Shown: piece after piece, positions 1 to 63,320 of the stretch | How the letters are laid out: the number at the start of each line of letters is the position of its first letter | How positions within the stretch are numbered: position 1 is the stretch's first letter | Virus record (IMG/VR): IMGVR_UViG_3300033153_011833 | Location: 1 to 63,320 of that record | Reading direction: 5' to 3' (one strand) | Origin: a virus | DNA length: 63,320 nucleotides | Program-made: the position numbers and the translations under genes | The notes under the pieces: model-generated | The model's database searches: none | Told to the model about the DNA's origin: nothing | What the model saw: the letters and a program-made list of their open reading frames with translations, nothing else

Positions 1-114
1 CGGGTCATCGTGATTGTATTCCAAACCAAAACTTATTTCGCCCCAATGCTTCATTATATCTGCGGGAATATATTTATTCGTCGTGTCATAATACCAATCG
101 TAATCACCTAAATC
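1..114. repeat. Terminal direct repeat, left copy
   Basis: These 114 bases are identical to 63207..63320. The repeat lies inside an open reading frame that continues in frame from one end of the window to the other, so it marks an end overlap of a circular or circularly permuted molecule. It is not a packaged long terminal repeat in any way the sequence can prove; read-depth across it would decide. Confidence 0.95.
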
Positions 115-1470
115 GAAAAGAACCTTTTCAATTGCCGAACCATTTCGTCCCCAATACTTCGAGTATAAATAATCCCATTCAGATTGAGCAGGATTATACA
201 TTGGCCGGTAACCATTTAGGTCCCATGAACTGCTGTACCACTTTTCACCATAAGTTTTTCCTTCATCAGGTGTACCTTCCAATGATGCATCTACAACGTC
301 ACGGTGTTCTTCAAGCCAATTTGTTTTATACGTCGCATCGACTTTTTTCACCCACCCCATTCTTCGGGCGTACAATTCAATGAATGGCCAAAAACAGGAA
401 GTTCCAAATTTTGTTTCTACATCGGTTGAATAAGCATTACTGTCCGGCGGCAACCAGCCAATTTTATATGTCGAACCTCCCCAGTAAACAGATTGATAAT
501 TCGTATCATTCGCAACGGCTTCACCTGCGTCTAGATACACCAAAGAACCCTGAACGGCTAACATCTTATCCCAATCCGTTAGGTGTTCTTTGGCTATCTC
601 AACTTTGTGTCCTGCGATTTTATATTCACGTCGGCCTGTTTCGTCATAAAGGAATGGCGGAGTTTGTTCTTTTGGGTCTGTATGTATCGGTAAAAATTTC
701 CACGACGGTATGGCTGTTTGATATTCTACTTCATCCACGATTCTACTGTTACAAATCCAACGATGAGCATTCACGTCATAATGACAAAAAAATTCTGTCT
801 TGTAGCTTGGGGGATTGAATGTGTACCAATCGCCCCCAAAATCACATTCAACTGTCCCGCCTAGAGTATAACTGCCCCCGTAGCCGTAATTGGATAGTAA
901 TGTTAATTGATTCTCTCCGTGAAAATCATAAAGCTCTAATAAAATATAGCCAGCCTCTGTAGTCGTATCCGCACTCTTAATTCTCCAGTACCCCTTTGCT
1001 TCGGCAGGTGCGTTTTCGCCCGTAAGCGATAATGGACATCCAGCAAGCAGATTCCCAGCGACAGATTCTGTTCCTGTAACTGCGGCATCGGCAACCCAGA
1101 CATGACTTATTCCATCACCTTTGTGATTATTAGTCATTCCAACAATGTTATATGGTCCCCAAGATTCATCAAACCAAACCGAAAAATCACCTGCACCGGC
1201 ATATGGATTACTATTATCTAAACCCGTTGTACCGTAATCAGCAAAACAAACACCGGATGTTCTAAACGGTCCGTCCGCCCAATATCCCGCTTCACTTTCT
1301 TCTCCATATGTTCCGCTTGGTTCGGCGGCATTGTCAGCGGTCGGATTTCTGTTTATCAAACCAATCCATAATCGTTTACGCAGGTCTTCCGCGAATCGAT
1401 GACAGACCTCCTTAGCCGTCTCCAGCGGATAACGATATTCTTCCCACGCCGCTACACGTTCGTTACTCAT
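1..1470 (-). CDS. Large tail protein / adhesin, N-terminal 490 residues (continues at 63206)
   Basis: The gene starts at ATG 1470..1468, overlapping the previous stop in an ATGA, and stays open to base 1. The same frame continues from 63206 to the stop at 61455, giving one protein of about 1073 residues. The N-terminal part begins MSNERVAAWEEYRYPLET and is rich in Trp, Tyr, Gly and Asp, as in beta-rich virion proteins; no enzyme motif is visible. It follows the tape measure and two tail genes and precedes a fibre-like gene, so a tail-tip or receptor-binding role is likely. The start was chosen from the ATGA overlap. The product is certain as an open frame; the role is inferred from position. 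Confidence 0.8.
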   Translation of the reverse strand, partial: MSNERVAAWEEYRYPLETAKEVCHRFAEDLRKRLWIGLINRNPTADNAAEPSGTYGEESEAGYWADGPFRTSGVCFADYGTTGLDNSNPYAGAGDFSVWFDESWGPYNIVGMTNNHKGDGISHVWVADAAVTGTESVAGNLLAGCPLSLTGENAPAEAKGYWRIKSADTTTEAGYILLELYDFHGENQLTLLSNYGYGGSYTLGGTVECDFGGDWYTFNPPSYKTEFFCHYDVNAHRWICNSRIVDEVEYQTAIPSWKFLPIHTDPKEQTPPFLYDETGRREYKIAGHKVEIAKEHLTDWDKMLAVQGSLVYLDAGEAVANDTNYQSVYWGGSTYKIGWLPPDSNAYSTDVETKFGTSCFWPFIELYARRMGWVKKVDATYKTNWLEEHRDVVDASLEGTPDEGKTYGEKWYSSSWDLNGYRPMYNPAQSEWDYLYSKYWGRNGSAIEKVLFDLGDYDWYYDTTNKYIPADIMKHWGEISFGLEYNHDDP

Positions 1471-2009
1471 TTCCAAACCGCCATCGTTCTTTGGTAGGTT
1501 TCATCAATATCAATTGACCTATCAGCAGGTTTACCGATAAACACAAACGGCATATCAATAAACCATTTTAATTCTCCCGCTGTATCATCATAATGCTGTG
1601 AAATTGGTACTATTGCCCCTACACCAAACCATGGAGAGTAGTTCCGAATATCAGTTCCATCAGTTCCATGTCCTTCGTAACCTAGTGCTCTGCCGATAAT
1701 AATATCTGTCCCGTCTTTCGTTCCAGATTCGTCAATCTTTTGGACCGTGTATTCATCAATCTCATCGTGAGTTAGGGTCGCTGTCACTTCCGCAAAAAAC
1801 ACAGAACTACCTTTATTTTCATATCGAGGTATTCTAGCAGCAACCGCATCCATGTTTAACTGGATTGTAATTCCTTGCTCGGTCCTATTAGCCTTAATAA
1901 AAGAGTCCCCAATTAGTCGATTGGTATTGTTTACAACCTGTACAATTTCATTCATCTTAAAAACAAGTTCTCGATTTCCTGAAGTAAAATGTCTTAATGG
2001 CAATATCAT
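1467..2009 (-). CDS. Tail protein, unknown (180 aa)
   Basis: A 180-residue protein of unrecognised family. It lies between the 262-residue distal tail protein and the giant junction-spanning tail protein, and its stop overlaps the next start (ATGA), so it is translated within the tail-tip operon. It is mixed alpha/beta in appearance, with no signal peptide, membrane segment or catalytic motif. An AGGA-type ribosome site lies about ten bases before the ATG. A distal tail or hub-associated structural role is inferred only from gene order downstream of the tape measure. Confidence 0.7.
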   Translation of the reverse strand: MILPLRHFTSGNRELVFKMNEIVQVVNNTNRLIGDSFIKANRTEQGITIQLNMDAVAARIPRYENKGSSVFFAEVTATLTHDEIDEYTVQKIDESGTKDGTDIIIGRALGYEGHGTDGTDIRNYSPWFGVGAIVPISQHYDDTAGELKWFIDMPFVFIGKPADRSIDIDETYQRTMAVWK

Positions 2010-2032
2010 ATGTCTTTTATCCTATATCCAAT

Positions 2033-2821
2033 TTAAGAAGGAAATGAAAACAGTAAATTGAAATCTGCTTCAGCATATACGGCATACGTTTTTTGAGCGT
2101 TAGGATAGTTTTCTATATCTGCAGGAGGAAGACCATCAGCATTATCCTTAAAAATAACATCCACATCCCACGTTTCTTCTTTATATTGGAATGTATAAAC
2201 ATTGTCCCAATACCCACCACTCAAATCACTAACTCCGGTAATGCCAGTACAAAGCCAGGTATATGGTTCTCCTCCCCGCCAACGAACACTATTAACTTTG
2301 TTTTCATAAATAGCAGCGGGGACGGCAGGGTCAACTGATTCCCTTACTCTAAAAGACACAGTTCTTTCAGATTTCTGTATGGTAACCAATCCACTTTGTG
2401 TGACAGTTTTACCTGCCAAATTGGAATCAAAATGGTCATCTGGATATGTGTATTCTACAGACATAATAGACCCGTCCACCGCTTTGTTTGTTTCTACTTG
2501 ATTTAGAGTACTGCCCGAATCTATTTGCATATTTTGACGGGGATTTTCCCTATAGATGCATCGGATTTGAAATTTATCATTGTCAGAAGCCTGGCCACCC
2601 ATTGGACTACATTCTATGCTTCTAAGCCAAGCACCAGGAGCAAAATCACCTACGGACTCCCCGATGCGATGTCCTGTAAACATAATGGCATCATACATCC
2701 TTTGAGCAGCAGTGCCATTGGTAAATCCTTCGACATAATGAGTAATCACAAACTCCCAGCCTTCTGCAGTTAGTTTGGAACTCATACCGCCCTGAACAAT
2801 ATCTTGTAAGTATTTTGGCAT
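2033..2821 (-). CDS. Distal tail protein candidate (262 aa)
   Basis: A 262-residue protein directly downstream of the tape measure gene; its ATG overlaps the tape-measure stop by one base. The sequence is beta-rich with repeated short aromatic strands and no enzymatic motif. In siphoviruses this place is usually taken by a distal tail (Dit-like) or tail-tip protein, and this gene has a suitable size. I do not recognise a named domain, so the call rests on position, size and composition. Confidence 0.6.
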   Translation of the reverse strand: MPKYLQDIVQGGMSSKLTAEGWEFVITHYVEGFTNGTAAQRMYDAIMFTGHRIGESVGDFAPGAWLRSIECSPMGGQASDNDKFQIRCIYRENPRQNMQIDSGSTLNQVETNKAVDGSIMSVEYTYPDDHFDSNLAGKTVTQSGLVTIQKSERTVSFRVRESVDPAVPAAIYENKVNSVRWRGGEPYTWLCTGITGVSDLSGGYWDNVYTFQYKEETWDVDVIFKDNADGLPPADIENYPNAQKTYAVYAEADFNLLFSFPS

Positions 2822-4869
2822 TAGAATATCCCCGTTTCTTTTCGCAATATCCCAGATAATAATTGATTACTTATATGCCCTTGTTCTATCAATGAATTTA
2901 ATTGGGTGTCAAAATTTCCCACTTCCCGTAAACCACCCCCCAATCCCATTCCTTCACCTTCTTCCATAATACTATTTATTCCAACAGGTTGAGGAATCCC
3001 TCCCTGCCAACGACCTCTCAAAGCAGTATAGTTAATAAGTTCTGTTCCTACTTGGAATAAACCAGCCTTTGTTAATCTACCAATTTCCTTTATATCCTCT
3101 ATTACTTTATCTAAATTCGATACCATATTATCGGCTGCATCAGCCCCTTCCGTAAGCATATTAACAACAGGCTCACTTGTCTCACGTGCCAAATCTTTAA
3201 TTTTTAAGGCTTTAAGAGCTCGTGCAACAACCTTTTTCATATGAGGACTGCTTTCCGATATTTCTTCTAAAGCGTCGGTATAATATCCTTTGATGTTTTC
3301 TCCCATGCCACTAAAAACGTCCTCCATAACCTTCTTTTTTTGGATATCTCTAACAATAGCCGATACCCCAGCCGTAATTTCGTCGGTCTTATAAAACCGT
3401 CTGTAAGTACCTAAAATTTCGGTTCCTGTAGATGTTTTTGATGTCCAAAAGTTTTTTCTTTGTATCCTGCCTATTGTTTTCTCATATTGTCTTTCAGCCT
3501 GGTCCCAAATATCCCTTGAAGCACCTCCCGTAATACCCAATTGAATACCCAGCCAAATGCCTTTACCTGAGCGTATGGCTACTTCAACCATACTTCTTCC
3601 AGCAGCTTCAATCAATGCAACCATGCTGTTCATTAAAGTCTTTATGCCAGATGGAAAATCTCGTTGTAATTCTTGTAAAAGTCCAAAAACAACCTCACCA
3701 ACAAATACAAGTCTATCAGCAAAATAAACAGCCCAATTTCTAATAACCTTTTCATTACTAGAAAACCATTTACCAATTTTTACAAGGCTTGGGGCTAAAC
3801 GTTCACCAATTGCTATACCAATACTCTTTATATTCCCCCAAAGAATTTTCATTTGGGACGAAAAAGATTTTAGATTTTTTTCAGCCAACTCTTTTGCGGT
3901 CCCGTTCATTTGTGATAATTTCTTTTCAAATTCTTCTACGGTATCCCCCATGCCCAACAAAGGAAAAATCGCTTGTTGGGAACGAGCTTGAAATCCTAAC
4001 ATATCTAAAGTAGCTGCCCTTGTCATCACCCCCATACCACTTAATGCCTTTGTAAGGTCTCGACCTATATCAGAAAAGGACCTCATTTTATCATTAGCAT
4101 CTACTAAAGAAATACCAAGTTTATCCCATTCATCACGATGAGATAGCATGGCTTTAACTGATAATCGAATCATTCTTGAAAACAGTTCACCCCCAACAGC
4201 ACCCTTTTTGCCTTGTTTTGCATAGGCCGCTAAAGCAGATACACCCCCTTCTATAGATATTCCATATTGTCTCATAATGGGACCAGATATTTGTAAGGCC
4301 TCTGCAAATTCTTGAGTAGTTGCATTTGCTAAGGTATTAGCCCCAACCAATATATCTGTAACCTTAGTCATATTTTTTAGATGTTCCGCTACATTAGAGG
4401 ATTCCAAACCTAAAGCACTTTGAGCGTCCGCAACCAATTCTGTGGCAGTAGCCAAATCAAAACTGCCTGCTTCTGCAAATGTATTAACAATCCTCAAAGC
4501 TTTTATAGAAGTAGCAGCATCCAAACCAGCAGAAGCCAGATAAAAATAACCTTTTGCCAAATCTGTAGCCGAAGTCGTACTTTTCCGAGACATCTCCAAA
4601 GCGGTTTCTGTCATCTGTTTTCGCATATCTTCATTCATATCAGTAAAAAGAGCCAATGATTTTGTCATGGCATCATCAAAGGAAGAATATGCCTTTACAG
4701 AGGTTGCAGCCATTGCAGTTACCGCAATAGACCCTCTCAAAGCCATTCTTTTCATATAACGAGTAATCGAACCCATTCGACGTTGAACAGCCGTCATGCC
4801 TCTCATATAATGAGCGACATCTGCTCTTAAGTGAACGATTAATGTTCCTATATCCATTTTTGCCGACAT
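2821..4869 (-). CDS. Tail tape measure protein
   Basis: At 682 residues this is the longest gene in the tail module after the fibres. It has the composition of a TP901-type tape measure core: an amphipathic N-terminus, then Ala/Ser/Thr-rich helices with the typical stretch LAKGYFYLASAGLDAA near residue 105, and a hydrophobic segment around residues 380-400 (VYFADRLVFVGEVVFGLLQ). It follows the two overlapping tail-assembly chaperones, the standard place. The protein sets tail length; 682 residues suggests a short to medium siphovirus tail. No peptidase domain is visible in the C-terminus. Confidence 0.9.
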   Translation of the reverse strand: MSAKMDIGTLIVHLRADVAHYMRGMTAVQRRMGSITRYMKRMALRGSIAVTAMAATSVKAYSSFDDAMTKSLALFTDMNEDMRKQMTETALEMSRKSTTSATDLAKGYFYLASAGLDAATSIKALRIVNTFAEAGSFDLATATELVADAQSALGLESSNVAEHLKNMTKVTDILVGANTLANATTQEFAEALQISGPIMRQYGISIEGGVSALAAYAKQGKKGAVGGELFSRMIRLSVKAMLSHRDEWDKLGISLVDANDKMRSFSDIGRDLTKALSGMGVMTRAATLDMLGFQARSQQAIFPLLGMGDTVEEFEKKLSQMNGTAKELAEKNLKSFSSQMKILWGNIKSIGIAIGERLAPSLVKIGKWFSSNEKVIRNWAVYFADRLVFVGEVVFGLLQELQRDFPSGIKTLMNSMVALIEAAGRSMVEVAIRSGKGIWLGIQLGITGGASRDIWDQAERQYEKTIGRIQRKNFWTSKTSTGTEILGTYRRFYKTDEITAGVSAIVRDIQKKKVMEDVFSGMGENIKGYYTDALEEISESSPHMKKVVARALKALKIKDLARETSEPVVNMLTEGADAADNMVSNLDKVIEDIKEIGRLTKAGLFQVGTELINYTALRGRWQGGIPQPVGINSIMEEGEGMGLGGGLREVGNFDTQLNSLIEQGHISNQLLSGILRKETGIF

Positions 4870-4870
4870 A

Positions 4871-5200
4871 TTACTTCATCCTAAAAACAGATTTCCAAAA
4901 AGATTTATCTCGTTTGGTTTGTTCTTCTTTATTTAATTTCTTTTTGGAGCAGGTTTTATCTTCAAACTTTAACAAAAAATCTTTCAAACGAACCTTAGCA
5001 GGATGCTTTACTCCATTTCGTCGAATCTCTGCTGCTATTTGAGCATAATAAAAATGTTCGACTTTCGTTTTATGCATATCAAGTTCAAGATACTTCTTCC
5101 ACATTAAAAATTCAGTAGAAGTCGTTTCTTGCATCAACCTTTGTAGGGGAATACCTAATTTAACCGCTAATTCTAACCAAATTAAGGTTTCCCCTGTCAT
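4871..5200 (-). CDS. Tail assembly chaperone, downstream (gpT-like) frame
   Basis: A 109-residue basic protein resembling the T part of lambda-type G/GT chaperones (N-terminal WLELAVKLGIPLQRLMQETT, then YYAQIAAEIRR). Its ATG overlaps the stop of the upstream chaperone (ATGA at 5200..5197). The frame is exactly the -1 frame relative to the upstream gene and is entered by slippage at 5203..5209, so its main product is probably a G-T fusion rather than a free protein. The tape measure gene follows immediately, as expected for a chaperone that coats the tape measure during tail assembly. Confidence 0.85.
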   Translation of the reverse strand: MTGETLIWLELAVKLGIPLQRLMQETTSTEFLMWKKYLELDMHKTKVEHFYYAQIAAEIRRNGVKHPAKVRLKDFLLKFEDKTCSKKKLNKEEQTKRDKSFWKSVFRMK

Positions 5201-5553
5201 CCGTTTTTTACTTCTTCCTCACTTATCCTATCCAATCCGCTTAATTTTTGAGATTCTTCAAAAAGTTTTGAAACAACCGTCGCAGGGTACGATTGAACAA
5301 TATCTATTGGAACAAGATTATTCTTTTCATCATATAAAGATTTTGATACCAAACTGGCCTGCAATCCATTAAAATCTTTGATATCAATATCTTCCGAACT
5401 ATCATTTATATTTACCCTCTTGCTCATACCTGTTAAAAAATCGTCTCTTTGTTGTCCAGTCAATTCCTTTAATTTGTAAACAACTTCTTCCCCAGATTCC
5501 AACGTCATTCGTATAGGAATCTCTTTCAACTTAATAGTAAAACTCAATTCCAT
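5197..5553 (-). CDS. Tail assembly chaperone, upstream (gpG-like) frame
   Basis: A 118-residue protein between the tail tube and the gpT-like frame. It has a beta-rich N-terminus and a helical C-terminus ending in EEEVKNG. The last codons GTA AAA AAC GGA TGA contain the slippery heptamer A AAA AAC in the correct zero-frame register. Most ribosomes should stop at TGA and make the G-like form, while a fraction slips by -1 and makes the G-T fusion of about 228 residues. Position and frameshift signal make the identification firm even without sequence comparison. Confidence 0.9.
   Translation of the reverse strand: MELSFTIKLKEIPIRMTLESGEEVVYKLKELTGQQRDDFLTGMSKRVNINDSSEDIDIKDFNGLQASLVSKSLYDEKNNLVPIDIVQSYPATVVSKLFEESQKLSGLDRISEEEVKNG
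5203..5209 (-). promoter_or_regulatory. -1 ribosomal frameshift slippery site
   Basis: On the minus strand the bases read A AAA AAC, a canonical X XXY YYZ heptamer, with codons GTA AAA AAC in the zero frame, 4 bases before the upstream stop codon TGA. Slippage by -1 continues into CGG ATG ACA, the frame of the gpT-like gene. Programmed -1 frameshifting between these two chaperones is well established for lambda-like and many other siphoviruses. Confidence 0.88.
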
Positions 5554-5570
5554 AATCTTATCCTTTCCAA

Positions 5571-5588
5571 AATAAAGTTTACTTTATT
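5571..5588. other. Perfect 8-bp inverted repeat between tail tube and chaperone genes
   Basis: AATAAAGT-TT-ACTTTATT is a perfect dyad in the gap downstream of the tail tube gene. It is AT-rich, so a weak hairpin; it could lower read-through from the highly expressed tube gene into the chaperones, or be an operator. A function is not shown. Confidence 0.35.
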
Positions 5589-5606
5589 ATACTATCATCA
5601 TCGTTT

Positions 5607-6044
5607 TTATGCCGAGAAAGTCGGGCCACTAGTATCCTCATCGCCAGAACCATTCAGCATCGAAGGTTGAATTGTGCAATCAGCAAGACCCATCTCGCCT
5701 TCAGTTAGTCCTTGAGGAGTAAATTCATCTAACCAGCCATAAAATACCAAGGTTGAATCATCAGGAAAAGTTACAGTAATTTGTTGATTTACATTTATCA
5801 TAGCCACAATATCATCATAAACTGCCGGGTCATATCTGGCTACAAACGAAGCAGGCGAAAGAGTCTTCAACGATTTGGGAGAAAAGGTTCGCCAAGTCGT
5901 ATTATCCATAGTGGTGATATCTATCGCCCCTCCACCAGATACACCCGGAGGGGTTACCTCCGTTTCATGCATTAACAGCATTGCTCCACTACCTGCCGAA
6001 GCAAAAGAAATTTGCGTCGAGAACCCATCTTTTATGTCACTCAT
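5607..6044 (-). CDS. Major tail tube protein
   Basis: A 145-residue beta-rich protein with the profile of siphovirus tail tube subunits: N-terminal GFSTQISFASAGSG, a central PDDSTLVFYGWLDEF strand pair, and ADCTIQPS near the C-terminus followed by a short acidic tail. It lies between the tail terminator and the chaperone pair, the usual tube position. The strong AAAGG ribosome site before the ATG fits high expression. The size is at the small end for the family. Position and fold-like pattern support the call; no sequence search was possible. Confidence 0.8.
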   Translation of the reverse strand: MSDIKDGFSTQISFASAGSGAMLLMHETEVTPPGVSGGGAIDITTMDNTTWRTFSPKSLKTLSPASFVARYDPAVYDDIVAMINVNQQITVTFPDDSTLVFYGWLDEFTPQGLTEGEMGLADCTIQPSMLNGSGDEDTSGPTFSA

Positions 6045-6067
6045 TATTCTACCCTTTCAAAAAATAA

Positions 6068-6610
6068 TTAAACTACCTTCTGCAAAGCTAAAAGAAAATT
6101 AGCAACAAACAATCGCCTTCCTTGTGTACCCCGCTCTACTCCCAAAGAAACAGGCGGTCCACTTCTCATTACATTACATATTTTATATTCAACATCGCTT
6201 ACCGTAATAATCTCATTTCTAACAGTATCCAAAGCTTTTACAATCTCTTCAACTTTAGCCCATCCTTCATTATATTCACCACTTCTTATTCTTAATTGTA
6301 CTCCATGATATTCCACAACCTCCCCTTCCATCAAACGACCTTCTTTTATTCCAGAAGTATCATATAAAGTCCCACAATTAGTTTGAATGTTTTTACCGTC
6401 TGGCATATACGAAACATATAAGGGCCAAATAGCACCTAATGAACTATCAGGGTCATTCATATCCCCGACACCTTCTTGGATAATATACGATGCCAAAATA
6501 TAAGCAGGAGTAACTTCTAAAACTCCTCCGGCTGTCAGCACCCGAGAAAAATCAAAAACCCCTCCCGTTATTCCTGAAATTATTCCACCACCATGTAAGC
6601 TATAACTCAT
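6068..6610 (-). CDS. Tail terminator / minor tail protein
   Basis: A 180-residue protein. Its centre reads VQLRIRSGEYNEGWAKVEEIVKALD, followed by a strand-rich end, which matches the pattern of tail terminator proteins (also annotated as minor capsid proteins): a beta strand with RIR or RVR, a helix of repeated hydrophobics, then a C-terminal sheet. It precedes the tail tube gene as terminators normally do, although the fibre and deacetylase genes separate it from the other connector genes. It would cap the tube and join it to the head. Confidence 0.65.
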   Translation of the reverse strand: MSYSLHGGGIISGITGGVFDFSRVLTAGGVLEVTPAYILASYIIQEGVGDMNDPDSSLGAIWPLYVSYMPDGKNIQTNCGTLYDTSGIKEGRLMEGEVVEYHGVQLRIRSGEYNEGWAKVEEIVKALDTVRNEIITVSDVEYKICNVMRSGPPVSLGVERGTQGRRLFVANFLLALQKVV

Positions 6611-6621
6611 ATCTTCACTTC

Positions 6622-8520
6622 TTAAATTTTTACAGTTATATCTCGATAGTTTGAACCGGCATCTGGAGAATGGGTTAATGATTGTTCCAAGATAACAGTC
6701 GTTCCATCATCAGGGTCAAGTAATTCTTGTTTTGTTGTATCAGTTTCCTTTAATCTCCAATTGCCAGCTATCCATGCTGTGATTATTTTTACAACCTTAT
6801 CAAATTGCCATGTGCCCCCTTCTGTTATTCCAGTCATCTCTTTCATAGCATCTGTAATTTGACCAATATCATATCTGGCATCTTCTTCAAGTGTTCCCAA
6901 AAATCCATCAGTAGTTTCATCCTCGATGGTGAAATTGCCTGTTACTTTGATTGTTCCGCCAATACATGTTTCATCAATAACAAGTTTCCCCATACCCACA
7001 ATAGTAATTATATCCACCCCGTTCTGTCCTAAATTTTTTATTCTAATTCCCCCAAACCAACCTCTCAAAGCGACATGGGAATTTCCGACAGCGGCAAAAT
7101 CAATAATAGGCGGGGTTACGCCATTGGTATTATTATAACACTCCTCTAAAATATAATCGGTAGCCGCACCGAGCGTGAACGTCCCGAAAAGACCGCATCC
7201 TACCAAATGTGCTGTGCCTAAAGTTACATTCCCCACACGACAATTCCTCAAATGCACCTCAGCCGTTTCCGCAGGAGAAATACCCGATACCGTTGCTCCT
7301 TCAATATGGGCATCCGATGAATCTTCACCGGAAAAATCCAATGTCCAATCATGTCCCAAAAGAGTATAATTTGTTATCGCATTTGTAAGTTCAATGGACG
7401 AACCATTAAATATCGAGAATCTTCTCAATCCAAGAGAACTTGATATTGAAAGTGCATCCGCCCATGTATTCACAGGATTGTCAGCAGTTCCGTTAATGAA
7501 GGCCGTTGTACCAGCCTTTCCGTTTATGGTATCAACCCAAATAGAGCCATCCGAATATCCAACACTTCTATGCACAACCGCATACGAAAGGAAAAGTTGG
7601 TCCACATATAAGTTAGCATTCGATAAGTCCGTACCATAAAAACGAATCCGCACAGAACCCGAATCGTTACCGGTACCCACATGGCTTGTGAATAAATTAA
7701 ATACATGTTCACTATCTACAGATTGATTTATGCCTGAAAGAATCCCAACCTGGTCCCATCCGGGTGTCTCCCAATTATATGCCTGCACAGCTAGCGAATC
7801 ATTATTCCCGGTCAGCCTGCCAGTAAGTGTTACAGAAACAGGAACGGCATCAGAGGCAATTGTAAATCCATACTCTATATCCATATCAGAAGAATCATCT
7901 GCTATCTGATGATAAGTTTCATCAAGGGCCACCGTATTTGCCAACGTACCGGAGACAACCGTACCTTTGGTAGGTGGTGTCTGGAAACTGTCTGCTGAAA
8001 CATTTATCGCAGAACCTGTTGATACTATATTATTCACCCTGTATGCTATCATTTCTAATGAATCTGTAGCAGAACTAAAATCCGCCCCTCCATTATTATC
8101 CGCAAACTTTTTCAAATTATCCGCGATAGTCGCACCGCCACTATCTATATCAGCCGGAGTTCCTATTACTGCAAGTGTTTGATTTTCTTCAGAAAATACA
8201 GTACCATTCCAGTATCCCTTTACTGCTCCAACAACTAAATCGGCATATTCGGCTTCATCACCAGCTCGTTTACGAATCTGATAAATATAAAACCCATCAT
8301 CAACTTCAACGGGAAAACTGCCGCTCCATAAATAACCGGTGGGGGTTGCTGCGGATATATCACAATCATCTAATGATTCGCCATCTTCTGGGTGAGCAAT
8401 CCATGCTCCATTTATGATATCTCTAATTTGTCCAGCAGGGTTTCGTAGGCAACCATATAACACATCATTATCGTTATCGTGCTGATGTTGAACGACATTT
8501 GTAACGAAAGTATCGGCCAT
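6622..8520 (-). CDS. Tail fibre / beta-helix virion protein
   Basis: A 632-residue protein with an N-terminal domain (MADTFVTNVVQHQHDNDN...) that looks like an immunoglobulin-type virion attachment unit, a jelly-roll-like middle (about residues 190-310), and a C-terminal part (about 350-560) of short repeating hydrophobic strands with Gly and Asn turns typical of a right-handed beta-helix. No catalytic residues can be named. Its size and fold pattern suggest an appendage or depolymerase-type fibre. It lies beside a polysaccharide deacetylase-like gene, and the two may act together on the host capsule or LPS. Confidence 0.65.
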   Translation of the reverse strand: MADTFVTNVVQHQHDNDNDVLYGCLRNPAGQIRDIINGAWIAHPEDGESLDDCDISAATPTGYLWSGSFPVEVDDGFYIYQIRKRAGDEAEYADLVVGAVKGYWNGTVFSEENQTLAVIGTPADIDSGGATIADNLKKFADNNGGADFSSATDSLEMIAYRVNNIVSTGSAINVSADSFQTPPTKGTVVSGTLANTVALDETYHQIADDSSDMDIEYGFTIASDAVPVSVTLTGRLTGNNDSLAVQAYNWETPGWDQVGILSGINQSVDSEHVFNLFTSHVGTGNDSGSVRIRFYGTDLSNANLYVDQLFLSYAVVHRSVGYSDGSIWVDTINGKAGTTAFINGTADNPVNTWADALSISSSLGLRRFSIFNGSSIELTNAITNYTLLGHDWTLDFSGEDSSDAHIEGATVSGISPAETAEVHLRNCRVGNVTLGTAHLVGCGLFGTFTLGAATDYILEECYNNTNGVTPPIIDFAAVGNSHVALRGWFGGIRIKNLGQNGVDIITIVGMGKLVIDETCIGGTIKVTGNFTIEDETTDGFLGTLEEDARYDIGQITDAMKEMTGITEGGTWQFDKVVKIITAWIAGNWRLKETDTTKQELLDPDDGTTVILEQSLTHSPDAGSNYRDITVKI

Positions 8521-8532
8521 CTTATTCCCCTC

Positions 8533-9804
8533 TTATTCCCAATTTCCGCTTATAATATCTAAGGGAGTACGGGCAACTAATGTTCCAGCATCTATATAGT
8601 TACGAGCCGTATCGACAACACCCTTAAAATAATTATATGTTATATCTGAATCACCTTGACCATCACATTGATGAAAAATAAACATTGCTATACCACGGTC
8701 CTCTACTGCATTATCTATTACATCTTCATGGGTAGATACTCCTGGGCCAGCATTAAATGGTAAATGTTGCAAATCATAAAATGTAAGCGGAAATCCTGTT
8801 CCATTTGTATGTCCTGTAAGACAATCAAGCCACCCCCCTAATAACAATTGTCTATCATCTTGATTATAGCCACTGCCAGGAGTAGAAACAATTCGCATTC
8901 CGCTGGCGAATCCTAAATCACCAAAATACTTTTGAGAAACTATAAGAGCATCTTTCTTTTGTTGTAATGTTTTGTTCACCCAATATATGCCATCATGTGC
9001 TGGGTAACTTGCTATTAGATGTCCTGCTGATTTTAACTGATATAAATCGGCAAAGGTCATTTTGCCTTCTTGTTCCTGTGTTCCCTTACTTGTAAAAAAC
9101 GTTCCTACCATTCCATTTGCATTCAGATACATTGCCGCTCTTTTTTGCGTATCATACGTGCCATCAAACCCAAACACTACAATACCAGGTGTCGTAGGTT
9201 GTTCATAAAACATAAGACGACCAAAAGTAACAGCAGGTGTATTATCTTGAGAATCCCTATCTATTACGAGTGTAAAATAATCAATATCAGTCAAATCTAC
9301 TGAACCCTTGCCTGATTCTAGAGGAATACTAAAACTATTCCATCCGGCAATAATACCTCCATTACCTGCTCCACCACAACCAACCGCAAATTTATATGTA
9401 GCCGTTACAGAGTTAGAATCTTTTAACGTGATATACATATTCTCAATATGGATATATGAAGAAATACCTGTACCCTCATGAATATATACATCTATTACAA
9501 GGTGACAACCTGATACGTCTTTCCCTCCAACTCCCCCATAATACTTAAACATGCTACAATCAGTACCGCCACCAACAGTGCAAGTAAAAAGTGTGCCAGC
9601 TACGGTAGTGCCGTCCGTAGCCATATAATAATCGGTATCTGATTCTAATGTTGGGGAGGCTGCATTAGAATTCCAATGCGGATGTCCTGTAAATACAGTA
9701 TCCGAGAAATCTTCTATATGTCTTACCACACCGATACGACTTAATCGGGGAGATGGAATACATCCTCTAGTAGCTAATGAATCTGTTACTGGTACTGATA
9801 ACAT
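8533..9804 (-). CDS. Polysaccharide deacetylase-like (NodB fold) virion protein
   Basis: This 423-residue protein has two parts. Residues about 30-205 form a beta-sandwich resembling a carbohydrate-binding domain. Residues about 207-415 match the NodB polysaccharide deacetylase fold: VVFGFDGTYDT (motif 1, Asp 214), the elements TFFTSKG and LKSAGHLIASYPAHD (motif 2 region, His present), and a late MFIFHQCDG. The canonical TFDDG is changed to GFDG and the HxxxH pair is reduced, so activity is uncertain. Family members remove acetyl groups from cell-surface polysaccharides. Its place among the tail genes suggests a virion enzyme that modifies the capsule or O-antigen during adsorption. Confidence 0.75.
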   Translation of the reverse strand: MLSVPVTDSLATRGCIPSPRLSRIGVVRHIEDFSDTVFTGHPHWNSNAASPTLESDTDYYMATDGTTVAGTLFTCTVGGGTDCSMFKYYGGVGGKDVSGCHLVIDVYIHEGTGISSYIHIENMYITLKDSNSVTATYKFAVGCGGAGNGGIIAGWNSFSIPLESGKGSVDLTDIDYFTLVIDRDSQDNTPAVTFGRLMFYEQPTTPGIVVFGFDGTYDTQKRAAMYLNANGMVGTFFTSKGTQEQEGKMTFADLYQLKSAGHLIASYPAHDGIYWVNKTLQQKKDALIVSQKYFGDLGFASGMRIVSTPGSGYNQDDRQLLLGGWLDCLTGHTNGTGFPLTFYDLQHLPFNAGPGVSTHEDVIDNAVEDRGIAMFIFHQCDGQGDSDITYNYFKGVVDTARNYIDAGTLVARTPLDIISGNWE

Positions 9805-9819
9805 AATACACCCACTTAT

Positions 9820-10173
9820 TTATCCTTTTTTAACAATCTTGACAATTTCGTTCTTTTTCTCTCTCACAACGGACTCTAAATACTTCGCCCTTTTCCCTGA
9901 TTTGTGTCGAGCATTCAAATCCTCATGAACATAAACTGCATAATCAGCCACATACCCTACTATTACATCAGTATTAAATCCATATCCTTTATGCCGAGTA
10001 AAAGCTCCACCTTTAAGGTTACCCGTATCAATCGGAACAATTTCTTGACTTTCTCGCTGAATAAACAAACCACCCTTTTTTAATCCTCGCTCAACCTGGG
10101 AGGCGATGCGATTTTTAGACAATTTCAAATTACGAAGTACCTTCGGCATTCCAGTTATAGCCACCATTTTCAT
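9820..10173 (-). CDS. HK97 gp10-like tail completion protein
   Basis: The likely product starts MKMVAITGMPKVLRNL at ATG 10173, which overlaps the previous stop in an ATGA; a longer start at 10242 would overlap the upstream gene by 73 bases and is less likely. The 117 residues show the gp10-family pattern: a helix, then IVPIDTGNLKGG, then VGYVADYAVYVHEDLNARH. This family completes the head-proximal end of the tail. It directly follows the head-closure gene, in standard order. Confidence 0.88.
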   Translation of the reverse strand: MKMVAITGMPKVLRNLKLSKNRIASQVERGLKKGGLFIQRESQEIVPIDTGNLKGGAFTRHKGYGFNTDVIVGYVADYAVYVHEDLNARHKSGKRAKYLESVVREKKNEIVKIVKKG

Positions 10174-10514
10174 AAATAAGCTCTCCGCAAGAATTCGGTC
10201 GCCCGTAAATTCGGAGTTTTGGCAAACATTCGTACTTCCCACGCACCTTCATTTTCTTTTATATTAACAGCATCTGTTATATCGGACAATTCCCCTAACA
10301 TTAAAACACTTCCTTCTTCTATGTCCTCACCAACATAAACAACAGCTTTAGATACTTGCCGAACTCCTTCACTATCCAAAAATTCTTCTGTTACATCATC
10401 CCACCTAACCTTTATTTGCACAGGACTACTAAAAGTTTTTTTTCCAAACTGGTCAATAGAATCCAAAGCCCAATATACAGCATTCTGCCGTCGCATTCTT
10501 GTTATAAGACTCAT
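10170..10514 (-). CDS. Head closure (stopper) protein
   Basis: A 114-residue protein with the pattern of SPP1 gp16-like or HK97-type head-tail joining proteins: a short basic N-terminus (MSLITRMRRQNAVYW), the strand FSSPVQIKVRWDD, then AVVYVGEDIEEGSVLMLG and a C-terminal strand pair ending in LRRAYL. It sits between the connector gene and the gp10-like gene, the usual position of the stopper that closes the portal after packaging. The ATGA overlap with the next gene indicates coupled translation. Confidence 0.75.
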   Translation of the reverse strand: MSLITRMRRQNAVYWALDSIDQFGKKTFSSPVQIKVRWDDVTEEFLDSEGVRQVSKAVVYVGEDIEEGSVLMLGELSDITDAVNIKENEGAWEVRMFAKTPNLRATEFLRRAYL

Positions 10515-10515
10515 A

Positions 10516-10722
10516 TCAAGTCCCCATTAAAATCTTTGCCAGTCCTAATGCTAAACCACCACCAGCAAAACCACTTCCCACACACATGCCAGTCAAAAAC
10601 ATTTTACTCGCTAAAATAGTTTTTCCATGAGGACAGCTTGCTATATGCTCGACCAAAACTTCCTTAACAATTTCCCTTGCTATTTCTTTGCAACTTGCAA
10701 TATCCCCATCAGAAAGTGCCAT
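10516..10722 (-). CDS. Small membrane-associated protein, unknown (68 aa)
   Basis: The start ATG at 10722 is preferred because AGAGGA lies seven bases before it; an ATG at 10737 is also possible. The C-terminal half (LTGMCVGSGFAGGGLALGLAKIL) is a Gly-rich hydrophobic segment long enough to cross a membrane, after a helical, partly acidic N-terminus. It lies between connector genes. It may be a virion-associated membrane protein or a holin-like protein; neither can be confirmed. Confidence 0.6.
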   Translation of the reverse strand: MALSDGDIASCKEIAREIVKEVLVEHIASCPHGKTILASKMFLTGMCVGSGFAGGGLALGLAKILMGT

Positions 10723-10747
10723 ATTATTTCCTCTCATTTAACATATT

Positions 10748-11149
10748 TTACAACTCATCTTCTTCTTTCCCTAACCAAGAAAGACTTGGAACGCGCATCC
10801 CTTTCTTTATTCTTCTATTCAATCTCGCCAATCCTCCCTGATAATCCAAAAGCATTGCGTGTTGTCCATAATGGGAGGTAGCTAGTCCCAAATCAACTTT
10901 AGACTGCTTCTTTTCGGATACGGGTCCAGCCTTTTCGCTTTCCGCTCGCATATCTCGAACAGTATAAAAATGAGCAGCTAACCAAGTTTCTATTTCAACA
11001 AGATATGTATCTGTATATTCAGTGGTCAAGTTTGTACAGCACTGGGTAACCAAGGCATTGGCTACAGAAATGAAAGGGTCCAAAAGTGCACCGGAAGCCA
11101 AATCCACTTCTATAATCCCTTCTACCAAATCTGAATTGGTTCGAGCCAT
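10748..11149 (-). CDS. Head-tail connector (adaptor) protein
   Basis: A 133-residue, mostly helical protein with the pattern of gp6/gp15-type adaptors: LDPFISVANALVTQCC, then TDTYLVEIETWLAAHFYTVRD, then DLGLATSHYGQHAMLLDYQGGLARLNRR. The phrase with ETWLAAHFYT is typical of phage proteins that bind the portal and start the neck. The upstream accessory genes separate it from the capsid gene, but the connector, stopper and gp10-like genes follow in canonical order. Confidence 0.78.
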   Translation of the reverse strand: MARTNSDLVEGIIEVDLASGALLDPFISVANALVTQCCTNLTTEYTDTYLVEIETWLAAHFYTVRDMRAESEKAGPVSEKKQSKVDLGLATSHYGQHAMLLDYQGGLARLNRRIKKGMRVPSLSWLGKEEDEL

Positions 11150-11157
11150 AATATCCT

Positions 11158-11757
11158 CTACAAACTAAAGGTAACATAACCCAATTTATTCATCTTCCAC
11201 CATAACTTTATTGGTGACCAAATAATCCAATTCTTAAAAATACCCGCTGACCAACAAAATCCCTGAACCACGACGGAGCAAATATTCTTTTCGCCATGCT
11301 TCGGTTTTTTAATTGAACGAAACGGATTAAAAAAATTCAAAATCGTTCCTATATTATACCCTTTATTTTCTTTTACCTGTCTATGGGCCCAAGCAAGAGC
11401 ATTCCAATATGATGCGTCTTGTACTTTTATCTCCATAACATCCCAACGGTCTAGGTGCGTCAAAACATCGCGAGCTAATCTTATAACAGTTCCAGACATA
11501 CCTTGTCTCATTGTGCTTGTAAACATCCAACCCAACGCATTTCCATTTTCATCGAACCACGGTTCATCATCATTTTCTTTCCACCAAACTTCAACATGAC
11601 TGTACCGACGTTTGATGATTTGCCTTGCCATTTTGAATTGGAAAATGCATAACAACCCAACAGCATTCACCAATGTGGTATAAACTGAAATACCGTCATC
11701 AATAAATTTACCGTCACCTAATTTTGCCTTATAGAAACCTATACGAAAAATTTTCAT
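11158..11757 (-). CDS. YiiX-like permuted papain-fold (NlpC/P60-related) protein
   Basis: A 199-residue protein with the order of a circularly permuted papain-like fold: a His in YSHVEVW (His 54) first, then a Cys in NICSVVVQGFCWSAG (Cys 160) at the head of a helix. This His-before-Cys order is characteristic of the YiiX/LRAT-type branch of NlpC/P60 proteins, whose members act on amide or ester bonds in peptides or lipids. No signal peptide is obvious. Its start overlaps the lipoprotein-like gene upstream. It could be a cell-wall or lipid-active enzyme used for lysis or entry; the substrate is unknown. Confidence 0.65.
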   Translation of the reverse strand: MKIFRIGFYKAKLGDGKFIDDGISVYTTLVNAVGLLCIFQFKMARQIIKRRYSHVEVWWKENDDEPWFDENGNALGWMFTSTMRQGMSGTVIRLARDVLTHLDRWDVMEIKVQDASYWNALAWAHRQVKENKGYNIGTILNFFNPFRSIKKPKHGEKNICSVVVQGFCWSAGIFKNWIIWSPIKLWWKMNKLGYVTFSL

Positions 11758-12035
11758 TCTTCAGAATTTCCTATTTTTGCTTTAAGCTCTCCAAATTCTA
11801 CACCCAATTCAAATGGAGATTTTTGTTTTTCAAAACCAAACTTCCAACCGGACGGGGTTTTGAATGTAAGGTTCTCAATTTCTTGATGAAATAATCTATT
11901 GTATCCCACCTCAAAAAAGATTCCACTATTCGGGTCTGTTGCCTTTACATGGCTACATACACATCCACAAAAAAGAACAAGACTGGACAAAATCAAAACA
12001 AAACCTACAAACACCATATTATTTAATCTTATCAT
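11754..12035 (-). CDS. Lipoprotein-like or membrane-anchored small protein (93 aa)
   Basis: The N-terminus has a hydrophobic segment (VFVGFVLILSSLVLF) followed by CGCVCSH, which resembles a lipobox although Phe at -3 is not ideal. The remaining about 65 residues are soluble, beta-like and acidic. It overlaps both neighbours by a few bases and so is co-translated with the DUF115-like and YiiX-like genes. An outer-membrane lipoprotein role (superinfection exclusion or o-spanin) is possible but unproven. Confidence 0.6.
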   Translation of the reverse strand: MIRLNNMVFVGFVLILSSLVLFCGCVCSHVKATDPNSGIFFEVGYNRLFHQEIENLTFKTPSGWKFGFEKQKSPFELGVEFGELKAKIGNSEE

Positions 12036-12654
12036 TTTTTCTATCCTCCCAAAATTCTTTTACCCCTATTTTTGGAAACAAATCCAAAGAACTGTCATCT
12101 GTGATGTTTATTATCTCAACGCCTGGAAATTTTGGTTGTAAATCATCAGCCATCTTTTTGAACCCTATCAAAAATTTAGGGTAAATATTTTTATTTGGTT
12201 TATCTAATTTATTTGGATGCCAATTAGCTTTAGAATCTTTGGAAAGATGCATATCAAAACCAAGCAAAAAAATCCGTTTAACACCAAGAAGAAGAGCTAA
12301 ATTGATAGCTACCGCTCCTGTATTTCCATTCCATCCTAAAGCATTATGATGTAATCCCCTTGCCTGTCGTTGCATAACCCAAAGCCACGGAATAGAGGAA
12401 TTCTGTAGTTGGGTAGAATTCGTAAAAACGATTCCCTTATAACGAGCTAATTCCCGTTCAAAAGCCTTAAACCAATTGATATCCCCAAAAACGCAAATCT
12501 TGCAAATCTCTCTACCAAGCTTAAAAGCATCGTTACATCCTATTGTATTTTCGTTTCTAAGAACATCCCAATTAAAGGACTCCAACGAATTCCCACCGCC
12601 TATGATAAATGCATCTTGGCCTTCCCATACCTTTTCCGGAATCCATTTAGGCAT
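12019..12654 (-). CDS. DUF115 / sialyltransferase-like protein, copy 1
   Basis: The 211-residue protein has an N-terminal Rossmann-like loop DAFIIGGGNSLESFNW, then IGCNDAFKLG, and a later LLLGVKRIFLLGFDMHL strand, the pattern shared by DUF115 (MptE-like) proteins and CST-I-type sialyltransferases. The phage has a second copy at 59396..60043 with matching landmarks. It lies inside the head gene cluster beside a lipoprotein and a papain-fold gene, an unusual place for a sugar-related enzyme. The fold is well supported; donor and acceptor are unknown. Confidence 0.7.
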   Translation of the reverse strand: MPKWIPEKVWEGQDAFIIGGGNSLESFNWDVLRNENTIGCNDAFKLGREICKICVFGDINWFKAFERELARYKGIVFTNSTQLQNSSIPWLWVMQRQARGLHHNALGWNGNTGAVAINLALLLGVKRIFLLGFDMHLSKDSKANWHPNKLDKPNKNIYPKFLIGFKKMADDLQPKFPGVEIINITDDSSLDLFPKIGVKEFWEDRKNDKIK

Positions 12655-12657
12655 TGT

Positions 12658-13125
12658 CTATTCCTCATATACATCCTCTTCTTCGTCTATGTCTTCTTCC
12701 TCTTCTATATCTTCGTTACTCAAATACTGCTCAAGAAATGCCCCTACATCCTTCTCACGAAGTTTCTTCTCATTAAGAACCTCACCGTCTGTATTGTCCA
12801 CCACTGTATGCCATTTTGCCCTTTCAAAAATTGTTACATCCACATCTTTAGCAGTTGGAAAATTAGAGGTAACATCTTTTCCATAAGGAGAAGGAGGTAA
12901 AGGTTTTGTAACAGCCTTTACCGTCCTACTTTCATTTGTTGAGGTCGGTATGGCGGGCTTGGTACCGCTTATAGGCCCCCCAGTCGCCCCTTCTGCCTTA
13001 AAATCTCTCTCAAACTTTGCCTTACCAAAACGAGCAACAAGGTCTATAGAAGTATCTACCAAATCTCCTTTTTTATAAACCACACCACCTTTGTAATGTG
13101 TACCTCTTTTTACTTTGAATAACAT
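12658..13125 (-). CDS. Small virion-module protein with acidic tail (155 aa)
   Basis: The N-terminus (MLFKVKRGTHYKGGVVYKKGDLVDT) forms a short basic beta domain. A low-complexity Pro/Thr/Ser linker follows, and the last about 20 residues are almost all Glu and Asp. It directly follows the major capsid gene. Small proteins with this N-terminal pattern are common after capsid genes; a head-completion or assembly role is plausible. A homology search was not possible. Confidence 0.65.
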   Translation of the reverse strand: MLFKVKRGTHYKGGVVYKKGDLVDTSIDLVARFGKAKFERDFKAEGATGGPISGTKPAIPTSTNESRTVKAVTKPLPPSPYGKDVTSNFPTAKDVDVTIFERAKWHTVVDNTDGEVLNEKKLREKDVGAFLEQYLSNEDIEEEEDIDEEEDVYEE

Positions 13126-13170
13126 TTCATATCCTTTCCAAAATTAAATCCAATTAAAGCACCATTTTAA

Positions 13171-14241
13171 TTAGGAGCAAGAAGCATAACAAATACCGCT
13201 CTGGTCATCCATATCACAACGAAGCTGAGGAACAAGAATAGCCATTACTTTGAAATTCTTTTGAAGCCCACCATTGGAATCCCACTCCACAGTCGTTATA
13301 TCCATACCTATAACCTCACGAACAACATCCGATGTCATTTGAACCAAAACAATATCGTAATCGCTCAAATAGTCCAAAGTTCTAACATCAATAATGGAAC
13401 TAACTTCTTTTACTCGATTACGAAGTGTCTTATCTGAAGCAGCCTTAAAATCATCGTCTAGGTATTGGTCCCAAGAAGGAGCACAATATAACATATAGGG
13501 TCCATAATGGTGAGCATTATACAAAGCCACTATCATCGAAAGAATTTCACCCAAGAAAGTTTCCCCTGTCCAACCACTATTAGTTGGGCAAGTCAATGTT
13601 TCTGACGTTATAGCACACGGCAAATCAGTATAACCATATATGACACTGGCACTACCGCCGTACTTGAACTGATCGGCTTCTGTACTGACGCCCAACAACA
13701 ATTTCTCTGCTTCTTCTGCCACTCTTCGTGCTGCAAGCTCTGCCATAGTGGTGTCTAAAGGTGACCCGCCATTACGACTTGCCATTAGTTGACGAGCACT
13801 GAATTGGAAATCTTTGTGGATAATAGGCAGGGGCAAATTACCAAGCTCAAACACCGGCCTATCATTTGCATTCCTTCGCAGTCCGTCCATACTTACACTG
13901 GCCGGACCAATATCACTTACTGTTTCCGTTTCTAATACTGTCTTGCCCATTCCGTTTGGGATATTAAAGGTAAGACCAGCCGCTCGCAAATCACCAACAG
14001 CTTTCAAACGAGGCTTGGCAACTTTGACTATTGCATCATCCAATATCTTCCAATCGTCCTTACGCAATGTAGCAGTCGTATTTTGCACAGGAACCGCTTT
14101 TAGTGAACCGCCTCGATTCACGGTGATATACGACCTATTATCCTCACCAATGTAAGGGCGTAAAGCACGAGCATCAAAATTACATTGAAGTAGCTTTGAC
14201 GCTACATCCCCTGATGCTCTTCCATTCAAAATAAAATCCAT
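13171..14241 (-). CDS. Major capsid protein (HK97 fold)
   Basis: The product of about 356 residues starts MDFILNGRASGDVASKLL; the ATG at 14241 is preferred because AAAGGA lies eight bases before it, while an ATG at 14247 is too close. The layout fits an HK97-fold capsid protein of the encapsulin-like branch: an N-terminal arm, a long central helix (TTMAELAARRVAEEAEKLLLG), and a C-terminal beta domain with VLVQMTSDVVREVIGMDITTVEW. It follows the decoration and protease/scaffold genes. No delta-domain cleavage site can be read with certainty. Confidence 0.88.
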   Translation of the reverse strand: MDFILNGRASGDVASKLLQCNFDARALRPYIGEDNRSYITVNRGGSLKAVPVQNTTATLRKDDWKILDDAIVKVAKPRLKAVGDLRAAGLTFNIPNGMGKTVLETETVSDIGPASVSMDGLRRNANDRPVFELGNLPLPIIHKDFQFSARQLMASRNGGSPLDTTMAELAARRVAEEAEKLLLGVSTEADQFKYGGSASVIYGYTDLPCAITSETLTCPTNSGWTGETFLGEILSMIVALYNAHHYGPYMLYCAPSWDQYLDDDFKAASDKTLRNRVKEVSSIIDVRTLDYLSDYDIVLVQMTSDVVREVIGMDITTVEWDSNGGLQKNFKVMAILVPQLRCDMDDQSGICYASCS

Positions 14242-14297
14242 TTTCATATCCTTTCATTAAACCTATTTCAACTAATTTACACCCACTTCCCGTAATC

Positions 14298-14753
14298 TTA
14301 AACAATACGGATATCAACTAAAGCATTACCCGCACCACTCGCCAAATCTTTCGCCTCTTCAGCAACTCCAATAACATGCAATACTTCACTGGGGCTGTCT
14401 ATGTCATCCACAGACCTAATACAACCATTTCCAGCACTGCATACCTTTTCGCCAACAGTAAGAACTTCGTCCTCCGCAAGAAGCATTCGAACCACAGTAC
14501 CTCTTTGGGGAATAATAACGCTAACAATACTCTCATCAGCATACACAGTATCTACCGTATTTCCTTGCAAAGCATCTTCCTCGGCGATTAGCACTTCATC
14601 CCCCAAAGCACCTCCTTTATCATCATGCCTCCCCACTTCCCCATTGGCGTCCATCTTAAGGAGCATTCCTGGGTAAATGCCCGCTTCGTTCGCTACCATT
14701 TCTTCATGTGCGAAATCACCTTTCCTATGAATCCTATTTGGATATGTTGCCAT
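14298..14753 (-). CDS. Head decoration (capsid cement) protein
   Basis: A 151-residue protein of repeated short beta strands, with IPQRGTVVRMLLAEDEVLTVGEKV in the centre and an early GIYPGMLLKMDANGEV. This pattern (a GMLL start, then a barrel with VVRMLLA) is typical of small capsid-stabilising decoration proteins encoded just upstream of the capsid gene. It has a strong AAAGGA ribosome site. The assignment rests on pattern and position. Confidence 0.75.
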   Translation of the reverse strand: MATYPNRIHRKGDFAHEEMVANEAGIYPGMLLKMDANGEVGRHDDKGGALGDEVLIAEEDALQGNTVDTVYADESIVSVIIPQRGTVVRMLLAEDEVLTVGEKVCSAGNGCIRSVDDIDSPSEVLHVIGVAEEAKDLASGAGNALVDIRIV

Positions 14754-14815
14754 TTTTTATTCCTTTCATTAAACCTTATTTTAATCAAATTCAATTATAA
14801 ATTAACCCTTTTTCA

Positions 14816-16474
14816 TTAGCCCGTAAAATTCAATGTAGGAAGGTCCAACGGCTTCTCCGTCACATCGCCACAAATCGGGTCCCCTTGTCCCCCATAGTTG
14901 AGGGTTTCTATCCCATTCTCCCGCTCATCTGTGTTTACAGCAAGCGAAGCAATCGATTTTAACTCGTCTAACTTCTTGGAAGCCAGCTGTTCCTTAGTAA
15001 AAGTATTCTTCTCATTTGATACAATAACATCAATCAATCTATTTTTGGTTGCATTATGAGAAGCTAATCCGCTTCGGAATACGTCTTTTAGTTCGTCTGG
15101 AACTTTTTTACTGATATAATCCTCTGCCGACATGTTCTCCACAACCTCTTCCTTCTCTTCTTTTTCCTCCTTTGAGGGGACCACTGTCTCTTCTGTGCCT
15201 TTCTCGACAATCTCTTGAACTGCCGTTTTGCCCCCTTCGCCATCCTTATCATCTTCTTCATTTTCCACTGGAATGAATTTATCAAGGACATCCTCATCAA
15301 ATTCCATCAAGGCTTCCTTATCATCCTCAGTCCATTTTGTACTCTTATTCGCAATAAGAGCATCTACAACCTTTTCTTTTTCCATTTGCTTTAACCTTTC
15401 TAACTTAACCGGAATATAATTGGTATCCTTTACAACAACAACAGGAATTCCCTTAAGTACAAGAGAACCATTTACATCATCATAATTTTGTCGATATAAT
15501 TTACCCCCTCTTTCATAAACAAAATAGTCATCAAACACTTCTTCAATATAAACATAATCATCATCCTCAAACTTCTCATTCACAATAGATTGAAGTCTCC
15601 GTCGGGTATCATCAAAACTTATTTCATTGGAAACAACGGAGTTAAGATAACGGAGAAATTTCCCCGTAAATCTTTTATTATTGTTCAAAATATATTTTCG
15701 TGCTTTCTCGGTTACCTCATTCACCTCTAAAGTAAGACCACTTTTAACCTCGTTCAAACGCAAAAAACCAGCCCCATCTTCAATACTACAAGCCCCTACC
15801 AAGTCGGGCAAAAGAGCAAGGTGATCTGGTCTATAATTTCTTGCAATGGCAATATAATGTTCGCCATTCCATTCTCCCTCTACACCTTCATTATCAGTAA
15901 ACAGCCCTGTTGATAACTCCATCATTTCATTGTTTTCAACCGCATCAGCAATTCTCTTATCCACCTTATTTATTCTGTCAATATCAAGCCAAGCTTCTGC
16001 TTTTAATTTACCATCCTCAAAAGTGGTATTCATTATGATTCCCACTTTTCTATTGGTCAAAATATCAGGGTCACAAGCACTAATTCCCTTTCCATTTGCC
16101 TGTGGATGATAAACAACAATAGGTTTGGTATTCCATACGGCTGGAGTTTTTGAAAGCTCTTCGGCAGGATAATAAAGGGGGCCATTACTTCCTTCATGAA
16201 CACCCTCTACTATCATAATCATAGGGGCTACCAAATAATCTTTCCCTTCCATAGTGTCATTTCTAGTTACTCCTGTAAAATTAGTGGTAATCTTTTGCAA
16301 TACCATTTTATTTCTCCCTATATTCGCACCGTTGTGTTCTTGGTACCCAGATGCTTTAATAGCAACCCCTTGTTTTTCTGCCTTCGCTTTTGCCCCTCTG
16401 CCTGTGTAGCATTTACCACTTTTACCCCATCTCCATCCTAATTTACCATCTTTTACACATCTTTGAACCGGCAT
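14816..16474 (-). CDS. DUF2213-type head maturation protease / scaffold candidate
   Basis: This gene of about 552 residues starts at ATG 16474 (MPVQRCVKDGKLGWRWGKSG...), with AAAGGA ten bases upstream; a GTG at 16492 is a poorer start. After a short basic N-terminus, residues about 60-250 match the DUF2213 pattern (MIMIVEGVHEGSNGPLYYPAEEL, AVWNTKPIVVYHP, ELSTGLFTDNEG, HLALLPDLVGACS). These proteins lie before capsid genes and are thought to be head maturation proteases. The C-terminal half is acidic, helical and repetitive (EEKEEKEEVVEN), like a scaffold. A fused protease-scaffold is the best reading. Confidence 0.72.
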   Translation of the reverse strand: MPVQRCVKDGKLGWRWGKSGKCYTGRGAKAKAEKQGVAIKASGYQEHNGANIGRNKMVLQKITTNFTGVTRNDTMEGKDYLVAPMIMIVEGVHEGSNGPLYYPAEELSKTPAVWNTKPIVVYHPQANGKGISACDPDILTNRKVGIIMNTTFEDGKLKAEAWLDIDRINKVDKRIADAVENNEMMELSTGLFTDNEGVEGEWNGEHYIAIARNYRPDHLALLPDLVGACSIEDGAGFLRLNEVKSGLTLEVNEVTEKARKYILNNNKRFTGKFLRYLNSVVSNEISFDDTRRRLQSIVNEKFEDDDYVYIEEVFDDYFVYERGGKLYRQNYDDVNGSLVLKGIPVVVVKDTNYIPVKLERLKQMEKEKVVDALIANKSTKWTEDDKEALMEFDEDVLDKFIPVENEEDDKDGEGGKTAVQEIVEKGTEETVVPSKEEKEEKEEVVENMSAEDYISKKVPDELKDVFRSGLASHNATKNRLIDVIVSNEKNTFTKEQLASKKLDELKSIASLAVNTDERENGIETLNYGGQGDPICGDVTEKPLDLPTLNFTG

Positions 16475-16492
16475 TTCTTTTTTCCTTTTCAC

Positions 16493-16685
16493 AGATAATA
16501 TACGTGATAATTTTCAAAAACCAAAAAATTTTTTCAGATACGAATTAAAAGGAAGTAAAAAGAGTGTAAAAATGAATTTATATTGAAGTGAAGATAAAGT
16601 ATGAGGAAATAAAGGGTTACCTATTTTGAATATATGTAAAACAAGAGAAAAAAGAAATGAAAAAAAATTTGAATATAAATAAAAG
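16493..16685. other. AT-rich gap upstream of the protease/scaffold gene
   Basis: About 190 bases, very rich in A on the plus strand, between the minus-strand terminator-like hairpin and the protease/scaffold start. I see no gene and no promoter I would trust, though a minus-strand promoter for the capsid genes would be expected here. Confidence 0.4.
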
Positions 16686-16731
16686 GCCGGTGTTTTTGAA
16701 CGTCCGACCACCACCGGCTGGGTCGGTTTTT
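16677..16731. terminator. Overlapping bidirectional terminator-like hairpins
   Basis: On the minus strand GCCGGTG (16718..16712) pairs with CACCGGC (16692..16686) and is followed by CTTTTATTT, as in a Rho-independent terminator. On the plus strand CCGACC (16704..16709) pairs with GGTCGG (16721..16726) and is followed by TTTT. The two stems overlap and exclude each other. They would end transcription of the small minus-strand genes to the right. Confidence 0.6.
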
Positions 16732-16751
16732 GGAGCACACCATGTGTAATG

Positions 16752-16853
16752 TCAAATAAATAAAACCGGCGAATAAGAACGCTGCAGGCGTTTTTCAGAG
16801 ACTACTCCAGCTTCCGATAGCTCATACATATTACTCTCAAAAGTATTCACCAT
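16752..16853 (-). CDS. Candidate micro-protein inside a 10-bp inverted repeat (33 aa)
   Basis: An ATG follows the stop of the Cys-rich 57-residue gene by four bases and opens a 33-codon frame (MVNTFESNMYELSEAGVVSE...). The whole frame lies almost exactly between AAAACCGGCG (16762..16771) and CGCCGGTTTT (16862..16871), a perfect 10-bp inverted repeat. It may be a real small gene or a structured RNA; there is no strong ribosome site apart from GGCGG. Ribosome profiling would decide. Confidence 0.3.
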   Translation of the reverse strand: MVNTFESNMYELSEAGVVSEKRLQRSYSPVLFI

Positions 16854-16857
16854 GGTC

Positions 16858-17031
16858 TTACCGCCGGTTTTTATAAGTCTTTTTATTTTTCAAGTTTATA
16901 ACACCATCACAATGTAATCGCCAATGTAATGCACACACCCCACGTTGACGCCTGCTTTTGCTTGCAGAATAAACAAGGGAAGACACGGCTTCGCAATTTC
17001 TTACTTCACAGCATTCATCCGGCTTTCCCAT
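16858..17031 (-). CDS. Small Cys-rich basic protein (57 aa)
   Basis: The ATG at 17031 has AGGA eight bases upstream; the alternative at 17040 is too close to it. The protein has Cys pairs (ECCEVRNCEAVSS, later CALHWRLHC), which could bind zinc, and a strongly basic C-terminus (NKKTYKNRR). No family is recognised. It is flanked by long inverted repeats on both sides. Confidence 0.45.
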   Translation of the reverse strand: MGKPDECCEVRNCEAVSSLVYSASKSRRQRGVCALHWRLHCDGVINLKNKKTYKNRR

Positions 17032-17076
17032 TTTATTCATTCCTGTATAATTCTTTATCAGTTCCTTTGGTCCCCA

Positions 17077-17150
17077 AATTTATTTTTCAATAAACATGAC
17101 CCCGACCTATCACTGAGGTCATGTAGGAGGAGAGTGATGAAAAATAAATT
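17077..17150. terminator. Nested inverted repeat, minus-strand terminator candidate
   Basis: The outer arms AATTTATTTTTCA (17077..17089) and TGAAAAATAAATT (17138..17150) pair perfectly over 13 bp. Inside, CATGACC (17095..17101) pairs with GGTCATG (17117..17123). On the minus strand it follows the signal-peptide gene ending at 17166 and is U-rich on its 3' side, so it likely terminates or processes that transcript. Confidence 0.55.
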
Positions 17151-17165
17151 ATGCAACAAACTTAT

Positions 17166-17660
17166 TTATTCCTGCATACTGTTGCTATCAACAACAGGCA
17201 GGCTTGCTATATACTTATCCCAAACCTTTTCATTTTCAGTAACGGAAATATCTATTTCATACATATCGCATAATATTTTTATCCGTTTTATTCTATCCTC
17301 CAACAGTTTGATTTTTAACCGATAATTCCGTATGGTTGATAAAGTCTTATCTTCTGCTCTTTCCCTACGTGTCCTACCTTCAGATACGGGCATAACATAA
17401 GGACGTCCAAAAACATCATATTTCATTTGTAATTGAGTAGATGCCCGTCGTCCTGTTATGTTCCCTTTTTTTGAAACTTCTTCTTCCCCCGAACCGGGTT
17501 CTACAATTCTGCTTGTAGCTATCTGTCTTCTTGCTAATTCATTTTCTAGCTTCAATCGAGCCAAAGCCTCCTGATACATATTTTTAGAAGGAAGACCGGC
17601 CCACAAAACAGAGGCAACCAAAATAACGGCAACAATACTCATCCCAAAAATCTTTTTCAT
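17166..17660 (-). CDS. Secreted or membrane-anchored coiled-coil protein (164 aa)
   Basis: A clear signal sequence or membrane anchor (KKIFGMSIVAVILVASVLWAGLPS) is followed by a Lys/Glu-rich helical region, a basic linker with RRAST and GRTRRERAEDK, and a coiled coil (LKIKLLEDRIKRIKILCDMY). This layout is compatible with an inner-membrane spanin or a periplasmic structural protein. It lies between MuF and the protease/scaffold gene, where some phages carry lysis or accessory genes. No named family is recognised. Confidence 0.65.
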   Translation of the reverse strand: MKKIFGMSIVAVILVASVLWAGLPSKNMYQEALARLKLENELARRQIATSRIVEPGSGEEEVSKKGNITGRRASTQLQMKYDVFGRPYVMPVSEGRTRRERAEDKTLSTIRNYRLKIKLLEDRIKRIKILCDMYEIDISVTENEKVWDKYIASLPVVDSNSMQE

Positions 17661-17683
17661 TTTTACTTCCTTTCATTTATAAT

Positions 17684-17729
17684 GTGGCAGAGGAATTTAG
17701 GAGTATATTTCCATTTATCCCTCTGCCAC
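17684..17729. other. 10-bp perfect inverted repeat between MuF and the next gene
   Basis: GTGGCAGAGG (17684..17693) and CCTCTGCCAC (17720..17729) pair perfectly around a 26-base loop. On the minus strand it lies upstream of the signal-peptide gene and could be a processing hairpin or weak terminator; there is no U-run directly after it. The rest of the 17661..17811 gap shows no convincing gene. Confidence 0.45.
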
Positions 17730-17811
17730 CAGCACCATGTCATTTCAAAACCCCTACATTATATTATTGTCGTTTTAGGCAGAAATCTGCTCATAAAATA
17801 TTATTTTTCTT

Positions 17812-18750
17812 CTACAATTTAGATTTGGGCTTAGACCTAGGTTTCCTACTCACAGCTTTGGCCTTTTTACTCCATAATTGTCCTTTCTTCTTTTCTCCCA
17901 CATTTGCGGGTATCCATGTACATCTACAATTTGGATGAAGGGGAATCATTCCCCGTGCTTCCTCTATGGTCATAACAGAACCTTCCAAATCGGAACACTG
18001 TTCACAAACTCTTTCATCACCTGCTGTACTCCATTCTGCCATCACCCCTACTTCCTTTACCCCCAAAACCTCATAGGAATCTAACTGCCCTTCTGCATGA
18101 GCCCTTATTATCTCCGTCCTTGCTATTACATTAGCTCTTGTTTTATTTATTTTGGTAACTGTTTTTCTCAACTCATAGGCAATCTTTTTCGGCCCTCTTC
18201 CGTGTGCTAGTCCATCAGCCAAAACCCTACTCATTTGCTGACCCATAGCAGCCGTTACGCCTTTCAATTCATCAAAAGCCCTTTCATATAACAACTCTAT
18301 TTTGTGCAAGGCTTCCGGCTGACCAAATGCAGTCCTGATAAATTCCGCCTGTCCCCCCTCAAAAAGAGAAGGGTGATTAGCCAATTCTGCCGCTCTCAAA
18401 TCCGTATAAGCCCTTAACATTCCTTTTTTATAAGCAGATTCAATGTAGGGAGCAGTCCACGGTTTCCCGGCTACACCCCCTACAGGGGACAAAATACCTG
18501 CATCAACTTGTTGTTGCAACCATGCTCGAAATGCTTTTACCTTTTTGGCATCTGTCCTAAATCGCCACGCCTGTCTAGCTTGCAATATGGCAGGACCTTC
18601 CAAACCAAACACATCATCATCTACGACAAGAACCTGAATAGCTTTGCTCAGCTTCTTAAATCGTCTGGTCATATCTGCCATAAACTTCTTACGAAGCATG
18701 GTTGTACGAGTTGGGTCTCTTCTCAATATATTAGTCATCATATTCACCAT
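17812..18750 (-). CDS. MuF-like minor head protein
   Basis: The 312-residue protein has a long helical N-terminus and a C-terminal MuF (SPP1 gp7-like) domain: ARTEIIRAHAEGQLDSYEVLG, then EWSTAGDERVCEQCSDLEGSVM, and finally IPLHPNCRCTWIPA. The Cys pair and the HPNCRC end are the family's zinc-type landmarks. MuF proteins bind the portal and help head assembly or DNA ejection. It overlaps the upstream Cys-rich gene by seven bases; a start at one of the next internal ATGs (18738) would give better ribosome-site spacing. A basic tail (KSKPKSKL) follows the domain. Confidence 0.88.
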   Translation of the reverse strand: MVNMMTNILRRDPTRTTMLRKKFMADMTRRFKKLSKAIQVLVVDDDVFGLEGPAILQARQAWRFRTDAKKVKAFRAWLQQQVDAGILSPVGGVAGKPWTAPYIESAYKKGMLRAYTDLRAAELANHPSLFEGGQAEFIRTAFGQPEALHKIELLYERAFDELKGVTAAMGQQMSRVLADGLAHGRGPKKIAYELRKTVTKINKTRANVIARTEIIRAHAEGQLDSYEVLGVKEVGVMAEWSTAGDERVCEQCSDLEGSVMTIEEARGMIPLHPNCRCTWIPANVGEKKKGQLWSKKAKAVSRKPRSKPKSKL

Positions 18751-19052
18751 TTATCTATAGGACAATGAGCAGTTATCCACATCTTTTTAATTTTCATACA
18801 ACAACCACATTTGGTACATCTCGGTCCTAATAAATGACTAAAACAACTCCGACACGATACCTTTTCAGGAAGTTTACGAACATCACTGTAAAATTCACAT
18901 TTTTCACATATAGATATCACTTTTTCCTGCTCTTCTGCCGTTCTCGTCTTAAAGCCCATCCTTGCCCATCTCGCCGTTTCAGACGCAAGGCTTATCAACA
19001 TCATTGCCCGTCTTTTTAATGATTTAGGAACAACCTGTTTATTCTTCTTCAT
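18744..19052 (-). CDS. Zinc-ribbon protein between portal and MuF (102 aa)
   Basis: The 102 residues contain paired cysteines in the order CEKCEFYSD, CRSCFSH, CTKCGCCMK and a final HCPIDKW, fitting two zinc knuckles. The N-terminus is basic and helical. It overlaps the portal by 14 bases and MuF by seven, so it is part of the same translation unit. Small Cys-rich proteins at this locus occur in other phages with DUF1073-type portals; the role is not known. Confidence 0.7.
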   Translation of the reverse strand: MKKNKQVVPKSLKRRAMMLISLASETARWARMGFKTRTAEEQEKVISICEKCEFYSDVRKLPEKVSCRSCFSHLLGPRCTKCGCCMKIKKMWITAHCPIDKW

Positions 19053-20454
19053 TCTCTTCCACCTCTATTTCACCTTCCTCATCTTCATTGGTATAAGATA
19101 AAGCAGCGGCTTGAACAGACTCTGCTTCCTTCTGTGAAAAACCAAGAACCATAGTAAGAAATTCCAACGGAGGTATTAACGTATCTACCCCTGCCCCGAC
19201 ATATTTAGACATTGCTTCTGTTAACGTTCTTGCCACAACCGCTTTATCTTCATCCGTAGGAGCATTCAAATCCGGCCAAATTATATTATAATCCCTTTCG
19301 GGCAACACCCCAAATACAATCATTCTATCAACAAAAGGTCTAATGATATATGGGCTAACATAATTCTCCTGTCTTTGGGACAACCGTTTATTCCACGTCT
19401 TCACATCCTGGGTACTTGCTAGTTTTGCTTCTTCCGTACCCAAAAAGATACGATAAGGGATACCAAGACTAATAGCTATATTCCTCATGTTAATTTCTAC
19501 ATGGTCTTTAGGACTAGATACTTGGGGGGTCAACGATTTAACCGTTAAACCTTCCATAGCCAAATATCGTTGCATTCCTGCCAAGTATAATTCCATTTGG
19601 TCTTTGATGGTTTCTTTATCTTCTGTGGTCAATCTTTCTACATCTGGTTGGGTTTCAAAACTCAAACCAGGAAACCCACCTTTCCAAAACATCTCACCAC
19701 TACCACCTAGTATTTTTCTAATATCAAGCAAACGATTATAAACAGGCTCCATTCTCGGGCATCCGTAAATCTCACTTACTTCTCTGCTATCCGCCACGTG
19801 AAGAATTCTTGTCCAATGAACCGTTTTAACCGTTTTTGTGCTAGATGTATCCGAACCTTCAAAGTTAATAGTGTAAGATGTAGGGTAACCATATCGCGGA
19901 CTGGATATATTTGTTTCTTTCGTTTTGATTTTAACAGCCGTCTGGTCGAAAGGTTTTAGATAAATAAGTTTATACTCATTTTTACCTACCTTTTCACCTG
20001 TGATTTCATTTATGCCATCTACAGGTTCACTCAATTCCTTCCCGTCATCTATCCCTAACAACAATACCCCAAACTCTCCAATACCACTTATAATATCTAT
20101 CCTTTGTAAATAATGAAAAACATTTCGTTCTTTTTGAAGAGCATTCCATTCCTTTTCAAAATCCGTTTCAACAGCTCTTTCTGTTTCTACTATGGCAGGA
20201 AGTAATGCCCAGGTTTCCTCCGGCAATATCCTCACTACCCTCTTAGCCACTCCATTCCTTGTATATAACTTTTTATAATCCGTGACAGAAATAGTATCGG
20301 GATACCCACATTCAAAATTGATGTCCTTGCCTGGATTGAGCAATTTTGTCAACAGTTCACTTCGCAGCAAATGAGCATTAGTTACCACAGAATTTATAAT
20401 TTCTTTTTGAGTATGCTGATTCTCACTTATTGAGGGTTTTGTTCTTTTAGCCAT
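19039..20454 (-). CDS. Portal protein
   Basis: The start ATG 20454 (MAKRTKPSISENQ) is preferred because AAGGA lies eight bases before it, while the upstream ATG at 20469 has no ribosome site. The product of about 471 residues follows the DUF1073 portal pattern: VTDYKKLYTRNGVAKRVVRILPEETW early, LKPFDQTAVKIK in the middle, and the stem and crown region with YRIFLGTEEAKLASTQDVKTWNKRL. It ends in an acidic tail (EEGEIEVEENEEE). The portal ring is the DNA channel, and the gene sits between the terminase and MuF as expected. Confidence 0.88.
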   Translation of the reverse strand: MAKRTKPSISENQHTQKEIINSVVTNAHLLRSELLTKLLNPGKDINFECGYPDTISVTDYKKLYTRNGVAKRVVRILPEETWALLPAIVETERAVETDFEKEWNALQKERNVFHYLQRIDIISGIGEFGVLLLGIDDGKELSEPVDGINEITGEKVGKNEYKLIYLKPFDQTAVKIKTKETNISSPRYGYPTSYTINFEGSDTSSTKTVKTVHWTRILHVADSREVSEIYGCPRMEPVYNRLLDIRKILGGSGEMFWKGGFPGLSFETQPDVERLTTEDKETIKDQMELYLAGMQRYLAMEGLTVKSLTPQVSSPKDHVEINMRNIAISLGIPYRIFLGTEEAKLASTQDVKTWNKRLSQRQENYVSPYIIRPFVDRMIVFGVLPERDYNIIWPDLNAPTDEDKAVVARTLTEAMSKYVGAGVDTLIPPLEFLTMVLGFSQKEAESVQAAALSYTNEDEEGEIEVEENEEE

Positions 20455-20469
20455 TTTCATTCCTTTCAT

Positions 20470-20685
20470 TTATTTCATAAAAGCCGCCGAAGCCGGTATT
20501 GTTTTGTATTCCTCTTCTTTCATATTACGAATAGAAACATGAGCAAGCGAGCCTAAAGGAGCTTCCTTGAACAAATTTCTAAGCAATTTCAACAAGGCCT
20601 TTTCATATTCTTTATCCAACCTCAAAACATATTTCTCCCCTTTGAATGTTTCTATCAAAACAATCTTTATTTGTTTTTTATCCAT
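20470..20685 (-). CDS. Small protein between terminase and portal (71 aa)
   Basis: A 71-residue protein of mixed strand and helix (KIVLIETFKGEKYVLRLDKEYEKALLKLLRNLF). No family is recognised. It lies between the terminase large subunit and portal genes with no gaps, in the same operon. It might be an assembly or packaging accessory factor; nothing in the sequence shows this directly. Confidence 0.6.
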   Translation of the reverse strand: MDKKQIKIVLIETFKGEKYVLRLDKEYEKALLKLLRNLFKEAPLGSLAHVSIRNMKEEEYKTIPASAAFMK

Positions 20686-20688
20686 TCC

Positions 20689-22158
20689 TCAATCCTTCCT
20701 AAATAAACTACCAGCCCTTTTCTTTCTTGCAGTTAACATATTAAATGCACCGCTTGATGCATCTACTTGGTCTTTATATTTAGAGTACGGAAAGAAACTC
20801 AACTCACTCAAATAATTCGCATTCCAATCCCCCCTTCGCAATATCACATTTCCATTATTAACCTGAACGGAATACGGGTCAGCTCTTAACTCCTTAGACG
20901 AATTAGAACCACTTGGTTTATCTACACGAACTCTCCACCCAGCTAAATTCCTAACTGTATTTTCGGCACTTTCTTTTCCTCCGCTCCCTGGCTCCTGTTC
21001 AATTCCTATTATAACATCTTTACTGTCTGATATCGCGGTTTGTTTTATCAATTCTTCACGAGCAGAAGAATCCAATCGAACCCGTATAACATCCAAAACC
21101 CAAAATCTTTTATAACAATCCAATCCCATCAAAAGACCTACAGTAAATGCACCTGTACCCCCTTCCGTTCCCGCTTTATCCCAAAACCGAACTCTTTGAA
21201 CCCATGTCATCTTAACAGGAAAATCTTCTTCTATCTTGATTTTAACAGTCTTAAACATACCTCCTCCGAGCGGGACAGGCCATTGTAAAAACTGTCCTGC
21301 ATACCCATACTCCCCTAAAACCGCTCTGTTTTCGTTTAATACTGTTTTGGGCAATCGCACAGGGTCCATCAATCCATTTTTGTAATAGGTAGCTAATATC
21401 TTTGGTTTAACCCTTTTTGTTAGTTCCGCAGGAAGACAAATATGCTTTAATTTCAAAGGACCCCCGTCCATTTTTTGAGTGTTTTTGATTTGTTCTATCA
21501 TATTAGCGGTACAATCGTTCTGGTGGAGTCGCTGCATTATCAGTATGATAGGCACTACTGTTTTATTTATTTTTCGTGTGGGTAATGTTTCCGCCATCCA
21601 TCTATTAGCCGTAGCAAGTTCTGCTTCTGATATGGCTTTGTTTGGGTCAAGCGGGTCATCAATAATTAAAAAGTGTCCATGCAATCCCGTTACACTTCCC
21701 CCCACTCCTACTGCGTACCGACTTCCCCCTTTAGTATTCATGAAATAAGATTTGGTGTCTTGGTCATCCCTTAATTTGATTTCCGGAAAAACCTTTTGGT
21801 ACTTTTCGCTCTTAATTATATCCCGTCCTCTCCTCGATAAATCCATAGACAAGTTATGAGCATAACTTCCTCCTATTATTCTAGCAGTCGGCATTCGTGT
21901 CCATATCCAAGGGTGAAACATAATGGAGCAAATAGTTGACTTTGTACTACCGGGACTTATGTTTATGATTAAATCGTATTCTTTGGGTTTATTTGCAAAT
22001 ACCAGTTCAGCAATATACTGAAGTTCGTCGCATAAATACTTAATATGCCAATTTGGTATAAACTTTTCTGGAATAATTACTTCCCAAAATTCCTTCACAA
22101 ATTCATAAAAATCCTCCCTCACAATGCTCCCCAAAACATCATACTCATCAAACACCAT
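20689..22158 (-). CDS. terL: Terminase large subunit
   Basis: The 489-residue packaging motor and nuclease. Its ATPase domain has a phage-type P-loop ISPGSTKST at residues about 68-75, Walker B FLIIDDPLD at about 163-170, and the coupling motif QRLHQND at about 209-214. The nuclease domain begins with RVRFWDKAGTEGG (Asp 327), then IGIEQEPGSGGKES (Glu) and a late DPYSVQVNNGNV with Asp. It would cleave concatemers and pump DNA through the portal. It follows the small subunit with a 5-base gap. The terminally redundant window fits headful-type packaging, but that is not proved. Confidence 0.93.
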   Translation of the reverse strand: MVFDEYDVLGSIVREDFYEFVKEFWEVIIPEKFIPNWHIKYLCDELQYIAELVFANKPKEYDLIINISPGSTKSTICSIMFHPWIWTRMPTARIIGGSYAHNLSMDLSRRGRDIIKSEKYQKVFPEIKLRDDQDTKSYFMNTKGGSRYAVGVGGSVTGLHGHFLIIDDPLDPNKAISEAELATANRWMAETLPTRKINKTVVPIILIMQRLHQNDCTANMIEQIKNTQKMDGGPLKLKHICLPAELTKRVKPKILATYYKNGLMDPVRLPKTVLNENRAVLGEYGYAGQFLQWPVPLGGGMFKTVKIKIEEDFPVKMTWVQRVRFWDKAGTEGGTGAFTVGLLMGLDCYKRFWVLDVIRVRLDSSAREELIKQTAISDSKDVIIGIEQEPGSGGKESAENTVRNLAGWRVRVDKPSGSNSSKELRADPYSVQVNNGNVILRRGDWNANYLSELSFFPYSKYKDQVDASSGAFNMLTARKKRAGSLFRKD

Positions 22159-22163
22159 ATCTT

Positions 22164-22889
22164 CTAATTTGATTTGTTCTTTCGTATCGATTTTAGTATC
22201 TCCTTCCTTGTCTCCAGAGGAAGTTTCAGCATATCAACACTCATAACATTTTGTATCAATTCACCTGACATATTCATATCAATTTCTACTTTTTCATTAT
22301 ACCCCCTATCTCTATTATAAGTTTTGTTCACAAAAATTATAGCCGATGAATCTCCCCCTGCTACAAGTCTGGATAAAGCATCCTCAAAAAAGTTCTTTCG
22401 ATACCACGGTATTTGTTTAACCAATTTGGCAAACTCCGGGTCCTGCTTTTTCCAATTTTCAAGAGTTGTTCGACTAATGTTTACTTTCCGTAAAGCTTCA
22501 GAAATAGAAAAATTGCCAGATATCCATGCATGAAGAAATAGCTGCTGTCGGACCCGTTTGCCCTTTTTATCCAAAATTGCTTCTATTTTTTCCAAGCCCC
22601 CTTTTTGTTCATCCAACTTACAAATTCTATTCCAAACCAACCTCAACTCTCTTGGCAATCGCTTGTAAACATAATCCCCAAAACTAGCTGTTTTATTATT
22701 CCGTCCTCTATATTCTTTCCGACCTTTTTTTATAGCATCGGCAAAATCTTTTTTCTTCTTCTCCCACGAATGAAACGTAGCAAGAGAAATACCAAGAGCT
22801 TGGGCCATTTGTGATTCTTTCAATCCACTTTTGGCTAACGTATAAGCAGTAACATACATACTATCTTTCCATACGGTTCTTCTTGACAT
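22164..22889 (-). CDS. Terminase small subunit (DNA-binding)
   Basis: The 241-residue protein has two helix-turn-helix units: KSGLKESQMAQALGISLATFHSWEKKK near residue 18, and FSISEALRKVNISRTTLENWKKQ in the middle. The C-terminus (ELIQNVMSVDMLKLPLETRKEILKSI) is helical and could bind the large subunit. Two HTH units is unusual; most small subunits have one. Position upstream of terL supports the name. It is the first gene of the leftward virion operon. Confidence 0.8.
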   Translation of the reverse strand: MSRRTVWKDSMYVTAYTLAKSGLKESQMAQALGISLATFHSWEKKKKDFADAIKKGRKEYRGRNNKTASFGDYVYKRLPRELRLVWNRICKLDEQKGGLEKIEAILDKKGKRVRQQLFLHAWISGNFSISEALRKVNISRTTLENWKKQDPEFAKLVKQIPWYRKNFFEDALSRLVAGGDSSAIIFVNKTYNRDRGYNEKVEIDMNMSGELIQNVMSVDMLKLPLETRKEILKSIRKNKSN

Positions 22890-23139
22890 CTTTTCTCCTT
22901 TTTACAACTATCCAAAACCTCTCAAATAATCACCATTATGACAACCCTTCAAGTTCCATAAATATACATATAACATAATCTCCAATCCCAAACAAGTATT
23001 ACCCAATACCAATCAAAAATCCTTATCCAAAATCAACCAAAAATACATATATTCCACCCATTTTTTCCTCCCAAAAATGCCCATTTTTAGCCCAAAATTC
23101 ACGATTTCAAAAAAAATTGGAAAAAATTAAAGAAAATAC
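22890..23139. other. Divergent intergenic region
   Basis: About 250 bases between the leftward terminase operon and the rightward early promoter. It is AT-rich with C-rich patches on the plus strand. I find no gene and no repeat worth naming. A leftward late promoter must lie near here or be supplied by read-through, but no -35/-10 pair stands out. Confidence 0.5.
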
Positions 23140-23168
23140 TTGGCATTGTACGATGAATAGTATATACT
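23140..23168 (+). promoter_or_regulatory. Sigma70-type promoter for the rightward operon
   Basis: TTGGCA (23140..23145), a 17-base spacer and TATACT (23163..23168) form a good housekeeping promoter. Transcription would begin near 23175 and run into a 55-codon first gene whose ribosome site AAGGAG precedes its ATG. It is the clearest promoter in the window and probably drives early expression. Confidence 0.75.
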
Positions 23169-23224
23169 TTATTTAGGTAGAACTCAAAAAATTCATAAAG
23201 TAAAAAGAATTAAGGAGCCCAAAA

Positions 23225-23392
23225 ATGACAACAAAAGAAATCAAACAGGCAAAAAAAATCATCGAAACCAAAAGACCAGCAGAAGGATATAGTACAATAC
23301 TATACAGTGATGGCAATATAGGACTCGAATGCCGTTACACTGACATCACCAAAATCTTTTGGACCCTCGCAGATGTACTCCAATGGGTATAA
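23225..23392 (+). CDS. Small early protein, unknown (55 aa)
   Basis: The first gene after the strong promoter. AAGGAG stands nine bases before the ATG. The protein reads MTTKEIKQAKKIIETKRPAE and ends in TKIFWTLADVLQWV: an N-terminal basic helix, a short beta hairpin, then a hydrophobic end. No family is recognised. First genes of phage early operons often encode host takeover peptides, so this is a candidate; that is inference only. Confidence 0.6.
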   Translation: MTTKEIKQAKKIIETKRPAEGYSTILYSDGNIGLECRYTDITKIFWTLADVLQWV

Positions 23393-23423
23393 TATTTTAA
23401 CTTTTATTAAGGAGCAACGTAAA

Positions 23424-23765
23424 ATGGAAAACTACACAAAAGAAACAATACTGAAGATGACTAAACAGGAATTACATGAGGCAAGAAGAGAATTATTAAA
23501 AGGTGAAATCAATGATAATTGCTCGAACTGCTCATACTGCTCACGCTGCTCATACTGCTCATACTGCTCATACTGTTCGGACTGCTCATACTGCTCACAC
23601 TGCTCAGATTGTTCATACTGCTCAAACTGCTCGGACTGCTTAGAATGCTCAGACTGCTCAGACTGCTCGCACTCAGTTGGGCTTAAAAAGGGGCGATATT
23701 TGATTTGCAACGTGCAGTTAACAGAAGAAGAATACCAAACTAAAATTAAAGAATTGAATTTATAA
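23424..23765 (+). CDS. CSX tripeptide-repeat protein 1 (113 aa)
   Basis: The start ATG 23424 is preferred because AAGGAG lies nine bases before it. The N-terminus (MENYTKETILKMTKQELHEARREL) is helical. Residues about 36-88 are 17 consecutive tripeptides of the form X-Cys-Ser, where X is mostly Tyr, Asp, His or Asn; one unit ends in Leu. The C-terminus (SVGLKKGRYLICNVQLTEEEY...) is shared with a longer paralog at 47775..48278. Cys at every third residue could bind metal ions or form disulfides in a thin regular helix. I do not know this family. The DNA repeat is 9 bp and also leaves antisense frames open. Confidence 0.8.
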   Translation: MENYTKETILKMTKQELHEARRELLKGEINDNCSNCSYCSRCSYCSYCSYCSDCSYCSHCSDCSYCSNCSDCLECSDCSDCSHSVGLKKGRYLICNVQLTEEEYQTKIKELNL

Positions 23766-23799
23766 AGATTAAGTAAAACTTTTTGGAAAGGACAGAACC

Positions 23800-24660
23800 A
23801 TGTCAAAAAAAACAAAAAAATTAAGCGAAAAAGCAATGCTTACTCATCTGTCTTTCTCTGTCTGGACAGGAAGAACAAAAGACAGCTTTGTATCAGACGA
23901 AGTCACCAATGAAAAAAATGCTGAAAAGGATAGCGGTGCTTGGTGGACCTATCTTATCCCAAGAACATCCATGCGAAAAATCAACACCGCTTACACTCGT
24001 TGCAAAACTGCTCATAATAAATTCACTTTACCCTGGAAAGACGGGGGGACTCGCATTCTTCCCTCAGCAATGTTCTTAACATACACCAAAGCAATGCGAA
24101 AAGAAAAAGAATCGTTTAATGAAGCAGTAAATGATTTCCTAAGAGAATACCCAGAGATACGACAAAATGCTCGCAAACGATTAGGAAAACTACTGGACCA
24201 TAAGTCGCTTCCCACACTCAATGAAGTTAAGGGCAAATTCGGAATACGTCAAGAAATATACCCCTTGCCTGACGTTGCTGATTTTAGGGTAGAACTATCC
24301 GAAGAAGACAAAAAAGATGTCTGTAACCAAATGAAAACAAATATCAACCATATCATTGAAGAAGCCATGTCTAGTTTGTGGAATCAATTTGCAAAACTGA
24401 TTGAAAAAATACAAACCACATTGGGTAAACCCGAAAAGATTTTCAGGGATAGCTTAATAAACAACCTAAAAGATTTCTGCATCTTAATCCCAAAACTCAA
24501 CCTAACCAATGACGAACAACTCGAATCCATAAGAAAGCAAGTTCTCAAAACACTTGCAAACCTTAAAGCCGAGGACTTGCGTAAAAATAAAGCCGATAGG
24601 ACAAAAGCTGCAAAAACAGCTAAAGCCATTCTTAAAAAACTGGAAGGTTACAAAATCTGA
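23800..24660 (+). CDS. DUF3150-like phage protein, first of a MoxR trio (286 aa)
   Basis: A 286-residue mostly helical protein. The start (LTHLSFSVWTGRTKD) and middle (DVADFRVELSEEDK, then two long helices ending in KAILKKLEGYKI) match a phage family I know as DUF3150-like, which accompanies a MoxR-type ATPase and a VWA-like metalloprotein. All three genes are adjacent here. It is probably the substrate, adaptor or scaffold of the ATPase. The family name is from pattern recognition, so treat it as likely rather than certain. Confidence 0.65.
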   Translation: MSKKTKKLSEKAMLTHLSFSVWTGRTKDSFVSDEVTNEKNAEKDSGAWWTYLIPRTSMRKINTAYTRCKTAHNKFTLPWKDGGTRILPSAMFLTYTKAMRKEKESFNEAVNDFLREYPEIRQNARKRLGKLLDHKSLPTLNEVKGKFGIRQEIYPLPDVADFRVELSEEDKKDVCNQMKTNINHIIEEAMSSLWNQFAKLIEKIQTTLGKPEKIFRDSLINNLKDFCILIPKLNLTNDEQLESIRKQVLKTLANLKAEDLRKNKADRTKAAKTAKAILKKLEGYKI

Positions 24661-24666
24661 CAGTAA

Positions 24667-24742
24667 ACATGGGAGGGCCCTACAAGGACCCGACCATGTT
24701 CATTGTCAAAATAAAATGAAACTTTATTTTTAAGGAGAGCAC
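24667..24742. other. Two hairpins between the DUF3150-like and MoxR genes
   Basis: AACATGG (24667..) pairs with CCATGTT (..24701) around a loop holding GGGCCC. Directly after it AAAATAAA and TTTATTTT form an 8-bp hairpin that ends in U on the plus strand, followed by AAGGAG for the next gene. It may stabilise or separate the two messages; it is not a textbook terminator. Confidence 0.4.
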
Positions 24743-24743
24743 C

Positions 24744-25730
24744 ATGTCACCAAAAGAATTGAAAAAAGCATTATTAAAAACAACAGCAGCTGGTTTACCT
24801 GTCTTAATCAAAGGTGCACCTGGAATTGGAAAGAGCGATATTGTATCCCAAGTGGCCGAGGAGTTGGATATGGATTTAATCATAAGCCACCCAGTCGTAT
24901 CAGACCCAACGGACTTCAAGGGTTTGCCTGGAATAGTAAATGGCAAAGCCGAATTCCTACCTTTTGGAGATTTGCGAAAACTGATTGATGCTAAAAAAGC
25001 AACCATTGCTTTTTTAGATGACTTAGGACAAGCACCTGCGGTAGTCCAAGCAGCCTGTATGCAATTGATTCTGGCACGTCGAGTTAATGGCCACAAAATC
25101 AGCGATAAAATTGTATTTGTCGCAGCCACTAACAGAAGACAAGATAGAGCGGGGGTTACAGGTATTTTGGAACCGGTCAAAAGTAGATTTGCCACAATAC
25201 TAGAATTAACAACAAATGCCGACGATTGGATTGAATGGGCCTTCCAAAACGACGTACCGACGGAAGTTATAGGATTCATTCATTTTCGCCCCGCTCTGCT
25301 TAATACTGAAGAGACCACAGCCGATATTGTAAACCATCCCTGCCCAAGAACAATGGCAGCCGTAGGTGAATTGATTAAAGCAGGTCTAACTGATATCGAA
25401 ACGATAGCAGGAGCGGTAGGTGAAGGATGTGCAGCAGAACTCACAGGCTTCCTAAAAATTTATAAAGACCTACCAAGCATCGAAGCCATATTATTAGACC
25501 CAGAAGATGTTGTTGTCCCCACCGACCCAGCATCAGTATATGCAATAGTAGCAGCATTGACCGAAAAAGCCACAGAAAATAATGCTGACCGCATATTCAA
25601 GTATGCAAACAGGTTACCAATTGATTTTAATATATTGTTGGTACGGGACATGCTTCGCAAAGAACCTAAAATCCAAAATACAAGAAGTTTCATAAATTGG
25701 GCATCCAAACATCAAGATGCCTTACTGTAA
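24744..25730 (+). CDS. MoxR-type AAA+ ATPase
   Basis: The 328-residue AAA+ protein has Walker A GAPGIGKSD (about residues 24-32), a Walker B with DDLGQ (TIAFLDDLGQ, about 90-99), sensor 1 VFVAATNR (about 127-134) and an arginine-finger region (EPVKSRFATI). The C-terminal part is helical with an acidic insert. MoxR ATPases assemble or activate metal-protein or multiprotein complexes together with VWA proteins. The preceding DUF3150-like gene and the following metalloprotein-VWA gene make a complete trio. The biological target in phages is not known. Confidence 0.85.
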   Translation: MSPKELKKALLKTTAAGLPVLIKGAPGIGKSDIVSQVAEELDMDLIISHPVVSDPTDFKGLPGIVNGKAEFLPFGDLRKLIDAKKATIAFLDDLGQAPAVVQAACMQLILARRVNGHKISDKIVFVAATNRRQDRAGVTGILEPVKSRFATILELTTNADDWIEWAFQNDVPTEVIGFIHFRPALLNTEETTADIVNHPCPRTMAAVGELIKAGLTDIETIAGAVGEGCAAELTGFLKIYKDLPSIEAILLDPEDVVVPTDPASVYAIVAALTEKATENNADRIFKYANRLPIDFNILLVRDMLRKEPKIQNTRSFINWASKHQDALL

Positions 25731-25741
25731 AGGAGATTGCA

Positions 25742-26851
25742 ATGAATGCTGTAGATAAAATTTTAAGAGCCCGTTCGATACTCATTTTAGACCATCCTTT
25801 CTTCGGCAGCTTGGCACTTCGTTTGGATTTGGTCGAAGACAACTCGTTTGAAACGATGGCAACCGACGGACAAACACTGCAATATAACTCTAAATATGTT
25901 GACAAATTATCCATTAAGGAAATGTTGGGTGTGTTAGCCCACGAGGTTATGCATTCGGCATTGGGTCATATTTGGAGACAAGGTAATCGAGACCATCAAA
26001 AATGGAATATAGCAGCAGATTATGCCATCAACCATAGCTTGATTACCACAGGTTTTACCTTGCCTGATGGAGTATTAGTAAATAATGAATATGCAGATTT
26101 ATCTGCTGAAGAAATTTACAGTTTGCTGGAAGACCAAAATCAAGGCCAAAGCCAAAATCAAAATTCCTCAAATAAATCCGACCCTGGTAAATGCGGAGCA
26201 GTCCTACCCGCAGAAAATAAACAACAAGAAAAAGAAATAAAAGCGAAATGGCAAGCAGCAGTAAACCAAGCTGTCCAAATAAGCAAAGGCAGTTTGCCCG
26301 ACAACGTTAAAAGACAAATTCAAAAATTTCTAAATCCTGAAGTGCCCTGGCATATTTTGCTTAGGGATTTTGTAGAACATAATGCCAGGAATGATTATAA
26401 TTGGGCAAAGCCATCAAGAAGATATCTATATCGAGATTTGGTGCTGCCAAGTTTAATCAGTGAATCTCTCCCTAAAATAATCATTGCAATAGACACGTCG
26501 GGCAGTATTAACAATAAAGCATTGACAAAGTTTGCTACCGAAGCTTCCAATGTTTTAGAAAGCTACGACACCACTATCGAAGTGATATATTGTGATGCCA
26601 AAATCCAAAAGAAAGAAGTGTTTACGAGAACAGATATGCCACTGAAAATGAATCCCAAAGGCGGGGGAGGTACAGATTTCCGACCTGTATTTGACCATAT
26701 TGAAAAATATGAAGAGCCACCGTCGTGTTTGATTTATTTCACTGATATGTACGGTCAATTTCCAAATCAAACCCCCCCATATCCTACTATGTGGTTAGCT
26801 ACAGAAAAAAATAGAAAAGCACCGTTCGGCATAACCGTCAATTTCAAGTAA
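25742..26851 (+). CDS. DUF2201-like putative metallopeptidase with VWA-like domain
   Basis: The start ATG 25742 follows AAGGAG; an upstream in-frame ATG lies inside the ATPase gene. The 369 residues combine a zinc-type HEVMH (residues about 67-71) with a C-terminal VWA-like domain that has the MIDAS signature DTSGS (IIIAIDTSGSINNK) and a late YFTDMYG. In between is a Gln/Asn-rich linker. This is the two-domain architecture of DUF2201 proteins paired with MoxR ATPases. The HExxH could bind zinc; peptidase activity is not established. Confidence 0.8.
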   Translation: MNAVDKILRARSILILDHPFFGSLALRLDLVEDNSFETMATDGQTLQYNSKYVDKLSIKEMLGVLAHEVMHSALGHIWRQGNRDHQKWNIAADYAINHSLITTGFTLPDGVLVNNEYADLSAEEIYSLLEDQNQGQSQNQNSSNKSDPGKCGAVLPAENKQQEKEIKAKWQAAVNQAVQISKGSLPDNVKRQIQKFLNPEVPWHILLRDFVEHNARNDYNWAKPSRRYLYRDLVLPSLISESLPKIIIAIDTSGSINNKALTKFATEASNVLESYDTTIEVIYCDAKIQKKEVFTRTDMPLKMNPKGGGGTDFRPVFDHIEKYEEPPSCLIYFTDMYGQFPNQTPPYPTMWLATEKNRKAPFGITVNFK

Positions 26852-26875
26852 TTCTAAAAACAAAAGGAGAACAAC

Positions 26876-27637
26876 ATGTCATCGAAAAAAACAAAAAGAA
26901 GAAAGTTAATTTGGTATTCAGATGAAGAAAGAGCATCTAAACAACATTTATGGGACACTAATCCATTAGTAATTATGGCACGAGAGATTCAAAAACAGAG
27001 TTGGTTCAAAGGCGATATCCAATTAGGCATTGGGAATCAAATAAGGCACCCCAACACCCAAAAAAGCAACCCTATCGACCAAGCAAAAATCGTCTTTGAA
27101 AAAAACGGAGTCCTCAACACACAATTACAATTAACTGAAATATACAAAAATGTTAAAATACAAGTTCTTGTCACATGGTTATTCAAGGAATACCGATGCG
27201 GCATACATCTCTACAAACCCTCAACTCAAACGTATTATCCTCGAGGCCTTTACTGTACCGGGAAAAAAACAAAATCAAAATACGTTGATGGGGTACTTAA
27301 AAGGATTAAAGATGCATTTGATGAAGGATACCAAAAATCAGAAGCCATTTCCATCCAAGAGCAACAGCAAGCAGCCAAAAAAGCGGAAAGAGTAAAATTT
27401 CACGAGGACCTTTCTGATGCCCTCGGCGTTGAGCTAAAAACTATGCCTTTCAGAAAAAATAAATTTGAATATGGACAAAATAGGGCTTATGGATTAAGTT
27501 TTTCTCTCCTCAACGAACAGGAAGACTTTTTCGGAATTACATCAATCAAAGGCAAATTTAGTAGGGAAGAAATAAAACAATTCATCAAAATCATCGGAGG
27601 TAACCCAAGAGCAATCAGAAACCGCTTAATTCAGTGA
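26876..27637 (+). CDS. Unknown protein following the MoxR trio (253 aa)
   Basis: A 253-residue protein with a basic N-terminus, a middle strand-rich part (NVKIQVLVTWLFKEYRCGIHLYKP), a Gln/Ala/Lys-rich helix, and a C-terminal sheet (GLSFSLLNEQEDFFGITSIKG). No catalytic motif is visible. It has its own AGGAG ribosome site. It may belong to the trio or just follow it; I do not recognise a family. Confidence 0.65.
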   Translation: MSSKKTKRRKLIWYSDEERASKQHLWDTNPLVIMAREIQKQSWFKGDIQLGIGNQIRHPNTQKSNPIDQAKIVFEKNGVLNTQLQLTEIYKNVKIQVLVTWLFKEYRCGIHLYKPSTQTYYPRGLYCTGKKTKSKYVDGVLKRIKDAFDEGYQKSEAISIQEQQQAAKKAERVKFHEDLSDALGVELKTMPFRKNKFEYGQNRAYGLSFSLLNEQEDFFGITSIKGKFSREEIKQFIKIIGGNPRAIRNRLIQ

Positions 27638-27680
27638 AGTAAAAAATCAATCACTACAATATCATAGAAAGGATTCAAAA

Positions 27681-27827
27681 ATGAAAAACAAACGACCTAT
27701 AAGAAAATCACCGTTGACCCAAAAAGATATAATGCTTCATTGTATCGAAATAGTCAAAACCGATAATTCCATCAAAACCAAAACATTCCAAATGATGAGA
27801 AACCGATTTGTAAGAACCTTCAATTGA
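27681..27827 (+). CDS. Small basic protein (48 aa)
   Basis: AAAGGA lies before the ATG. The protein reads MKNKRPIRKSPLTQKDIML and ends in MRNRFVRTFN; it is basic with no Cys and no membrane segment. A DNA- or RNA-contacting role is possible. It precedes the XRE-family regulator gene by eleven bases. Confidence 0.5.
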   Translation: MKNKRPIRKSPLTQKDIMLHCIEIVKTDNSIKTKTFQMMRNRFVRTFN

Positions 27828-27838
27828 AAGGAGAAAAA

Positions 27839-28069
27839 ATGACAAACTCATATAATTTTAGAAATCAAATTAAAATACTTATGGAAAGGAGAAAAATAAG
27901 TATAGCCAAACTAGCCCGAAAAACCGATATTCATCAAGAAACCATTTATCGATATTTGCGGGGACAGTCCGAAATATCCGCAGCTAACCTCGAAAAAATT
28001 CTAAATTTCCTAAATTCAAATGAAAGGGAGGAAAATCATGGAAAACGCAATAACCAAAACCTATTATGA
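27839..28069 (+). CDS. XRE-family helix-turn-helix regulator (76 aa)
   Basis: The start ATG follows AAAGGAG. The protein has a classic HTH: IKILMERRKISIAKLARKTD, then IHQETIYRYLRGQSEISAANLEKIL. It would bind DNA as a dimer. Its end overlaps the sigma-like gene by 32 bases, so the two are translationally coupled. It is the only repressor-like gene seen, but with no integrase there is no evidence for lysogeny; it more likely times early transcription. Confidence 0.85.
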   Translation: MTNSYNFRNQIKILMERRKISIAKLARKTDIHQETIYRYLRGQSEISAANLEKILNFLNSNEREENHGKRNNQNLL

Positions 28070-28571
28070 TACGGAAAATTTAATAAACAAAATTGTCTGG
28101 AAATTTTACCAAAAGTACGGAGGAGATATCGAAGAATGGAAAGCCATAGCCAATTTATCATTTGTATCCACCTACAAAAAATACAATAAATCCAAAGCAT
28201 CCTTTCCTACATGGCTATACCATTGCATATGGTATAGCCTATTAGAAGAACTCCAAATTCAAAATAAACAAATTCCACAAAATATCTTAAGCATAGAAGA
28301 TAATCATACCATCAAGAAAATCATCATTGAAGACAAAAAAAACCATTCCTTTTCTGCTTTAGAATTTTTAGACGGGTTACATGAAGATGCAAAAACAATC
28401 ATTAAACTGATTTGGAATCCAACTGATAAACTAAAAAAAGCCAAAATAAAACCTGGACCGCACCCTTGCCATATGCGAAAAACCTTATTTGATTATTTAC
28501 AAACTATAGGATGGAGCAAATCACAAATAAAAAAAGCATTCGAAGAAATTACAAGAATAATAAATAATTGA
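28038..28571 (+). CDS. Sigma-70-like (region 2) protein
   Basis: The start ATG 28038 has GAGGG upstream. The 177-residue protein has a region 2-like stretch: DIEEWKAIANLSFVSTYKKYNKSKASFPTWLYHCIWYSLLEEL, which corresponds to the core-binding and -10 recognition helices of sigma factors. A C-terminal helix-rich part (WSKSQIKKAFEEITRIINN) could be a reduced region 4. It overlaps the XRE gene. A role as a late-gene sigma factor fits the lack of obvious late promoters in the virion operon; that link is inference. Confidence 0.65.
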   Translation: MENAITKTYYDTENLINKIVWKFYQKYGGDIEEWKAIANLSFVSTYKKYNKSKASFPTWLYHCIWYSLLEELQIQNKQIPQNILSIEDNHTIKKIIIEDKKNHSFSALEFLDGLHEDAKTIIKLIWNPTDKLKKAKIKPGPHPCHMRKTLFDYLQTIGWSKSQIKKAFEEITRIINN

Positions 28572-28590
28572 AAATTTATAAGGTTTCACA

Positions 28591-29961
28591 ATGGCTAAAC
28601 TCAAAAAACTACAATACCAAATAGAAGCCGTACGACTAATGGAACGATACAAAGGACGGGTTCTGCTAGCAGATGAAATGGGATTGGGAAAATCAATAGA
28701 ATCGTTGCTATGGGCAAAACGACACCCAAAACTTCGTCCCATAATAGTTATTTGCCCAGCAACTCTCAAATGGGTATGGAAATCTTTTGCAAACCAAATT
28801 TTGAATACGAGATGTGATGTATTAAACGGCACCTCCCCACCAAAATCAAATTGGGCATACAACCATTCTTTTCTAATCATCAATTATGATATTTTGCCGT
28901 ACTGGAAAGAACACCTTAAAAAATTAAAACCAAAGGTACTATTTGTAGATGAGTGCCATTATATTAAGAATCACAAAGCAAAGCGAACCAAAGCTGTCAA
29001 ATCCCTAGCAAAAGATATTCCATACATCATAGCTATCAGCGGGACACCTTTAACTAATAGACCTGCTGAACTATGGAACACCTTACGACTTGTAAGACCA
29101 GACCTCTTCAACGATAAACTAACATTCACAATTCGATACTGTAATCGTAAATGGACTCCTTGGGGATGGGATATAAGCGGGGCTTCGCATTTAGAGGAGC
29201 TTCATAAAAATCTCAAAGCAACTATGATGATACGTCGATTAAAAAAGGATGTATTAAAAGAATTACCAGATAAAATTAGAATCACTGTCCCATTTGAAAT
29301 TGAAAGAGCCGAATATGATGAAGCAGTGAATAATTTTTTAATGTGGTTATCAAAAAAATCAATTGCCAAAGCCAATCGAGCATCAAATGCTCAACAACTT
29401 GTCAAAATGGGGTACTTAAAAAGATTGGCTGCTCATCTTAAAATGAAATCTGTAATATCCTGGGTTGATAACTTCCTAAAAGAATCCGACGGAAAATTAG
29501 TATTGTTTGCAATTCACAAAAGTATAATAAAAACTCTTCATAATAAATACAAAAACATCAGTGTAATTATTGATGGCAAAACACCCAACATACATAGAAA
29601 AAAAATTGTTCGTAGTTTTCAAACCAATCCACACATAAGGATTTTTATAGGCAATATCAAAGCAGCCGGTGTGGGGATAACATTAACAGCAGCAGATTCA
29701 TTAGCTTTTGTTGAATTAGATTTTGTGCCCGGAAATCATACTCAAGCCGAAGACCGAATTCACAGAATAGGACAAAAAAAAGCAACCAACATATATTATC
29801 TAATAGCAAAAGATTCAATTGAGGAATCGCTGTGCAAAATCCTGCAAAAGAAACAAAAAATAATCAACTCCACTTTGGATGGAGACAAAAAGAAAAGCCA
29901 ATTAACCACATTTAACGAGTTAAAAAAAGTATTCATAACATCAAAAAGAAATAAAAAATAA
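28591..29961 (+). CDS. SNF2-family helicase 1
   Basis: A 456-residue superfamily 2 helicase. Motif I is LADEMGLGKSIES (residues about 26-38), motif II is FVDECHY, motif III is ISGTPLTNRPAELW, and the C-terminal lobe has GVGITLTAADSLAFVELDF and the SNF2 box QAEDRIHRIGQKK. It would use ATP to translocate on double-stranded DNA. Many phages encode such a helicase beside primase genes for fork remodelling or recombination. A second, divergent SNF2 gene lies at 42331..43665. Confidence 0.9.
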   Translation: MAKLKKLQYQIEAVRLMERYKGRVLLADEMGLGKSIESLLWAKRHPKLRPIIVICPATLKWVWKSFANQILNTRCDVLNGTSPPKSNWAYNHSFLIINYDILPYWKEHLKKLKPKVLFVDECHYIKNHKAKRTKAVKSLAKDIPYIIAISGTPLTNRPAELWNTLRLVRPDLFNDKLTFTIRYCNRKWTPWGWDISGASHLEELHKNLKATMMIRRLKKDVLKELPDKIRITVPFEIERAEYDEAVNNFLMWLSKKSIAKANRASNAQQLVKMGYLKRLAAHLKMKSVISWVDNFLKESDGKLVLFAIHKSIIKTLHNKYKNISVIIDGKTPNIHRKKIVRSFQTNPHIRIFIGNIKAAGVGITLTAADSLAFVELDFVPGNHTQAEDRIHRIGQKKATNIYYLIAKDSIEESLCKILQKKQKIINSTLDGDKKKSQLTTFNELKKVFITSKRNKK

Positions 29962-29962
29962 A

Positions 29963-30835
29963 ATGGACTTACTCAAAATCTTAACATCTTTTGATATACC
30001 ATATAAAACAGAAGGACATCACCACTGTCGTGAAGGATGGATAAATATTGATTGTCCTTTTTGTGGAAAAGATACTCACAAATGGCATATGGGATATTCA
30101 ATAGAAGGAAATTATTTCAATTGTTGGCGATGTGGTCATCATCGTCTAATTGATACCCTTATGGAAATAACTGGATTATCATATGCAAAGTGCAAATCCA
30201 TTCTCAAAAACACAGAACCCACCAAAAAGAAAAAGAAAAAACCAATTCACGGTCAATATAAACCACCATTAGGAATAGGCAAACTGCTAAAAGCCCATCG
30301 TAAGTATTTACACGATAGAAATTTTAACCCCCAAGAATTAGAATCCCTTTGGAAAATAAAAGGAATAGGAATAGCAAATAGATTATCATGGAGGATTTTC
30401 ATTCCCATCATATATCATAAACAGTTAGTCAGTTGGACTACTCGGACCATTTCAAAATCAAATAATACCACTAGATACATAAGTGCTTCCCCAAAAGAAG
30501 AATCTATACCCCATAAAAACATTCTATATGGAGAGGATTTTGTTAGAAAAACAATTATCATTACGGAAGGTCCTTTTGATGTTTGGAGAATAGGACCTGG
30601 GGCTGTTGCAACTTTGGGAACCAACTACTCCAACGAACAAATGTTTAGGATGACAAAATATCCCAAAAGAATTATATGCTTTGATAATGAACCCGTTGCT
30701 CAAAAACAGGCTGAAAGGCTTTGTGCAGACTTATCCGTCTTTCCAGGGGATACCTTCAATCTTCAATTAGAAGCAAAGGACGCAGCTTCAGCCAGTATAA
30801 AGGAAATTAAAAAAATAAAAAATCTTTTAGAATAA
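29963..30835 (+). CDS. DNA primase (CHC2 zinc finger plus Toprim)
   Basis: The 290-residue protein has an N-terminal CHC2-type zinc finger (CPFCGKDTHKWHMGYSI...CWRCGHH) and a C-terminal Toprim domain with ITEGPFDVWRIG (catalytic Glu) and IICFDNEP (Asp). It lacks a helicase domain, which is supplied separately by the DnaB-like gene. It would synthesise RNA primers at the fork. It starts one base after the SNF2 gene. Confidence 0.9.
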   Translation: MDLLKILTSFDIPYKTEGHHHCREGWINIDCPFCGKDTHKWHMGYSIEGNYFNCWRCGHHRLIDTLMEITGLSYAKCKSILKNTEPTKKKKKKPIHGQYKPPLGIGKLLKAHRKYLHDRNFNPQELESLWKIKGIGIANRLSWRIFIPIIYHKQLVSWTTRTISKSNNTTRYISASPKEESIPHKNILYGEDFVRKTIIITEGPFDVWRIGPGAVATLGTNYSNEQMFRMTKYPKRIICFDNEPVAQKQAERLCADLSVFPGDTFNLQLEAKDAASASIKEIKKIKNLLE

Positions 30836-30845
30836 TTTATTTTTC

Positions 30846-30874
30846 TTGCAATTAACAAAATCCATTATTACAAT
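30846..30874 (+). promoter_or_regulatory. Promoter before the initiator gene
   Basis: TTGCAA (30846..30851), a 17-base spacer and TACAAT (30869..30874) make a plausible sigma70 promoter. The RNA would begin near 30881, just before GGTGTACAAA, and so carry the attenuator-like leader described at 30883..30983. Confidence 0.6.
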
Positions 30875-30882
30875 ACTGGAAT

Positions 30883-30983
30883 GGTGTACAAACAAAACGA
30901 AACAACTCGACAAAATAGAACCTACTGGAGACACCTCCCGGACTCCCTAGTCCTTTTGTACACCTATCTCCAGTAGGTTTTTA
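30883..30983 (+). promoter_or_regulatory. Leader RNA with competing stems (attenuator-like)
   Basis: AACCTACTGGAGA (30919..30931) pairs perfectly with TCTCCAGTAGGTT (30967..30979) and is followed by TTT, a Rho-independent terminator. Its loop holds a small GGACT/AGTCC hairpin and TTTGTACACC (30955..30964), which is perfectly complementary to GGTGTACAAA (30883..30892) at the 5' end of the message. The two long stems cross, so they form either a pseudoknot or a switch. The initiator ATG is 14 bases beyond the U-run. Confidence 0.65.
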
Positions 30984-30996
30984 AGGGATATCAAAA

Positions 30997-31698
30997 ATGA
31001 AAAATGAAAAGTCTTATTATGCCGTTATACCTGCTCCTGTCAGATATTGTCAAAACCTGTCTCCAAATGCAAAATTACTATATGGCGAAATAACAGCACT
31101 ATGTAATAAGGAAGGATATTGCTGGGCGTCCAATAATTATTTCGCCAAATTGTATGGTGTTCATACTATAACAATCAGTAGATGGATTAAGAATTTGGAG
31201 GATAATCATTTTATAATTTGTAAAATGAAAAATAAGAATAAAAGAAGAATTTATATTCATGAACCCTTAGCAAAAATGCTAAGGGGGTTTAGCAAAAATG
31301 CTAAGGGGGTTAAGCAAAAATGCTTAGGGTATAATAATAATATAACTAATAAAACAAATATATCTGTTAAAATGATTGATAAAAGATTTGCCATGAAATT
31401 ATTTAAGTTAGTACGGGCTAAAAGAAAAATAAATATCAATCATCAAAAATGGTCCTGTCATTTTGCAAAATTAAGGGTCAAATCTGGAATAAAAAAACAA
31501 AGAATTGCCAAGGTATTAAATTGGTATGAAAATCATATTGGAGAAAGATTTGTGCCTGTATCATATTCAGCCGGAAGTTTTTGCAGTAAATTTCTTAGAA
31601 TAGAAGATGCCATGAACCGATACATTGAAAATATCGAATCTGGCGAAGCTCCTCTTGTGTATAAAAAACGTATTGTAAAACATACGATTGTCGATTAA
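30997..31698 (+). CDS. Replication initiator-like protein with iterons in its gene
   Basis: The 233-residue protein has an N-terminal winged-helix/HTH (LSPNAKLLYGEITALCNKEGYCWASNNYFAKLYGVHTITISRWIKNLEDNHFI) of the type found in phage and plasmid replication initiators. The middle (residues about 90-110) is LAKMLRGFSKNAKGVKQKCLG, translated from three iterons in the DNA. The C-terminal half is basic and helical. The DnaB-like helicase follows, so this gene is the likely origin-binding protein, like lambda O. Confidence 0.78.
   Translation: MKNEKSYYAVIPAPVRYCQNLSPNAKLLYGEITALCNKEGYCWASNNYFAKLYGVHTITISRWIKNLEDNHFIICKMKNKNKRRIYIHEPLAKMLRGFSKNAKGVKQKCLGYNNNITNKTNISVKMIDKRFAMKLFKLVRAKRKININHQKWSCHFAKLRVKSGIKKQRIAKVLNWYENHIGERFVPVSYSAGSFCSKFLRIEDAMNRYIENIESGEAPLVYKKRIVKHTIVD
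31267..31329 (+). repeat. Three 22-bp iterons (candidate replication origin)
   Basis: Three copies of a 22-bp unit, core AGCAAAAATGCT, lie at 31269..31280, 31291..31302 and 31313..31324, an exact 22-base spacing. Each has an internal dyad: TTAGCA/TGCTAA in the first two and TAAGCA/TGCTTA in the third. They sit inside the initiator gene and are followed at once by an AT-rich stretch (31330..31385), just as in lambda ori. Confidence 0.85.
31330..31385. other. AT-rich stretch beside the iterons (candidate unwinding element)
   Basis: This stretch is almost all A and T (TATAATAATAATATAACTAA and onward) and lies immediately right of the three iterons. In iteron-type origins the AT-rich element is melted by the bound initiator. 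It is coding as well. Role inferred from arrangement. Confidence 0.6.
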
Positions 31699-31719
31699 AT
31701 CAAATATAGGAGTAATGCA

Positions 31720-33120
31720 ATGCGAATAGAGAAAAAAAACAGCAACAAAGAACGACTCATTTTAATAGGAATGATTGTTGACATAAATGTTCTTGGACGC
31801 ATCAATTCTAAATGGCATCAAAACATGTTCAAAAGCAAATGGGCTAATATTGTAGCTAAATGGTGTATCTCTTTTTATCGAAAATATGAAGAAGTGCCTA
31901 TGAATCAGATTGAAAGTTTGTTTGAATCTTGGGCTTCTGAAACTAAGGATAAGCAAATCATATTATTGGTGGAACGTTTTCTTGATTCATTATCAAAAGA
32001 ATATGAAGAGCTTCAAACAGAATCAAACAGTGATTACATTATAGATATTGCAAGTGAATACTTTAATCAAGTAAGAATAGAACGGCTTATCGAATCCCTA
32101 CAAGGAGACCTAGATAATAATGAAATAACCAAAGCCATCAATCGTACGATATCTTTCAATCAAATTGAAATGGGGGTAGGTGAAGGTATAGATGTTCTTC
32201 AAGACAAGATAGCAATAAAAGAAGCCTTAAGAAACAAAAGAAAATCCATTATAGAATTTCCAGGTGCTTTGAATAGGTTTTTGCAACACTCATTTGAACG
32301 AGATTCTTTTATAGCATTTATGGGTTCTGAAGGCCGGGGCAAGAGTTTTATTCTTCAGGAAATAGCATGGCAGGCAATGTTGCAACGAAAGAAGGTGGTT
32401 CTATTTGAGGCGGGAGATATGAGCCAAAACCAAATAATGAGGCGGTTTTTAGTGCGAGCAGCAAGGCATCCGATATTTCCTAAAACAATTGAATACCCAA
32501 AAGCCATTTTTGTAGATGGTAATGGTGAAAAAGAAATAGAGTTTGAAACAAGAAGATTCAAGGAAAAATTAGATTTTAAGATAGCTATGAAAGCTTGTGA
32601 AAGGATTATGAAAAGGAAAATCAAAAGCAAGCATTCGTATCTTAAATTATCAACCCATCCTAATTCAACCCTATCCGTAAATTCTATTCGTAGTATTTTA
32701 GAAAATTGGGAGCAGGAAAATTGGGTGCCTGATGTAATTATAATAGATTATGCCGATATTTTAGATATGTCCTACCCCGGAATGGAAGGACGTGACCGTA
32801 TAAACGAAACATGGAAGCAGTTACGAGCTTTATCACAAATTTATCATTGCCTTTTGATAACAGCCACCCAAGCCGATGCCGCCTCTTATGACTCCAATTT
32901 AATACGAAGGAAGAATTTTTCTGAAGATAAACGAAAATATGCTCATGTGACTGGTATGATAGGGATAAATCAAACGGAGGAAGAAAAAAAGCTAGGAGTT
33001 ACCAGATTAAATTGGCTCAAATTGCGAGATGGGGCATATTTTGAAACCACTTGTGTTTATTTGGTCGGTTGTTTAGACATAGCGAACCCAATGATAAAAA
33101 GTGCTTGGAAAGGGGATTGA
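31720..33120 (+). CDS. DnaB-like replicative helicase
   Basis: The 466-residue protein has an N-terminal helical domain and a RecA-type ATPase core: Walker A GSEGRGKSF (residues about 202-210), Walker B VIIIDYADI (about 343-351), and a late TATQADAAS (sensor-like) with GMIGINQTEEEKKLG. It would be the hexameric fork helicase loaded at the iteron origin. It follows the initiator by 21 bases. Confidence 0.88.
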   Translation: MRIEKKNSNKERLILIGMIVDINVLGRINSKWHQNMFKSKWANIVAKWCISFYRKYEEVPMNQIESLFESWASETKDKQIILLVERFLDSLSKEYEELQTESNSDYIIDIASEYFNQVRIERLIESLQGDLDNNEITKAINRTISFNQIEMGVGEGIDVLQDKIAIKEALRNKRKSIIEFPGALNRFLQHSFERDSFIAFMGSEGRGKSFILQEIAWQAMLQRKKVVLFEAGDMSQNQIMRRFLVRAARHPIFPKTIEYPKAIFVDGNGEKEIEFETRRFKEKLDFKIAMKACERIMKRKIKSKHSYLKLSTHPNSTLSVNSIRSILENWEQENWVPDVIIIDYADILDMSYPGMEGRDRINETWKQLRALSQIYHCLLITATQADAASYDSNLIRRKNFSEDKRKYAHVTGMIGINQTEEEKKLGVTRLNWLKLRDGAYFETTCVYLVGCLDIANPMIKSAWKGD

Positions 33121-33121
33121 T

Positions 33122-33286
33122 ATGGAAGATAGAACTGTACGAGCATTTGTAGAGGAATCGTTACTCAATAGGAGAACGTCCCGCCAAATCTTAATAGTGA
33201 CAAAGAATACTAGGTGGGCATCGCATATTAAGGAAGTAAAAAAGGTGCTTAAGAGTTTTTCTGGAAAAATTAAAAAAAGATTTTAG
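33122..33286 (+). CDS. Small basic protein (54 aa)
   Basis: The ATG follows the DnaB-like stop by one base. The 54 residues (MEDRTVRAFVEESLLNRRTS...) are basic and mostly helical, ending in GKIKKRF. No family is seen. It may be an accessory of the helicase. Confidence 0.5.
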   Translation: MEDRTVRAFVEESLLNRRTSRQILIVTKNTRWASHIKEVKKVLKSFSGKIKKRF

Positions 33287-33351
33287 ATTTTTGATGGATA
33301 AGGCAATAATAGAATATAGGGGCAAAAAGGGATTTTGAAAAGGACGAAAAA

Positions 33352-33804
33352 ATGAAAGATGAAATCAAAAGAGAACTTAAAAAAATTAAAAAACAACACG
33401 GTGGATTGTTAAGAGCTCGTGATGTCGTTAACTATGCAAGGGATAGTAAAACAGCTTTACACAATTGTTTTGAATGGGACGACAAAATAGCTGGTGAAGC
33501 ATATCGCATTCACCAGGCGAGAAGGATAATAAATGTACATGTCGAAATGATGCCAAATGCAACAGAGCCTATGAAAGTTTTTGTTAGCCTAAAAAAAGAC
33601 AGGTGCAAACCTGGAGGGGGTTATCGAGAGATGAAACGTATTATAAAGGTAAAGCCCTGGAGAGAGGCTTTGTTTGAACAGGCGTTAGATGAGTTAATAT
33701 CAATAAAAAAACGATACAAACAAATAAGAGAAATTGTAATTGCTGTAGAACCTGCTATCGATGCAATTATTAAAGCCAAAAAACAAGAAAGGAAAGTTGG
33801 GTAA
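33352..33804 (+). CDS. Conserved phage protein, unknown (150 aa)
   Basis: A 150-residue helical protein with LLRARDVVNYARDSKTALHNCFEWDDKIAGEAYRIHQARRII, a pattern I have seen in many phages next to recombination genes and often to the gene that follows here. There is no catalytic motif. Its stop lies at the beginning of a G-rich pentamer array. Function unknown. Confidence 0.7.
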   Translation: MKDEIKRELKKIKKQHGGLLRARDVVNYARDSKTALHNCFEWDDKIAGEAYRIHQARRIINVHVEMMPNATEPMKVFVSLKKDRCKPGGGYREMKRIIKVKPWREALFEQALDELISIKKRYKQIREIVIAVEPAIDAIIKAKKQERKVG

Positions 33805-33918
33805 GGCAGGTGTGGTACGGTAAGGTTGGGTGGGGTCTGGTCCGGTACGGTGTGGTCAGGTAAGGCAGGTATGGTGCGGTGAGGTCGGGTCTGGTGGGGT
33901 GGGGTGGGGTAAGGCAGG
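33802..33918. repeat. TNNGG pentamer array 1
   Basis: The 117 bases are made only of TNNGG pentamers and three TAAGGCAGG spacers: spacer at 33802..33810, ten pentamers to 33860, spacer at 33861..33869, eight pentamers to 33909, and spacer at 33910..33918. The NN varies (GT, AC, AA, TG, GG, CT, CC, CA, AT, GC, GA, CG). GG every five bases allows two-quartet G-quadruplexes. It begins at the stop of the upstream gene and ends before the next ribosome site. Confidence 0.9.
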
Positions 33919-33949
33919 TAAATTCTAACATTTTGGAAAGAACAGGAAA

Positions 33950-34612
33950 ATGGCAAAGACAAAAAAGAAAAAAGCAGAAAAGGTTGATGGGGTTCATCTT
34001 ACAATAGCTCCCCCAAATATGGAAACGGGACGATTTCTTATTAGGGGGACATCGCCTTTGGTTATGAATAAATTCTCACACAAAGCAAAAGTGGAGATGA
34101 TGGAAACACAAAAGGCAGGAAGCACAGCAAAAAAAGGAAAGAAAAGGGCCCCAAAAGATTTTAAGACTATGTGTGAAGCAGCAAAACATATATCTACTCA
34201 AGGATGGTGCGGTATTCCTGCTCCGGCTTTCCGCAATGCAATGGTTTCCGCTTGTAAGATTGTGGGGTTTGCTATGACCCGTGCAAAATTATCTGTGTTT
34301 ATAGAAGCAGATGGTTTTGATAAAGATGATGGCACTCCCCTTGTAAAAATCACAAAAGGCAAATCCAAACGATTGGACCTTCCTGTACGAATAGCAATGG
34401 GGTCAACCGATATTCATTCTCGTCCAATGTGGGAACCTGGTTGGGAAGCTCTTGTTCGTATAAGATATGATGCTGACCAATTCACATTGGAGGATATTTC
34501 AAATCTCCTTGTTCGTGTGGGTATGCAAACAGGAATACTTGAAGGACGTCCTGACAGCAAATCCTCTTGTGGGATGGGTTGGGGTTTGTTCGATGTTTGC
34601 GGAACCAAATAA
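33950..34612 (+). CDS. Conserved phage protein flanked by two G-rich arrays (220 aa)
   Basis: The 220-residue protein has a Lys-rich start and then an ordered alpha/beta domain: IRGTSPLVMNKFSHKAKVEMME, GIPAPAFRNAMVSACKIVGFAMTRAKL, EADGFDKDDGTPLVKITKG, ISNLLVRVGMQTGILEGRPDSKSSCGMGWG. I recognise this as a widespread phage family of unknown function. The Gly-rich end is reminiscent of RAMP-type RNA-binding folds, but that is only a resemblance. GGAAAG precedes the ATG. TNNGG arrays lie on both sides. Confidence 0.75.
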   Translation: MAKTKKKKAEKVDGVHLTIAPPNMETGRFLIRGTSPLVMNKFSHKAKVEMMETQKAGSTAKKGKKRAPKDFKTMCEAAKHISTQGWCGIPAPAFRNAMVSACKIVGFAMTRAKLSVFIEADGFDKDDGTPLVKITKGKSKRLDLPVRIAMGSTDIHSRPMWEPGWEALVRIRYDADQFTLEDISNLLVRVGMQTGILEGRPDSKSSCGMGWGLFDVCGTK

Positions 34613-34616
34613 TATG

Positions 34617-34675
34617 GCAGGTGAGATTAGGTATGGTAAGGTCGGGTAGGGTCGGGTAAGGCAAGGCAAGGCAGG
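34617..34675. repeat. TNNGG pentamer array 2
   Basis: After GGCAGG come TGAGA, TTAGG, TATGG, TAAGG, TCGGG, TAGGG, TCGGG, TAAGG, then CAAGG twice and CAGG. It ends in the same AAGGCAGGTAAA as array 1. It begins two bases after the stop of the flanked gene. The match in unit, ending and position shows the two arrays are related. The rest of the gap to 34776 holds only AT-rich sequence and the next ribosome site. Confidence 0.88.
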
Positions 34676-34776
34676 TAAAGCTATTTTCAAAAAAGATTTC
34701 AGATTTTTGGTAAAAATCACAATAATAAATAGGAGAATAATCCCCACAACAAAATTTTATATGGAAAGGGCAAAAC

Positions 34777-35388
34777 ATGAAATTAACCGTTAAAAAAGAA
34801 ACTGTTATAGAACTATTTGAAACAATAGGTTTCAAAACAGTTAGAACCAAAGATGACGAATGGCTTTTGAAAAAGGCAAAAGAACTTCCTGAAATTGTCA
34901 ATGCTGCCAATGTTAAAAACCCCAAAATGAAAAGACTTTTGAAATCATTAGCAAATGCTTCCGAAATTGCTTTCAAAGACGGAAAGAAAAAGGTTTCAAA
35001 AAAAGAAGATAAAACACCGAAACCAACGAAGGCAACGAGGACAAAAAAGAAAATCAAACAAACTGAAAAAAAGACAGAACCAAAAAAGAAGAAAACCAAG
35101 CAAACTAAAAGAAAAGCTGTGAGTAAAACCAACGGAGGGAAGAAGAAAAAGACAACAAAGAAAACAAAAGCCAAGAAGACAGAATCTACTGGAAAAGATA
35201 TCTTTGGCACTCGTCTAAGTAGTAAGATGTCAAAAGTTAATAAATGCTTGAATGAAAACCCAAAAAGCATGAAAGAGCTTATGAAGCAATCTGGGATAGA
35301 AACATCTTTTTACAATCATCTTAATGGACTCGTTAAAAAAGGTCTGGTCCAAAGGGATGATAACAAAAAGTATTTTTTGAAAAAGTAA
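34777..35388 (+). CDS. Two-domain protein with Lys-rich linker and C-terminal winged helix (203 aa)
   Basis: An N-terminal helical domain (residues 1-65, MKLTVKKETVIELFETIGFKTV...) is joined by about 75 residues of Lys/Thr-rich low complexity to a C-terminal winged-helix-like unit (SKVNKCLNENPKSMKELMKQSGIETSFYNHLNGLVKKGLV). The first domain belongs to a common phage family of unknown function; the last looks DNA-binding. A chromatin-like or nucleic-acid-tethering role is plausible. Confidence 0.65.
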   Translation: MKLTVKKETVIELFETIGFKTVRTKDDEWLLKKAKELPEIVNAANVKNPKMKRLLKSLANASEIAFKDGKKKVSKKEDKTPKPTKATRTKKKIKQTEKKTEPKKKKTKQTKRKAVSKTNGGKKKKTTKKTKAKKTESTGKDIFGTRLSSKMSKVNKCLNENPKSMKELMKQSGIETSFYNHLNGLVKKGLVQRDDNKKYFLKK

Positions 35389-35406
35389 TACACAAAAAGG
35401 AATTTT

Positions 35407-35461
35407 GGCAGTAGGAGTGTTTCTGACACAGACTGAAACGTGGGTTAAAGCCCCACCTGCC
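35407..35461 (+). ncRNA. Three-way-junction structured RNA candidate (55 nt)
   Basis: GGCAG (35407..35411) pairs with CTGCC (35457..35461). GTTTC (35419..35423) pairs with GAAAC (35435..35439). GTGGG (35440..35444) pairs with CCCAC (35452..35456) around a seven-base loop TTAAAGC. Helices two and three abut, as do three and one, which is tRNA-like without a D arm. TTTT follows. It stands just before the methyltransferase gene, whose ATG lacks a good ribosome site. It may be a regulatory leader, a terminator or a tRNA mimic. Confidence 0.45.
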
Positions 35462-35471
35462 TTTTACTATT

Positions 35472-36095
35472 ATGAAAAACCATAAAATAGATATATTTGG
35501 AAATGTGGTAAGTAAAAATCCTTTACTAAGGGATGTTTTTATTATGCCCCCATTTTCTGTCATGGACGCTCGGGAAGGGAATTGGCAAAAACGGAAAAGA
35601 CAGTGGATTGAAATAGGAATTCAAAGTGAGTTGGGAAGAGGGGAAGACATTCTTTTTGATAATGGCCGTGTGCGTGATTTAGACTACTATAGGAAAAGAA
35701 ACAAAGCATGTCCAGGAGGTTCCCCACGACTGGCCTGTGATTATTCTAATAGGGAAAAAGGGGATGGTAGAGGAAGACCCCTTGTCCATTCAAAAAAACT
35801 TACAAAGAAAAAAGTGAATGGATTAACATTTAGCAGCACCGGTTTCATGGCAGATATTATAAATAAAAGGGGAGGTGGGACTTCTATCTTTGACCCTGTG
35901 CTATGTGAGCTTATGTATAAATGGTTTTGTCCTGCTAACGGAAAAATATTTGACCCATTTGCAGGAGGTAGCGTTAGGGGTATTGTTGCAAATTATTTGG
36001 GTTACCACTACACAGGAATTGATTTAAGTAAAAACCAAATCGAGTCTAATAGACAACAAGCTCGAAAGATTCTAAAAGGTAACGAGCCCAAATGA
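35472..36095 (+). CDS. DNA methyltransferase, N-terminal part (stopped by in-frame TGA)
   Basis: 207 residues. The first part is a basic target-facing region, and residues about 155-190 hold the SAM-binding motif I KIFDPFAGGSVRGIVANYLG followed by YTGIDLSKNQIESN. The frame ends at TGA 36093..36095, after GNEPK. In the same frame the next codons give IIGDGRDCLSLAKGKYDFVFSCPPYGD, the rest of the enzyme. In homologues I recall, the junction reads PKW-I-GD, so TGA replaces a Trp TGG. The order I then IV is of the gamma type. Alone, this piece lacks the catalytic SCPPY motif. Confidence 0.8.
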   Translation: MKNHKIDIFGNVVSKNPLLRDVFIMPPFSVMDAREGNWQKRKRQWIEIGIQSELGRGEDILFDNGRVRDLDYYRKRNKACPGGSPRLACDYSNREKGDGRGRPLVHSKKLTKKKVNGLTFSSTGFMADIINKRGGGTSIFDPVLCELMYKWFCPANGKIFDPFAGGSVRGIVANYLGYHYTGIDLSKNQIESNRQQARKILKGNEPK

Positions 36096-36119
36096 ATTAT
36101 AGGGGATGGAAGGGATTGT

Positions 36120-36581
36120 TTGTCATTGGCAAAAGGAAAATATGATTTTGTTTTTAGTTGTCCCCCATACGGGGACTTGGAAGTATATAGTGATGATAAA
36201 AGAGATTTATCTACATTAGATTATCCTAATTTTCTAAAGGGGCACTCTAAAATAATAAAAAGAAGTGTTATGATGCTAAAACAAAATAGATTCGCTTGTT
36301 TTGTTGTGGCCAATATACGAAACAAAAAAACGGGTTTTTATAACACGCTTGTGTCTGATACAATCAAAATTTTTCAGAAGGCGGAGGCTTTTTTCTACAA
36401 TGATATTATTTTAGTTACAGCCATAGGAAGCCTGCCTGTTCGAGTCAGTAAACAATTCAAAAGTGGTCGTAAAACAGGGAAAACACATCAGAATGTTCTC
36501 ATTTTTTACAAAGGGGACACTAGAAAAATAAAAGAGAATTTCAGGGAAATTGAAAAAGTCAGATTGGAAAAGGGGGATTGA
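36120..36581 (+). CDS. DNA methyltransferase, C-terminal part (catalytic SCPPY)
   Basis: The same frame as the preceding gene, after the TGA. A TTG at 36120 (LSLAKGKYDF...) could start translation, but it has no ribosome site, so read-through is as likely. The 153 residues carry the catalytic motif IV SCPPYGDLEVYSDD, and later FACFVVANIRNKKTGFY, LVTAIGSLPVRVSKQF and KTHQNVLIFYKGD, typical of phage N4/N6 methyltransferases. The piece lacks the SAM-binding motif I, so by itself it cannot be active. It may be a recently broken gene, a read-through product or two interacting halves. Confidence 0.75.
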   Translation: MSLAKGKYDFVFSCPPYGDLEVYSDDKRDLSTLDYPNFLKGHSKIIKRSVMMLKQNRFACFVVANIRNKKTGFYNTLVSDTIKIFQKAEAFFYNDIILVTAIGSLPVRVSKQFKSGRKTGKTHQNVLIFYKGDTRKIKENFREIEKVRLEKGD

Positions 36582-36658
36582 TGAATTCACTCCTACCAAA
36601 TAAAGAATTACAAAAAAATTAAACAAGAAATCATTTTTTGATTAAGAAAGGAAAAGAA

Positions 36659-37672
36659 ATGAAGATAAATAGAGAAAAACTTTTAGGTCAACTGGAATCT
36701 ATTCTACCAGGTTTATCCACAAGAGAAATAATAGAACAATCATCCTGTTTTGTTTTTCAGAACAAAGTGGTGATGACTTATAATGATGAGGTGGCCTGCA
36801 CCCAAGAATCATGCCTCCCTGTTACAGGAGCCATACCAGCTACGCCCCTTATATCCATTCTTCGCAAATTGAAGGAAGAAGAATTGGAAATAACAATCGA
36901 TAAAAAAGAATTGTTGATTAAAGGTAATCGAAAAAAAGCAGGCATCAGAATGGACGCTGATATTTTACTTCCAATCAATTTGGTGGAAAAACCTAAAAAA
37001 TGGAAAGACCTGCCCGACGATTTTGCAAATGCTATAACTATTGTCAAACAGTGTGCAGGAAAAGATGAAACCAAGTTTTCACTGACCTGTGTACGACTCA
37101 CGCCCAAATGGATAGAAGCTTGTGATGGTTACCAAGCAGCCAGATATACAATAAAAATGGAAGTAGAAAAACCCACTCTTGTAAGAAAAGAATCTATAAA
37201 ATACATAGAAGAATTGGGCGTGTCAGAATTTAGTGAAACAAAGAATTGGATTCATTTTAGAAATTCTTCCGGACTTATTTTGAGTTGTCGTCGATGGGTT
37301 GAGGATTTTCCAAAATTATCAAAGCTATTACAAATCACAGGAACCCCCACCAAGTTTCCAAAAGGATTAACAGAAGCAGTAGAAAAAGCCGAGATTTTCT
37401 CAGCAGAAAATGTAGAAGATAACCAAATAGAAATAAACATCAAACCCAACAAGCTTCAAATTATTGGTAGAGGCGTTTCTGGATATTATCAAGAAATAAA
37501 GGACATAAAATACAAAGGAAAGCCTTTGTCATTTAGAGTTGCTGCCTGCCTATTTGCCAACTTAATCCGTCACCACAACACCTGTGAAGTAACCAAAGAT
37601 AGATTAAAAATAGCCGTTGGGAAATACACCTACGTTACTGTTCTTCAAGCAATTATCCCAGGAGAAAAATAA
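36659..37672 (+). CDS. Sliding clamp-like (DnaN/beta-type) protein
   Basis: The ATG at 36659 follows AAGGAAAAG. The 337 residues show the three-domain repeated beta-alpha pattern of bacterial beta clamps (about 110 residues each): LLISILRKLKEEELEITIDKKELLIKG in domain one, AITIVKQCAGKDETKFSLTCVRLTPK in domain two, and IEINIKPNKLQIIGRGVSGYYQEIKDI in domain three, ending VTVLQAIIPG. Sequence is diverged, so the call rests on repeated pattern and on the UDG-polymerase and clamp-loader genes nearby. It would tether the polymerase. Confidence 0.7.
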   Translation: MKINREKLLGQLESILPGLSTREIIEQSSCFVFQNKVVMTYNDEVACTQESCLPVTGAIPATPLISILRKLKEEELEITIDKKELLIKGNRKKAGIRMDADILLPINLVEKPKKWKDLPDDFANAITIVKQCAGKDETKFSLTCVRLTPKWIEACDGYQAARYTIKMEVEKPTLVRKESIKYIEELGVSEFSETKNWIHFRNSSGLILSCRRWVEDFPKLSKLLQITGTPTKFPKGLTEAVEKAEIFSAENVEDNQIEINIKPNKLQIIGRGVSGYYQEIKDIKYKGKPLSFRVAACLFANLIRHHNTCEVTKDRLKIAVGKYTYVTVLQAIIPGEK

Positions 37673-38871
37673 TGAAAAAGGGGTTCTTCTCATCATCCAG
37701 TTTTCAAACCAAGGAAAAGATTCTCACAACCACTCGATGCGGTTTATGTGGACGTTATAAAAATTGTAAATCCCCTAAAATGCCCCCTACAGGCAAAGGC
37801 AGAAAAAAGATATTATTTATAGCTGAAGCTCCGGGTGCAGAAGAAGATAGGAAAAATATGCAGTTGGTTGGTCCATCCGGTCAATTTCTAAGGAAACACC
37901 TAAAAAAAATGGAGGTTGATTTGGATAAGGATTGTTGGAAAACAAATGCCGTTATATGCTTTAAGAAAAATAACGAAACTCCTAATAAAAAGGTAATAGA
38001 AGCTTGTCGGCCAAATCTAATGAGAACGATAAAACAGTATCAACCAAATGTAATTGTGCTCCTTGGTAAAATAGCAATAAGTTCTTTGATATCTGCTTTG
38101 TGGAAAACAGATGAAGGAGTTGTAAACAAATGGGCGGGATACTCTATACCTTGTCAAAGTTTGAATGCTTGGATTATTTGTACCTACCATCCTGCTTATT
38201 TACTAAGAAAAAATGATAAGGTCCTAAATAGATTTTTTGAAAATCATTTAAGGACTGCCCTACATAAATCTAAATCCAAACCTTGGAAAAAAATTCCTAA
38301 TTATAACAATCAAATTGATATTATAATGAACCCATTGCAAGCTGTAAAAGAAATTGAGAAAATAAAAGATGGTCCAATTGCTTTTGATTATGAAACTAAT
38401 TGTTTGAAACCTGAAGGAAAAGGCACCAAATTGGTTTCTTGTTCGATATGCTGGAAAGGGAAAAAGACAATAGCTTTTCCAATGGAAAAAGGAGTTGTTA
38501 CAGCGGTAAGCCGGTTGCTAAAATCGCCTATTCCTAAAATAGCAAGTAATATGAAGTTTGAAGATAGATGGACAAGAACGAAACTGGGACACCCTGTTAG
38601 AAATTGGTTGTGGGACACAATGATAGCCGCTCATGTTATAGACAACTCTCCTGGTGTAACAAGTATTAAATTTCAATCTTTTGTTTTTCTAGGAGTAGAA
38701 TCTTATAATGACGTTGTCAAACCTTTTTTTGAATCAGGCAAAGACAGATTCAATCGAATACACGAAATAGATTTGAATGATTTGTTATTATACAACGGAT
38801 TGGATAGTCTATTGGAATATAAGGTGGCAATGAAACAAATGCATGTTATGAAAGGATTAAAAAATGAGTAA
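37672..38871 (+). CDS. Uracil-DNA glycosylase fused to 3'-5' exonuclease
   Basis: The 399-residue protein is a fusion. Residues about 20-200 are a family 4-type uracil-DNA glycosylase: a CxxC start (C23, C26, C32) of iron-sulphur type, IAEAPGAEED (50-58), VGPSGQFLRK, and CTYHPAYLLRK (170-180). Residues about 225-395 are a DnaQ-like exonuclease: FDYETN (ExoI, 238-243), ASNMKFEDRW (ExoII) and YNGLDSLLEYK (ExoIII). It corresponds to the N-terminus of phage UDG-PolA fusions, but here the polymerase is a separate gene at 40013 after three other genes. It would proofread and remove uracil at the fork. Confidence 0.88.
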   Translation: MKKGFFSSSSFQTKEKILTTTRCGLCGRYKNCKSPKMPPTGKGRKKILFIAEAPGAEEDRKNMQLVGPSGQFLRKHLKKMEVDLDKDCWKTNAVICFKKNNETPNKKVIEACRPNLMRTIKQYQPNVIVLLGKIAISSLISALWKTDEGVVNKWAGYSIPCQSLNAWIICTYHPAYLLRKNDKVLNRFFENHLRTALHKSKSKPWKKIPNYNNQIDIIMNPLQAVKEIEKIKDGPIAFDYETNCLKPEGKGTKLVSCSICWKGKKTIAFPMEKGVVTAVSRLLKSPIPKIASNMKFEDRWTRTKLGHPVRNWLWDTMIAAHVIDNSPGVTSIKFQSFVFLGVESYNDVVKPFFESGKDRFNRIHEIDLNDLLLYNGLDSLLEYKVAMKQMHVMKGLKNE

Positions 38872-39412
38872 AGAAAGAGTAATAAAAGAGGTGAAAAAAA
38901 ATATCACTGTTATAGATAAAAAAATTGCAAGGGCCTTGTTTTTAACTAAAGCAAAAAAGGACGGGCGGTATGATTTATCTAGTGTTTATTTCAATAATGA
39001 AACCAAAGAGATTGTAGCTACAGATGCTAAAAGTATGCTTATTGTGGCAATTAAATCTACAGGACTTCTTGTTGAGTATGATAAATTGGAGACGGGTTTA
39101 TACAATATTTTTGGGGACGTCCTTGTTAGAAAAGATAATCAAGATAGTTCTTTTCCAAAATATCAAGATGTAATACCAAAATCATCAAAGGAAATATGTT
39201 CTGATAATATCCTTGATGGTCTTATTGATTGTATGATTAAAAATAAAACATACATAAACATATGGGAGTACGTATCGGTTTTGAAAATTCTTGATAGAAT
39301 GCCTTTCAATAAATGGGTTTTTATTAACGAATCCCCCAAATGTCCTGTGCTGATAGAATCTGAAAATGCTTTTTATAAAATTAAATATATCCTAATGCCT
39401 TTAAATAAATGA
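38864..39412 (+). CDS. Unknown protein between exonuclease and polymerase genes, clamp-like pattern (182 aa)
   Basis: The 182-residue protein begins MSKERVIKEVKKNITVIDKKIARALFLTKAKKDGRYDLSSVYFN, then IVATDAKSMLIVAI. The pattern FNNETKEIVATDAKSMLIV is like a strand-turn in clamp proteins, so a one-domain clamp relative is possible, but no named family can be given. It overlaps the UDG-exonuclease gene by eight bases. Confidence 0.5.
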   Translation: MSKERVIKEVKKNITVIDKKIARALFLTKAKKDGRYDLSSVYFNNETKEIVATDAKSMLIVAIKSTGLLVEYDKLETGLYNIFGDVLVRKDNQDSSFPKYQDVIPKSSKEICSDNILDGLIDCMIKNKTYINIWEYVSVLKILDRMPFNKWVFINESPKCPVLIESENAFYKIKYILMPLNK

Positions 39413-39449
39413 TAATAAAACAAATGAAACTTTTTGAAAGGAAAACAAG

Positions 39450-39869
39450 ATGAATTCTACAGAGTATATGAAAAACGTAAAACGAAGTGAATCCTCTAAT
39501 TTTCAAAATATAAACAGATGCATACTTCATGGTGCGATAGGAGTGTGTACGGAGGCAGGCGAATTGATGGACGTAATTAAAAAAACCTTATTTTATAACC
39601 GACTGTTGGACATAAAAAACCTAAAAGAAGAAATTGGAGATATATTTTGGTACTTAGGATTGATATGTAATGAGATTGGTATAACATTTGAAGAATTGAT
39701 GGATATGAACATTAGAAAGCTCAAAGTACGGTATCCAAATCAATTCAAAGAAAAAGACGAACAAACAAGAAACTATCAAAAAGAAAGGGAAGCAGCAGAA
39801 AAAGGAATGGAAGAAAATTATGACGATTCAAACCTGGAAGATAAGTTTAATGGAATAAATAATGGCTGA
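39450..39869 (+). CDS. MazG-like nucleotide pyrophosphohydrolase
   Basis: A 139-residue all-helical protein with the MazG-type metal motif: GVCTEAGELMDVIKKTLFY (EAGE, residues about 33-36) and LKEEIGDIFWYLGLICNE (EEIGD). Such enzymes hydrolyse nucleoside triphosphates and are common in phage replication operons, where they may clean the nucleotide pool or lower ppGpp. Residues after about 110 are basic and Glu-rich. It follows AAAGGA. Confidence 0.85.
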   Translation: MNSTEYMKNVKRSESSNFQNINRCILHGAIGVCTEAGELMDVIKKTLFYNRLLDIKNLKEEIGDIFWYLGLICNEIGITFEELMDMNIRKLKVRYPNQFKEKDEQTRNYQKEREAAEKGMEENYDDSNLEDKFNGINNG

Positions 39870-40029
39870 TTTAGAAAAAGAAAAGTTTGAAGAATATAAG
39901 AAAATGGCTGAGGAACACGCAAATTTTTTATGTGAAAAAATTTTCAAGCCTGCTTTTATTATGGCATTTGTTCATGGAGCAAAACATATGTATGATGAAT
40001 TAAAGGATAAAGATGAAACCAATAACTAA
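39862..40029 (+). CDS. Small helical protein (55 aa)
   Basis: The ATG overlaps the end of the MazG-like gene, and the last codons overlap the polymerase start at 40013. The 55 residues (MADLEKEKFEEYKKMAEEHA...) form a helix and a short hydrophobic stretch (AFIMAFVHGAKHMY). No family is known. Overlaps on both sides support translation. Confidence 0.55.
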   Translation: MADLEKEKFEEYKKMAEEHANFLCEKIFKPAFIMAFVHGAKHMYDELKDKDETNN

Positions 40030-41392
40030 CAAAGGTTATCAATTATTACATAATGGAACAATAGCTCTGTCCCAAGTAGAAGCTAACGGCATCAGGGTAG
40101 ATACTAATTATCTTAATCGAGCAATCAATCATACCAAACAACAAATTGAAAAAATAACAATCAAAATGAAACAAGACAGGATGTTCAAATTATGGCAAAA
40201 AAAGTATGGAACCAAAACTAATATGGGCTCAAGAAACCAATTGGGCACTATACTTTTTTCGATAATGAAATATCCATGCGAAGCTCATACAGATTCTGGA
40301 AGACCTAAAACAGATGAAACTGCTTTGGGTAAAGTTAATTTGCCGTTTGTTAGAAATTTCCTTAAATTGGAACGGCTCAAAAAAACGAATTCTACGTATT
40401 TACAAGGAATTCTTCGTGAAACGACAAATGGTTTTTTACACCCTTTTTTCAATCTTAATTTTGCCCGTACCTATCGGAGTAGCAGTGACCATCCTAATTT
40501 TCAAAACATGCCCATACGGAATCCCCAAACGGCAAAATTAGTTAGAAGAGCTTTTATTTCCAGACCTGGCCATCAAATTGTGGAAACTGATTACAATGGG
40601 GCAGAGATTCGTTGTGCAGTTTGTTATCATAAAGACCCAAGAATGATTTCTTATATTAAGGATGGAAAAAAAGATTTACATAGAGATATGGCGGGGCAGT
40701 GTTTTTATTTGCCTAAGAATCAAATAACAAAAGATGTTCGATTTTGTGGAAAAAATATGTTTGTATTTCCCCAATTTTATGGAGATTACTATCTTCGTTG
40801 TGCCGAGAATTTATGGAAAGCTATCGGTCAAATGAAACTCAAAAGAAAAGATGGAATTGATTTATATCAGCATCTGAAAAACAAAGGAATTTATAAATTA
40901 GGGAAATGTAACCCAAAAGAATCCCCAGTTGCAGGAACATTTGAACACCATTTACAAAAAGTAGAAGATATGTTTTGGAATGATTGGTTTAAGGTATATC
41001 AGCAATGGAAAGAAAAATGGTACACTGATTATGTCAATCGAGGTTATTTTGATACCTTAACAGGGTTTAGAATTGAAGGGTTTTATAATCGAAAAGAAGT
41101 AATCAATTATCCTGTGCAGGGTTCAGCTTTTCATTGGCTACTGTGGTCCTTGATTCGGATTCAAAAATTACTAAAAAAGTATAAAATGAAAACCTTAATA
41201 ATCGGGCAGATTCACGATAGTATTGTGGCTGATGTATTCAAAAAGGAATTGAAAACCTATTTAGAAATAGTGAATCAAGTAATGACCATTGATATAAGAA
41301 AACATTGGAAATGGATAATTGTTCCGCTATCAATAGAGAACGAAGCATCGCCCGTAAATGGAAACTGGTATGAGAAAAAATTAGTAAATTAA
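40013..41392 (+). CDS. Family A DNA polymerase (polymerase domain only)
   Basis: The 459-residue protein has the polymerase motifs in order: a start like the PolA thumb, the segment ARTYRSSSDHPNFQNMP (residues 151-167), motif A VETDYNGAEIR (190-200, Asp 193), motif B KDVRFCGKNMFVFPQFYG (240-257) and motif C IGQIHDSIVA (398-407). There is no exonuclease domain; that is in the UDG fusion at 37672. It is thus a two-gene split of a polymerase usually made as one chain. The start overlaps the small helical gene. Confidence 0.9.
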   Translation: MKPITNKGYQLLHNGTIALSQVEANGIRVDTNYLNRAINHTKQQIEKITIKMKQDRMFKLWQKKYGTKTNMGSRNQLGTILFSIMKYPCEAHTDSGRPKTDETALGKVNLPFVRNFLKLERLKKTNSTYLQGILRETTNGFLHPFFNLNFARTYRSSSDHPNFQNMPIRNPQTAKLVRRAFISRPGHQIVETDYNGAEIRCAVCYHKDPRMISYIKDGKKDLHRDMAGQCFYLPKNQITKDVRFCGKNMFVFPQFYGDYYLRCAENLWKAIGQMKLKRKDGIDLYQHLKNKGIYKLGKCNPKESPVAGTFEHHLQKVEDMFWNDWFKVYQQWKEKWYTDYVNRGYFDTLTGFRIEGFYNRKEVINYPVQGSAFHWLLWSLIRIQKLLKKYKMKTLIIGQIHDSIVADVFKKELKTYLEIVNQVMTIDIRKHWKWIIVPLSIENEASPVNGNWYEKKLVN

Positions 41393-41404
41393 AGGAATTT
41401 TCTT

Positions 41405-42331
41405 ATGGAGATGTACAAAAAATATCGTCCTAAAACATTCAAAGAAATCATAGGGCAAACTAATTCCGTTAAAATCTTGCGGTCTAAACTTAAAAGTAAG
41501 ACATTGCCTCATGCCATTCTTTTTAGTGGTCCTTCTGGATGTGGCAAAACCACTCTTGCAAGAATAGTAAGAAAGGCTCTTCAATGCGGAATGCATGATT
41601 TCACCGAATTGGATTGTGCTGATTTTCGTGGTATAGATATGGTGCGAAATATTCGTACCCATTTATACCAAGCTCCTATTAGTGGTAAGTGTAGAATATG
41701 GTTAATAGATGAATGCCATAAAATGACAGGAGATGCCCAGAATGCTTTTCTCAAAATGCTGGAAGATACCCCAAACCATGTTTATTTTATGTTGGCTACA
41801 ACGGACCCCCAAAAATTAAAAACCACCATAAGAACCCGCTGTACTGAAATCGTTGTAAAACCTTTGAATTCCAAACATATGAACCAACTTCTTAATTCTG
41901 TTTGTTCGCAGGAAAATTTAAGAATCCCTTCTGAAGTACTAGAAAAAATAATAGACAACAGTAATGGTTCTGCTCGAAAAGCTCTTGTTCTTCTTGACCA
42001 AATAATAGAATTAAAAGATGCAGACGACATGTTAAACGCAATTAAAACAACTTCTGTGGAGGAACAAGCTATTTCTATTGCACGGGCTTTACACAATCCA
42101 AATACCCGTTGGAATGAATTGGCAAGGGTATTAAAAAGAATTCAAAATGAAGACCCAGAACCAATCCGTTGGATGATTTTAGGTTATGCCAAAGCTGTTT
42201 TGTTATCGGGAGGAAATCGTTCGGATAGAGCTTACTTAATTATAGAAGCTTTTCGAGACCATTTTTATGATTCAAAATGGGCAGGATTAGTTGCATCTTG
42301 TTATGAGGTAATAATAGGAGCAAAGGAGTAA
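41405..42331 (+). CDS. DnaX-like clamp loader ATPase
   Basis: The 308-residue AAA+ protein has YRPKTFKEIIGQ at the start, Walker A GPSGCGKTT (residues about 42-50), Walker B WLIDECHKM (about 96-104), sensor 1 LATTDPQKL and the SRC-like arginine motif RTRCTEI, then lid and collar helices. This order is that of the RFC/DnaX family, which loads sliding clamps. It stands with the polymerase and clamp-like genes. Confidence 0.88.
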   Translation: MEMYKKYRPKTFKEIIGQTNSVKILRSKLKSKTLPHAILFSGPSGCGKTTLARIVRKALQCGMHDFTELDCADFRGIDMVRNIRTHLYQAPISGKCRIWLIDECHKMTGDAQNAFLKMLEDTPNHVYFMLATTDPQKLKTTIRTRCTEIVVKPLNSKHMNQLLNSVCSQENLRIPSEVLEKIIDNSNGSARKALVLLDQIIELKDADDMLNAIKTTSVEEQAISIARALHNPNTRWNELARVLKRIQNEDPEPIRWMILGYAKAVLLSGGNRSDRAYLIIEAFRDHFYDSKWAGLVASCYEVIIGAKE

Positions 42332-43665
42332 TGAAATACAAAAACTTCTTAGAATCAAAAGGGATTAAAAATAAAGAAGAAGGATTCAAACCAATATGGG
42401 TGCCTGATTTTTTATATGATTTCCAAAGAGAGCTTGTTGATTGGTCGTTACGAAAAGGTAAAGCGGCATTATTTGAAGATTGCGGATTAGGAAAAACACC
42501 ACAACAACTTGTATGGTCCCAAAATATAATTATGAAAACTAATGGTAATGTTTTAATTGTAACTCCCTTAGCAGTATCTTATCAAACAATCAAAGAGGCA
42601 GAAAAATTTGGGATAGAAGTAAACCGAATTCAAGATGGTGTTATTTCTAAAGGAATCAATATAACTAATTATGAAAGATTGAAAAATTTTAATCCCAATG
42701 ATTTTGATGGGATAGTATGTGATGAATCTTCCATTTTGAAAAATTTTAATGGCAAAATACGAAAACATGTCACTGATTTTATGAACAAAATTAAATACAG
42801 GCTATTATGTACGGCTACTCCTGCTCCTAATGATTTTATAGAATTAGGAACATCATCAGAAGCTTTGGGAAATATGACAAGAAATCAAATGTCAGGAATG
42901 TTTTTTACTCATAATAGTAAAAATTCTTTACGATGGGTATTAAAAGGACATGCAAAAAAAAGATTTTGGCAATGGGTCTCTACATGGGCAAGAGCTATAA
43001 GAAAACCATCTGATTTAGGATATAAAGACAACAAATTTATTTTACCCCACTTAAACTTTTATAAACATATAGTAAAATCCAATCACAAAGAAAACACTTT
43101 AATACCATTACCTGCTGTGGGATTAAATGAGCAACGAATAGAAAAAAGAAGAACCTTATCTATAAGATGTGAAAAGGTAGCATCGATAATTCCTAAAAAT
43201 AAACCTTGTTTAATTTGGTGTCATTTGAATGATGAAGGAAATTTGTTAGAAAAAATAATCCCAGAATCGGTCCAAGTAAGTGGGAAAGATAATGATGACG
43301 ACAAGGAAAGTAAACTAATTGACTTTACAAATGGGGGCATAAGAATTTTAATTACCAAACCAAAAATAGGCGGCTTTGGTATGAATTGGCAACATTGCTC
43401 GGAAATGATGTTTTTTCCTTCCCATTCACATGAGCAATTTTATCAAGCATCAAGAAGATGCTGGCGATTTGGACAAAAAAATGAAGTCAATTGTCATTTA
43501 ATTGCAAGCGACAGAGAATCAATAATTTTACATAATATGCTGAAAAAAGAACAGCAATCAATTGAAATGTATAATGGCATTATTCGAGAAATGTCAGAAT
43601 TTCAGTTAGGGAAAAAAGAATTTGAAATAAAAACAGAAAAAATAAGGATTCCAAAATGGCTGTAA
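42331..43665 (+). CDS. SNF2-family helicase 2 (divergent)
   Basis: The 444-residue protein has motif I FEDCGLGKTPQQL (residues about 47-59), motif II IVCDESSILKN, motif III CTATPAPNDFIELGTSSEALG, and late helicase motifs GGFGMNWQHCSEMMFFP and QASRRCWRFGQKNEVN. The DESS motif II is a variant of DEAH. It differs clearly from SNF2 helicase 1. It overlaps the clamp loader stop and the methyltransferase start, so the three are coupled. A role beside a methyltransferase suggests restriction-type or fork-remodelling activity; unproven. Confidence 0.85.
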   Translation: MKYKNFLESKGIKNKEEGFKPIWVPDFLYDFQRELVDWSLRKGKAALFEDCGLGKTPQQLVWSQNIIMKTNGNVLIVTPLAVSYQTIKEAEKFGIEVNRIQDGVISKGINITNYERLKNFNPNDFDGIVCDESSILKNFNGKIRKHVTDFMNKIKYRLLCTATPAPNDFIELGTSSEALGNMTRNQMSGMFFTHNSKNSLRWVLKGHAKKRFWQWVSTWARAIRKPSDLGYKDNKFILPHLNFYKHIVKSNHKENTLIPLPAVGLNEQRIEKRRTLSIRCEKVASIIPKNKPCLIWCHLNDEGNLLEKIIPESVQVSGKDNDDDKESKLIDFTNGGIRILITKPKIGGFGMNWQHCSEMMFFPSHSHEQFYQASRRCWRFGQKNEVNCHLIASDRESIILHNMLKKEQQSIEMYNGIIREMSEFQLGKKEFEIKTEKIRIPKWL

Positions 43666-44609
43666 AATTTCAAAAAATAACTGATAGGTATGCTCTTTAT
43701 AACGGCGATTGTTGTGAAGTATTAAAATCCATTCCTGATAATAAAATAGGATTTTCGATTTTTTCACCCCCATTTTGTAATTTATATTCCTATTCTGATT
43801 CTAAAAAAGATATGGGAAACTCAAAAACATATAAAGAATTTTTTGAGCATTTTAGATTTTTAGTAAAAGAATTAAATCGAGTAATAATGCCAGGAAGAAT
43901 AATAGCGGTGCATTGTATGGATTTGCCAATACAAAAAAATGTTTCTGGATTCATCGGATTACGAGATTTTCCTGGAATGATAATAAAATTATTTCAAAAA
44001 GAAAAGTTTATTTATCATTCTAGACATTGTATATGGAAAGACCCATTACTTGCTGCGGTAAGAACGCACTCAATTGGTTTGGCACACAAACAAATAATAA
44101 AAGATTCGAGCATGTGTACAACTGGCATTCCTGATTATATTTTATCTTTTAGAAAAAGAGGTGAAAACCCAAAACCAATAAGAAATAAAAATGGACTAAC
44201 AACCTATTATGGCTCTCGAAGCATACCAAAAGAATTGGATAAATTTATTGGGCATAAGGAACAAAAAACAAATAAACGCTCCCATTGGATATGGCAACAA
44301 TATGCATCACCCGTTTGGTTTGATATAAGGCAAACAAGAGTATTGCCATATAGAAAGGGAAAAGGGGTAGATGATGAAAAGCATATATGTCCTTTACAAC
44401 TAGATACAATTGAAAGATGCATGACTTTGTGGTCAACAAAAAACGATATTGTATTAAGTCCCTTTATGGGAATAGGCTCAGAAATATATGTAGCTGTAAA
44501 AAATGAAAGAAAAGGAATAGGTATCGAATTAAAAACATCTTATTATAAACAAGCTGTTAGGACCATATCAAATTTGAAAACACAAAAAAATCGTTCATTG
44601 CTCCTATAA
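43656..44609 (+). CDS. DNA methyltransferase (beta type, SPPF)
   Basis: The 317-residue methyltransferase has the catalytic motif IV as SPPFCNLYSYSD (residues about 34-45) first and the SAM motif I as SPFMGIGSEIYVAVKNERKGIGIEL near the end, the beta order. In the middle is a recognition domain ending QYASPVWFDIRQTRVLPY. It may protect phage DNA from host restriction. This one is intact, unlike the interrupted methyltransferase at 35472. It overlaps SNF2 helicase 2 by ten bases. Confidence 0.88.
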   Translation: MAVKFQKITDRYALYNGDCCEVLKSIPDNKIGFSIFSPPFCNLYSYSDSKKDMGNSKTYKEFFEHFRFLVKELNRVIMPGRIIAVHCMDLPIQKNVSGFIGLRDFPGMIIKLFQKEKFIYHSRHCIWKDPLLAAVRTHSIGLAHKQIIKDSSMCTTGIPDYILSFRKRGENPKPIRNKNGLTTYYGSRSIPKELDKFIGHKEQKTNKRSHWIWQQYASPVWFDIRQTRVLPYRKGKGVDDEKHICPLQLDTIERCMTLWSTKNDIVLSPFMGIGSEIYVAVKNERKGIGIELKTSYYKQAVRTISNLKTQKNRSLLL

Positions 44610-44629
44610 ATTTTAATTTTTATTGCATA

Positions 44630-44657
44630 TTATTGCCGAAAATAACAATAATATAAT
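44630..44657 (+). promoter_or_regulatory. Possible internal promoter
   Basis: A perfect TATAAT at 44652..44657 has only a weak TTATTG box (44630..44635) 16 bases before it. It lies in the gap before the SSB-associated gene cluster and could give a fresh start to SSB and recombinase expression. Confidence 0.35.
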
Positions 44658-44677
44658 ATACAGAAAGGAAAACAACC

Positions 44678-45172
44678 ATGCCAAAAAAAGATAAAGATTT
44701 AGAATTTGATTTTTTTGATATTGACATAAATAGATTAGACGAAGAATGGATAGGTCAGCCAAAAATCTTTTTCAAGTACGCTTCTGAACTAGCAGATGCC
44801 AAAAGAAGATTGGAAGAAGCCAAAGCAGAGTTGGATGTGGTAAAAGCAATTTGTGATAATAATGTTAGAAACAACCCACCAAAAGATACCAAACTAACAG
44901 AGACGTTGATAACAAATATTATTATACAAATCCCTAAATACAAGAAGGCCCAAAAAATATTAAGGATAAAAAAACATAGGGTTGACATTTTACAAGCAGC
45001 TGTAAATGCTTTGGACCATCGGAAGAGTGCCCTTGAGCGATTAGTTAGTTTACATGGTCAAAATTACTTTGCTGTTCCCAAATCTGATATACATTCAAAA
45101 GAAATGGTAGATGATATTGAAAAAGGGAATGCAAGATTAGCTGGCAAAAGAAGGAAGAGAAAGAAAAAATAA
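44678..45172 (+). CDS. Conserved phage protein upstream of SSB (164 aa)
   Basis: A 164-residue protein of long helices: ASELADAKRRLEEAKAELDVVKAICDNNV, then KHRVDILQAAVNALDHRKSALERLVSLHGQNYFAVP and a basic end (GKRRKRKKK). I recognise a frequent phage family found beside single-strand-binding and recombinase genes. By context it may be a recombination mediator that helps load the recombinase; there is no catalytic motif. Confidence 0.7.
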   Translation: MPKKDKDLEFDFFDIDINRLDEEWIGQPKIFFKYASELADAKRRLEEAKAELDVVKAICDNNVRNNPPKDTKLTETLITNIIIQIPKYKKAQKILRIKKHRVDILQAAVNALDHRKSALERLVSLHGQNYFAVPKSDIHSKEMVDDIEKGNARLAGKRRKRKKK

Positions 45173-45173
45173 A

Positions 45174-45344
45174 ATGAAAACAAATCTGATAATTATTTTG
45201 ATATGTATCTGTGGATTTCCTTTTCTTATTTATGCTTGCGGAATTTTTATTTATATATGCGTCAAATTTGGAACGGTTGCTTATTACAAAGCAAAAGAAT
45301 TTATTGAAAAAGAAAAGAAGAATAGTTTTTATGAAGGAGACTGA
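45174..45344 (+). CDS. Small membrane protein (56 aa)
   Basis: The 56 residues begin with a hydrophobic segment (NLIIILICICGFPFLIYACGIFIYICV) that could cross the membrane once or twice, followed by a Lys/Glu-rich tail. Its stop lies one base before the SSB start. It may be a holin-like or host-membrane effector; no family is known. Confidence 0.6.
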   Translation: MKTNLIIILICICGFPFLIYACGIFIYICVKFGTVAYYKAKEFIEKEKKNSFYEGD

Positions 45345-45345
45345 A

Positions 45346-46524
45346 ATGTCAAAAAGAAACAAGAGGAAGGAAAGAAAGAAGCGAAAGACAATTAACACCG
45401 CTCGGAGAAGGGCGGAGCAACATGGAACTGGGTTTGAAAGAACCACGTTGGCTTTGCCAGAAGGGGCCAGTCTTTTTAAGTTGAAGAATGATAAGACTGT
45501 GCGGCTTGATATCATTCCGTATGTCGTGGGAAAGGGCAACCCTTGGGCAGATGAAGGGGAACTCCATTATGAAAGAACTTATTTTGTTCACCGGGGAATA
45601 GGAGCGGAACAAAATTCGTATTCTTGTCTCCGAAAAACATTAAAAAAGAAATGTCCTGTTTGTGAATATCGAGCAAAATTGATGAATAGTCCAGACCCAG
45701 ATGAAGACCTTATTAGAAGCTTAGCTCCGAAAGAACGACAACTTTTTAATGTTATAGATACCAGTGATAGGGAAAAGGGCATTCAAATATGGGATATTGC
45801 TTGGTGGTTGTTTGGGAAAGCATTAGATGCCAAAATTCGCAATGCTGATGAAGATGATGATTATGATACTTTTGATTCGATAGATAACGGATATACATTA
45901 AAGTTAGGTATCGAAGAGAATCATTTTGAAGGACGTGCTTTCTATAGCATAACAGACATTGATTTCAAACATAGGAAAGAAAATTATGATGAAAGTATTC
46001 TAGATGAAGCCTATGTTTTGGATGACATTATCAAAATCACTCCTTATGATGAATTGAAGAAGATACTACTTCAAAATGAAGATGACGAGGACAATGATGA
46101 TGCAGCCATTAAACCAAAATCCAAAAAGTCAATGAACAAAAAGAAGCATAAGAAAGATGAAGAAGAATTTGACGAGGATTTTGAAGACGAAGAACTATTT
46201 GACGAAGACGAAAACGACGATGAACAAGAAGAGGAATTTGACGAAGACTTCGAGGACGAGGACGACGAGGACGGTGAAGAATTCGATGAGGATGAAGACG
46301 ATATAGAATTTGACGAAGATTTTGAAGATGAAGACGATGAAGAGCAAGACGATTTCGACGAAGACTTTGAAGACGACGAGGGGCAAGAAGAAGATTTCGA
46401 TGAGGATTTTGAAGACGAACAAGAAGAAGACAAACCGAAAAAGAAAAAGAAAGCTAGCAGAAAGAAAAAGAAAACTAGTAAAAAGAAAAAGAAAACCAGT
46501 AAAAAGAAAAAGTCAAGAAAGTAA
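45346..46524 (+). CDS. Single-stranded DNA-binding protein with long acidic and Lys-rich tail
   Basis: The ATG at 45346 follows GAAGGAGA. Residues about 1-225 form a gp32-like OB-fold protein with a Cys-type metal site (SCLRKTLKKKCPVCEYRAKL) and the strand RLDIIPYVVG. After about residue 245 comes an acidic low-complexity tail with repeated EEFDEDFEDE units, and then a Lys-rich end with repeated KKKKT-S. The acidic tail of SSBs is usually short; here it is over a hundred residues and is followed by a basic stretch. SSB coats and protects DNA at the fork and recruits the recombinase next door. Confidence 0.83.
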   Translation: MSKRNKRKERKKRKTINTARRRAEQHGTGFERTTLALPEGASLFKLKNDKTVRLDIIPYVVGKGNPWADEGELHYERTYFVHRGIGAEQNSYSCLRKTLKKKCPVCEYRAKLMNSPDPDEDLIRSLAPKERQLFNVIDTSDREKGIQIWDIAWWLFGKALDAKIRNADEDDDYDTFDSIDNGYTLKLGIEENHFEGRAFYSITDIDFKHRKENYDESILDEAYVLDDIIKITPYDELKKILLQNEDDEDNDDAAIKPKSKKSMNKKKHKKDEEEFDEDFEDEELFDEDENDDEQEEEFDEDFEDEDDEDGEEFDEDEDDIEFDEDFEDEDDEEQDDFDEDFEDDEGQEEDFDEDFEDEQEEDKPKKKKKASRKKKKTSKKKKKTSKKKKSRK

Positions 46525-46559
46525 GTTGTTAAGAGGTGAGAAGTTTTAACATGAACATA

Positions 46560-46598
46560 GGAATGATTGTAACGGAGTATAATCATTCCTTTTATTTT
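46560..46598 (+). terminator. Rho-independent terminator after SSB
   Basis: GGAATGATT (46560..46568) pairs with AATCATTCC (46581..46589) over nine bases and is followed by TTTTATTTT. It ends the SSB message before the recombinase gene. Partial read-through would let the downstream operon be made at a lower level. Confidence 0.85.
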
Positions 46599-46617
46599 AC
46601 TAATTTGAAAAATCAAA

Positions 46618-47694
46618 ATGAAAACAAACGATATTAAAAAAGCATTGATGAAAAAGAAAAGAGTAAAAAAATTGTCCTTCCTCAGCACTGGAAGCACCCT
46701 TTTGAATCTTGCTTGTACTGGTAATCCTTATTATGGTTTTGCTAAAGGTCATTTTTATTTTATAGTAGGTGATTCAATTAGTGGCAAAACTTTTTTAGCT
46801 CTTACTTGTTTAGCAGAAGCCAGCATCAATCCTGAATTTGATGACTATAGATTTATTTATGATGATGGCGAGGGTGGAGCCCTAATGAACATCGAACGAT
46901 TCTTTGGTTCAAAGGTTTGTGCGAGAATAGAAGCTCCTAGTTATTCCGGGACTAATCGAAAGGAGCCTGTTTATTCTACAACTATTGAAGAATTCTATTA
47001 CCATGTCGATGATGCATTACAAAAAGAAAAACCATTTATCTATATTTTAGATAGTATGGATAGTTTAAGTTCCGAAGCAGAAAAGAAAAAATTTGACGAA
47101 ACCAAAGCAGCATATAGAAAAGGGAAAAGAGAATCCGGTTCTTTTGGAGACGGCAAAGCAAAAAAGAATTCGGCTAATCTACGCCAGCTTTTAACCCCCC
47201 TACTAAAAAAACGGTCTATTCTTATTGTTATAAATCAAACTAGAGATAATCTCGGTTTTGGATTTATGAAGAAAACACGTTCAGGGGGGAGGGCTTTACG
47301 ATTTTATGCTACAATAGAATTATGGTCCTCCTCAAAAAGAAAGATATCAAAAATTGTCAAAGGCAAAACAAGACAATTAGGGGTGGAGTGTTGTATTCAA
47401 ATTAAAAAAAATAGAATCACAGGAAAAGAAAGAACATTAACCATTCCAATCTATCATTCATTTGGAATTGATGATATTGGTTCTTGTGTGGATTATTTGA
47501 TAGATGAAGGACATTGGAAAACACAGGGAAAAAAAATAAAAGCTTCTGAATTCAAATTCAAAGGTACAAGAACAAATCTTATCAGGTATATAGAAATCGA
47601 AGGAATAGAAAAAGAATTACGAAGCATTGTAGCTAATGTTTGGAATGAAATTGAAGAAGCTTGTACAATAAGCAGAAAAAAAAGGTACAAATAA
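46618..47694 (+). CDS. RecA/UvsX-like recombinase
   Basis: The 358-residue protein has Walker A VGDSISGKTFLALT (residues about 50-63), a Walker B-like FIYILDSMDSLSSEAEK, and INQTRDNLGFGFMKKTRSGGRALRFYA, which match the RecA-type ATPase core and L2 loop. The N-terminus FLSTGSTLLNLACTG resembles the phage RecA start. It would form filaments on single-stranded DNA for strand exchange. It lies just after SSB. Confidence 0.87.
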   Translation: MKTNDIKKALMKKKRVKKLSFLSTGSTLLNLACTGNPYYGFAKGHFYFIVGDSISGKTFLALTCLAEASINPEFDDYRFIYDDGEGGALMNIERFFGSKVCARIEAPSYSGTNRKEPVYSTTIEEFYYHVDDALQKEKPFIYILDSMDSLSSEAEKKKFDETKAAYRKGKRESGSFGDGKAKKNSANLRQLLTPLLKKRSILIVINQTRDNLGFGFMKKTRSGGRALRFYATIELWSSSKRKISKIVKGKTRQLGVECCIQIKKNRITGKERTLTIPIYHSFGIDDIGSCVDYLIDEGHWKTQGKKIKASEFKFKGTRTNLIRYIEIEGIEKELRSIVANVWNEIEEACTISRKKRYK

Positions 47695-47774
47695 AAAGAA
47701 TTCTAAAAAATGATTTAGTTAAAGACATAAATGAAAGATGGCATGGATAAATCAAAAAGAAGAAAGATAGACAA

Positions 47775-48278
47775 ATGAAAAAATACACGAAAGAAGCAAT
47801 ACTAAAGATGACTAATCGGGAATTACATAAAGTAAGAGGAATGTTATTAAAAGGTAGAGCCAATGCTGACTGCTCACACTGCTCATACTGCTCATACTGC
47901 TTGAATTGTTCACACTGTTCAGAATGCTTGGGCTGCTCGGATTGCTCAGATTGCTTGGACTGCTCGGATTGCTTGGGCTGCTCATATTGCTCAGATTGCT
48001 TGGACTGCTCGAATTGCTCAGATTGCTCACACTGCTCAGATTGTTCAAACTGCTCATACTGCTCACACTGCTCAGATTGTTCATACTGCTCATACTGCTC
48101 ACACTGCTCAGATTGTTCATACTGCTCATACTGTTCGGACTGTTTGGACTGTTTGGATTGCTCAAACTCAGTTGGGCTTAAAAAGAGGCAATATATGATT
48201 TGCAACGTGCAGTTAACAAAAGAAGAATATGAAACTAAAATTAAAGAATTGAGTTTAGAAGCGATAAACAATGAATAA
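47775..48278 (+). CDS. CSX tripeptide-repeat protein 2 (167 aa)
   Basis: This longer paralog of 23424..23765 has the same helical start (MKKYTKEAILKMTNRELHKVRGML), then 33 X-Cys-Ser (or X-Cys-Leu) tripeptides over residues about 36-134, and the same end (SVGLKKRQYMICNVQLTKEEYETKIKEL). The ends are much alike, but repeat number nearly doubles, so the repeat tract expands and shrinks. X is mostly Asp, Tyr, His or Asn. Cys density would allow a long metal- or disulfide-rich rod. It lies downstream of the recombinase. Confidence 0.8.
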   Translation: MKKYTKEAILKMTNRELHKVRGMLLKGRANADCSHCSYCSYCLNCSHCSECLGCSDCSDCLDCSDCLGCSYCSDCLDCSNCSDCSHCSDCSNCSYCSHCSDCSYCSYCSHCSDCSYCSYCSDCLDCLDCSNSVGLKKRQYMICNVQLTKEEYETKIKELSLEAINNE

Positions 48279-48393
48279 GAAAATAACAACTGAAGACATC
48301 TTAAGTAAAAAGCCTAATAAAGAGCGACTTACGAGGCGGTTTATTGGACGGCTGACAGGGCAGCTGCTCGCCGTAAACAAATCCGCAAGCTAA
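48271..48393 (+). CDS. Small protein, possibly frameshifted (40 aa)
   Basis: The ATG overlaps the end of the Cys-repeat gene. The 40 residues (MNKKITTEDILSKKPNKERL...) may be a real product. A different frame from about 48324 onward (EAVYWTADRAAARRKQIRKLME...) has the look of a real protein end but no start and two early stops, so the gene may be broken. Confidence 0.4.
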   Translation: MNKKITTEDILSKKPNKERLTRRFIGRLTGQLLAVNKSAS

Positions 48394-48408
48394 TGGAGAT
48401 AGTGAATA

Positions 48409-49284
48409 ATGGGAAATTGTAGGCTTATTTTAGATTGCAATTACCTTTGTCATAGAGCAAAGTATTCTACCGGTGGATTGAGCCATGAAAACACGCCTAC
48501 CGGAGTTATATATGGATTCCTAAAAACCATCTCTCATTTCCAAGAGTTTTTTAACACCCCCCATGTAATATTTTGTTGGGATTCTAAATACTCCAAACGC
48601 AAAAAGATATTTCCAAAATACAAAGTCAATCGAAAAAACAAATACAAAGACATGGACGAAGAAGCCGTTAGATTTGAAAAAGAATTTAGATGGCAAATGA
48701 CAATGCTTCGTAAAAAATATCTGCCGGAAATAGGGTATAAAAATGTTTTTGTCCAAAAAGGATATGAAGCAGACGACCTTATAGCTTCTATTTGTATGAA
48801 TCTTCCTATGTTGGATAAGGCAATTATAATATCTTCGGACCAGGATTTATATCAGCTTATCAATTCCCAAACTTCTTTTTACAATCCTGCCAAAATGAAG
48901 ATATTGACTATGCAAAGGTTCAAAAAGAAATACGGGATAGAGCCTTATTTATGGCGGGAAGTTAAAATCATAGCCGGTTGTTCTACTGATGGAATTCCTG
49001 GGGTGGAAGGAGTTGGTGAAAAAACTGCTATTAAATATTTAAGAAAAGAATTGAAAGAGACAACTAAGGCTTATCAAAAAATAACTTCAAAAATAGGGTC
49101 TAACTTGTACAAAAGAAATGATAGGTTAATAGGACTACCTTTTAAGGGAACAAAAATATTCAAACTTCGAGAAGATAAAATTTCACAAGAAGGATGGAAT
49201 AGGGTTATGAAGCTGTTGGGAATGAAAAGTTTGCGGGGTAAGGCCCCTATATTCAAAAGACAGAAAAAAACAAAAAGGCGATAA
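48409..49284 (+). CDS. 5'-3' exonuclease (flap endonuclease, RNase H type)
   Basis: The 291-residue nuclease has LILDCNYLCHRA (metal Asp) at the start, FCWDSKYSKRKKIFPKYKVNR, GYEADDLIASIC (Asp pair, residues about 119-130), SSDQDLYQLI, and the helix-hairpin-helix GIPGVEGVGEKTAIKYL. This matches T5/T4-type flap nucleases, which remove RNA primers and process 5' ends. It stands next to the recombination genes. Confidence 0.9.
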   Translation: MGNCRLILDCNYLCHRAKYSTGGLSHENTPTGVIYGFLKTISHFQEFFNTPHVIFCWDSKYSKRKKIFPKYKVNRKNKYKDMDEEAVRFEKEFRWQMTMLRKKYLPEIGYKNVFVQKGYEADDLIASICMNLPMLDKAIIISSDQDLYQLINSQTSFYNPAKMKILTMQRFKKKYGIEPYLWREVKIIAGCSTDGIPGVEGVGEKTAIKYLRKELKETTKAYQKITSKIGSNLYKRNDRLIGLPFKGTKIFKLREDKISQEGWNRVMKLLGMKSLRGKAPIFKRQKKTKRR

Positions 49285-49287
49285 ATA

Positions 49288-49755
49288 ATGAAAATAAAAG
49301 AGATTATTGAATTGATTGAAGAAGAAATGGTCCATGCTAATGCTTGTCCGGCATTTTATAAACAAAACCAAACCTTTTGCAATTGTTATAAAGCTAACGT
49401 TATTAAAACACTTAAACAACTCCAAACCGAGCTTGTCTCTATGACTAAGCGGGTGGAGAAAGCAGAGACCGGGAATGCGCGGCTGCGGGTTCTTTTGCAG
49501 GAAGCCGTAAATATATTGATGATGTTAGAATTAGAGGGGCAAGACTTGAAAGATTTACAGAGTTTTAAGCAAGCCCTGAAAGGCGGGGGAAGTATGTCTA
49601 AAGACGAAGCTATTGTTGAGGTAGGAAAACTCCAAGCCAAGAACGAACGGTTGAGGAAGTTACTCAGTGACACATTGCCGCATATTGAATGTGTTAATAA
49701 TTCTCAATCGAGCCTAATAACCGAAATAGGCGAAGCCCTGAAAGGCGGTGAATGA
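49288..49755 (+). CDS. Coiled-coil protein with Cys cluster (155 aa)
   Basis: The N-terminus has NACPAFYKQNQTFCNCYKAN, a possible metal site, followed by two long coiled coils (LKQLQTELVSMTKRVEKAETGNARLRVLLQ and AIVEVGKLQAKNERLRKLL). No family is known. The next gene has the same plan, so the two may be relatives or pair as coiled coils. Confidence 0.6.
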   Translation: MKIKEIIELIEEEMVHANACPAFYKQNQTFCNCYKANVIKTLKQLQTELVSMTKRVEKAETGNARLRVLLQEAVNILMMLELEGQDLKDLQSFKQALKGGGSMSKDEAIVEVGKLQAKNERLRKLLSDTLPHIECVNNSQSSLITEIGEALKGGE

Positions 49756-49756
49756 T

Positions 49757-50044
49757 ATGAAAGAAATGACATGCTGTAATTGTGGGGAAAAATATACACC
49801 CTTGACGGTACTTGGAAAGCATAACTGCAATCCGACTTATGCTCAACTCCAAGCAGAGATTACCACCATGACAGAGCGGGCGAAGAAAGCGGAGACAGAG
49901 CTTGACCGGTATAAGGAAGTCATTGACGAAATATATGACAAAACAACAGAGGGATACATTATAGAAATGATTGACGTTCTGCGTGGAAATGCTTTTTGGG
50001 ACGAACACGATGGGGCTGAATATCCAAAAAAAGGTGGCGAATAA
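49757..50044 (+). CDS. CxxC and coiled-coil protein (95 aa)
   Basis: The ATG at 49757 follows GGCGGTG; a GTG at 49748 is also possible. An N-terminal CCNCGEKYTPLTVLGKHNC can bind zinc, and a helix follows (TYAQLQAEITTMTERAKKAETELDRY). It resembles its upstream neighbour in plan. Function unknown. Confidence 0.6.
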   Translation: MKEMTCCNCGEKYTPLTVLGKHNCNPTYAQLQAEITTMTERAKKAETELDRYKEVIDEIYDKTTEGYIIEMIDVLRGNAFWDEHDGAEYPKKGGE

Positions 50045-50217
50045 TGGAGAAAGACGATTTTGACACTAATGTACTAGTTGCACATATTGATGCGTTTGGT
50101 AAGGGACTAAATGATTGGGAAGTTAAATTCATTGCTGATTTAATAGACAACCCGCAAGAAAGTTATTCGGAAAAACAGATAGAGATAATACACAGAATTT
50201 ATGATGAAAAATGTTGA
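50044..50217 (+). CDS. Small acidic protein (57 aa)
   Basis: The ATG overlaps the previous stop by one base. The 57 residues (MEDKDD-like start, ending in IHRIYDEKC) are acidic and helical with no known family. Tight spacing supports expression. Confidence 0.55.
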   Translation: MEKDDFDTNVLVAHIDAFGKGLNDWEVKFIADLIDNPQESYSEKQIEIIHRIYDEKC

Positions 50218-50229
50218 AAAGGAAAAACA

Positions 50230-50619
50230 ATGTCCCCCACTCAAAGAACTTTACGCGAATTAAGGAACAATGGACGAATTTGTGCTATTGTTGAAAAATG
50301 GAATCCTCATGTCGGTCCGCACGGCATTCGTCAAGATTTATTTGGTATCATTGATGTTCTAGCTTTAGACCCAGAACGAGGTGTAGTGGGAATACAATGC
50401 TGCGGAGGAGATTTTGCCAGCCATGTAAAAAAGATAACCGAAGAAAGATTTCAAGAAACTTTGGATTGGCTGCAAACACCCGGAACATCATTAGAAATTT
50501 GGGGTTGGCGAAAATTAAAGAAAAAAAGGGGAGGGAAAGCTATGGTGTGGAGGCCGAGAATCCAAGAGATAACATTAAAAGATTTAGGAATAAAAAATGA
50601 TATCTCCAAACGAAATTAA
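50230..50619 (+). CDS. PD-(D/E)XK nuclease-like protein, resolvase-type candidate
   Basis: The 129 residues fit a small PD-(D/E)XK fold: RELRNNGRICAIVEKW, then LFGIIDVLALDPERGVVGIQCCGG with the conserved Asp and the following strand, and HVKKITEERFQETLDWLQ. The usual ExK is replaced by IQC in the second strand, as in a phage subfamily related to VRR-NUC/Holliday junction resolvases. It may resolve recombination intermediates before packaging. The replaced residue leaves activity open. Confidence 0.65.
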   Translation: MSPTQRTLRELRNNGRICAIVEKWNPHVGPHGIRQDLFGIIDVLALDPERGVVGIQCCGGDFASHVKKITEERFQETLDWLQTPGTSLEIWGWRKLKKKRGGKAMVWRPRIQEITLKDLGIKNDISKRN

Positions 50620-50875
50620 AAAATCTCAAGCAAAGCATATTATAAAATTAGTAGAAGAAATGACAAGGGCGGAAGTTATGGCTCGTCTTGGCCCTTGTGG
50701 ATTTCCTGATTATGCTGATTATTATATGATTTCTCTCAAAAAGAAAGATGAATTGTTAGAATATATTTTTGGAACTTCTTCTTTGGTAGCATTAGGCCAT
50801 AGATGGAAAATGCTTAAAAGAAATGGAAAGGGGAAATGTGGGAAATTTAAGAAGAATAAAAAAGCATCTAATTAG
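50597..50875 (+). CDS. Unknown helical protein (92 aa)
   Basis: It overlaps the nuclease-like gene. The 92 residues contain two helices and a basic C-terminus (KRNGKGKCGKFKKNKKASN). The middle (MARLGPCGFPDYADYYMISLKKKDEL) has no recognised motif. Confidence 0.55.
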   Translation: MISPNEIKKSQAKHIIKLVEEMTRAEVMARLGPCGFPDYADYYMISLKKKDELLEYIFGTSSLVALGHRWKMLKRNGKGKCGKFKKNKKASN

Positions 50876-50882
50876 GAAAACA

Positions 50883-51023
50883 ATGGACAGTAAAACTCTA
50901 AAACATCGTTTGGGCAAAATGCCTTTGTCCAAAATAAAATTAACCGTTATGGGGACCCCCAAAAAGAAAAGGAGAAAAAAGATGGCGAAGAAAAATAACA
51001 GGAAGGCAGGGGTGCAGATATAA
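50883..51023 (+). CDS. Small very basic protein (46 aa)
   Basis: The ATG at 50883 follows AGGAAAAC. The 46 residues (MDSKTLKHRLGKMPLSKIKL, then KKKRRKKMAKKNNRK) are strongly basic, as in nucleic-acid-binding tails. No family is known. The next gene starts at its last base. Confidence 0.45.
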   Translation: MDSKTLKHRLGKMPLSKIKLTVMGTPKKKRRKKMAKKNNRKAGVQI

Positions 51024-51274
51024 TGAGAAATGTCATTATTTGCTTGTCCGCGATATTGGTAGCAATGACTATCGTAACCGTCGTGGCCACACAGAAACAA
51101 ATAGAAATTGTTTATATACAGTATTGGCCAAGTATAAAGGAAATGCAAGAATGGAGTGGAGCTCCCGTAGATGGCATTTGGGGAGATTTAACAGAGGACG
51201 CCTATGTCCCAAAACAAAAAGAATGGTATTGTAACTATATGTACCAACAATCAATGAAAGGTTTTGTAAAATGA
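51023..51274 (+). CDS. Membrane-anchored protein with peptidoglycan-binding-like end (83 aa)
   Basis: The N-terminus is a signal anchor (IICLSAILVAMTIVTVVA). The C-terminal part holds EWSGAPVDGIWGDLTEDAYVPKQ, which matches the core of peptidoglycan-binding repeat 1 (PVDGIWGxxT). It is a candidate for a lysis or cell-wall contact protein; the domain is short, so the match is limited. It precedes another membrane protein. Confidence 0.6.
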   Translation: MRNVIICLSAILVAMTIVTVVATQKQIEIVYIQYWPSIKEMQEWSGAPVDGIWGDLTEDAYVPKQKEWYCNYMYQQSMKGFVK

Positions 51275-51450
51275 TATATTTATGGATTTGGGTAAATTGT
51301 GGTTTGGTTTGTTTTATTTTCGGGGAATTAAGCGATTGGTTTCTATTCAAACAGAAACCACAAAAAATCACATTGATAATTTCATTATTTTTAGGGCCAA
51401 TTTCTTTTTATTTTCTTATCAAATCTATTTATCGTGGATTGAAGAAATGA
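51271..51450 (+). CDS. Small membrane protein with two hydrophobic segments (59 aa)
   Basis: The ATG overlaps the previous stop. IYLWIWVNCGLVCFIFGEL and ITLIISLFLGPISFYFLIKS are two membrane-length segments with a short linker, and the end is basic (IYRGLKK). This is the size and plan of a small holin, and the cell-wall-binding-like gene is directly upstream. The idea is plausible but not proven. Confidence 0.6.
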   Translation: MIYLWIWVNCGLVCFIFGELSDWFLFKQKPQKITLIISLFLGPISFYFLIKSIYRGLKK

Positions 51451-52472
51451 TTGAAAAAATCCAAATAAGAAATTTTGGCACTCATAAAAAATTAAATGTT
51501 GAATTTAGTCCCCTAGTTAATTCTATAATTGGGCGTAATGCATCTGGAAAGAGTACGATTATTAGAGCTATTAAATGGGCAGGGCAAAATAGACCTGTTG
51601 GTAATTCAATGATTAGATGGGAAGAGGATAGAGCATCTGTGCGTCTTGTTGTTGACGGTCATAAAATAACTCGTATCAAAAATAAAAATACCAATATCTA
51701 TAAACTTGATAGTAAATCTTCATACAAAGCCTTTAGAAATGACGTGCCAAAAGACATAAAGGAAATAGTAAATTTTTCAGATATCAATTTCCAAGGACAA
51801 CATGAGGCCCCTTTTTGGTTTTGTAAGACAGCAGGAGAAGTTTCTCGCCAACTCAACGCTATCATCAATTTAGAAATAATAGACCGCTCCTTGTCCAATA
51901 TAGATTCTGCTATGCGAGAATCCCAAGTCGTTGCCAAAGTTATAGCAAAAAGATTAGAAGATGCTGAATTACGACAAAATTCATATGCCTATGTTAATAA
52001 AATGGATTCAGATTTGCAAATAGTCGAATCAGCACAAAATCTATACCAAAAAAAAGCCGTAGAATCGGCGAGATTGCGAGATTTTATAAAATTAGTGCAA
52101 ACATATAGGTCCGAACGAAAAAACAGCTCAAAATTAGTTTCTCGCGGTAATTTGGTACTATCTAAAGGGCGAGTATATCAAAAATTAGGGGAACAAACAA
52201 AAAAACTAGCAAAAACGATTAAATTAGGAGAATCCTTTCTAATAAGTATAAATAAAAACCCTCTTTCGTTTAATCGTTTAGAAGTCCTCAAAAAGAAACA
52301 AGAATCGATTTCTAATCAGTGCGACCTGTTTGAGAGTTTGATAAGTAAAGTGGAAACATGTAGGAAAATAAAATGTCAAACAGAAAAAGATTTGAAAAAA
52401 TGCAAACAGGAATTAGACAAAGTCGCAGGCGAACGATGTCCTTTATGCGGAAAGAAAATGAAAAAGTTATAG
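51447..52472 (+). CDS. Rad50/SbcC-like protein, N-terminal half ending in zinc hook
   Basis: The ATG at 51447 is in frame with IEKIQIRNFGTHKKLNVEF and the Walker A IIGRNASGKSTIIRA (residues about 28-42). After the ATPase lobe comes a coiled coil and at the very end the zinc-hook GERCPLCGKKMKKL. The C-terminal ATPase lobe of Rad50 is missing here and is encoded at 53947..54516. The Mre11-like nuclease gene overlaps its end. The pair would process DNA ends. Confidence 0.83.
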   Translation: MIEKIQIRNFGTHKKLNVEFSPLVNSIIGRNASGKSTIIRAIKWAGQNRPVGNSMIRWEEDRASVRLVVDGHKITRIKNKNTNIYKLDSKSSYKAFRNDVPKDIKEIVNFSDINFQGQHEAPFWFCKTAGEVSRQLNAIINLEIIDRSLSNIDSAMRESQVVAKVIAKRLEDAELRQNSYAYVNKMDSDLQIVESAQNLYQKKAVESARLRDFIKLVQTYRSERKNSSKLVSRGNLVLSKGRVYQKLGEQTKKLAKTIKLGESFLISINKNPLSFNRLEVLKKKQESISNQCDLFESLISKVETCRKIKCQTEKDLKKCKQELDKVAGERCPLCGKKMKKL

Positions 52473-53377
52473 CTATTTTTTGTGCCGATATTCATTTATC
52501 TTTTAAGGCTCCCGTTTGGCGGTCGGCTGAACCAGATTGGTTTCTAGCAATGGCAAGACCATTACTAGAATTGTCCACTCTCCAGCAGAAATATGAATGC
52601 CCTGTTATTTGTGCTGGAGATATACTTGATAGATGGAATAGTCCGCCCGAATTGATAAACTTTGCTATTGAACATTTACCTAATGATATGTATGCCGTTC
52701 CGGGACAACATGATTTACCTCTCCATAAATATGAAGATATCAAAAGAAGTGCTTATTGGACTCTAGTGGAAGCTGGAAAAATAAAGCATATTCCTCCGGG
52801 GAATCTATTAAATATAGCAGGTTCAGAATTGACATTGTATGGGTATCCATACGGTAAAAAAATAAATGCTATTACCACTCAAAGCGAATTTTTCCAAATA
52901 GCAGTTGTCCATGAATATCGTTGTATTAAAGGTAAAAGTTTTTCTCAAGCTCCTAGCGAATCTTACCTTTATAAAAATGAAAAAAATCTAATAGGATATG
53001 ATATAATTGTTTATGGAGATAACCACAAAGGATTCTTAACTAAAGTAAACAACAATTCTACAATTTTCAATTGTGGTACTTTGATGAGAAGAAAATCTGA
53101 TGAAATAAATTACAAACCACAAATTGGTTTATTATTTGAATCTAGAAAAGTAGAACCTTATTATTTGAATATCTCCGAAGATAAACATTTGGACATTCAA
53201 AACTCATTAGAGAAAAAAGATTCCTTAGATATAAAAACATTCATTAAGGAACTTGAAAAATTAGACGCTTCCGATTTGGATTTCCGCGAAACTGTAATAA
53301 GATACTTACTAAAAAAGAAGATAAATAAACCTGTTTGTGAAGTAATCTATAAGGCAATGGGGATACAAAATGAGTGA
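52436..53377 (+). CDS. Mre11/SbcD-like nuclease
   Basis: A start at 52436 or 52445 is likely (MSFMRKENEKVIAIFCADIHLS); the reading frame is open further upstream. Phosphoesterase motifs appear in order: ADIHL (DxH), AGDILDRW (GDxxD), PGQHDLP (GNHD type), VVHEYR (His) and YGDNHKGF (GHxH type). About 314 residues. It forms the nuclease of the Mre11-Rad50 complex, and its gene lies between the two Rad50 halves. Confidence 0.85.
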   Translation: MSFMRKENEKVIAIFCADIHLSFKAPVWRSAEPDWFLAMARPLLELSTLQQKYECPVICAGDILDRWNSPPELINFAIEHLPNDMYAVPGQHDLPLHKYEDIKRSAYWTLVEAGKIKHIPPGNLLNIAGSELTLYGYPYGKKINAITTQSEFFQIAVVHEYRCIKGKSFSQAPSESYLYKNEKNLIGYDIIVYGDNHKGFLTKVNNNSTIFNCGTLMRRKSDEINYKPQIGLLFESRKVEPYYLNISEDKHLDIQNSLEKKDSLDIKTFIKELEKLDASDLDFRETVIRYLLKKKINKPVCEVIYKAMGIQNE

Positions 53378-53615
53378 CAAACTGCTAAAAAAGTATATGG
53401 GATTGAAAAAGAAAGTAGAACGAGCTCAACAAGAAGCGGATAAAGCAGAAGGGGCTTTGGAGCAAGTTATGAAACAACTCAAGAAAGAATTCGGTTGCTC
53501 CACTCTGGAAGAAGCCAAAAAAAAATTAAAGGTTTTGGAAAAACAAAAACAAAAAGCTGAAAAAGATTTTGAAATTGCCGTAGAAGAATTTGAGGAAGAA
53601 TGGGATGGGAATTGA
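53370..53615 (+). CDS. Coiled-coil protein between Rad50 halves (81 aa)
   Basis: The 81 residues are one long coiled coil (KKVERAQQEADKAEGALEQVMKQLKKEFG, then LEKQKQKAEKDFEIAVEEFEEEW). It could pair with the coiled coil of the Rad50 half or stand in for part of a missing arm. It overlaps the Mre11 end by eight bases. Confidence 0.6.
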   Translation: MSDKLLKKYMGLKKKVERAQQEADKAEGALEQVMKQLKKEFGCSTLEEAKKKLKVLEKQKQKAEKDFEIAVEEFEEEWDGN

Positions 53616-53757
53616 TTATAGAAAAGTCCCCTCGGTTTGTTCCATTTGCAAAAAAAGATTAGTGGTTTATAAAAAAGTAAAACATTGCAAGGAATGTCAC
53701 TCAAACTACAATAAAAAGAATTATAGAAAACATCATAAAAGGAGTTTGAGATGTTAG
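53605..53757 (+). CDS. Small zinc-finger protein (50 aa)
   Basis: The 50 residues have two CxxC pairs (SVCSICKKRL and HCKECHSN) with a basic helix after them (YNKKNYRKHHKRS). It overlaps both the preceding coiled-coil gene and the csrA start. It is a likely nucleic-acid-binding zinc finger. Confidence 0.6.
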   Translation: MGIDYRKVPSVCSICKKRLVVYKKVKHCKECHSNYNKKNYRKHHKRSLRC

Positions 53758-53960
53758 TATTAGGTAGAAAAGAAGGAGAATCTATACTAATTGATTTTGA
53801 AAAAGAATCTGTTCCTTCCATAGTAGAAATAATCATACTTGACCTTCAAAAAAGAAAAGGTCGAGTTTGCATTGGAATCAAAGCAGATACTTCCATACCC
53901 ATTTATAGAAAAGAAATCTGCGGGGCCCTTAAAAAAGAAAAGAATAATGAACCTGCTTAA
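53751..53960 (+). CDS. csrA: CsrA/RsmA-like RNA-binding regulator
   Basis: The 69 residues match CsrA: MLVLGRKEGESILID at the start, and GRVCIGIKADTSIPIYRKEICGAL at the end, with the beta-strand order of the family. CsrA dimers bind GGA motifs in mRNA leaders and change translation and stability. A phage-encoded copy could redirect host metabolism, motility or biofilm genes, or its own transcripts. ATG starts inside the zinc-finger gene, and its end overlaps the Rad50 C-terminal half. Confidence 0.88.
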   Translation: MLVLGRKEGESILIDFEKESVPSIVEIIILDLQKRKGRVCIGIKADTSIPIYRKEICGALKKEKNNEPA

Positions 53961-54516
53961 GACCCGAAAAAAAGTAAATAAATTGCTCGGAGAATTTGCC
54001 TCCGCCAAAAGACAGTGCCGAGAAGAGAAAAGAAATCTTAAACGGGCAAAGCAAGAATTAGAACACATTAAGGAAGCCCAATGTATTCTCCAACAAGTAT
54101 CGCAAATGGTCCAACAACAAGCCCACAAAAAAATAGAAGGAGTAGTGAACAAGTGCTTGGAAGCGGTGTTCGGTAGTGAGTACGGTTTCAAAATCCGTTT
54201 TGAGCGAAAAAGGGGTAGAACAGAAGCTGTTTTATTATTGTTGAAACATGGCCATGAAATAGAAGACCCGATGAATGCTGATAGCGGCGGTGTGATTGAC
54301 GTGGCTGCTTTGGCTTTACGATTGTCAAGCATAGTCCTTACAAAACCACAATTAAGAAAAGTTCTTTTTATGGACGAACCCTTTAGAAATTTAGATTTAC
54401 AAAACAGAGAAAATATAAGAATACTTCTAGAAACATTATCAAAAGAATTCAAAATTCAATTTATTATCGTAACGCATGAGATTGCTTTTCAAATAGGAAA
54501 GGTAATTGAATTATGA
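53947..54516 (+). CDS. Rad50/SbcC-like protein, C-terminal half
   Basis: The ATG at 53947 overlaps the csrA end. The first about 70 residues are a coiled coil (LLGEFASAKRQCREEKRNLKRAKQELEHIKEAQ), and the rest is the C-terminal ATPase lobe: DSGGVIDVAALALRLSSIV (signature-like) and VLFMDEPFRNLD (Walker B), then IQFIIVTHEIAF. Together with the half at 51447 it makes a full Rad50. The split lies at the zinc hook. Confidence 0.8.
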   Translation: MNLLKTRKKVNKLLGEFASAKRQCREEKRNLKRAKQELEHIKEAQCILQQVSQMVQQQAHKKIEGVVNKCLEAVFGSEYGFKIRFERKRGRTEAVLLLLKHGHEIEDPMNADSGGVIDVAALALRLSSIVLTKPQLRKVLFMDEPFRNLDLQNRENIRILLETLSKEFKIQFIIVTHEIAFQIGKVIEL

Positions 54517-54788
54517 ATGAAAATAAAATAGAAGAAAAACGGCAAGAATGGTGTAAACGTATTCCTCAAATGTATCAAAAAAATTATCAAAAGGCTATGA
54601 AAGGCAGAAGTTTGAAATCCGCTGTTAAAGCTAAATGTTTGGAGTGTGCTAATTGGCAAAAAGAAGGGATAAAAAAATGTCTTATTCCAACTTGTCCATT
54701 ATTCCCGTATAGGCCTTACCAAAAAGACCCGTGGAAGGCTCACAAAGGAATCAAGACCAAGACAAGTTATGCAAAGAAACTACAATAA
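54513..54788 (+). CDS. Conserved Cys-rich phage protein (91 aa)
   Basis: The 91 residues include KAKCLECANWQKEGIKKCLIPTCPLFPYRPY, a four-Cys pattern found in many phage proteins near the end of replication operons. It may bind zinc. Its ATG overlaps the Rad50 half. A terminator follows. Confidence 0.7.
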   Translation: MNENKIEEKRQEWCKRIPQMYQKNYQKAMKGRSLKSAVKAKCLECANWQKEGIKKCLIPTCPLFPYRPYQKDPWKAHKGIKTKTSYAKKLQ

Positions 54789-54790
54789 AA

Positions 54791-54815
54791 GTGTGGCGTG
54801 TACGCCATAGTTTTT
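54791..54815 (+). terminator. Rho-independent terminator 1 of the early operon
   Basis: TGGCGT and ACGCCA pair around GT and are followed by AGTTTTTA. It ends the long plus-strand operon. Terminator 2, 50 bases on, has the same GGCGTGTACG core. Confidence 0.8.
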
Positions 54816-54864
54816 AATAAGGCATATCATATTAGTCATTTTGTACTTACAAAGGAGTTATAAT

Positions 54865-54894
54865 AAAAAGTACGGCGTGTACGTCGTACTTTTT
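54865..54894. terminator. Bidirectional terminator 2
   Basis: AAAAAGTACGGCGT pairs with ACGTCGTACTTTTT over 14 bp (one G-U) with a two-base loop. The A-run and U-run make it work in both directions. It lies between the early operon and the last plus-strand gene. A perfect TATAAT just before it lacks a -35 box. Confidence 0.85.
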
Positions 54895-54933
54895 AACAAA
54901 AGAATAAAATCTCAATAGAAAGGCAATTGAATT

Positions 54934-55152
54934 ATGAATGCAAAAAATATTCACAAATTAGAACAAGCTGCACAGGACCTAAAAGTGCATCTAGCACCTA
55001 CCCTTAGAACTTTTTTTGAAGGGTGTCTAGAAAATGGTTTTACAAGAGAGGAATCTTTTACACTTACTAGAGATTTATTCGATATCGCCGTTACAACTGC
55101 ATTACCATATATAAATATAGATTCCAATCTTGATGATATGTCGAATGACTAA
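54934..55152 (+). CDS. Unknown protein after the terminators (72 aa)
   Basis: A 72-residue helical protein (MNAKNIHKLEQAAQDLKVHLAPTLRTFFEGCLENGFTREESFTLTRD). AAAGGCA precedes the ATG. No family is recognised. It stands alone beyond two terminators, so it must have its own promoter or rely on read-through. Confidence 0.6.
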   Translation: MNAKNIHKLEQAAQDLKVHLAPTLRTFFEGCLENGFTREESFTLTRDLFDIAVTTALPYINIDSNLDDMSND

Positions 55153-55159
55153 AATTAAG

Positions 55160-55225
55160 GGAACCGTTCCTCAGTGTTTGGAATCGCTGGGAGCGATTTT
55201 GGAAAGGACCTGAGGTAACGGTTCC
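55160..55225. other. Nested inverted repeat at the convergent gene junction
   Basis: GGAACCGTT and CCTCAG (55160..55174) pair with CTGAGG and AACGGTTCC (55210..55225) over 15 bp with one bulged T. Inside, AATCGCT (55182..55188) pairs perfectly with AGCGATT (55192..55198). It overlaps the last codons of the leftward glycosyltransferase gene and has no U-run. Confidence 0.7.
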
Positions 55226-55821
55226 TGTAATGTGCTCTTCAAAATCTTTCCTTTATTTTTCCTTACTTTTCTACTTGCCTGATAATGAACTATAACAAGA
55301 TTTTTATTAACTCCATATCTTGCACCGTGAATTTTACAATAATTTTCCGGTAAATGATAAAAGTTATCGCCTAATACCTGTTCCAAAGATTTTTGGTCCC
55401 ACTGTGCAGGTTTCCTTTTGCATTGTGTCTCCCACCTTTCTATTAAACTATAGGTTTCTTCATTGTTCCTTAAAAAAATAGTTCCACTAAGAACTTCAAA
55501 TCCTTTGTATCTCTTATTAAAATGACTTTGGTCAAAAAGATGAACCGCTATATTGTCTTTTATTTCTTTGAATAATTTTGGATACCCAAAAAATACAGCG
55601 TCACAATCAACGTACACTATATTTATCTTAGGAAACTTATTCATCATTCTTTTGATAAACGTGGGTTTATAATTAACATTCTTATACCAATCTCCCAAAC
55701 TTTCAATGCTTTCAACATAATAAAATAAGTTATACTGATTCAAAGAATCTACAAGAGTTTTGGCATGTTCTTCATAAAAAGTATTCTTCGTAAAATAAGA
55801 TACAACAATAAAAGAATTCAT
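55171..55821 (-). CDS. Glycosyltransferase (GT-A type, DXD)
   Basis: The 216 residues match a nucleotide-diphospho-sugar transferase: NSFIVVSYFTKNTFYEEHAKTLVDSL, then INIVYVDCDAVFFGYPKLF with DCD as the metal-binding DXD, and EVLSGTIFLRNNEETY and WDQKSLEQVLG. It would transfer a sugar to an acceptor glycan. It is the last gene of the leftward glycan cassette, and its end lies in the nested inverted repeat. Confidence 0.78.
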   Translation of the reverse strand: MNSFIVVSYFTKNTFYEEHAKTLVDSLNQYNLFYYVESIESLGDWYKNVNYKPTFIKRMMNKFPKINIVYVDCDAVFFGYPKLFKEIKDNIAVHLFDQSHFNKRYKGFEVLSGTIFLRNNEETYSLIERWETQCKRKPAQWDQKSLEQVLGDNFYHLPENYCKIHGARYGVNKNLVIVHYQASRKVRKNKGKILKSTLQEPLPQVLSKIAPSDSKH

Positions 55822-55845
55822 TCGTGGTCCCCTTTGATATCTATT

Positions 55846-56466
55846 TTATCTTGCATAACAGATTGGCAAATTATTTTGTATCCCTAATAAATTTTTGAAT
55901 AGATTAGTAATACCTATTTGTTGCCCCAAAGGCAAATTCAAATAAGATGAGCTTCTGGGTCTCCAAGGAAACTTATTTCTTCTTTTTGTAACCCCAAAAA
56001 AATCTAATACCTTTTGATACGTTTCAGGTTTCTCTAATCCTTCATATTTTAGCATCATAATTTCGCGGTCAACTGGGGCTTTCAACCATATCATAAAATG
56101 TTCTTCCAGTTTAAGTGGGTCATACATGTCTTTTAAGACCTGCGTTATAGATAGCTTTGGATGTTTTCTAATGTAGTCACAATCCCCACTTATATTTCTA
56201 CAATGATTGAATAAGAAATTATCATAACGACCTCTATTAAGATATGAAATCAACAAATTTCTTGGGTCGGAATATAAAAACAAAGTTTTTCTTTTACAGT
56301 TTGGAGGATTTTTTACGTGCCTATTTTTAGTGACACTCCTATCCCTCATACCTGTTGCTTGTAAACATTTTTTCATTTGGTCAGAACCACTACACCCCGG
56401 AGAATAGATAGTAAAAGAATTTATAAATTTCTCCACCATAAATTTCGTCCATAATTGACTTATCAA
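55846..56466 (-). CDS. Sulfotransferase-like protein
   Basis: The 206 residues show the two PAPS-binding landmarks of sulfotransferases: an N-terminal loop TIYSPGCSGSDQMKKCL and the strand-helix LFLYSDPRNLLISYLNRGRYDN, like the 3'-phosphate-binding RDPRDVxxSxY. It continues with HFMIWLKAPVDREIMMLKYEGL and RKVLDFFGV-like text. It would sulfate a carbohydrate. Sulfation in a phage cassette is unusual. The 5' loop is a variant, so activity is uncertain. Confidence 0.68.
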   Translation of the reverse strand: MISQLWTKFMVEKFINSFTIYSPGCSGSDQMKKCLQATGMRDRSVTKNRHVKNPPNCKRKTLFLYSDPRNLLISYLNRGRYDNFLFNHCRNISGDCDYIRKHPKLSITQVLKDMYDPLKLEEHFMIWLKAPVDREIMMLKYEGLEKPETYQKVLDFFGVTKRRNKFPWRPRSSSYLNLPLGQQIGITNLFKNLLGIQNNLPICYAR

Positions 56467-56475
56467 ATTTTTTAC

Positions 56476-57183
56476 TTATAAAAATTTCCAATCTTCTTTT
56501 AGTATAGGGGATAATAAAGGAGAACCGTGATTCCATAATTTAACATATCTTCTTCCTACACATAAATCTAATTGATTAACAAAATTTAATATACAACTAT
56601 CTACACAATAAATTTCTTTTGCCCCTTTCAAAATAGAGTACCAATCAAAAATAGTAAAACCTTTTATCGGCTTAACCTCTATCCCCTCTATTCCAAGTTC
56701 TCGATGTCCTCGACTTCCTGTTTGATGCACTATTTTATAAGAAGTATTTTTTTCAATTCCTAAATACTTTTTGAGTTCTTCTTCCTTTGTTTTGTTTCTA
56801 TTAAAAATCAATTTGTACTTTTCATTTATATCAATCCCTGCTTTATTATATTTCCATTCATCAAAATGAACGTTTCCTCTAAAAAAATCTTCTGTTTCTT
56901 TATGGTGAGCGAAACCTATTCCTAAATCGAGTATATTCTCTTGATTGGGACAAACTGTAGATAAGATATTATAAGCTTCTTGTATGTTCTGGTGCAGGTC
57001 CTTTTTTAGCAGCACAGGAATTACATAATCCACGTAATCTAACAATCCAGCATATTGATTGTTGATGTACCATTTAATTTTATATCCTCTATCCACATAT
57101 TTTTTAGCTATGGGCAAGCAAATGATAACATCACCGATTCTTCCAGGTTGTATCAAATGTAAAATTTTATCTTGGGTTTGCAC
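56476..57183 (-). CDS. GT9 (heptosyltransferase)-like protein
   Basis: The 235 residues start ILHLIQPGRIGDVIICLPIAKKY, the usual GT9 N-terminal helix with GD, and later have YKIVHQTGSRGHRELGIEGIEV and YSILKGAKEIYCVDSCILNFVNQL, which resembles the ADP-heptose site with a VDS-like loop. It is short for the family (usually over 300 residues). It overlaps its neighbours, so it is part of one operon. Confidence 0.7.
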   Translation of the reverse strand: MQTQDKILHLIQPGRIGDVIICLPIAKKYVDRGYKIKWYINNQYAGLLDYVDYVIPVLLKKDLHQNIQEAYNILSTVCPNQENILDLGIGFAHHKETEDFFRGNVHFDEWKYNKAGIDINEKYKLIFNRNKTKEEELKKYLGIEKNTSYKIVHQTGSRGHRELGIEGIEVKPIKGFTIFDWYSILKGAKEIYCVDSCILNFVNQLDLCVGRRYVKLWNHGSPLLSPILKEDWKFL

Positions 57184-57994
57184 TATACATCTCCTTTACA
57201 ATATTAGGATGAACCCCTTCAAACTTCTTGGTTTTGGAATTTTTCTTTAATATCCAAACAGGGTATTTCTTTTCTAATAATCTTCTATTAGAAGGGTTCC
57301 ATTTTATAAATAAATTTTCATACCATTCATCTGGATGGATAGAATTGAAAAATTTATCCTTATGTATTTTGAGTTTAGCTCTGACCTGTGAATCATAAAG
57401 ATACCCATAATGATAAAGAAGAATATTTTTGGGAGTCCATACTTTGCCAATCTTCCATAAATTAGGTTTAAGTTTTAGATTCGCTTTGGGAGGTCGATGA
57501 GAACGAAGTCGAATTCCAGGAAAGCACTTAAATATTCTTCTAACCAACCATACCTTTTTCAGCAGGGTTGGATGAAACATATAATAATCCAATCCCTTGA
57601 AAAAATGAACAGCCTTAAACCATACTTGGTCTATACTAGGATTTTCTGTGAGAATCTTAAAAACTCTTCTAATATCATTTTGTTTATAAAATTCATCTAC
57701 ATCCACAAACCAAACATAAGAGCCGGTTACCTGTTTAAGTCCTTCATTTTGCATTTGCACCTTGGAATGCCATTTGCCTTGAATGAGTTTTATTTTGTTT
57801 TCAGGGTCTGGGTATTTTTTTATTGCTCTAATTGTACCGTCTTTTGAACTGCCATCATGATTGGCAAAATCTTCAAAAGATGGAATAGACCCTTCCACAA
57901 TAATTATTTCTTTGGCAAAAGGATAGATGCTTTTTAGATTATAATCTATAAACGGTTTGCCATTTAATACTATAATAAGATAGCTCATTTCCAT
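57167..57994 (-). CDS. Glycosyltransferase family 2-like
   Basis: The 275 residues have an N-terminal strand-loop SYLIIVLNGKPFIDYNLKSIYPFAKEIIIVEGS, DGSSKDGT, and VWFVDVDEFYKQNDIRR, where DVDE is the DXD motif. A C-terminal part (RSHRPPKANLKLKPNLWKI) is basic. It is a GT2 enzyme that would add sugar to a phage or host glycan. Confidence 0.82.
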   Translation of the reverse strand: MEMSYLIIVLNGKPFIDYNLKSIYPFAKEIIIVEGSIPSFEDFANHDGSSKDGTIRAIKKYPDPENKIKLIQGKWHSKVQMQNEGLKQVTGSYVWFVDVDEFYKQNDIRRVFKILTENPSIDQVWFKAVHFFKGLDYYMFHPTLLKKVWLVRRIFKCFPGIRLRSHRPPKANLKLKPNLWKIGKVWTPKNILLYHYGYLYDSQVRAKLKIHKDKFFNSIHPDEWYENLFIKWNPSNRRLLEKKYPVWILKKNSKTKKFEGVHPNIVKEMYSANPR

Positions 57995-58704
57995 AGGATA
58001 TTTTGAGTAGGTTTGAAGTAAAGAACTCCAAACCCAAACCTTTCCTTACTTTCACAAACAATTTCAAAACGATTATCTTTTCTAGCCATTTCAAAATCAT
58101 CATAATGTTTGATATGATAAATATCATCAAGGGCTATATGACAAGGTTGTTCCAGCAAACTTATTAAATACTGAAATTCTATATTTCCAACATGGCCAGC
58201 ACTATCCAGCAGAACAAAATCAGGATTCCCCTCTTTAATCAACTTACCCAAACAATCTTCTTCAACATCTGGGAAATTAGTTTCTTTATAATACAAATCA
58301 ACTCTTCGACCTCTTTCGTGGTCAACAAAAATATGTCTTCTATCCTTTACTGTTTTTTGTTTAATTGATTCTTTAGTTGGTAAATAAGAACGAGGAATGC
58401 TCAATCCATTGACTAGTATAATATTGCCCCATAACTTTTTTACATTTTTTTTCGCTTGTCGATAGTATTCGGGATTGACTTCTATAGAATAAAAAACAGA
58501 ATTTGTAATATTGTTAGTTTCCAAAGCCATACTAATTATACGTGTAGAACCTTTTCCTACATAAGTTCCAGTTTCAATTATTCTTTTGGGTTGTATTTTC
58601 TCAAATAAAGAAATTAGGATTTCTTGCGTTTCGTTGAATTTAGAATTTGCTGAATGGGATTTAATTGTTTTCCCATCTGATACATAGTTATGGGCTATTT
58701 TCAT
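57985..58704 (-). CDS. SAM-dependent methyltransferase (CmcI-like)
   Basis: The 239 residues have a SAM motif RIIETGTYVGKGSTRIISMAL, then FYSIEVNPEYYRQAKKNVKKLWG, PDFVLLDSAGHVGNIEFQYLISLL and HIALDDIYHIKHYDD. This matches CmcI-like sugar O-methyltransferases. It would methylate a sugar in the cassette product. It overlaps both neighbouring glycosyltransferase genes. Confidence 0.78.
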   Translation of the reverse strand: MKIAHNYVSDGKTIKSHSANSKFNETQEILISLFEKIQPKRIIETGTYVGKGSTRIISMALETNNITNSVFYSIEVNPEYYRQAKKNVKKLWGNIILVNGLSIPRSYLPTKESIKQKTVKDRRHIFVDHERGRRVDLYYKETNFPDVEEDCLGKLIKEGNPDFVLLDSAGHVGNIEFQYLISLLEQPCHIALDDIYHIKHYDDFEMARKDNRFEIVCESKERFGFGVLYFKPTQNILWK

Positions 58705-59399
58705 AATATATCCTTTACATTTTTAACCATTCTAATTTTTCTCTTTCTCTTGGCGTATAATGGAATGTCTCCTTTAGCCATCTTCAAATTACGGGCATAT
58801 AATATATCTCGATTCTTACCTGCTCCTTTCCATTCATGTTCTACAATTCTCCTTGGAATATGAACAACCTTCTTGATTTTATATACCACATCTCTAAATT
58901 CATTATCACAACCAAAACTTTTATAGATAGGATTATAAATATAACCAAACCAATCATACAACTTCTTCCCCATTATAGAAAGATAGATACATCGAGAATA
59001 GCCTTTTTCATCTGCGTTAGGCCCACCTACGTCATAATGTAATGCCCCGTCTAAATCGGGAAAATGTTCTTTCATATCTTCTGATATAATTAAGTCAAAG
59101 CCTGATGTTTGCGGAATCATATCATCTGAAACAAGAAAAAGGATATCAAACTCTTCGCCTTCCATATCAGCATTTACAGCCTCTATTTTTGTTTTGTGGT
59201 TTCCATATTTATAAACCAAATTAGGAAAACCATCCATAAACAATCTCATTTTGCTATTGTTCATTGTTTTGTCATCTTCATTTAAGGTAATTAAAAAATG
59301 ACATTGGTTTTCCTCACTTAACATAGCATAATATCTCTGTAAGGTTTCCATAAACCAATCAGGTCTGTCTCTTGACGGATATTTGAAAAGTATTTTCAT
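58701..59399 (-). CDS. Glycosyltransferase-like (GT-A) protein
   Basis: The 232 residues begin MKILFKYPSRDRPDWFMETLQRY and have FDILFLVSDDMIPQTSGFD (a DXD-like SDDM) and ALHYDVGGPNADEKGYSRCIYLSIMGKKLYDWFGYI. They match GT-A transferases lacking other domains. It overlaps the next gene by four bases. Confidence 0.75.
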   Translation of the reverse strand: MKILFKYPSRDRPDWFMETLQRYYAMLSEENQCHFLITLNEDDKTMNNSKMRLFMDGFPNLVYKYGNHKTKIEAVNADMEGEEFDILFLVSDDMIPQTSGFDLIISEDMKEHFPDLDGALHYDVGGPNADEKGYSRCIYLSIMGKKLYDWFGYIYNPIYKSFGCDNEFRDVVYKIKKVVHIPRRIVEHEWKGAGKNRDILYARNLKMAKGDIPLYAKRKRKIRMVKNVKDIL

Positions 59400-60043
59400 A
59401 TTTCTTCAAATGGAATATAAGGAATATGTTGATTTAACCGACTATTTTTAGAACAAGAAAAGATTTCTATATCTGTTTCTTTTTTAAGAATTCCAAAAGC
59501 TAATTTGAAATTCTCATAGTAACGATTCAAATTTTTATTACTAATTTTTCTGCCTTTATACCTTTTATGATAATGATATTCTTTGGGATTCAAATTCAAA
59601 TCAAATCCTAATAAATATATTTTTTGGTATCCTAAAAGTACTGCTAATTGAAAAGCACAAAATCCACTATTAAAACCAGTTCTAAAATCATTAAAAGAAA
59701 AACCTATTCCATCAGCTTTTGTATAATTTATCAGTACATGAGCACAAAGAGGATTGTAAGCAAAATTAGAATTAACCCGTTGTAATCTGCCATCCCGAAA
59801 TTTTATGGCAGTGCTAATGACTACGACCCAAGTGGTGTTTATATTTCTAAAAACACCTTGCTGCACCTTACGAAAAATACGTGAATCAGCAGTAAGACAA
59901 TAGGTAGGATTAGGAACATCTAAAGCCGCCATGTTTACAGCAATAGTAGTTTTATCTTTTAGTTGAGAAAAAGGAAAGCCTTTTAGACCAGAACCCCCGC
60001 CTATGATAAATATATCATTATGTTTTCTTCTCCTGTTGTTCAC
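59396..60043 (-). CDS. DUF115 / sialyltransferase-like protein, copy 2
   Basis: The start is a GTG at 60043, eight bases after AAAGGA. The 215 residues carry DIFIIGGGSGLKGFPF, TIAVNMAALDVPNPTYCLTADSR and LLGYQKIYLLGFDLNL, which match copy 1 at 12019..12654. It leads the glycan cassette. Two diverged copies of one family in a single phage point to separate acceptor molecules. Confidence 0.7.
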   Translation of the reverse strand: MNNRRRKHNDIFIIGGGSGLKGFPFSQLKDKTTIAVNMAALDVPNPTYCLTADSRIFRKVQQGVFRNINTTWVVVISTAIKFRDGRLQRVNSNFAYNPLCAHVLINYTKADGIGFSFNDFRTGFNSGFCAFQLAVLLGYQKIYLLGFDLNLNPKEYHYHKRYKGRKISNKNLNRYYENFKLAFGILKKETDIEIFSCSKNSRLNQHIPYIPFEEI

Positions 60044-60170
60044 AATTTATATCCTTTCCAAAACTTTGCAAAAGTTCCCTTATTTTTAATTGCAAAAGCT
60101 CTATCTCCTCCTTAAGTTCTTGGTTCTCTTCTTTTAATTTTTCGTTTTCTTTTTGAACCACACACTTCAT
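60018..60170 (-). CDS. Leucine-zipper-like peptide (50 aa)
   Basis: The ATG at 60170 follows AGAAGG after the fibre gene stop. The first about 40 residues (MKCVVQKENEKLKEENQELK, then EEIELLQLKIRELLQSFG) form a strong coiled coil. It overlaps the GTG start of the DUF115-like gene and supplies its ribosome site. It may cap or trimerise the preceding fibre. Confidence 0.6.
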   Translation of the reverse strand: MKCVVQKENEKLKEENQELKEEIELLQLKIRELLQSFGKDINCEQQEKKT

Positions 60171-60177
60171 AAGCCTT

Positions 60178-61437
60178 CTACACCGTTGATAATTTATAAT
60201 CTACCTCATCTCCGCCTGTAATGCTTTCAACAGGATTCGTAAACGTAATGTGAGCTTTGTTATATTTAATAGTGCCCCCAGAACTTAGTTTAGGATTAGT
60301 AACCGTCCGGGATGTTTTTGATTTGGTAAAATCTACTATCGAATTACCACTGACATTCAAATTTGTAATTGTACCCGATGAATTAGAAGTTACCACTCCA
60401 CCCGAAACATTCAAAGTAGATATAGCTCCGTCCCCCTCAATTCGTAGAGTTCCTGCTGATATTTCATTTAACGTAGAACCGCATCGCTGCACTATATCCC
60501 CACCGTTACTAGATACTGCAGATACTGTAACCCCTTCTCCTATAAATACATCAGAATCTGAAGCAACATTAGATACATAACCAACCAAAACATTATTTAT
60601 GGTGCTTGTTTCTCCAGCTTCAAAAGCCAATCCAACTTTACCTTTTTTAACTTCGAGATTTGAAGCTTCTGCACTGCCACCACTATTTGTAAGAAGTCTT
60701 ACGGCAGGTTTTCCTGTATCCGACCCAGACCCAGAATTATGAATTACAATATCACAAGCATCCGTTCCCGTATCAATTTTGATACGCCCAGAACCTTGTG
60801 CCGTCCCAGGTCCATTTTGATATCCAATCTCAAGTTTGGCAGTTCTGATTTGTAAATAATCCCCAGCTTTTCCAGCAATTCCATTAGAACCTATCTTTCC
60901 TGTCATCGTTTGTGAAATTTTGAAAGCTGCCAAAACATGAGCCGCACCGGATTGGTCTAAACCGTATAATATATCACCAGAAAAATCTTCAATATAAACG
61001 GTTTCATCCGCTACTTCTCCCGGAACCTCCCCTGCACTCCAATTTGCTGCTGTATCATAATGTTTTGGGCCAGAAGATGGAGTAACCTCAGCTAAAGTTA
61101 TGTCTTGGGTGTCATTGGAAGAACCATTCGTCGTTGATTTTGATAAAATAAAATCTTCTCCTGCCACATCTGCCGTCAATGTTACATGAGTTGTATCATC
61201 CGTTGCTGTCACAGCAGATATAAGGGATTGGGTTGAGGAATTCCACACATCAGTTAATCCAGCGGTCACATTTGCAACAGTAGCAGCAGTCGCAGTATAA
61301 CTAATAGATTGCGATTCTCCACTCGGAGCCGTAATCGTTAACGTAAAAATATCACCAATTTCGACATTGCTTGGGGTAGCCGTTCGTACGCAAGCAACTG
61401 CGGGAGCGGTTCCCATCCATCTATTATCTCTTGCCAT
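60178..61437 (-). CDS. Tail fibre / virion protein with beta-helix
   Basis: The 419-residue protein starts with an immunoglobulin-like beta-sandwich (VEIGDIFTLTITAPSGESQSISYTATAATVANVTAGL, residues about 25-130), then WSAGEVPGEVADETVYIEDFSGDILYG and repeating short strands to residue about 400 (KLEIGYQ..., ASNLEVKKGKVG, VSSNGGDIVQRC, TLRIEGDGAISTLNVSGG), typical of a parallel beta-helix. It follows the giant tail protein, so it is probably an appendage or adhesin. No enzyme motif is visible. Confidence 0.75.
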   Translation of the reverse strand: MARDNRWMGTAPAVACVRTATPSNVEIGDIFTLTITAPSGESQSISYTATAATVANVTAGLTDVWNSSTQSLISAVTATDDTTHVTLTADVAGEDFILSKSTTNGSSNDTQDITLAEVTPSSGPKHYDTAANWSAGEVPGEVADETVYIEDFSGDILYGLDQSGAAHVLAAFKISQTMTGKIGSNGIAGKAGDYLQIRTAKLEIGYQNGPGTAQGSGRIKIDTGTDACDIVIHNSGSGSDTGKPAVRLLTNSGGSAEASNLEVKKGKVGLAFEAGETSTINNVLVGYVSNVASDSDVFIGEGVTVSAVSSNGGDIVQRCGSTLNEISAGTLRIEGDGAISTLNVSGGVVTSNSSGTITNLNVSGNSIVDFTKSKTSRTVTNPKLSSGGTIKYNKAHITFTNPVESITGGDEVDYKLSTV

Positions 61438-61454
61438 TTTATTTCCCCTTTTAA

Positions 61455-63320
61455 TTAACTCACAAGAATTTCTTCGCTATTCAACTGAGTGATTTCTCCA
61501 GCTTTTGTGCGGGCATATGCTACATACGTTTTGCCAAATCCCGGACCAATACCGGTATGAGTTGCCGAATTTGAATCTTGCCAGCCTGTATCCCACGAAT
61601 CATCAGTTGTTTTGAATCTGTATTCCACTTCACGGTCATTTTCAGGACCGAAAGCCTCACGAGCAGTCATCTCTACGTTGTTGCCAACTGCATGAGGTTC
61701 TATTTCCCATAAACCATATGGAGGAACAATACAGCCAGTATCAGCTACAACTTCATTCCAATCACTTGGCGAGGTAAAATTATCTGTTTGCCCTACCCCC
61801 GCTGCCGATGCATTATCTCTAACCGTAACGCGATAATTCCAATCAACCAAATCCTTGTCGAGTGCATCTTCCAAATCATCGGCATCGCCAGCATCGCCGC
61901 CGACACCCATGTCGAGCACAAAATCATATTCACGGGATTCCTGATAACCGCTATCAAAATCTTCGCCACCATCTTGACCTTCAAAAAGATACCATTCACC
62001 ATTCCCCTCCAAATCTTCCATCAAGAAAGATTCCATTTTGATATGCCACTCGGCAACATAATCTGGATTGTTATAAGTAACATCAGGACCATATCCAGCT
62101 TTTCTGTTTGTGTCATAAACAATAGGCTTTCTGAACAGGCTCGTCGGTTCATACACTGGAGGCGAATCATCTTCAGATGGGTCCAATAACTTTTTCTTCA
62201 CATACGTATCATCACGTTGAAAAATTTCATTCGCAAAGCCGTTCCAATCCCAGTGCATTATCGCATTGAAAGTACTCGAAACTATTGTTAGAGTTGCAAG
62301 AGTATCTGCATGCCATTGGCCACTACTGGCAGGGGATTCAATCAACGCCATCAAATGATTTGCAATTTTGATTCGCCAATATTTTACACTTCCAGTCGCT
62401 ACATAATTAGCATCGCATCCAAGCCATACATAAATATTCAAGTCTTCATCTTGTGTAATTGTTCCAAACGGACCATTTATTATTGTTGCTACTTGATATG
62501 AATAAGCGTTTGAATTTGGCGATATACGAAGACGAAAATAAAAGTTACCATAAGCATCGCAATCCGGGAAATCCGTAAATTTTATTCCAACTTGAGTTTC
62601 AGTTCCTTGATGATACCATTCACCTGGAGACCCATCTACCACCCAATTAGTATTTGATAAATTCTGATGTGAATCCCCACTAGTACTCCAAGCAGTATCG
62701 TTCATAAAAGGTTCGAATTGAGCAAGTATCCTATTTACAACTCCCGCATAAGCTTCGTCTCTTGACGAACCGTAAATATAAGCATATTCCGAACCAAAAC
62801 CACTAACAAGACTAACAGTTGGAATATCTAAGGCCAGATACGGTTCCATCGCATCCATCACGTCCCGCATCAATTTCAATATGAGAAATGCCCTTTCCCA
62901 ATAATCTACAGAATCATGCGTATGAATTGGCCCGTGCCTGTCTTTTAGATTTGTATCATAATCGCCAAACTCTTCTTCCGCCGGTTCCGAATAAGAATAA
63001 ATACTTGCAAAATGCCAGTGGTCAGAACAACCACCCGCTCCGCCGTGTTGTTTATCACGGAATTCGACACCGGTGGGGGTACCGCTTTCTTTATCACGCA
63101 TTTTTGATAAGCTAACATAGCCCATCGTGTACTTTGGAATCACTCTCCAGGTTCCATGGGGCCGAGGCAATTCCCAGTCGGCGGCAGCATCGCTACCAGT
63201 TGCAGGCGGGTCATCGTGATTGTATTCCAAACCAAAACTTATTTCGCCCCAATGCTTCATTATATCTGCGGGAATATATTTATTCGTCGTGTCATAATAC
63301 CAATCGTAATCACCTAAATC
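61455..63320 (-). CDS. Large tail protein / adhesin, C-terminal part (continues at base 1470)
   Basis: The frame from 63320 (open from the window end) runs to a stop at 61455 and joins the N-terminal part at 1..1470 across the redundant ends. An internal ATG at 63260 is not the true start. The C-terminal about 600 residues include a laminin-like beta-sandwich region (residues about 700-800 of the whole) and end in a fibronectin type III-like domain (WEIEPHAVGNNVEMTAREAFGPENDREVEYRF... AYARTKAGEITQL). Such ends often bind polysaccharide or other virion proteins. It is the biggest virion protein after joining. Confidence 0.8.
   Translation of the reverse strand, partial: DLGDYDWYYDTTNKYIPADIMKHWGEISFGLEYNHDDPPATGSDAAADWELPRPHGTWRVIPKYTMGYVSLSKMRDKESGTPTGVEFRDKQHGGAGGCSDHWHFASIYSYSEPAEEEFGDYDTNLKDRHGPIHTHDSVDYWERAFLILKLMRDVMDAMEPYLALDIPTVSLVSGFGSEYAYIYGSSRDEAYAGVVNRILAQFEPFMNDTAWSTSGDSHQNLSNTNWVVDGSPGEWYHQGTETQVGIKFTDFPDCDAYGNFYFRLRISPNSNAYSYQVATIINGPFGTITQDEDLNIYVWLGCDANYVATGSVKYWRIKIANHLMALIESPASSGQWHADTLATLTIVSSTFNAIMHWDWNGFANEIFQRDDTYVKKKLLDPSEDDSPPVYEPTSLFRKPIVYDTNRKAGYGPDVTYNNPDYVAEWHIKMESFLMEDLEGNGEWYLFEGQDGGEDFDSGYQESREYDFVLDMGVGGDAGDADDLEDALDKDLVDWNYRVTVRDNASAAGVGQTDNFTSPSDWNEVVADTGCIVPPYGLWEIEPHAVGNNVEMTAREAFGPENDREVEYRFKTTDDSWDTGWQDSNSATHTGIGPGFGKTYVAYARTKAGEITQLNSEEILVS
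63207..63320. repeat. Terminal direct repeat, right copy
   Basis: These bases repeat 1..114 exactly. Removing one copy gives a closed molecule of about 63,206 bp and one uninterrupted 1073-codon gene. Confidence 0.95.

What the first reader, a model, noticed from the sequence alone, without database searches (positions are those of the whole stretch)
34617..34675. Second TNNGG array on the other side of the same gene
The shorter array has the same unit and the same ending AAGGCAGGTAAA as array 1, and the pair brackets one conserved phage gene of unknown function. Bracketing repeats suggest a swappable cassette or a regulated block.
Basis: partly seen in the sequence, partly recalled or inferred. 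Interest (0 to 1): 0.72.

Follow-up and report, generated by a model that had tools for sequence, protein, structure and literature searches.

The report
Guide-RNA arrays of a VIPR system
The two five-letter repeat arrays around this phage gene are guide-RNA arrays, and the gene is their protein partner: together they form a VIPR system, a CRISPR-related RNA-guided DNA-binding system first described in a 2026 preprint and thought to let one phage repress its rivals.

Summary
A GGTNN array lies at 34613-34679, right after the gene at 33950-34612; the partner array lies before it, and both end in AAGGCAGGTAAA. The arrays do not bracket a swappable cassette. They are guide (vrRNA) arrays of a VIPR system (PMC13142463), and the gene is vipr. 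A profile of 58 homologues matches the solved SUSP1 Vipr protein (PDB 36pp, E=8e-44). The AlphaFold model matches CRISPR RAMPs (Csm3/Cas7; Z about 12). Gene and array are linked both ways. Of 56 viral loci found by array pattern alone, 42 carry the gene, median 51 bp away, 41 on the same strand. In 25 loci chosen by gene alone, unbiased period-5 detection finds almost only GGYNN arrays, on the gene strand. NN is near random with no duplication signature. A GGCA spacer divides the arrays into guides; the window holds three, of 11, 9 and 10 units. The upstream ORF (33352-33804, phrog_15946) is a candidate accessory protein: all 28 homologues found lie in vipr loci. No natural target was found. 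New member of a known kind.

The parts
33352..33804 (+). candidate VIPR accessory protein (vap), 150 aa, phrog_15946
   Evidence: phrog_15946 E=7e-19; all 28 homologues found in the fetched loci lie in vipr loci, most directly adjacent. AlphaFold pLDDT 92, mostly helical, no significant PDB fold match.
33799..33922 (+). array 1 (upstream vrRNA array), two guides separated by GGCA
33809..33863 (+). guide a, 11 GGTNN units; NN = GT AC AA TG GG CT CC AC GT CA AA
   Evidence: delimited by GGCA at 33805-33808 and 33864-33867.
33868..33912 (+). guide b, 9 GGTNN units; NN = AT GC GA CG CT GG GG GG AA
   Evidence: delimited by GGCA at 33864-33867 and 33913-33916.
33950..34612 (+). vipr gene, 220 aa RAMP protein, phrog_4652
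   Evidence: PDB 36pp SUSP1 Vipr; RAMP fold, Csm3/Cas7.
34613..34679 (+). array 2 (downstream vrRNA array; the finding)
34620..34669 (+). guide c, 10 GRYNN units; NN = GA TA AT AA CG AG CG AA AA AA
   Evidence: delimited by GGCA at 34616-34619 and 34670-34673.
33273..33293 (+). 21-nt repeat AAAAAAGATTTTAGATTTTTG overlapping a weak sigma-70-like match, upstream of the vap candidate (possible promoter)
   Evidence: promoter matches are no more frequent than in shuffles, so weak.
34689..34709 (+). second copy of the 21-nt repeat, after array 2 (possible promoter of the next gene)
   Evidence: weak.
34777..35388 (+). neighbouring gene with C-terminal TrmB-like winged helix; not shown to belong to the system
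   Evidence: PF01978 E=2e-6; it did not group with neighbours of vipr in other loci.

Best explanation
The locus is a VIPR (Viral Interference Programmable Repeat) system. Arrays 1 and 2 are transcribed with the operon and give three guide RNAs of 9-11 GGY-NN units, set off by a 4-nt GGCA unit. Vipr subunits (ORF 33950-34612) coat each guide, one subunit per five-nucleotide unit: the GGY triplets are held by the protein and the NN dinucleotides are exposed. The exposed NN pairs read double-stranded DNA with one skipped base between pairs (xNNxNN). Binding represses transcription of a competing phage, satellite or prophage, possibly helped by the accessory protein from ORF 33352-33804. Shown here: the repeat anatomy, random NN, the gene-array linkage, membership in the Vipr sequence family, the RAMP fold, and accessory-gene linkage. 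Taken from the preprint for other members: RNA binding, the 1-nt skip rule, repression, and rival elements as targets. Inferred: one subunit per unit, the guide boundaries at GGCA, and that the window's own system is active and works the same way.
For: Profile of 58 homologues hits PDB 36pp 'SUSP1 Vipr protein' over its full length, E=8e-44; even the 14 closest relatives give E=2e-6. The model of the window protein (pLDDT 89.8, pTM 0.83) matches CRISPR RAMPs at the top (Foldseek E 5e-6; VIA Z about 12). Array-only search: 42 of 56 degenerate-array loci encode the protein (43 after iteration), against 4 of 63 loci whose arrays are perfect repeats. Gene-only search: 15 of 25 loci have GGYNN arrays by a strict detector that allowed any triplet, and nearly all detected arrays are GGY on the gene strand; others have weaker or more distant arrays. 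NN random, adjacent-unit identity 6.4% against 6.8% expected. 106 of 110 segments between GGCAGGY delimiters are whole multiples of 5 nt, mostly 8-12 units, near the 9-16 units reported for vrRNAs. The array RNA is unstructured (z=0.67), as a guide would be. Published mechanism: PMC13142463.
Against: No natural target was found: exact 1-nt-skip searches for guides a and c gave nothing in viral contigs and guide a nothing in 84,980 genomes. Guide b gave two hits, about the number I expect by chance, in GC-rich contigs. No structured 3' tail like that of the SUSP1 clade was identified. The window protein alone does not hit 36pp by single-sequence search. Transcription is not shown. Guide c ends in three AA units, has one GAT triplet, and could be decaying.
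Confidence: 0.94

Rival explanations
1. Swappable cassette: the arrays are recombination boundaries that let the bracketed gene be gained, lost or exchanged between phages.
For: Arrays flank the gene; gene order with the phrog_15946 neighbour is swapped between the window and most relatives; guides are exchanged between close relatives, with chimeric guides; a 21-nt repeat flanks the whole block.
Against: Gene is constant and guides change. Arrays often lie on one side only, or beyond the accessory gene. Conserved GGY with random NN gives poor homology for recombination. Protein family and fold are Vipr/RAMP.
Confidence: 0.03
2. Regulatory binding array: the transcribed GGUNN repeats bind the bracketed protein as an oligomer that controls its own operon (like TRAP on NAG repeats) without any guide function.
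For: Five-nucleotide period, gene-strand orientation, protein linked to its own array; TRAP-like period recalled from memory.
Against: Up to about 180 GGT triplets in one locus, GGCA-delimited units of similar size, whole-unit turnover with NN kept in shared units (20 of 318 NN differences). A pure scaffold gives no reason to keep NN. The published members act as guides.
Confidence: 0.03
3. Neutral low-complexity repeat made by replication slippage.
For: About half of the pattern-scan hits in viral contigs were such perfect repeats.
Against: In degenerate arrays neighbours share NN no more than chance; GGT kept while NN is random; linkage to one protein family.
Confidence: 0.005

Closest known systems
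VIPR of Escherichia phage SUSP1 (type II; PMC13142463, PDB 36pp)
   Same: Phage-encoded single RAMP protein; GGY/NN repeat arrays in gaps around the gene; hypervariable NN; small accessory gene; units per guide in the same range.
   Different: Window protein is only distantly similar (found by profile, not by single sequence). Guides here are punctuated by GGCA and run into one another; no SUSP1-type structured tail found; accessory gene is phrog_15946, whose relation to vap1-6 could not be checked.
VIPR-like loci next to phrog_4652 genes in Cyanophage Cy-LDV1, Mycobacterium phage Saal and Gordonia phage ODay (annotated 'hypothetical protein')
   Same: Same gene pair (phrog_4652 and phrog_15946) and GGCNN arrays with GGCAGG punctuation.
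   Different: GGC instead of GGT in GC-rich genomes; array position differs.
Class 1 CRISPR RAMPs (Csm3, Cmr subunits, Cas7)
   Same: Fold (VIA Z about 12); oligomerise on a guide RNA (literature).
   Different: No CRISPR array, no cas genes recognised beside it, five-nt unit with fixed GGY, noncontiguous reading.
TRAP binding arrays (NAG triplets, 2-nt spacers; recalled from memory)
   Same: Five-nucleotide period of triplet plus two free bases.
   Different: Triplet, protein fold and array modularity all differ.

Membership tests
VIPR system | Vipr protein, a RAMP homologue of about 20 kDa | tested here: met
   Profile hit to 36pp E=8e-44; RAMP fold; 220 aa.
VIPR system | RNA-coding arrays of alternating GGY/NN, 9-16 units per vrRNA, in gaps around vipr | tested here: met
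   Units of 11, 9 and 10 on the gene strand in both flanking gaps. Transcription itself not tested.
VIPR system | GGY conserved, NN hypervariable | tested here: met
   for 57 loci; the window arrays show the same.
VIPR system | Encoded mainly by phages or proviruses | tested here: met
   Virus record with terminase, portal and replication genes.
VIPR system | Adjacent vap gene | tested here: inconclusive
VIPR system | Invariant 3' tail after the repeats | tested here: inconclusive
   Both arrays end AAGGCAGGTAAA; no conserved structure found.
VIPR system | Targets in competing elements by the 1-nt skip rule | tested here: inconclusive
   No exact target for guides a and c; guide b only chance-level hits.
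VIPR system | vrRNAs expressed and bound by Vipr; DNA binding and repression | not testable with these tools
   Needs RNA-seq, pull-down and reporter assays.
CRISPR-Cas class 1 | CRISPR array of repeats and contiguous spacers with cas genes | tested here: not met
   No such array among the window's tandem repeats; no CRISPR effector family match in the three locus proteins, only weak CARF/Csa3-like winged-helix matches (E 0.001-0.004) in ORF 34777-35388.
Swappable cassette with recombination boundaries | Gain or loss of the bracketed gene with the arrays | tested here: not met
   Gene kept, guides change in five close relatives; array position relative to the gene varies.

The most novel reading that the evidence does not exclude
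The window belongs to a VIPR branch, defined by the phrog_15946 partner, in which arrays are continuous strings of guides punctuated by a 4-nt GGCA unit that serves as both the end of one guide and the start of the next. In this branch guides are gained, lost and recombined within guides quickly while vipr stays nearly constant, so the branch has a way of renewing guides without CRISPR-type acquisition genes.
Probability: 0.3. Interest if true: 0.68.

Novelty: new member of a known kind. Interest (0 to 1): 0.5.

Why it matters
VIPR was described only in 2026, from two experimentally studied clades, as a relative and possible forerunner of CRISPR. This window adds an uncultured phage with a compact, complete-looking locus. 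Independent evidence, starting from the repeats rather than the protein, shows that array and protein form one module across very diverse phages, including mycobacteriophages and a cyanophage whose genes are still called hypothetical. The GGCA punctuation gives a simple way to cut arrays into guides and so to predict targets, and the guide turnover in near-identical phages poses the open question of how new guides arise.

Tried and rejected
Literature search for GGTNN or pentamer repeats in phages gave nothing relevant; the system surfaced only through the profile search of solved structures. Target searches with the 1-nt skip rule: guide a in viral contigs and in genomes, 0; guide c, 0; guide b, 2 in GC-rich contigs, judged chance; two Saal guides, 0; a guide shared by four related phages, 0; 170 decoded guides against the fetched loci showed no excess at skip 1 over skips 0, 2 or 3 (its one perfect match is the contig fetched by that very search). 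No self-target in the window. Rfam: nothing in 30000-38000, so no hammerhead ribozyme recognised. Slippage and G-quadruplex ideas dropped: NN has no duplication signature, and the third base Y is also conserved. Host could not be told: polymerase matches in known phages are below 30% identity. Accessory protein fold: no significant match, only weak winged-helix resemblance at E above 1. SUSP1 Vipr (36pp) itself does not appear in the structure search listing; that library ends in April 2026. The 13 array loci left without a homologue after iteration include arrays at locus ends and short arrays inside ORFs.

Full report
OBSERVATION. The array is real and where stated. In the window, five consecutive GGTNN units occur only in two places, both on the + strand; 100 shuffles give none. 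Array 1 covers 33799-33922, array 2 covers 34613-34679. Each starts at the stop codon of the gene before it and both end AAGGCAGGTAAA. Between them lies ORF 33950-34612 (220 aa), phrog_4652 of unknown function with no Pfam match. The window is a 63,320-base virus record with terminase, portal and replication genes; the host is unknown.

THE ARRAYS ARE NOT SIMPLE REPEATS. They fall into two classes: perfect repeats, often inside ORFs, and degenerate arrays, mostly in gaps between genes with GGT on the coding strand. In 152 degenerate runs from 57 loci, all 16 NN dinucleotides occur at 4-11%, and neighbouring units share NN 6.4% of the time against 6.8% expected. So the arrays show no trace of having grown by tandem duplication, while GGT is held fixed. 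The commonest 4-nt break is GGCA.

GENE AND ARRAY ARE ONE MODULE. Relatives of the bracketed protein at 45-64% identity, and at about 30% in Mycobacterium phage Saal and Gordonia phage ODay, have GGCNN or GGTNN arrays beside the gene in many cases. The converse holds. Of 56 loci fetched only because of a degenerate array, 42 encode a homologue, median distance 51 bp, 41 of 42 on the same strand; of 63 loci with perfect repeats, 4 do. One more was found by iterating the profile. In 25 loci picked by the gene alone, a detector for any period-5 triplet found almost only GGCNN and GGTNN, on the gene strand, in 15 loci. Of seven gene-picked relatives in which the strict detector found little or nothing near the gene, six have imperfect GGYNN arrays on their contigs; in each of these six, all hits lie on one strand.

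WHAT THE GENE IS. A profile of 58 homologues matches PDB 36pp, 'SUSP1 Vipr protein', over its full length with E=8e-44; a profile of the 14 closest alone gives E=2e-6. AlphaFold on 55 sequences gives pLDDT 89.8 and pTM 0.83. The best structural matches are CRISPR RAMPs: Csm3 of type III-A, the type VII Cas7, Cmr subunits and the Cas7-like parts of gRAMP (Foldseek E 5e-6; VIA Z about 12 over about 150 residues). The preprint PMC13142463 describes VIPR systems: one RAMP protein, guide RNAs of 9-16 YNNGG repeats with conserved GGY and hypervariable NN, targets read with one skipped base per NN, and repression of competing phages. The window fits the parts of this description that sequence can test.

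GUIDES. In loci with the phrog_15946 neighbour, segments between GGCAGGY sites are whole multiples of 5 nt in 106 of 110 cases and mostly 8-12 units long. I read each as one guide, with GGCA as punctuation. Loci without that neighbour almost lack it (3 segments in 2 loci). The window then holds three guides, of 11, 9 and 10 units. The preprint mentions 'staggered arrays with overlapping vrRNAs', which may be the same thing; the supplement could not be read. The array RNA has no stable fold of its own (z=0.67).

ACCESSORY GENE. ORF 33352-33804 belongs to phrog_15946. All 28 homologues in the fetched loci lie in vipr loci, mostly directly adjacent; none was found in the other fetched loci. Its model is confident but mostly helical with no significant match. 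Order differs: vap-array-vipr-array in the window, vipr-array-vap in most relatives. It is a candidate vap; its class is unknown.

TARGETS. [quoted passage not shown] guide b has two chance-level hits. Negative results are weak, because targets may be unsequenced or mismatched. The skip rule was not independently confirmed here.

TURNOVER. Five near relatives (L029, L096, L104, L109, L119; vipr 91-100% identical) carry 5-9 guides each but share few, even at over 99% vipr identity. Shared guides keep their NN (20 of 318 positions differ, among pairs chosen for at least 75% unit identity), and some guides are chimeras that share one half only. So guides, not the gene, are the exchangeable part. 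These are metagenomic contigs, so assembly errors in repeats are a caveat.

VERDICT. Expression, RNA binding and target repression in this phage are inferred from family membership.

Noticed in passing
23373-23765 and 47775-48278: Two ORFs built on 9-bp repeats (ACTGCTCAx); the second encodes a Cys-rich triplet-repeat protein (CSxCSx...), and both match phrog_15341 of unknown function.
   Followed up: partly
35472-36095 and 36120-36581: A DNA methyltransferase is split into two ORFs that match consecutive parts of phrog_12517; a stop or frameshift, or a sequencing error.
   Followed up: no
37672-38871 and 40013-41392: Family A DNA polymerase in two ORFs: a uracil-DNA glycosylase domain fused to the 3'-5' exonuclease, and a separate polymerase domain, with a RusA-like (phrog_3007) ORF and a MazG-like ORF between them.
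   Followed up: no
33273-33293 and 34689-34709: An exact 21-nt repeat flanks the vap-array-vipr-array block; each copy overlaps a weak promoter-like match.
   Followed up: partly
L029, L096, L104, L109, L119: Near-identical phages with largely different guide sets and chimeric guides.
   Followed up: partly
L018 5600-5900: A relative of vipr has GACNN-like rather than GGYNN sequence in the adjacent gap, possibly a related consensus.
   Followed up: no
L140 7607-7785, L141 8583-8730, L139 15682-16606: Mycobacterium phage Saal, Gordonia phage ODay and Cyanophage Cy-LDV1 carry VIPR-like loci whose genes are annotated as hypothetical.
   Followed up: yes
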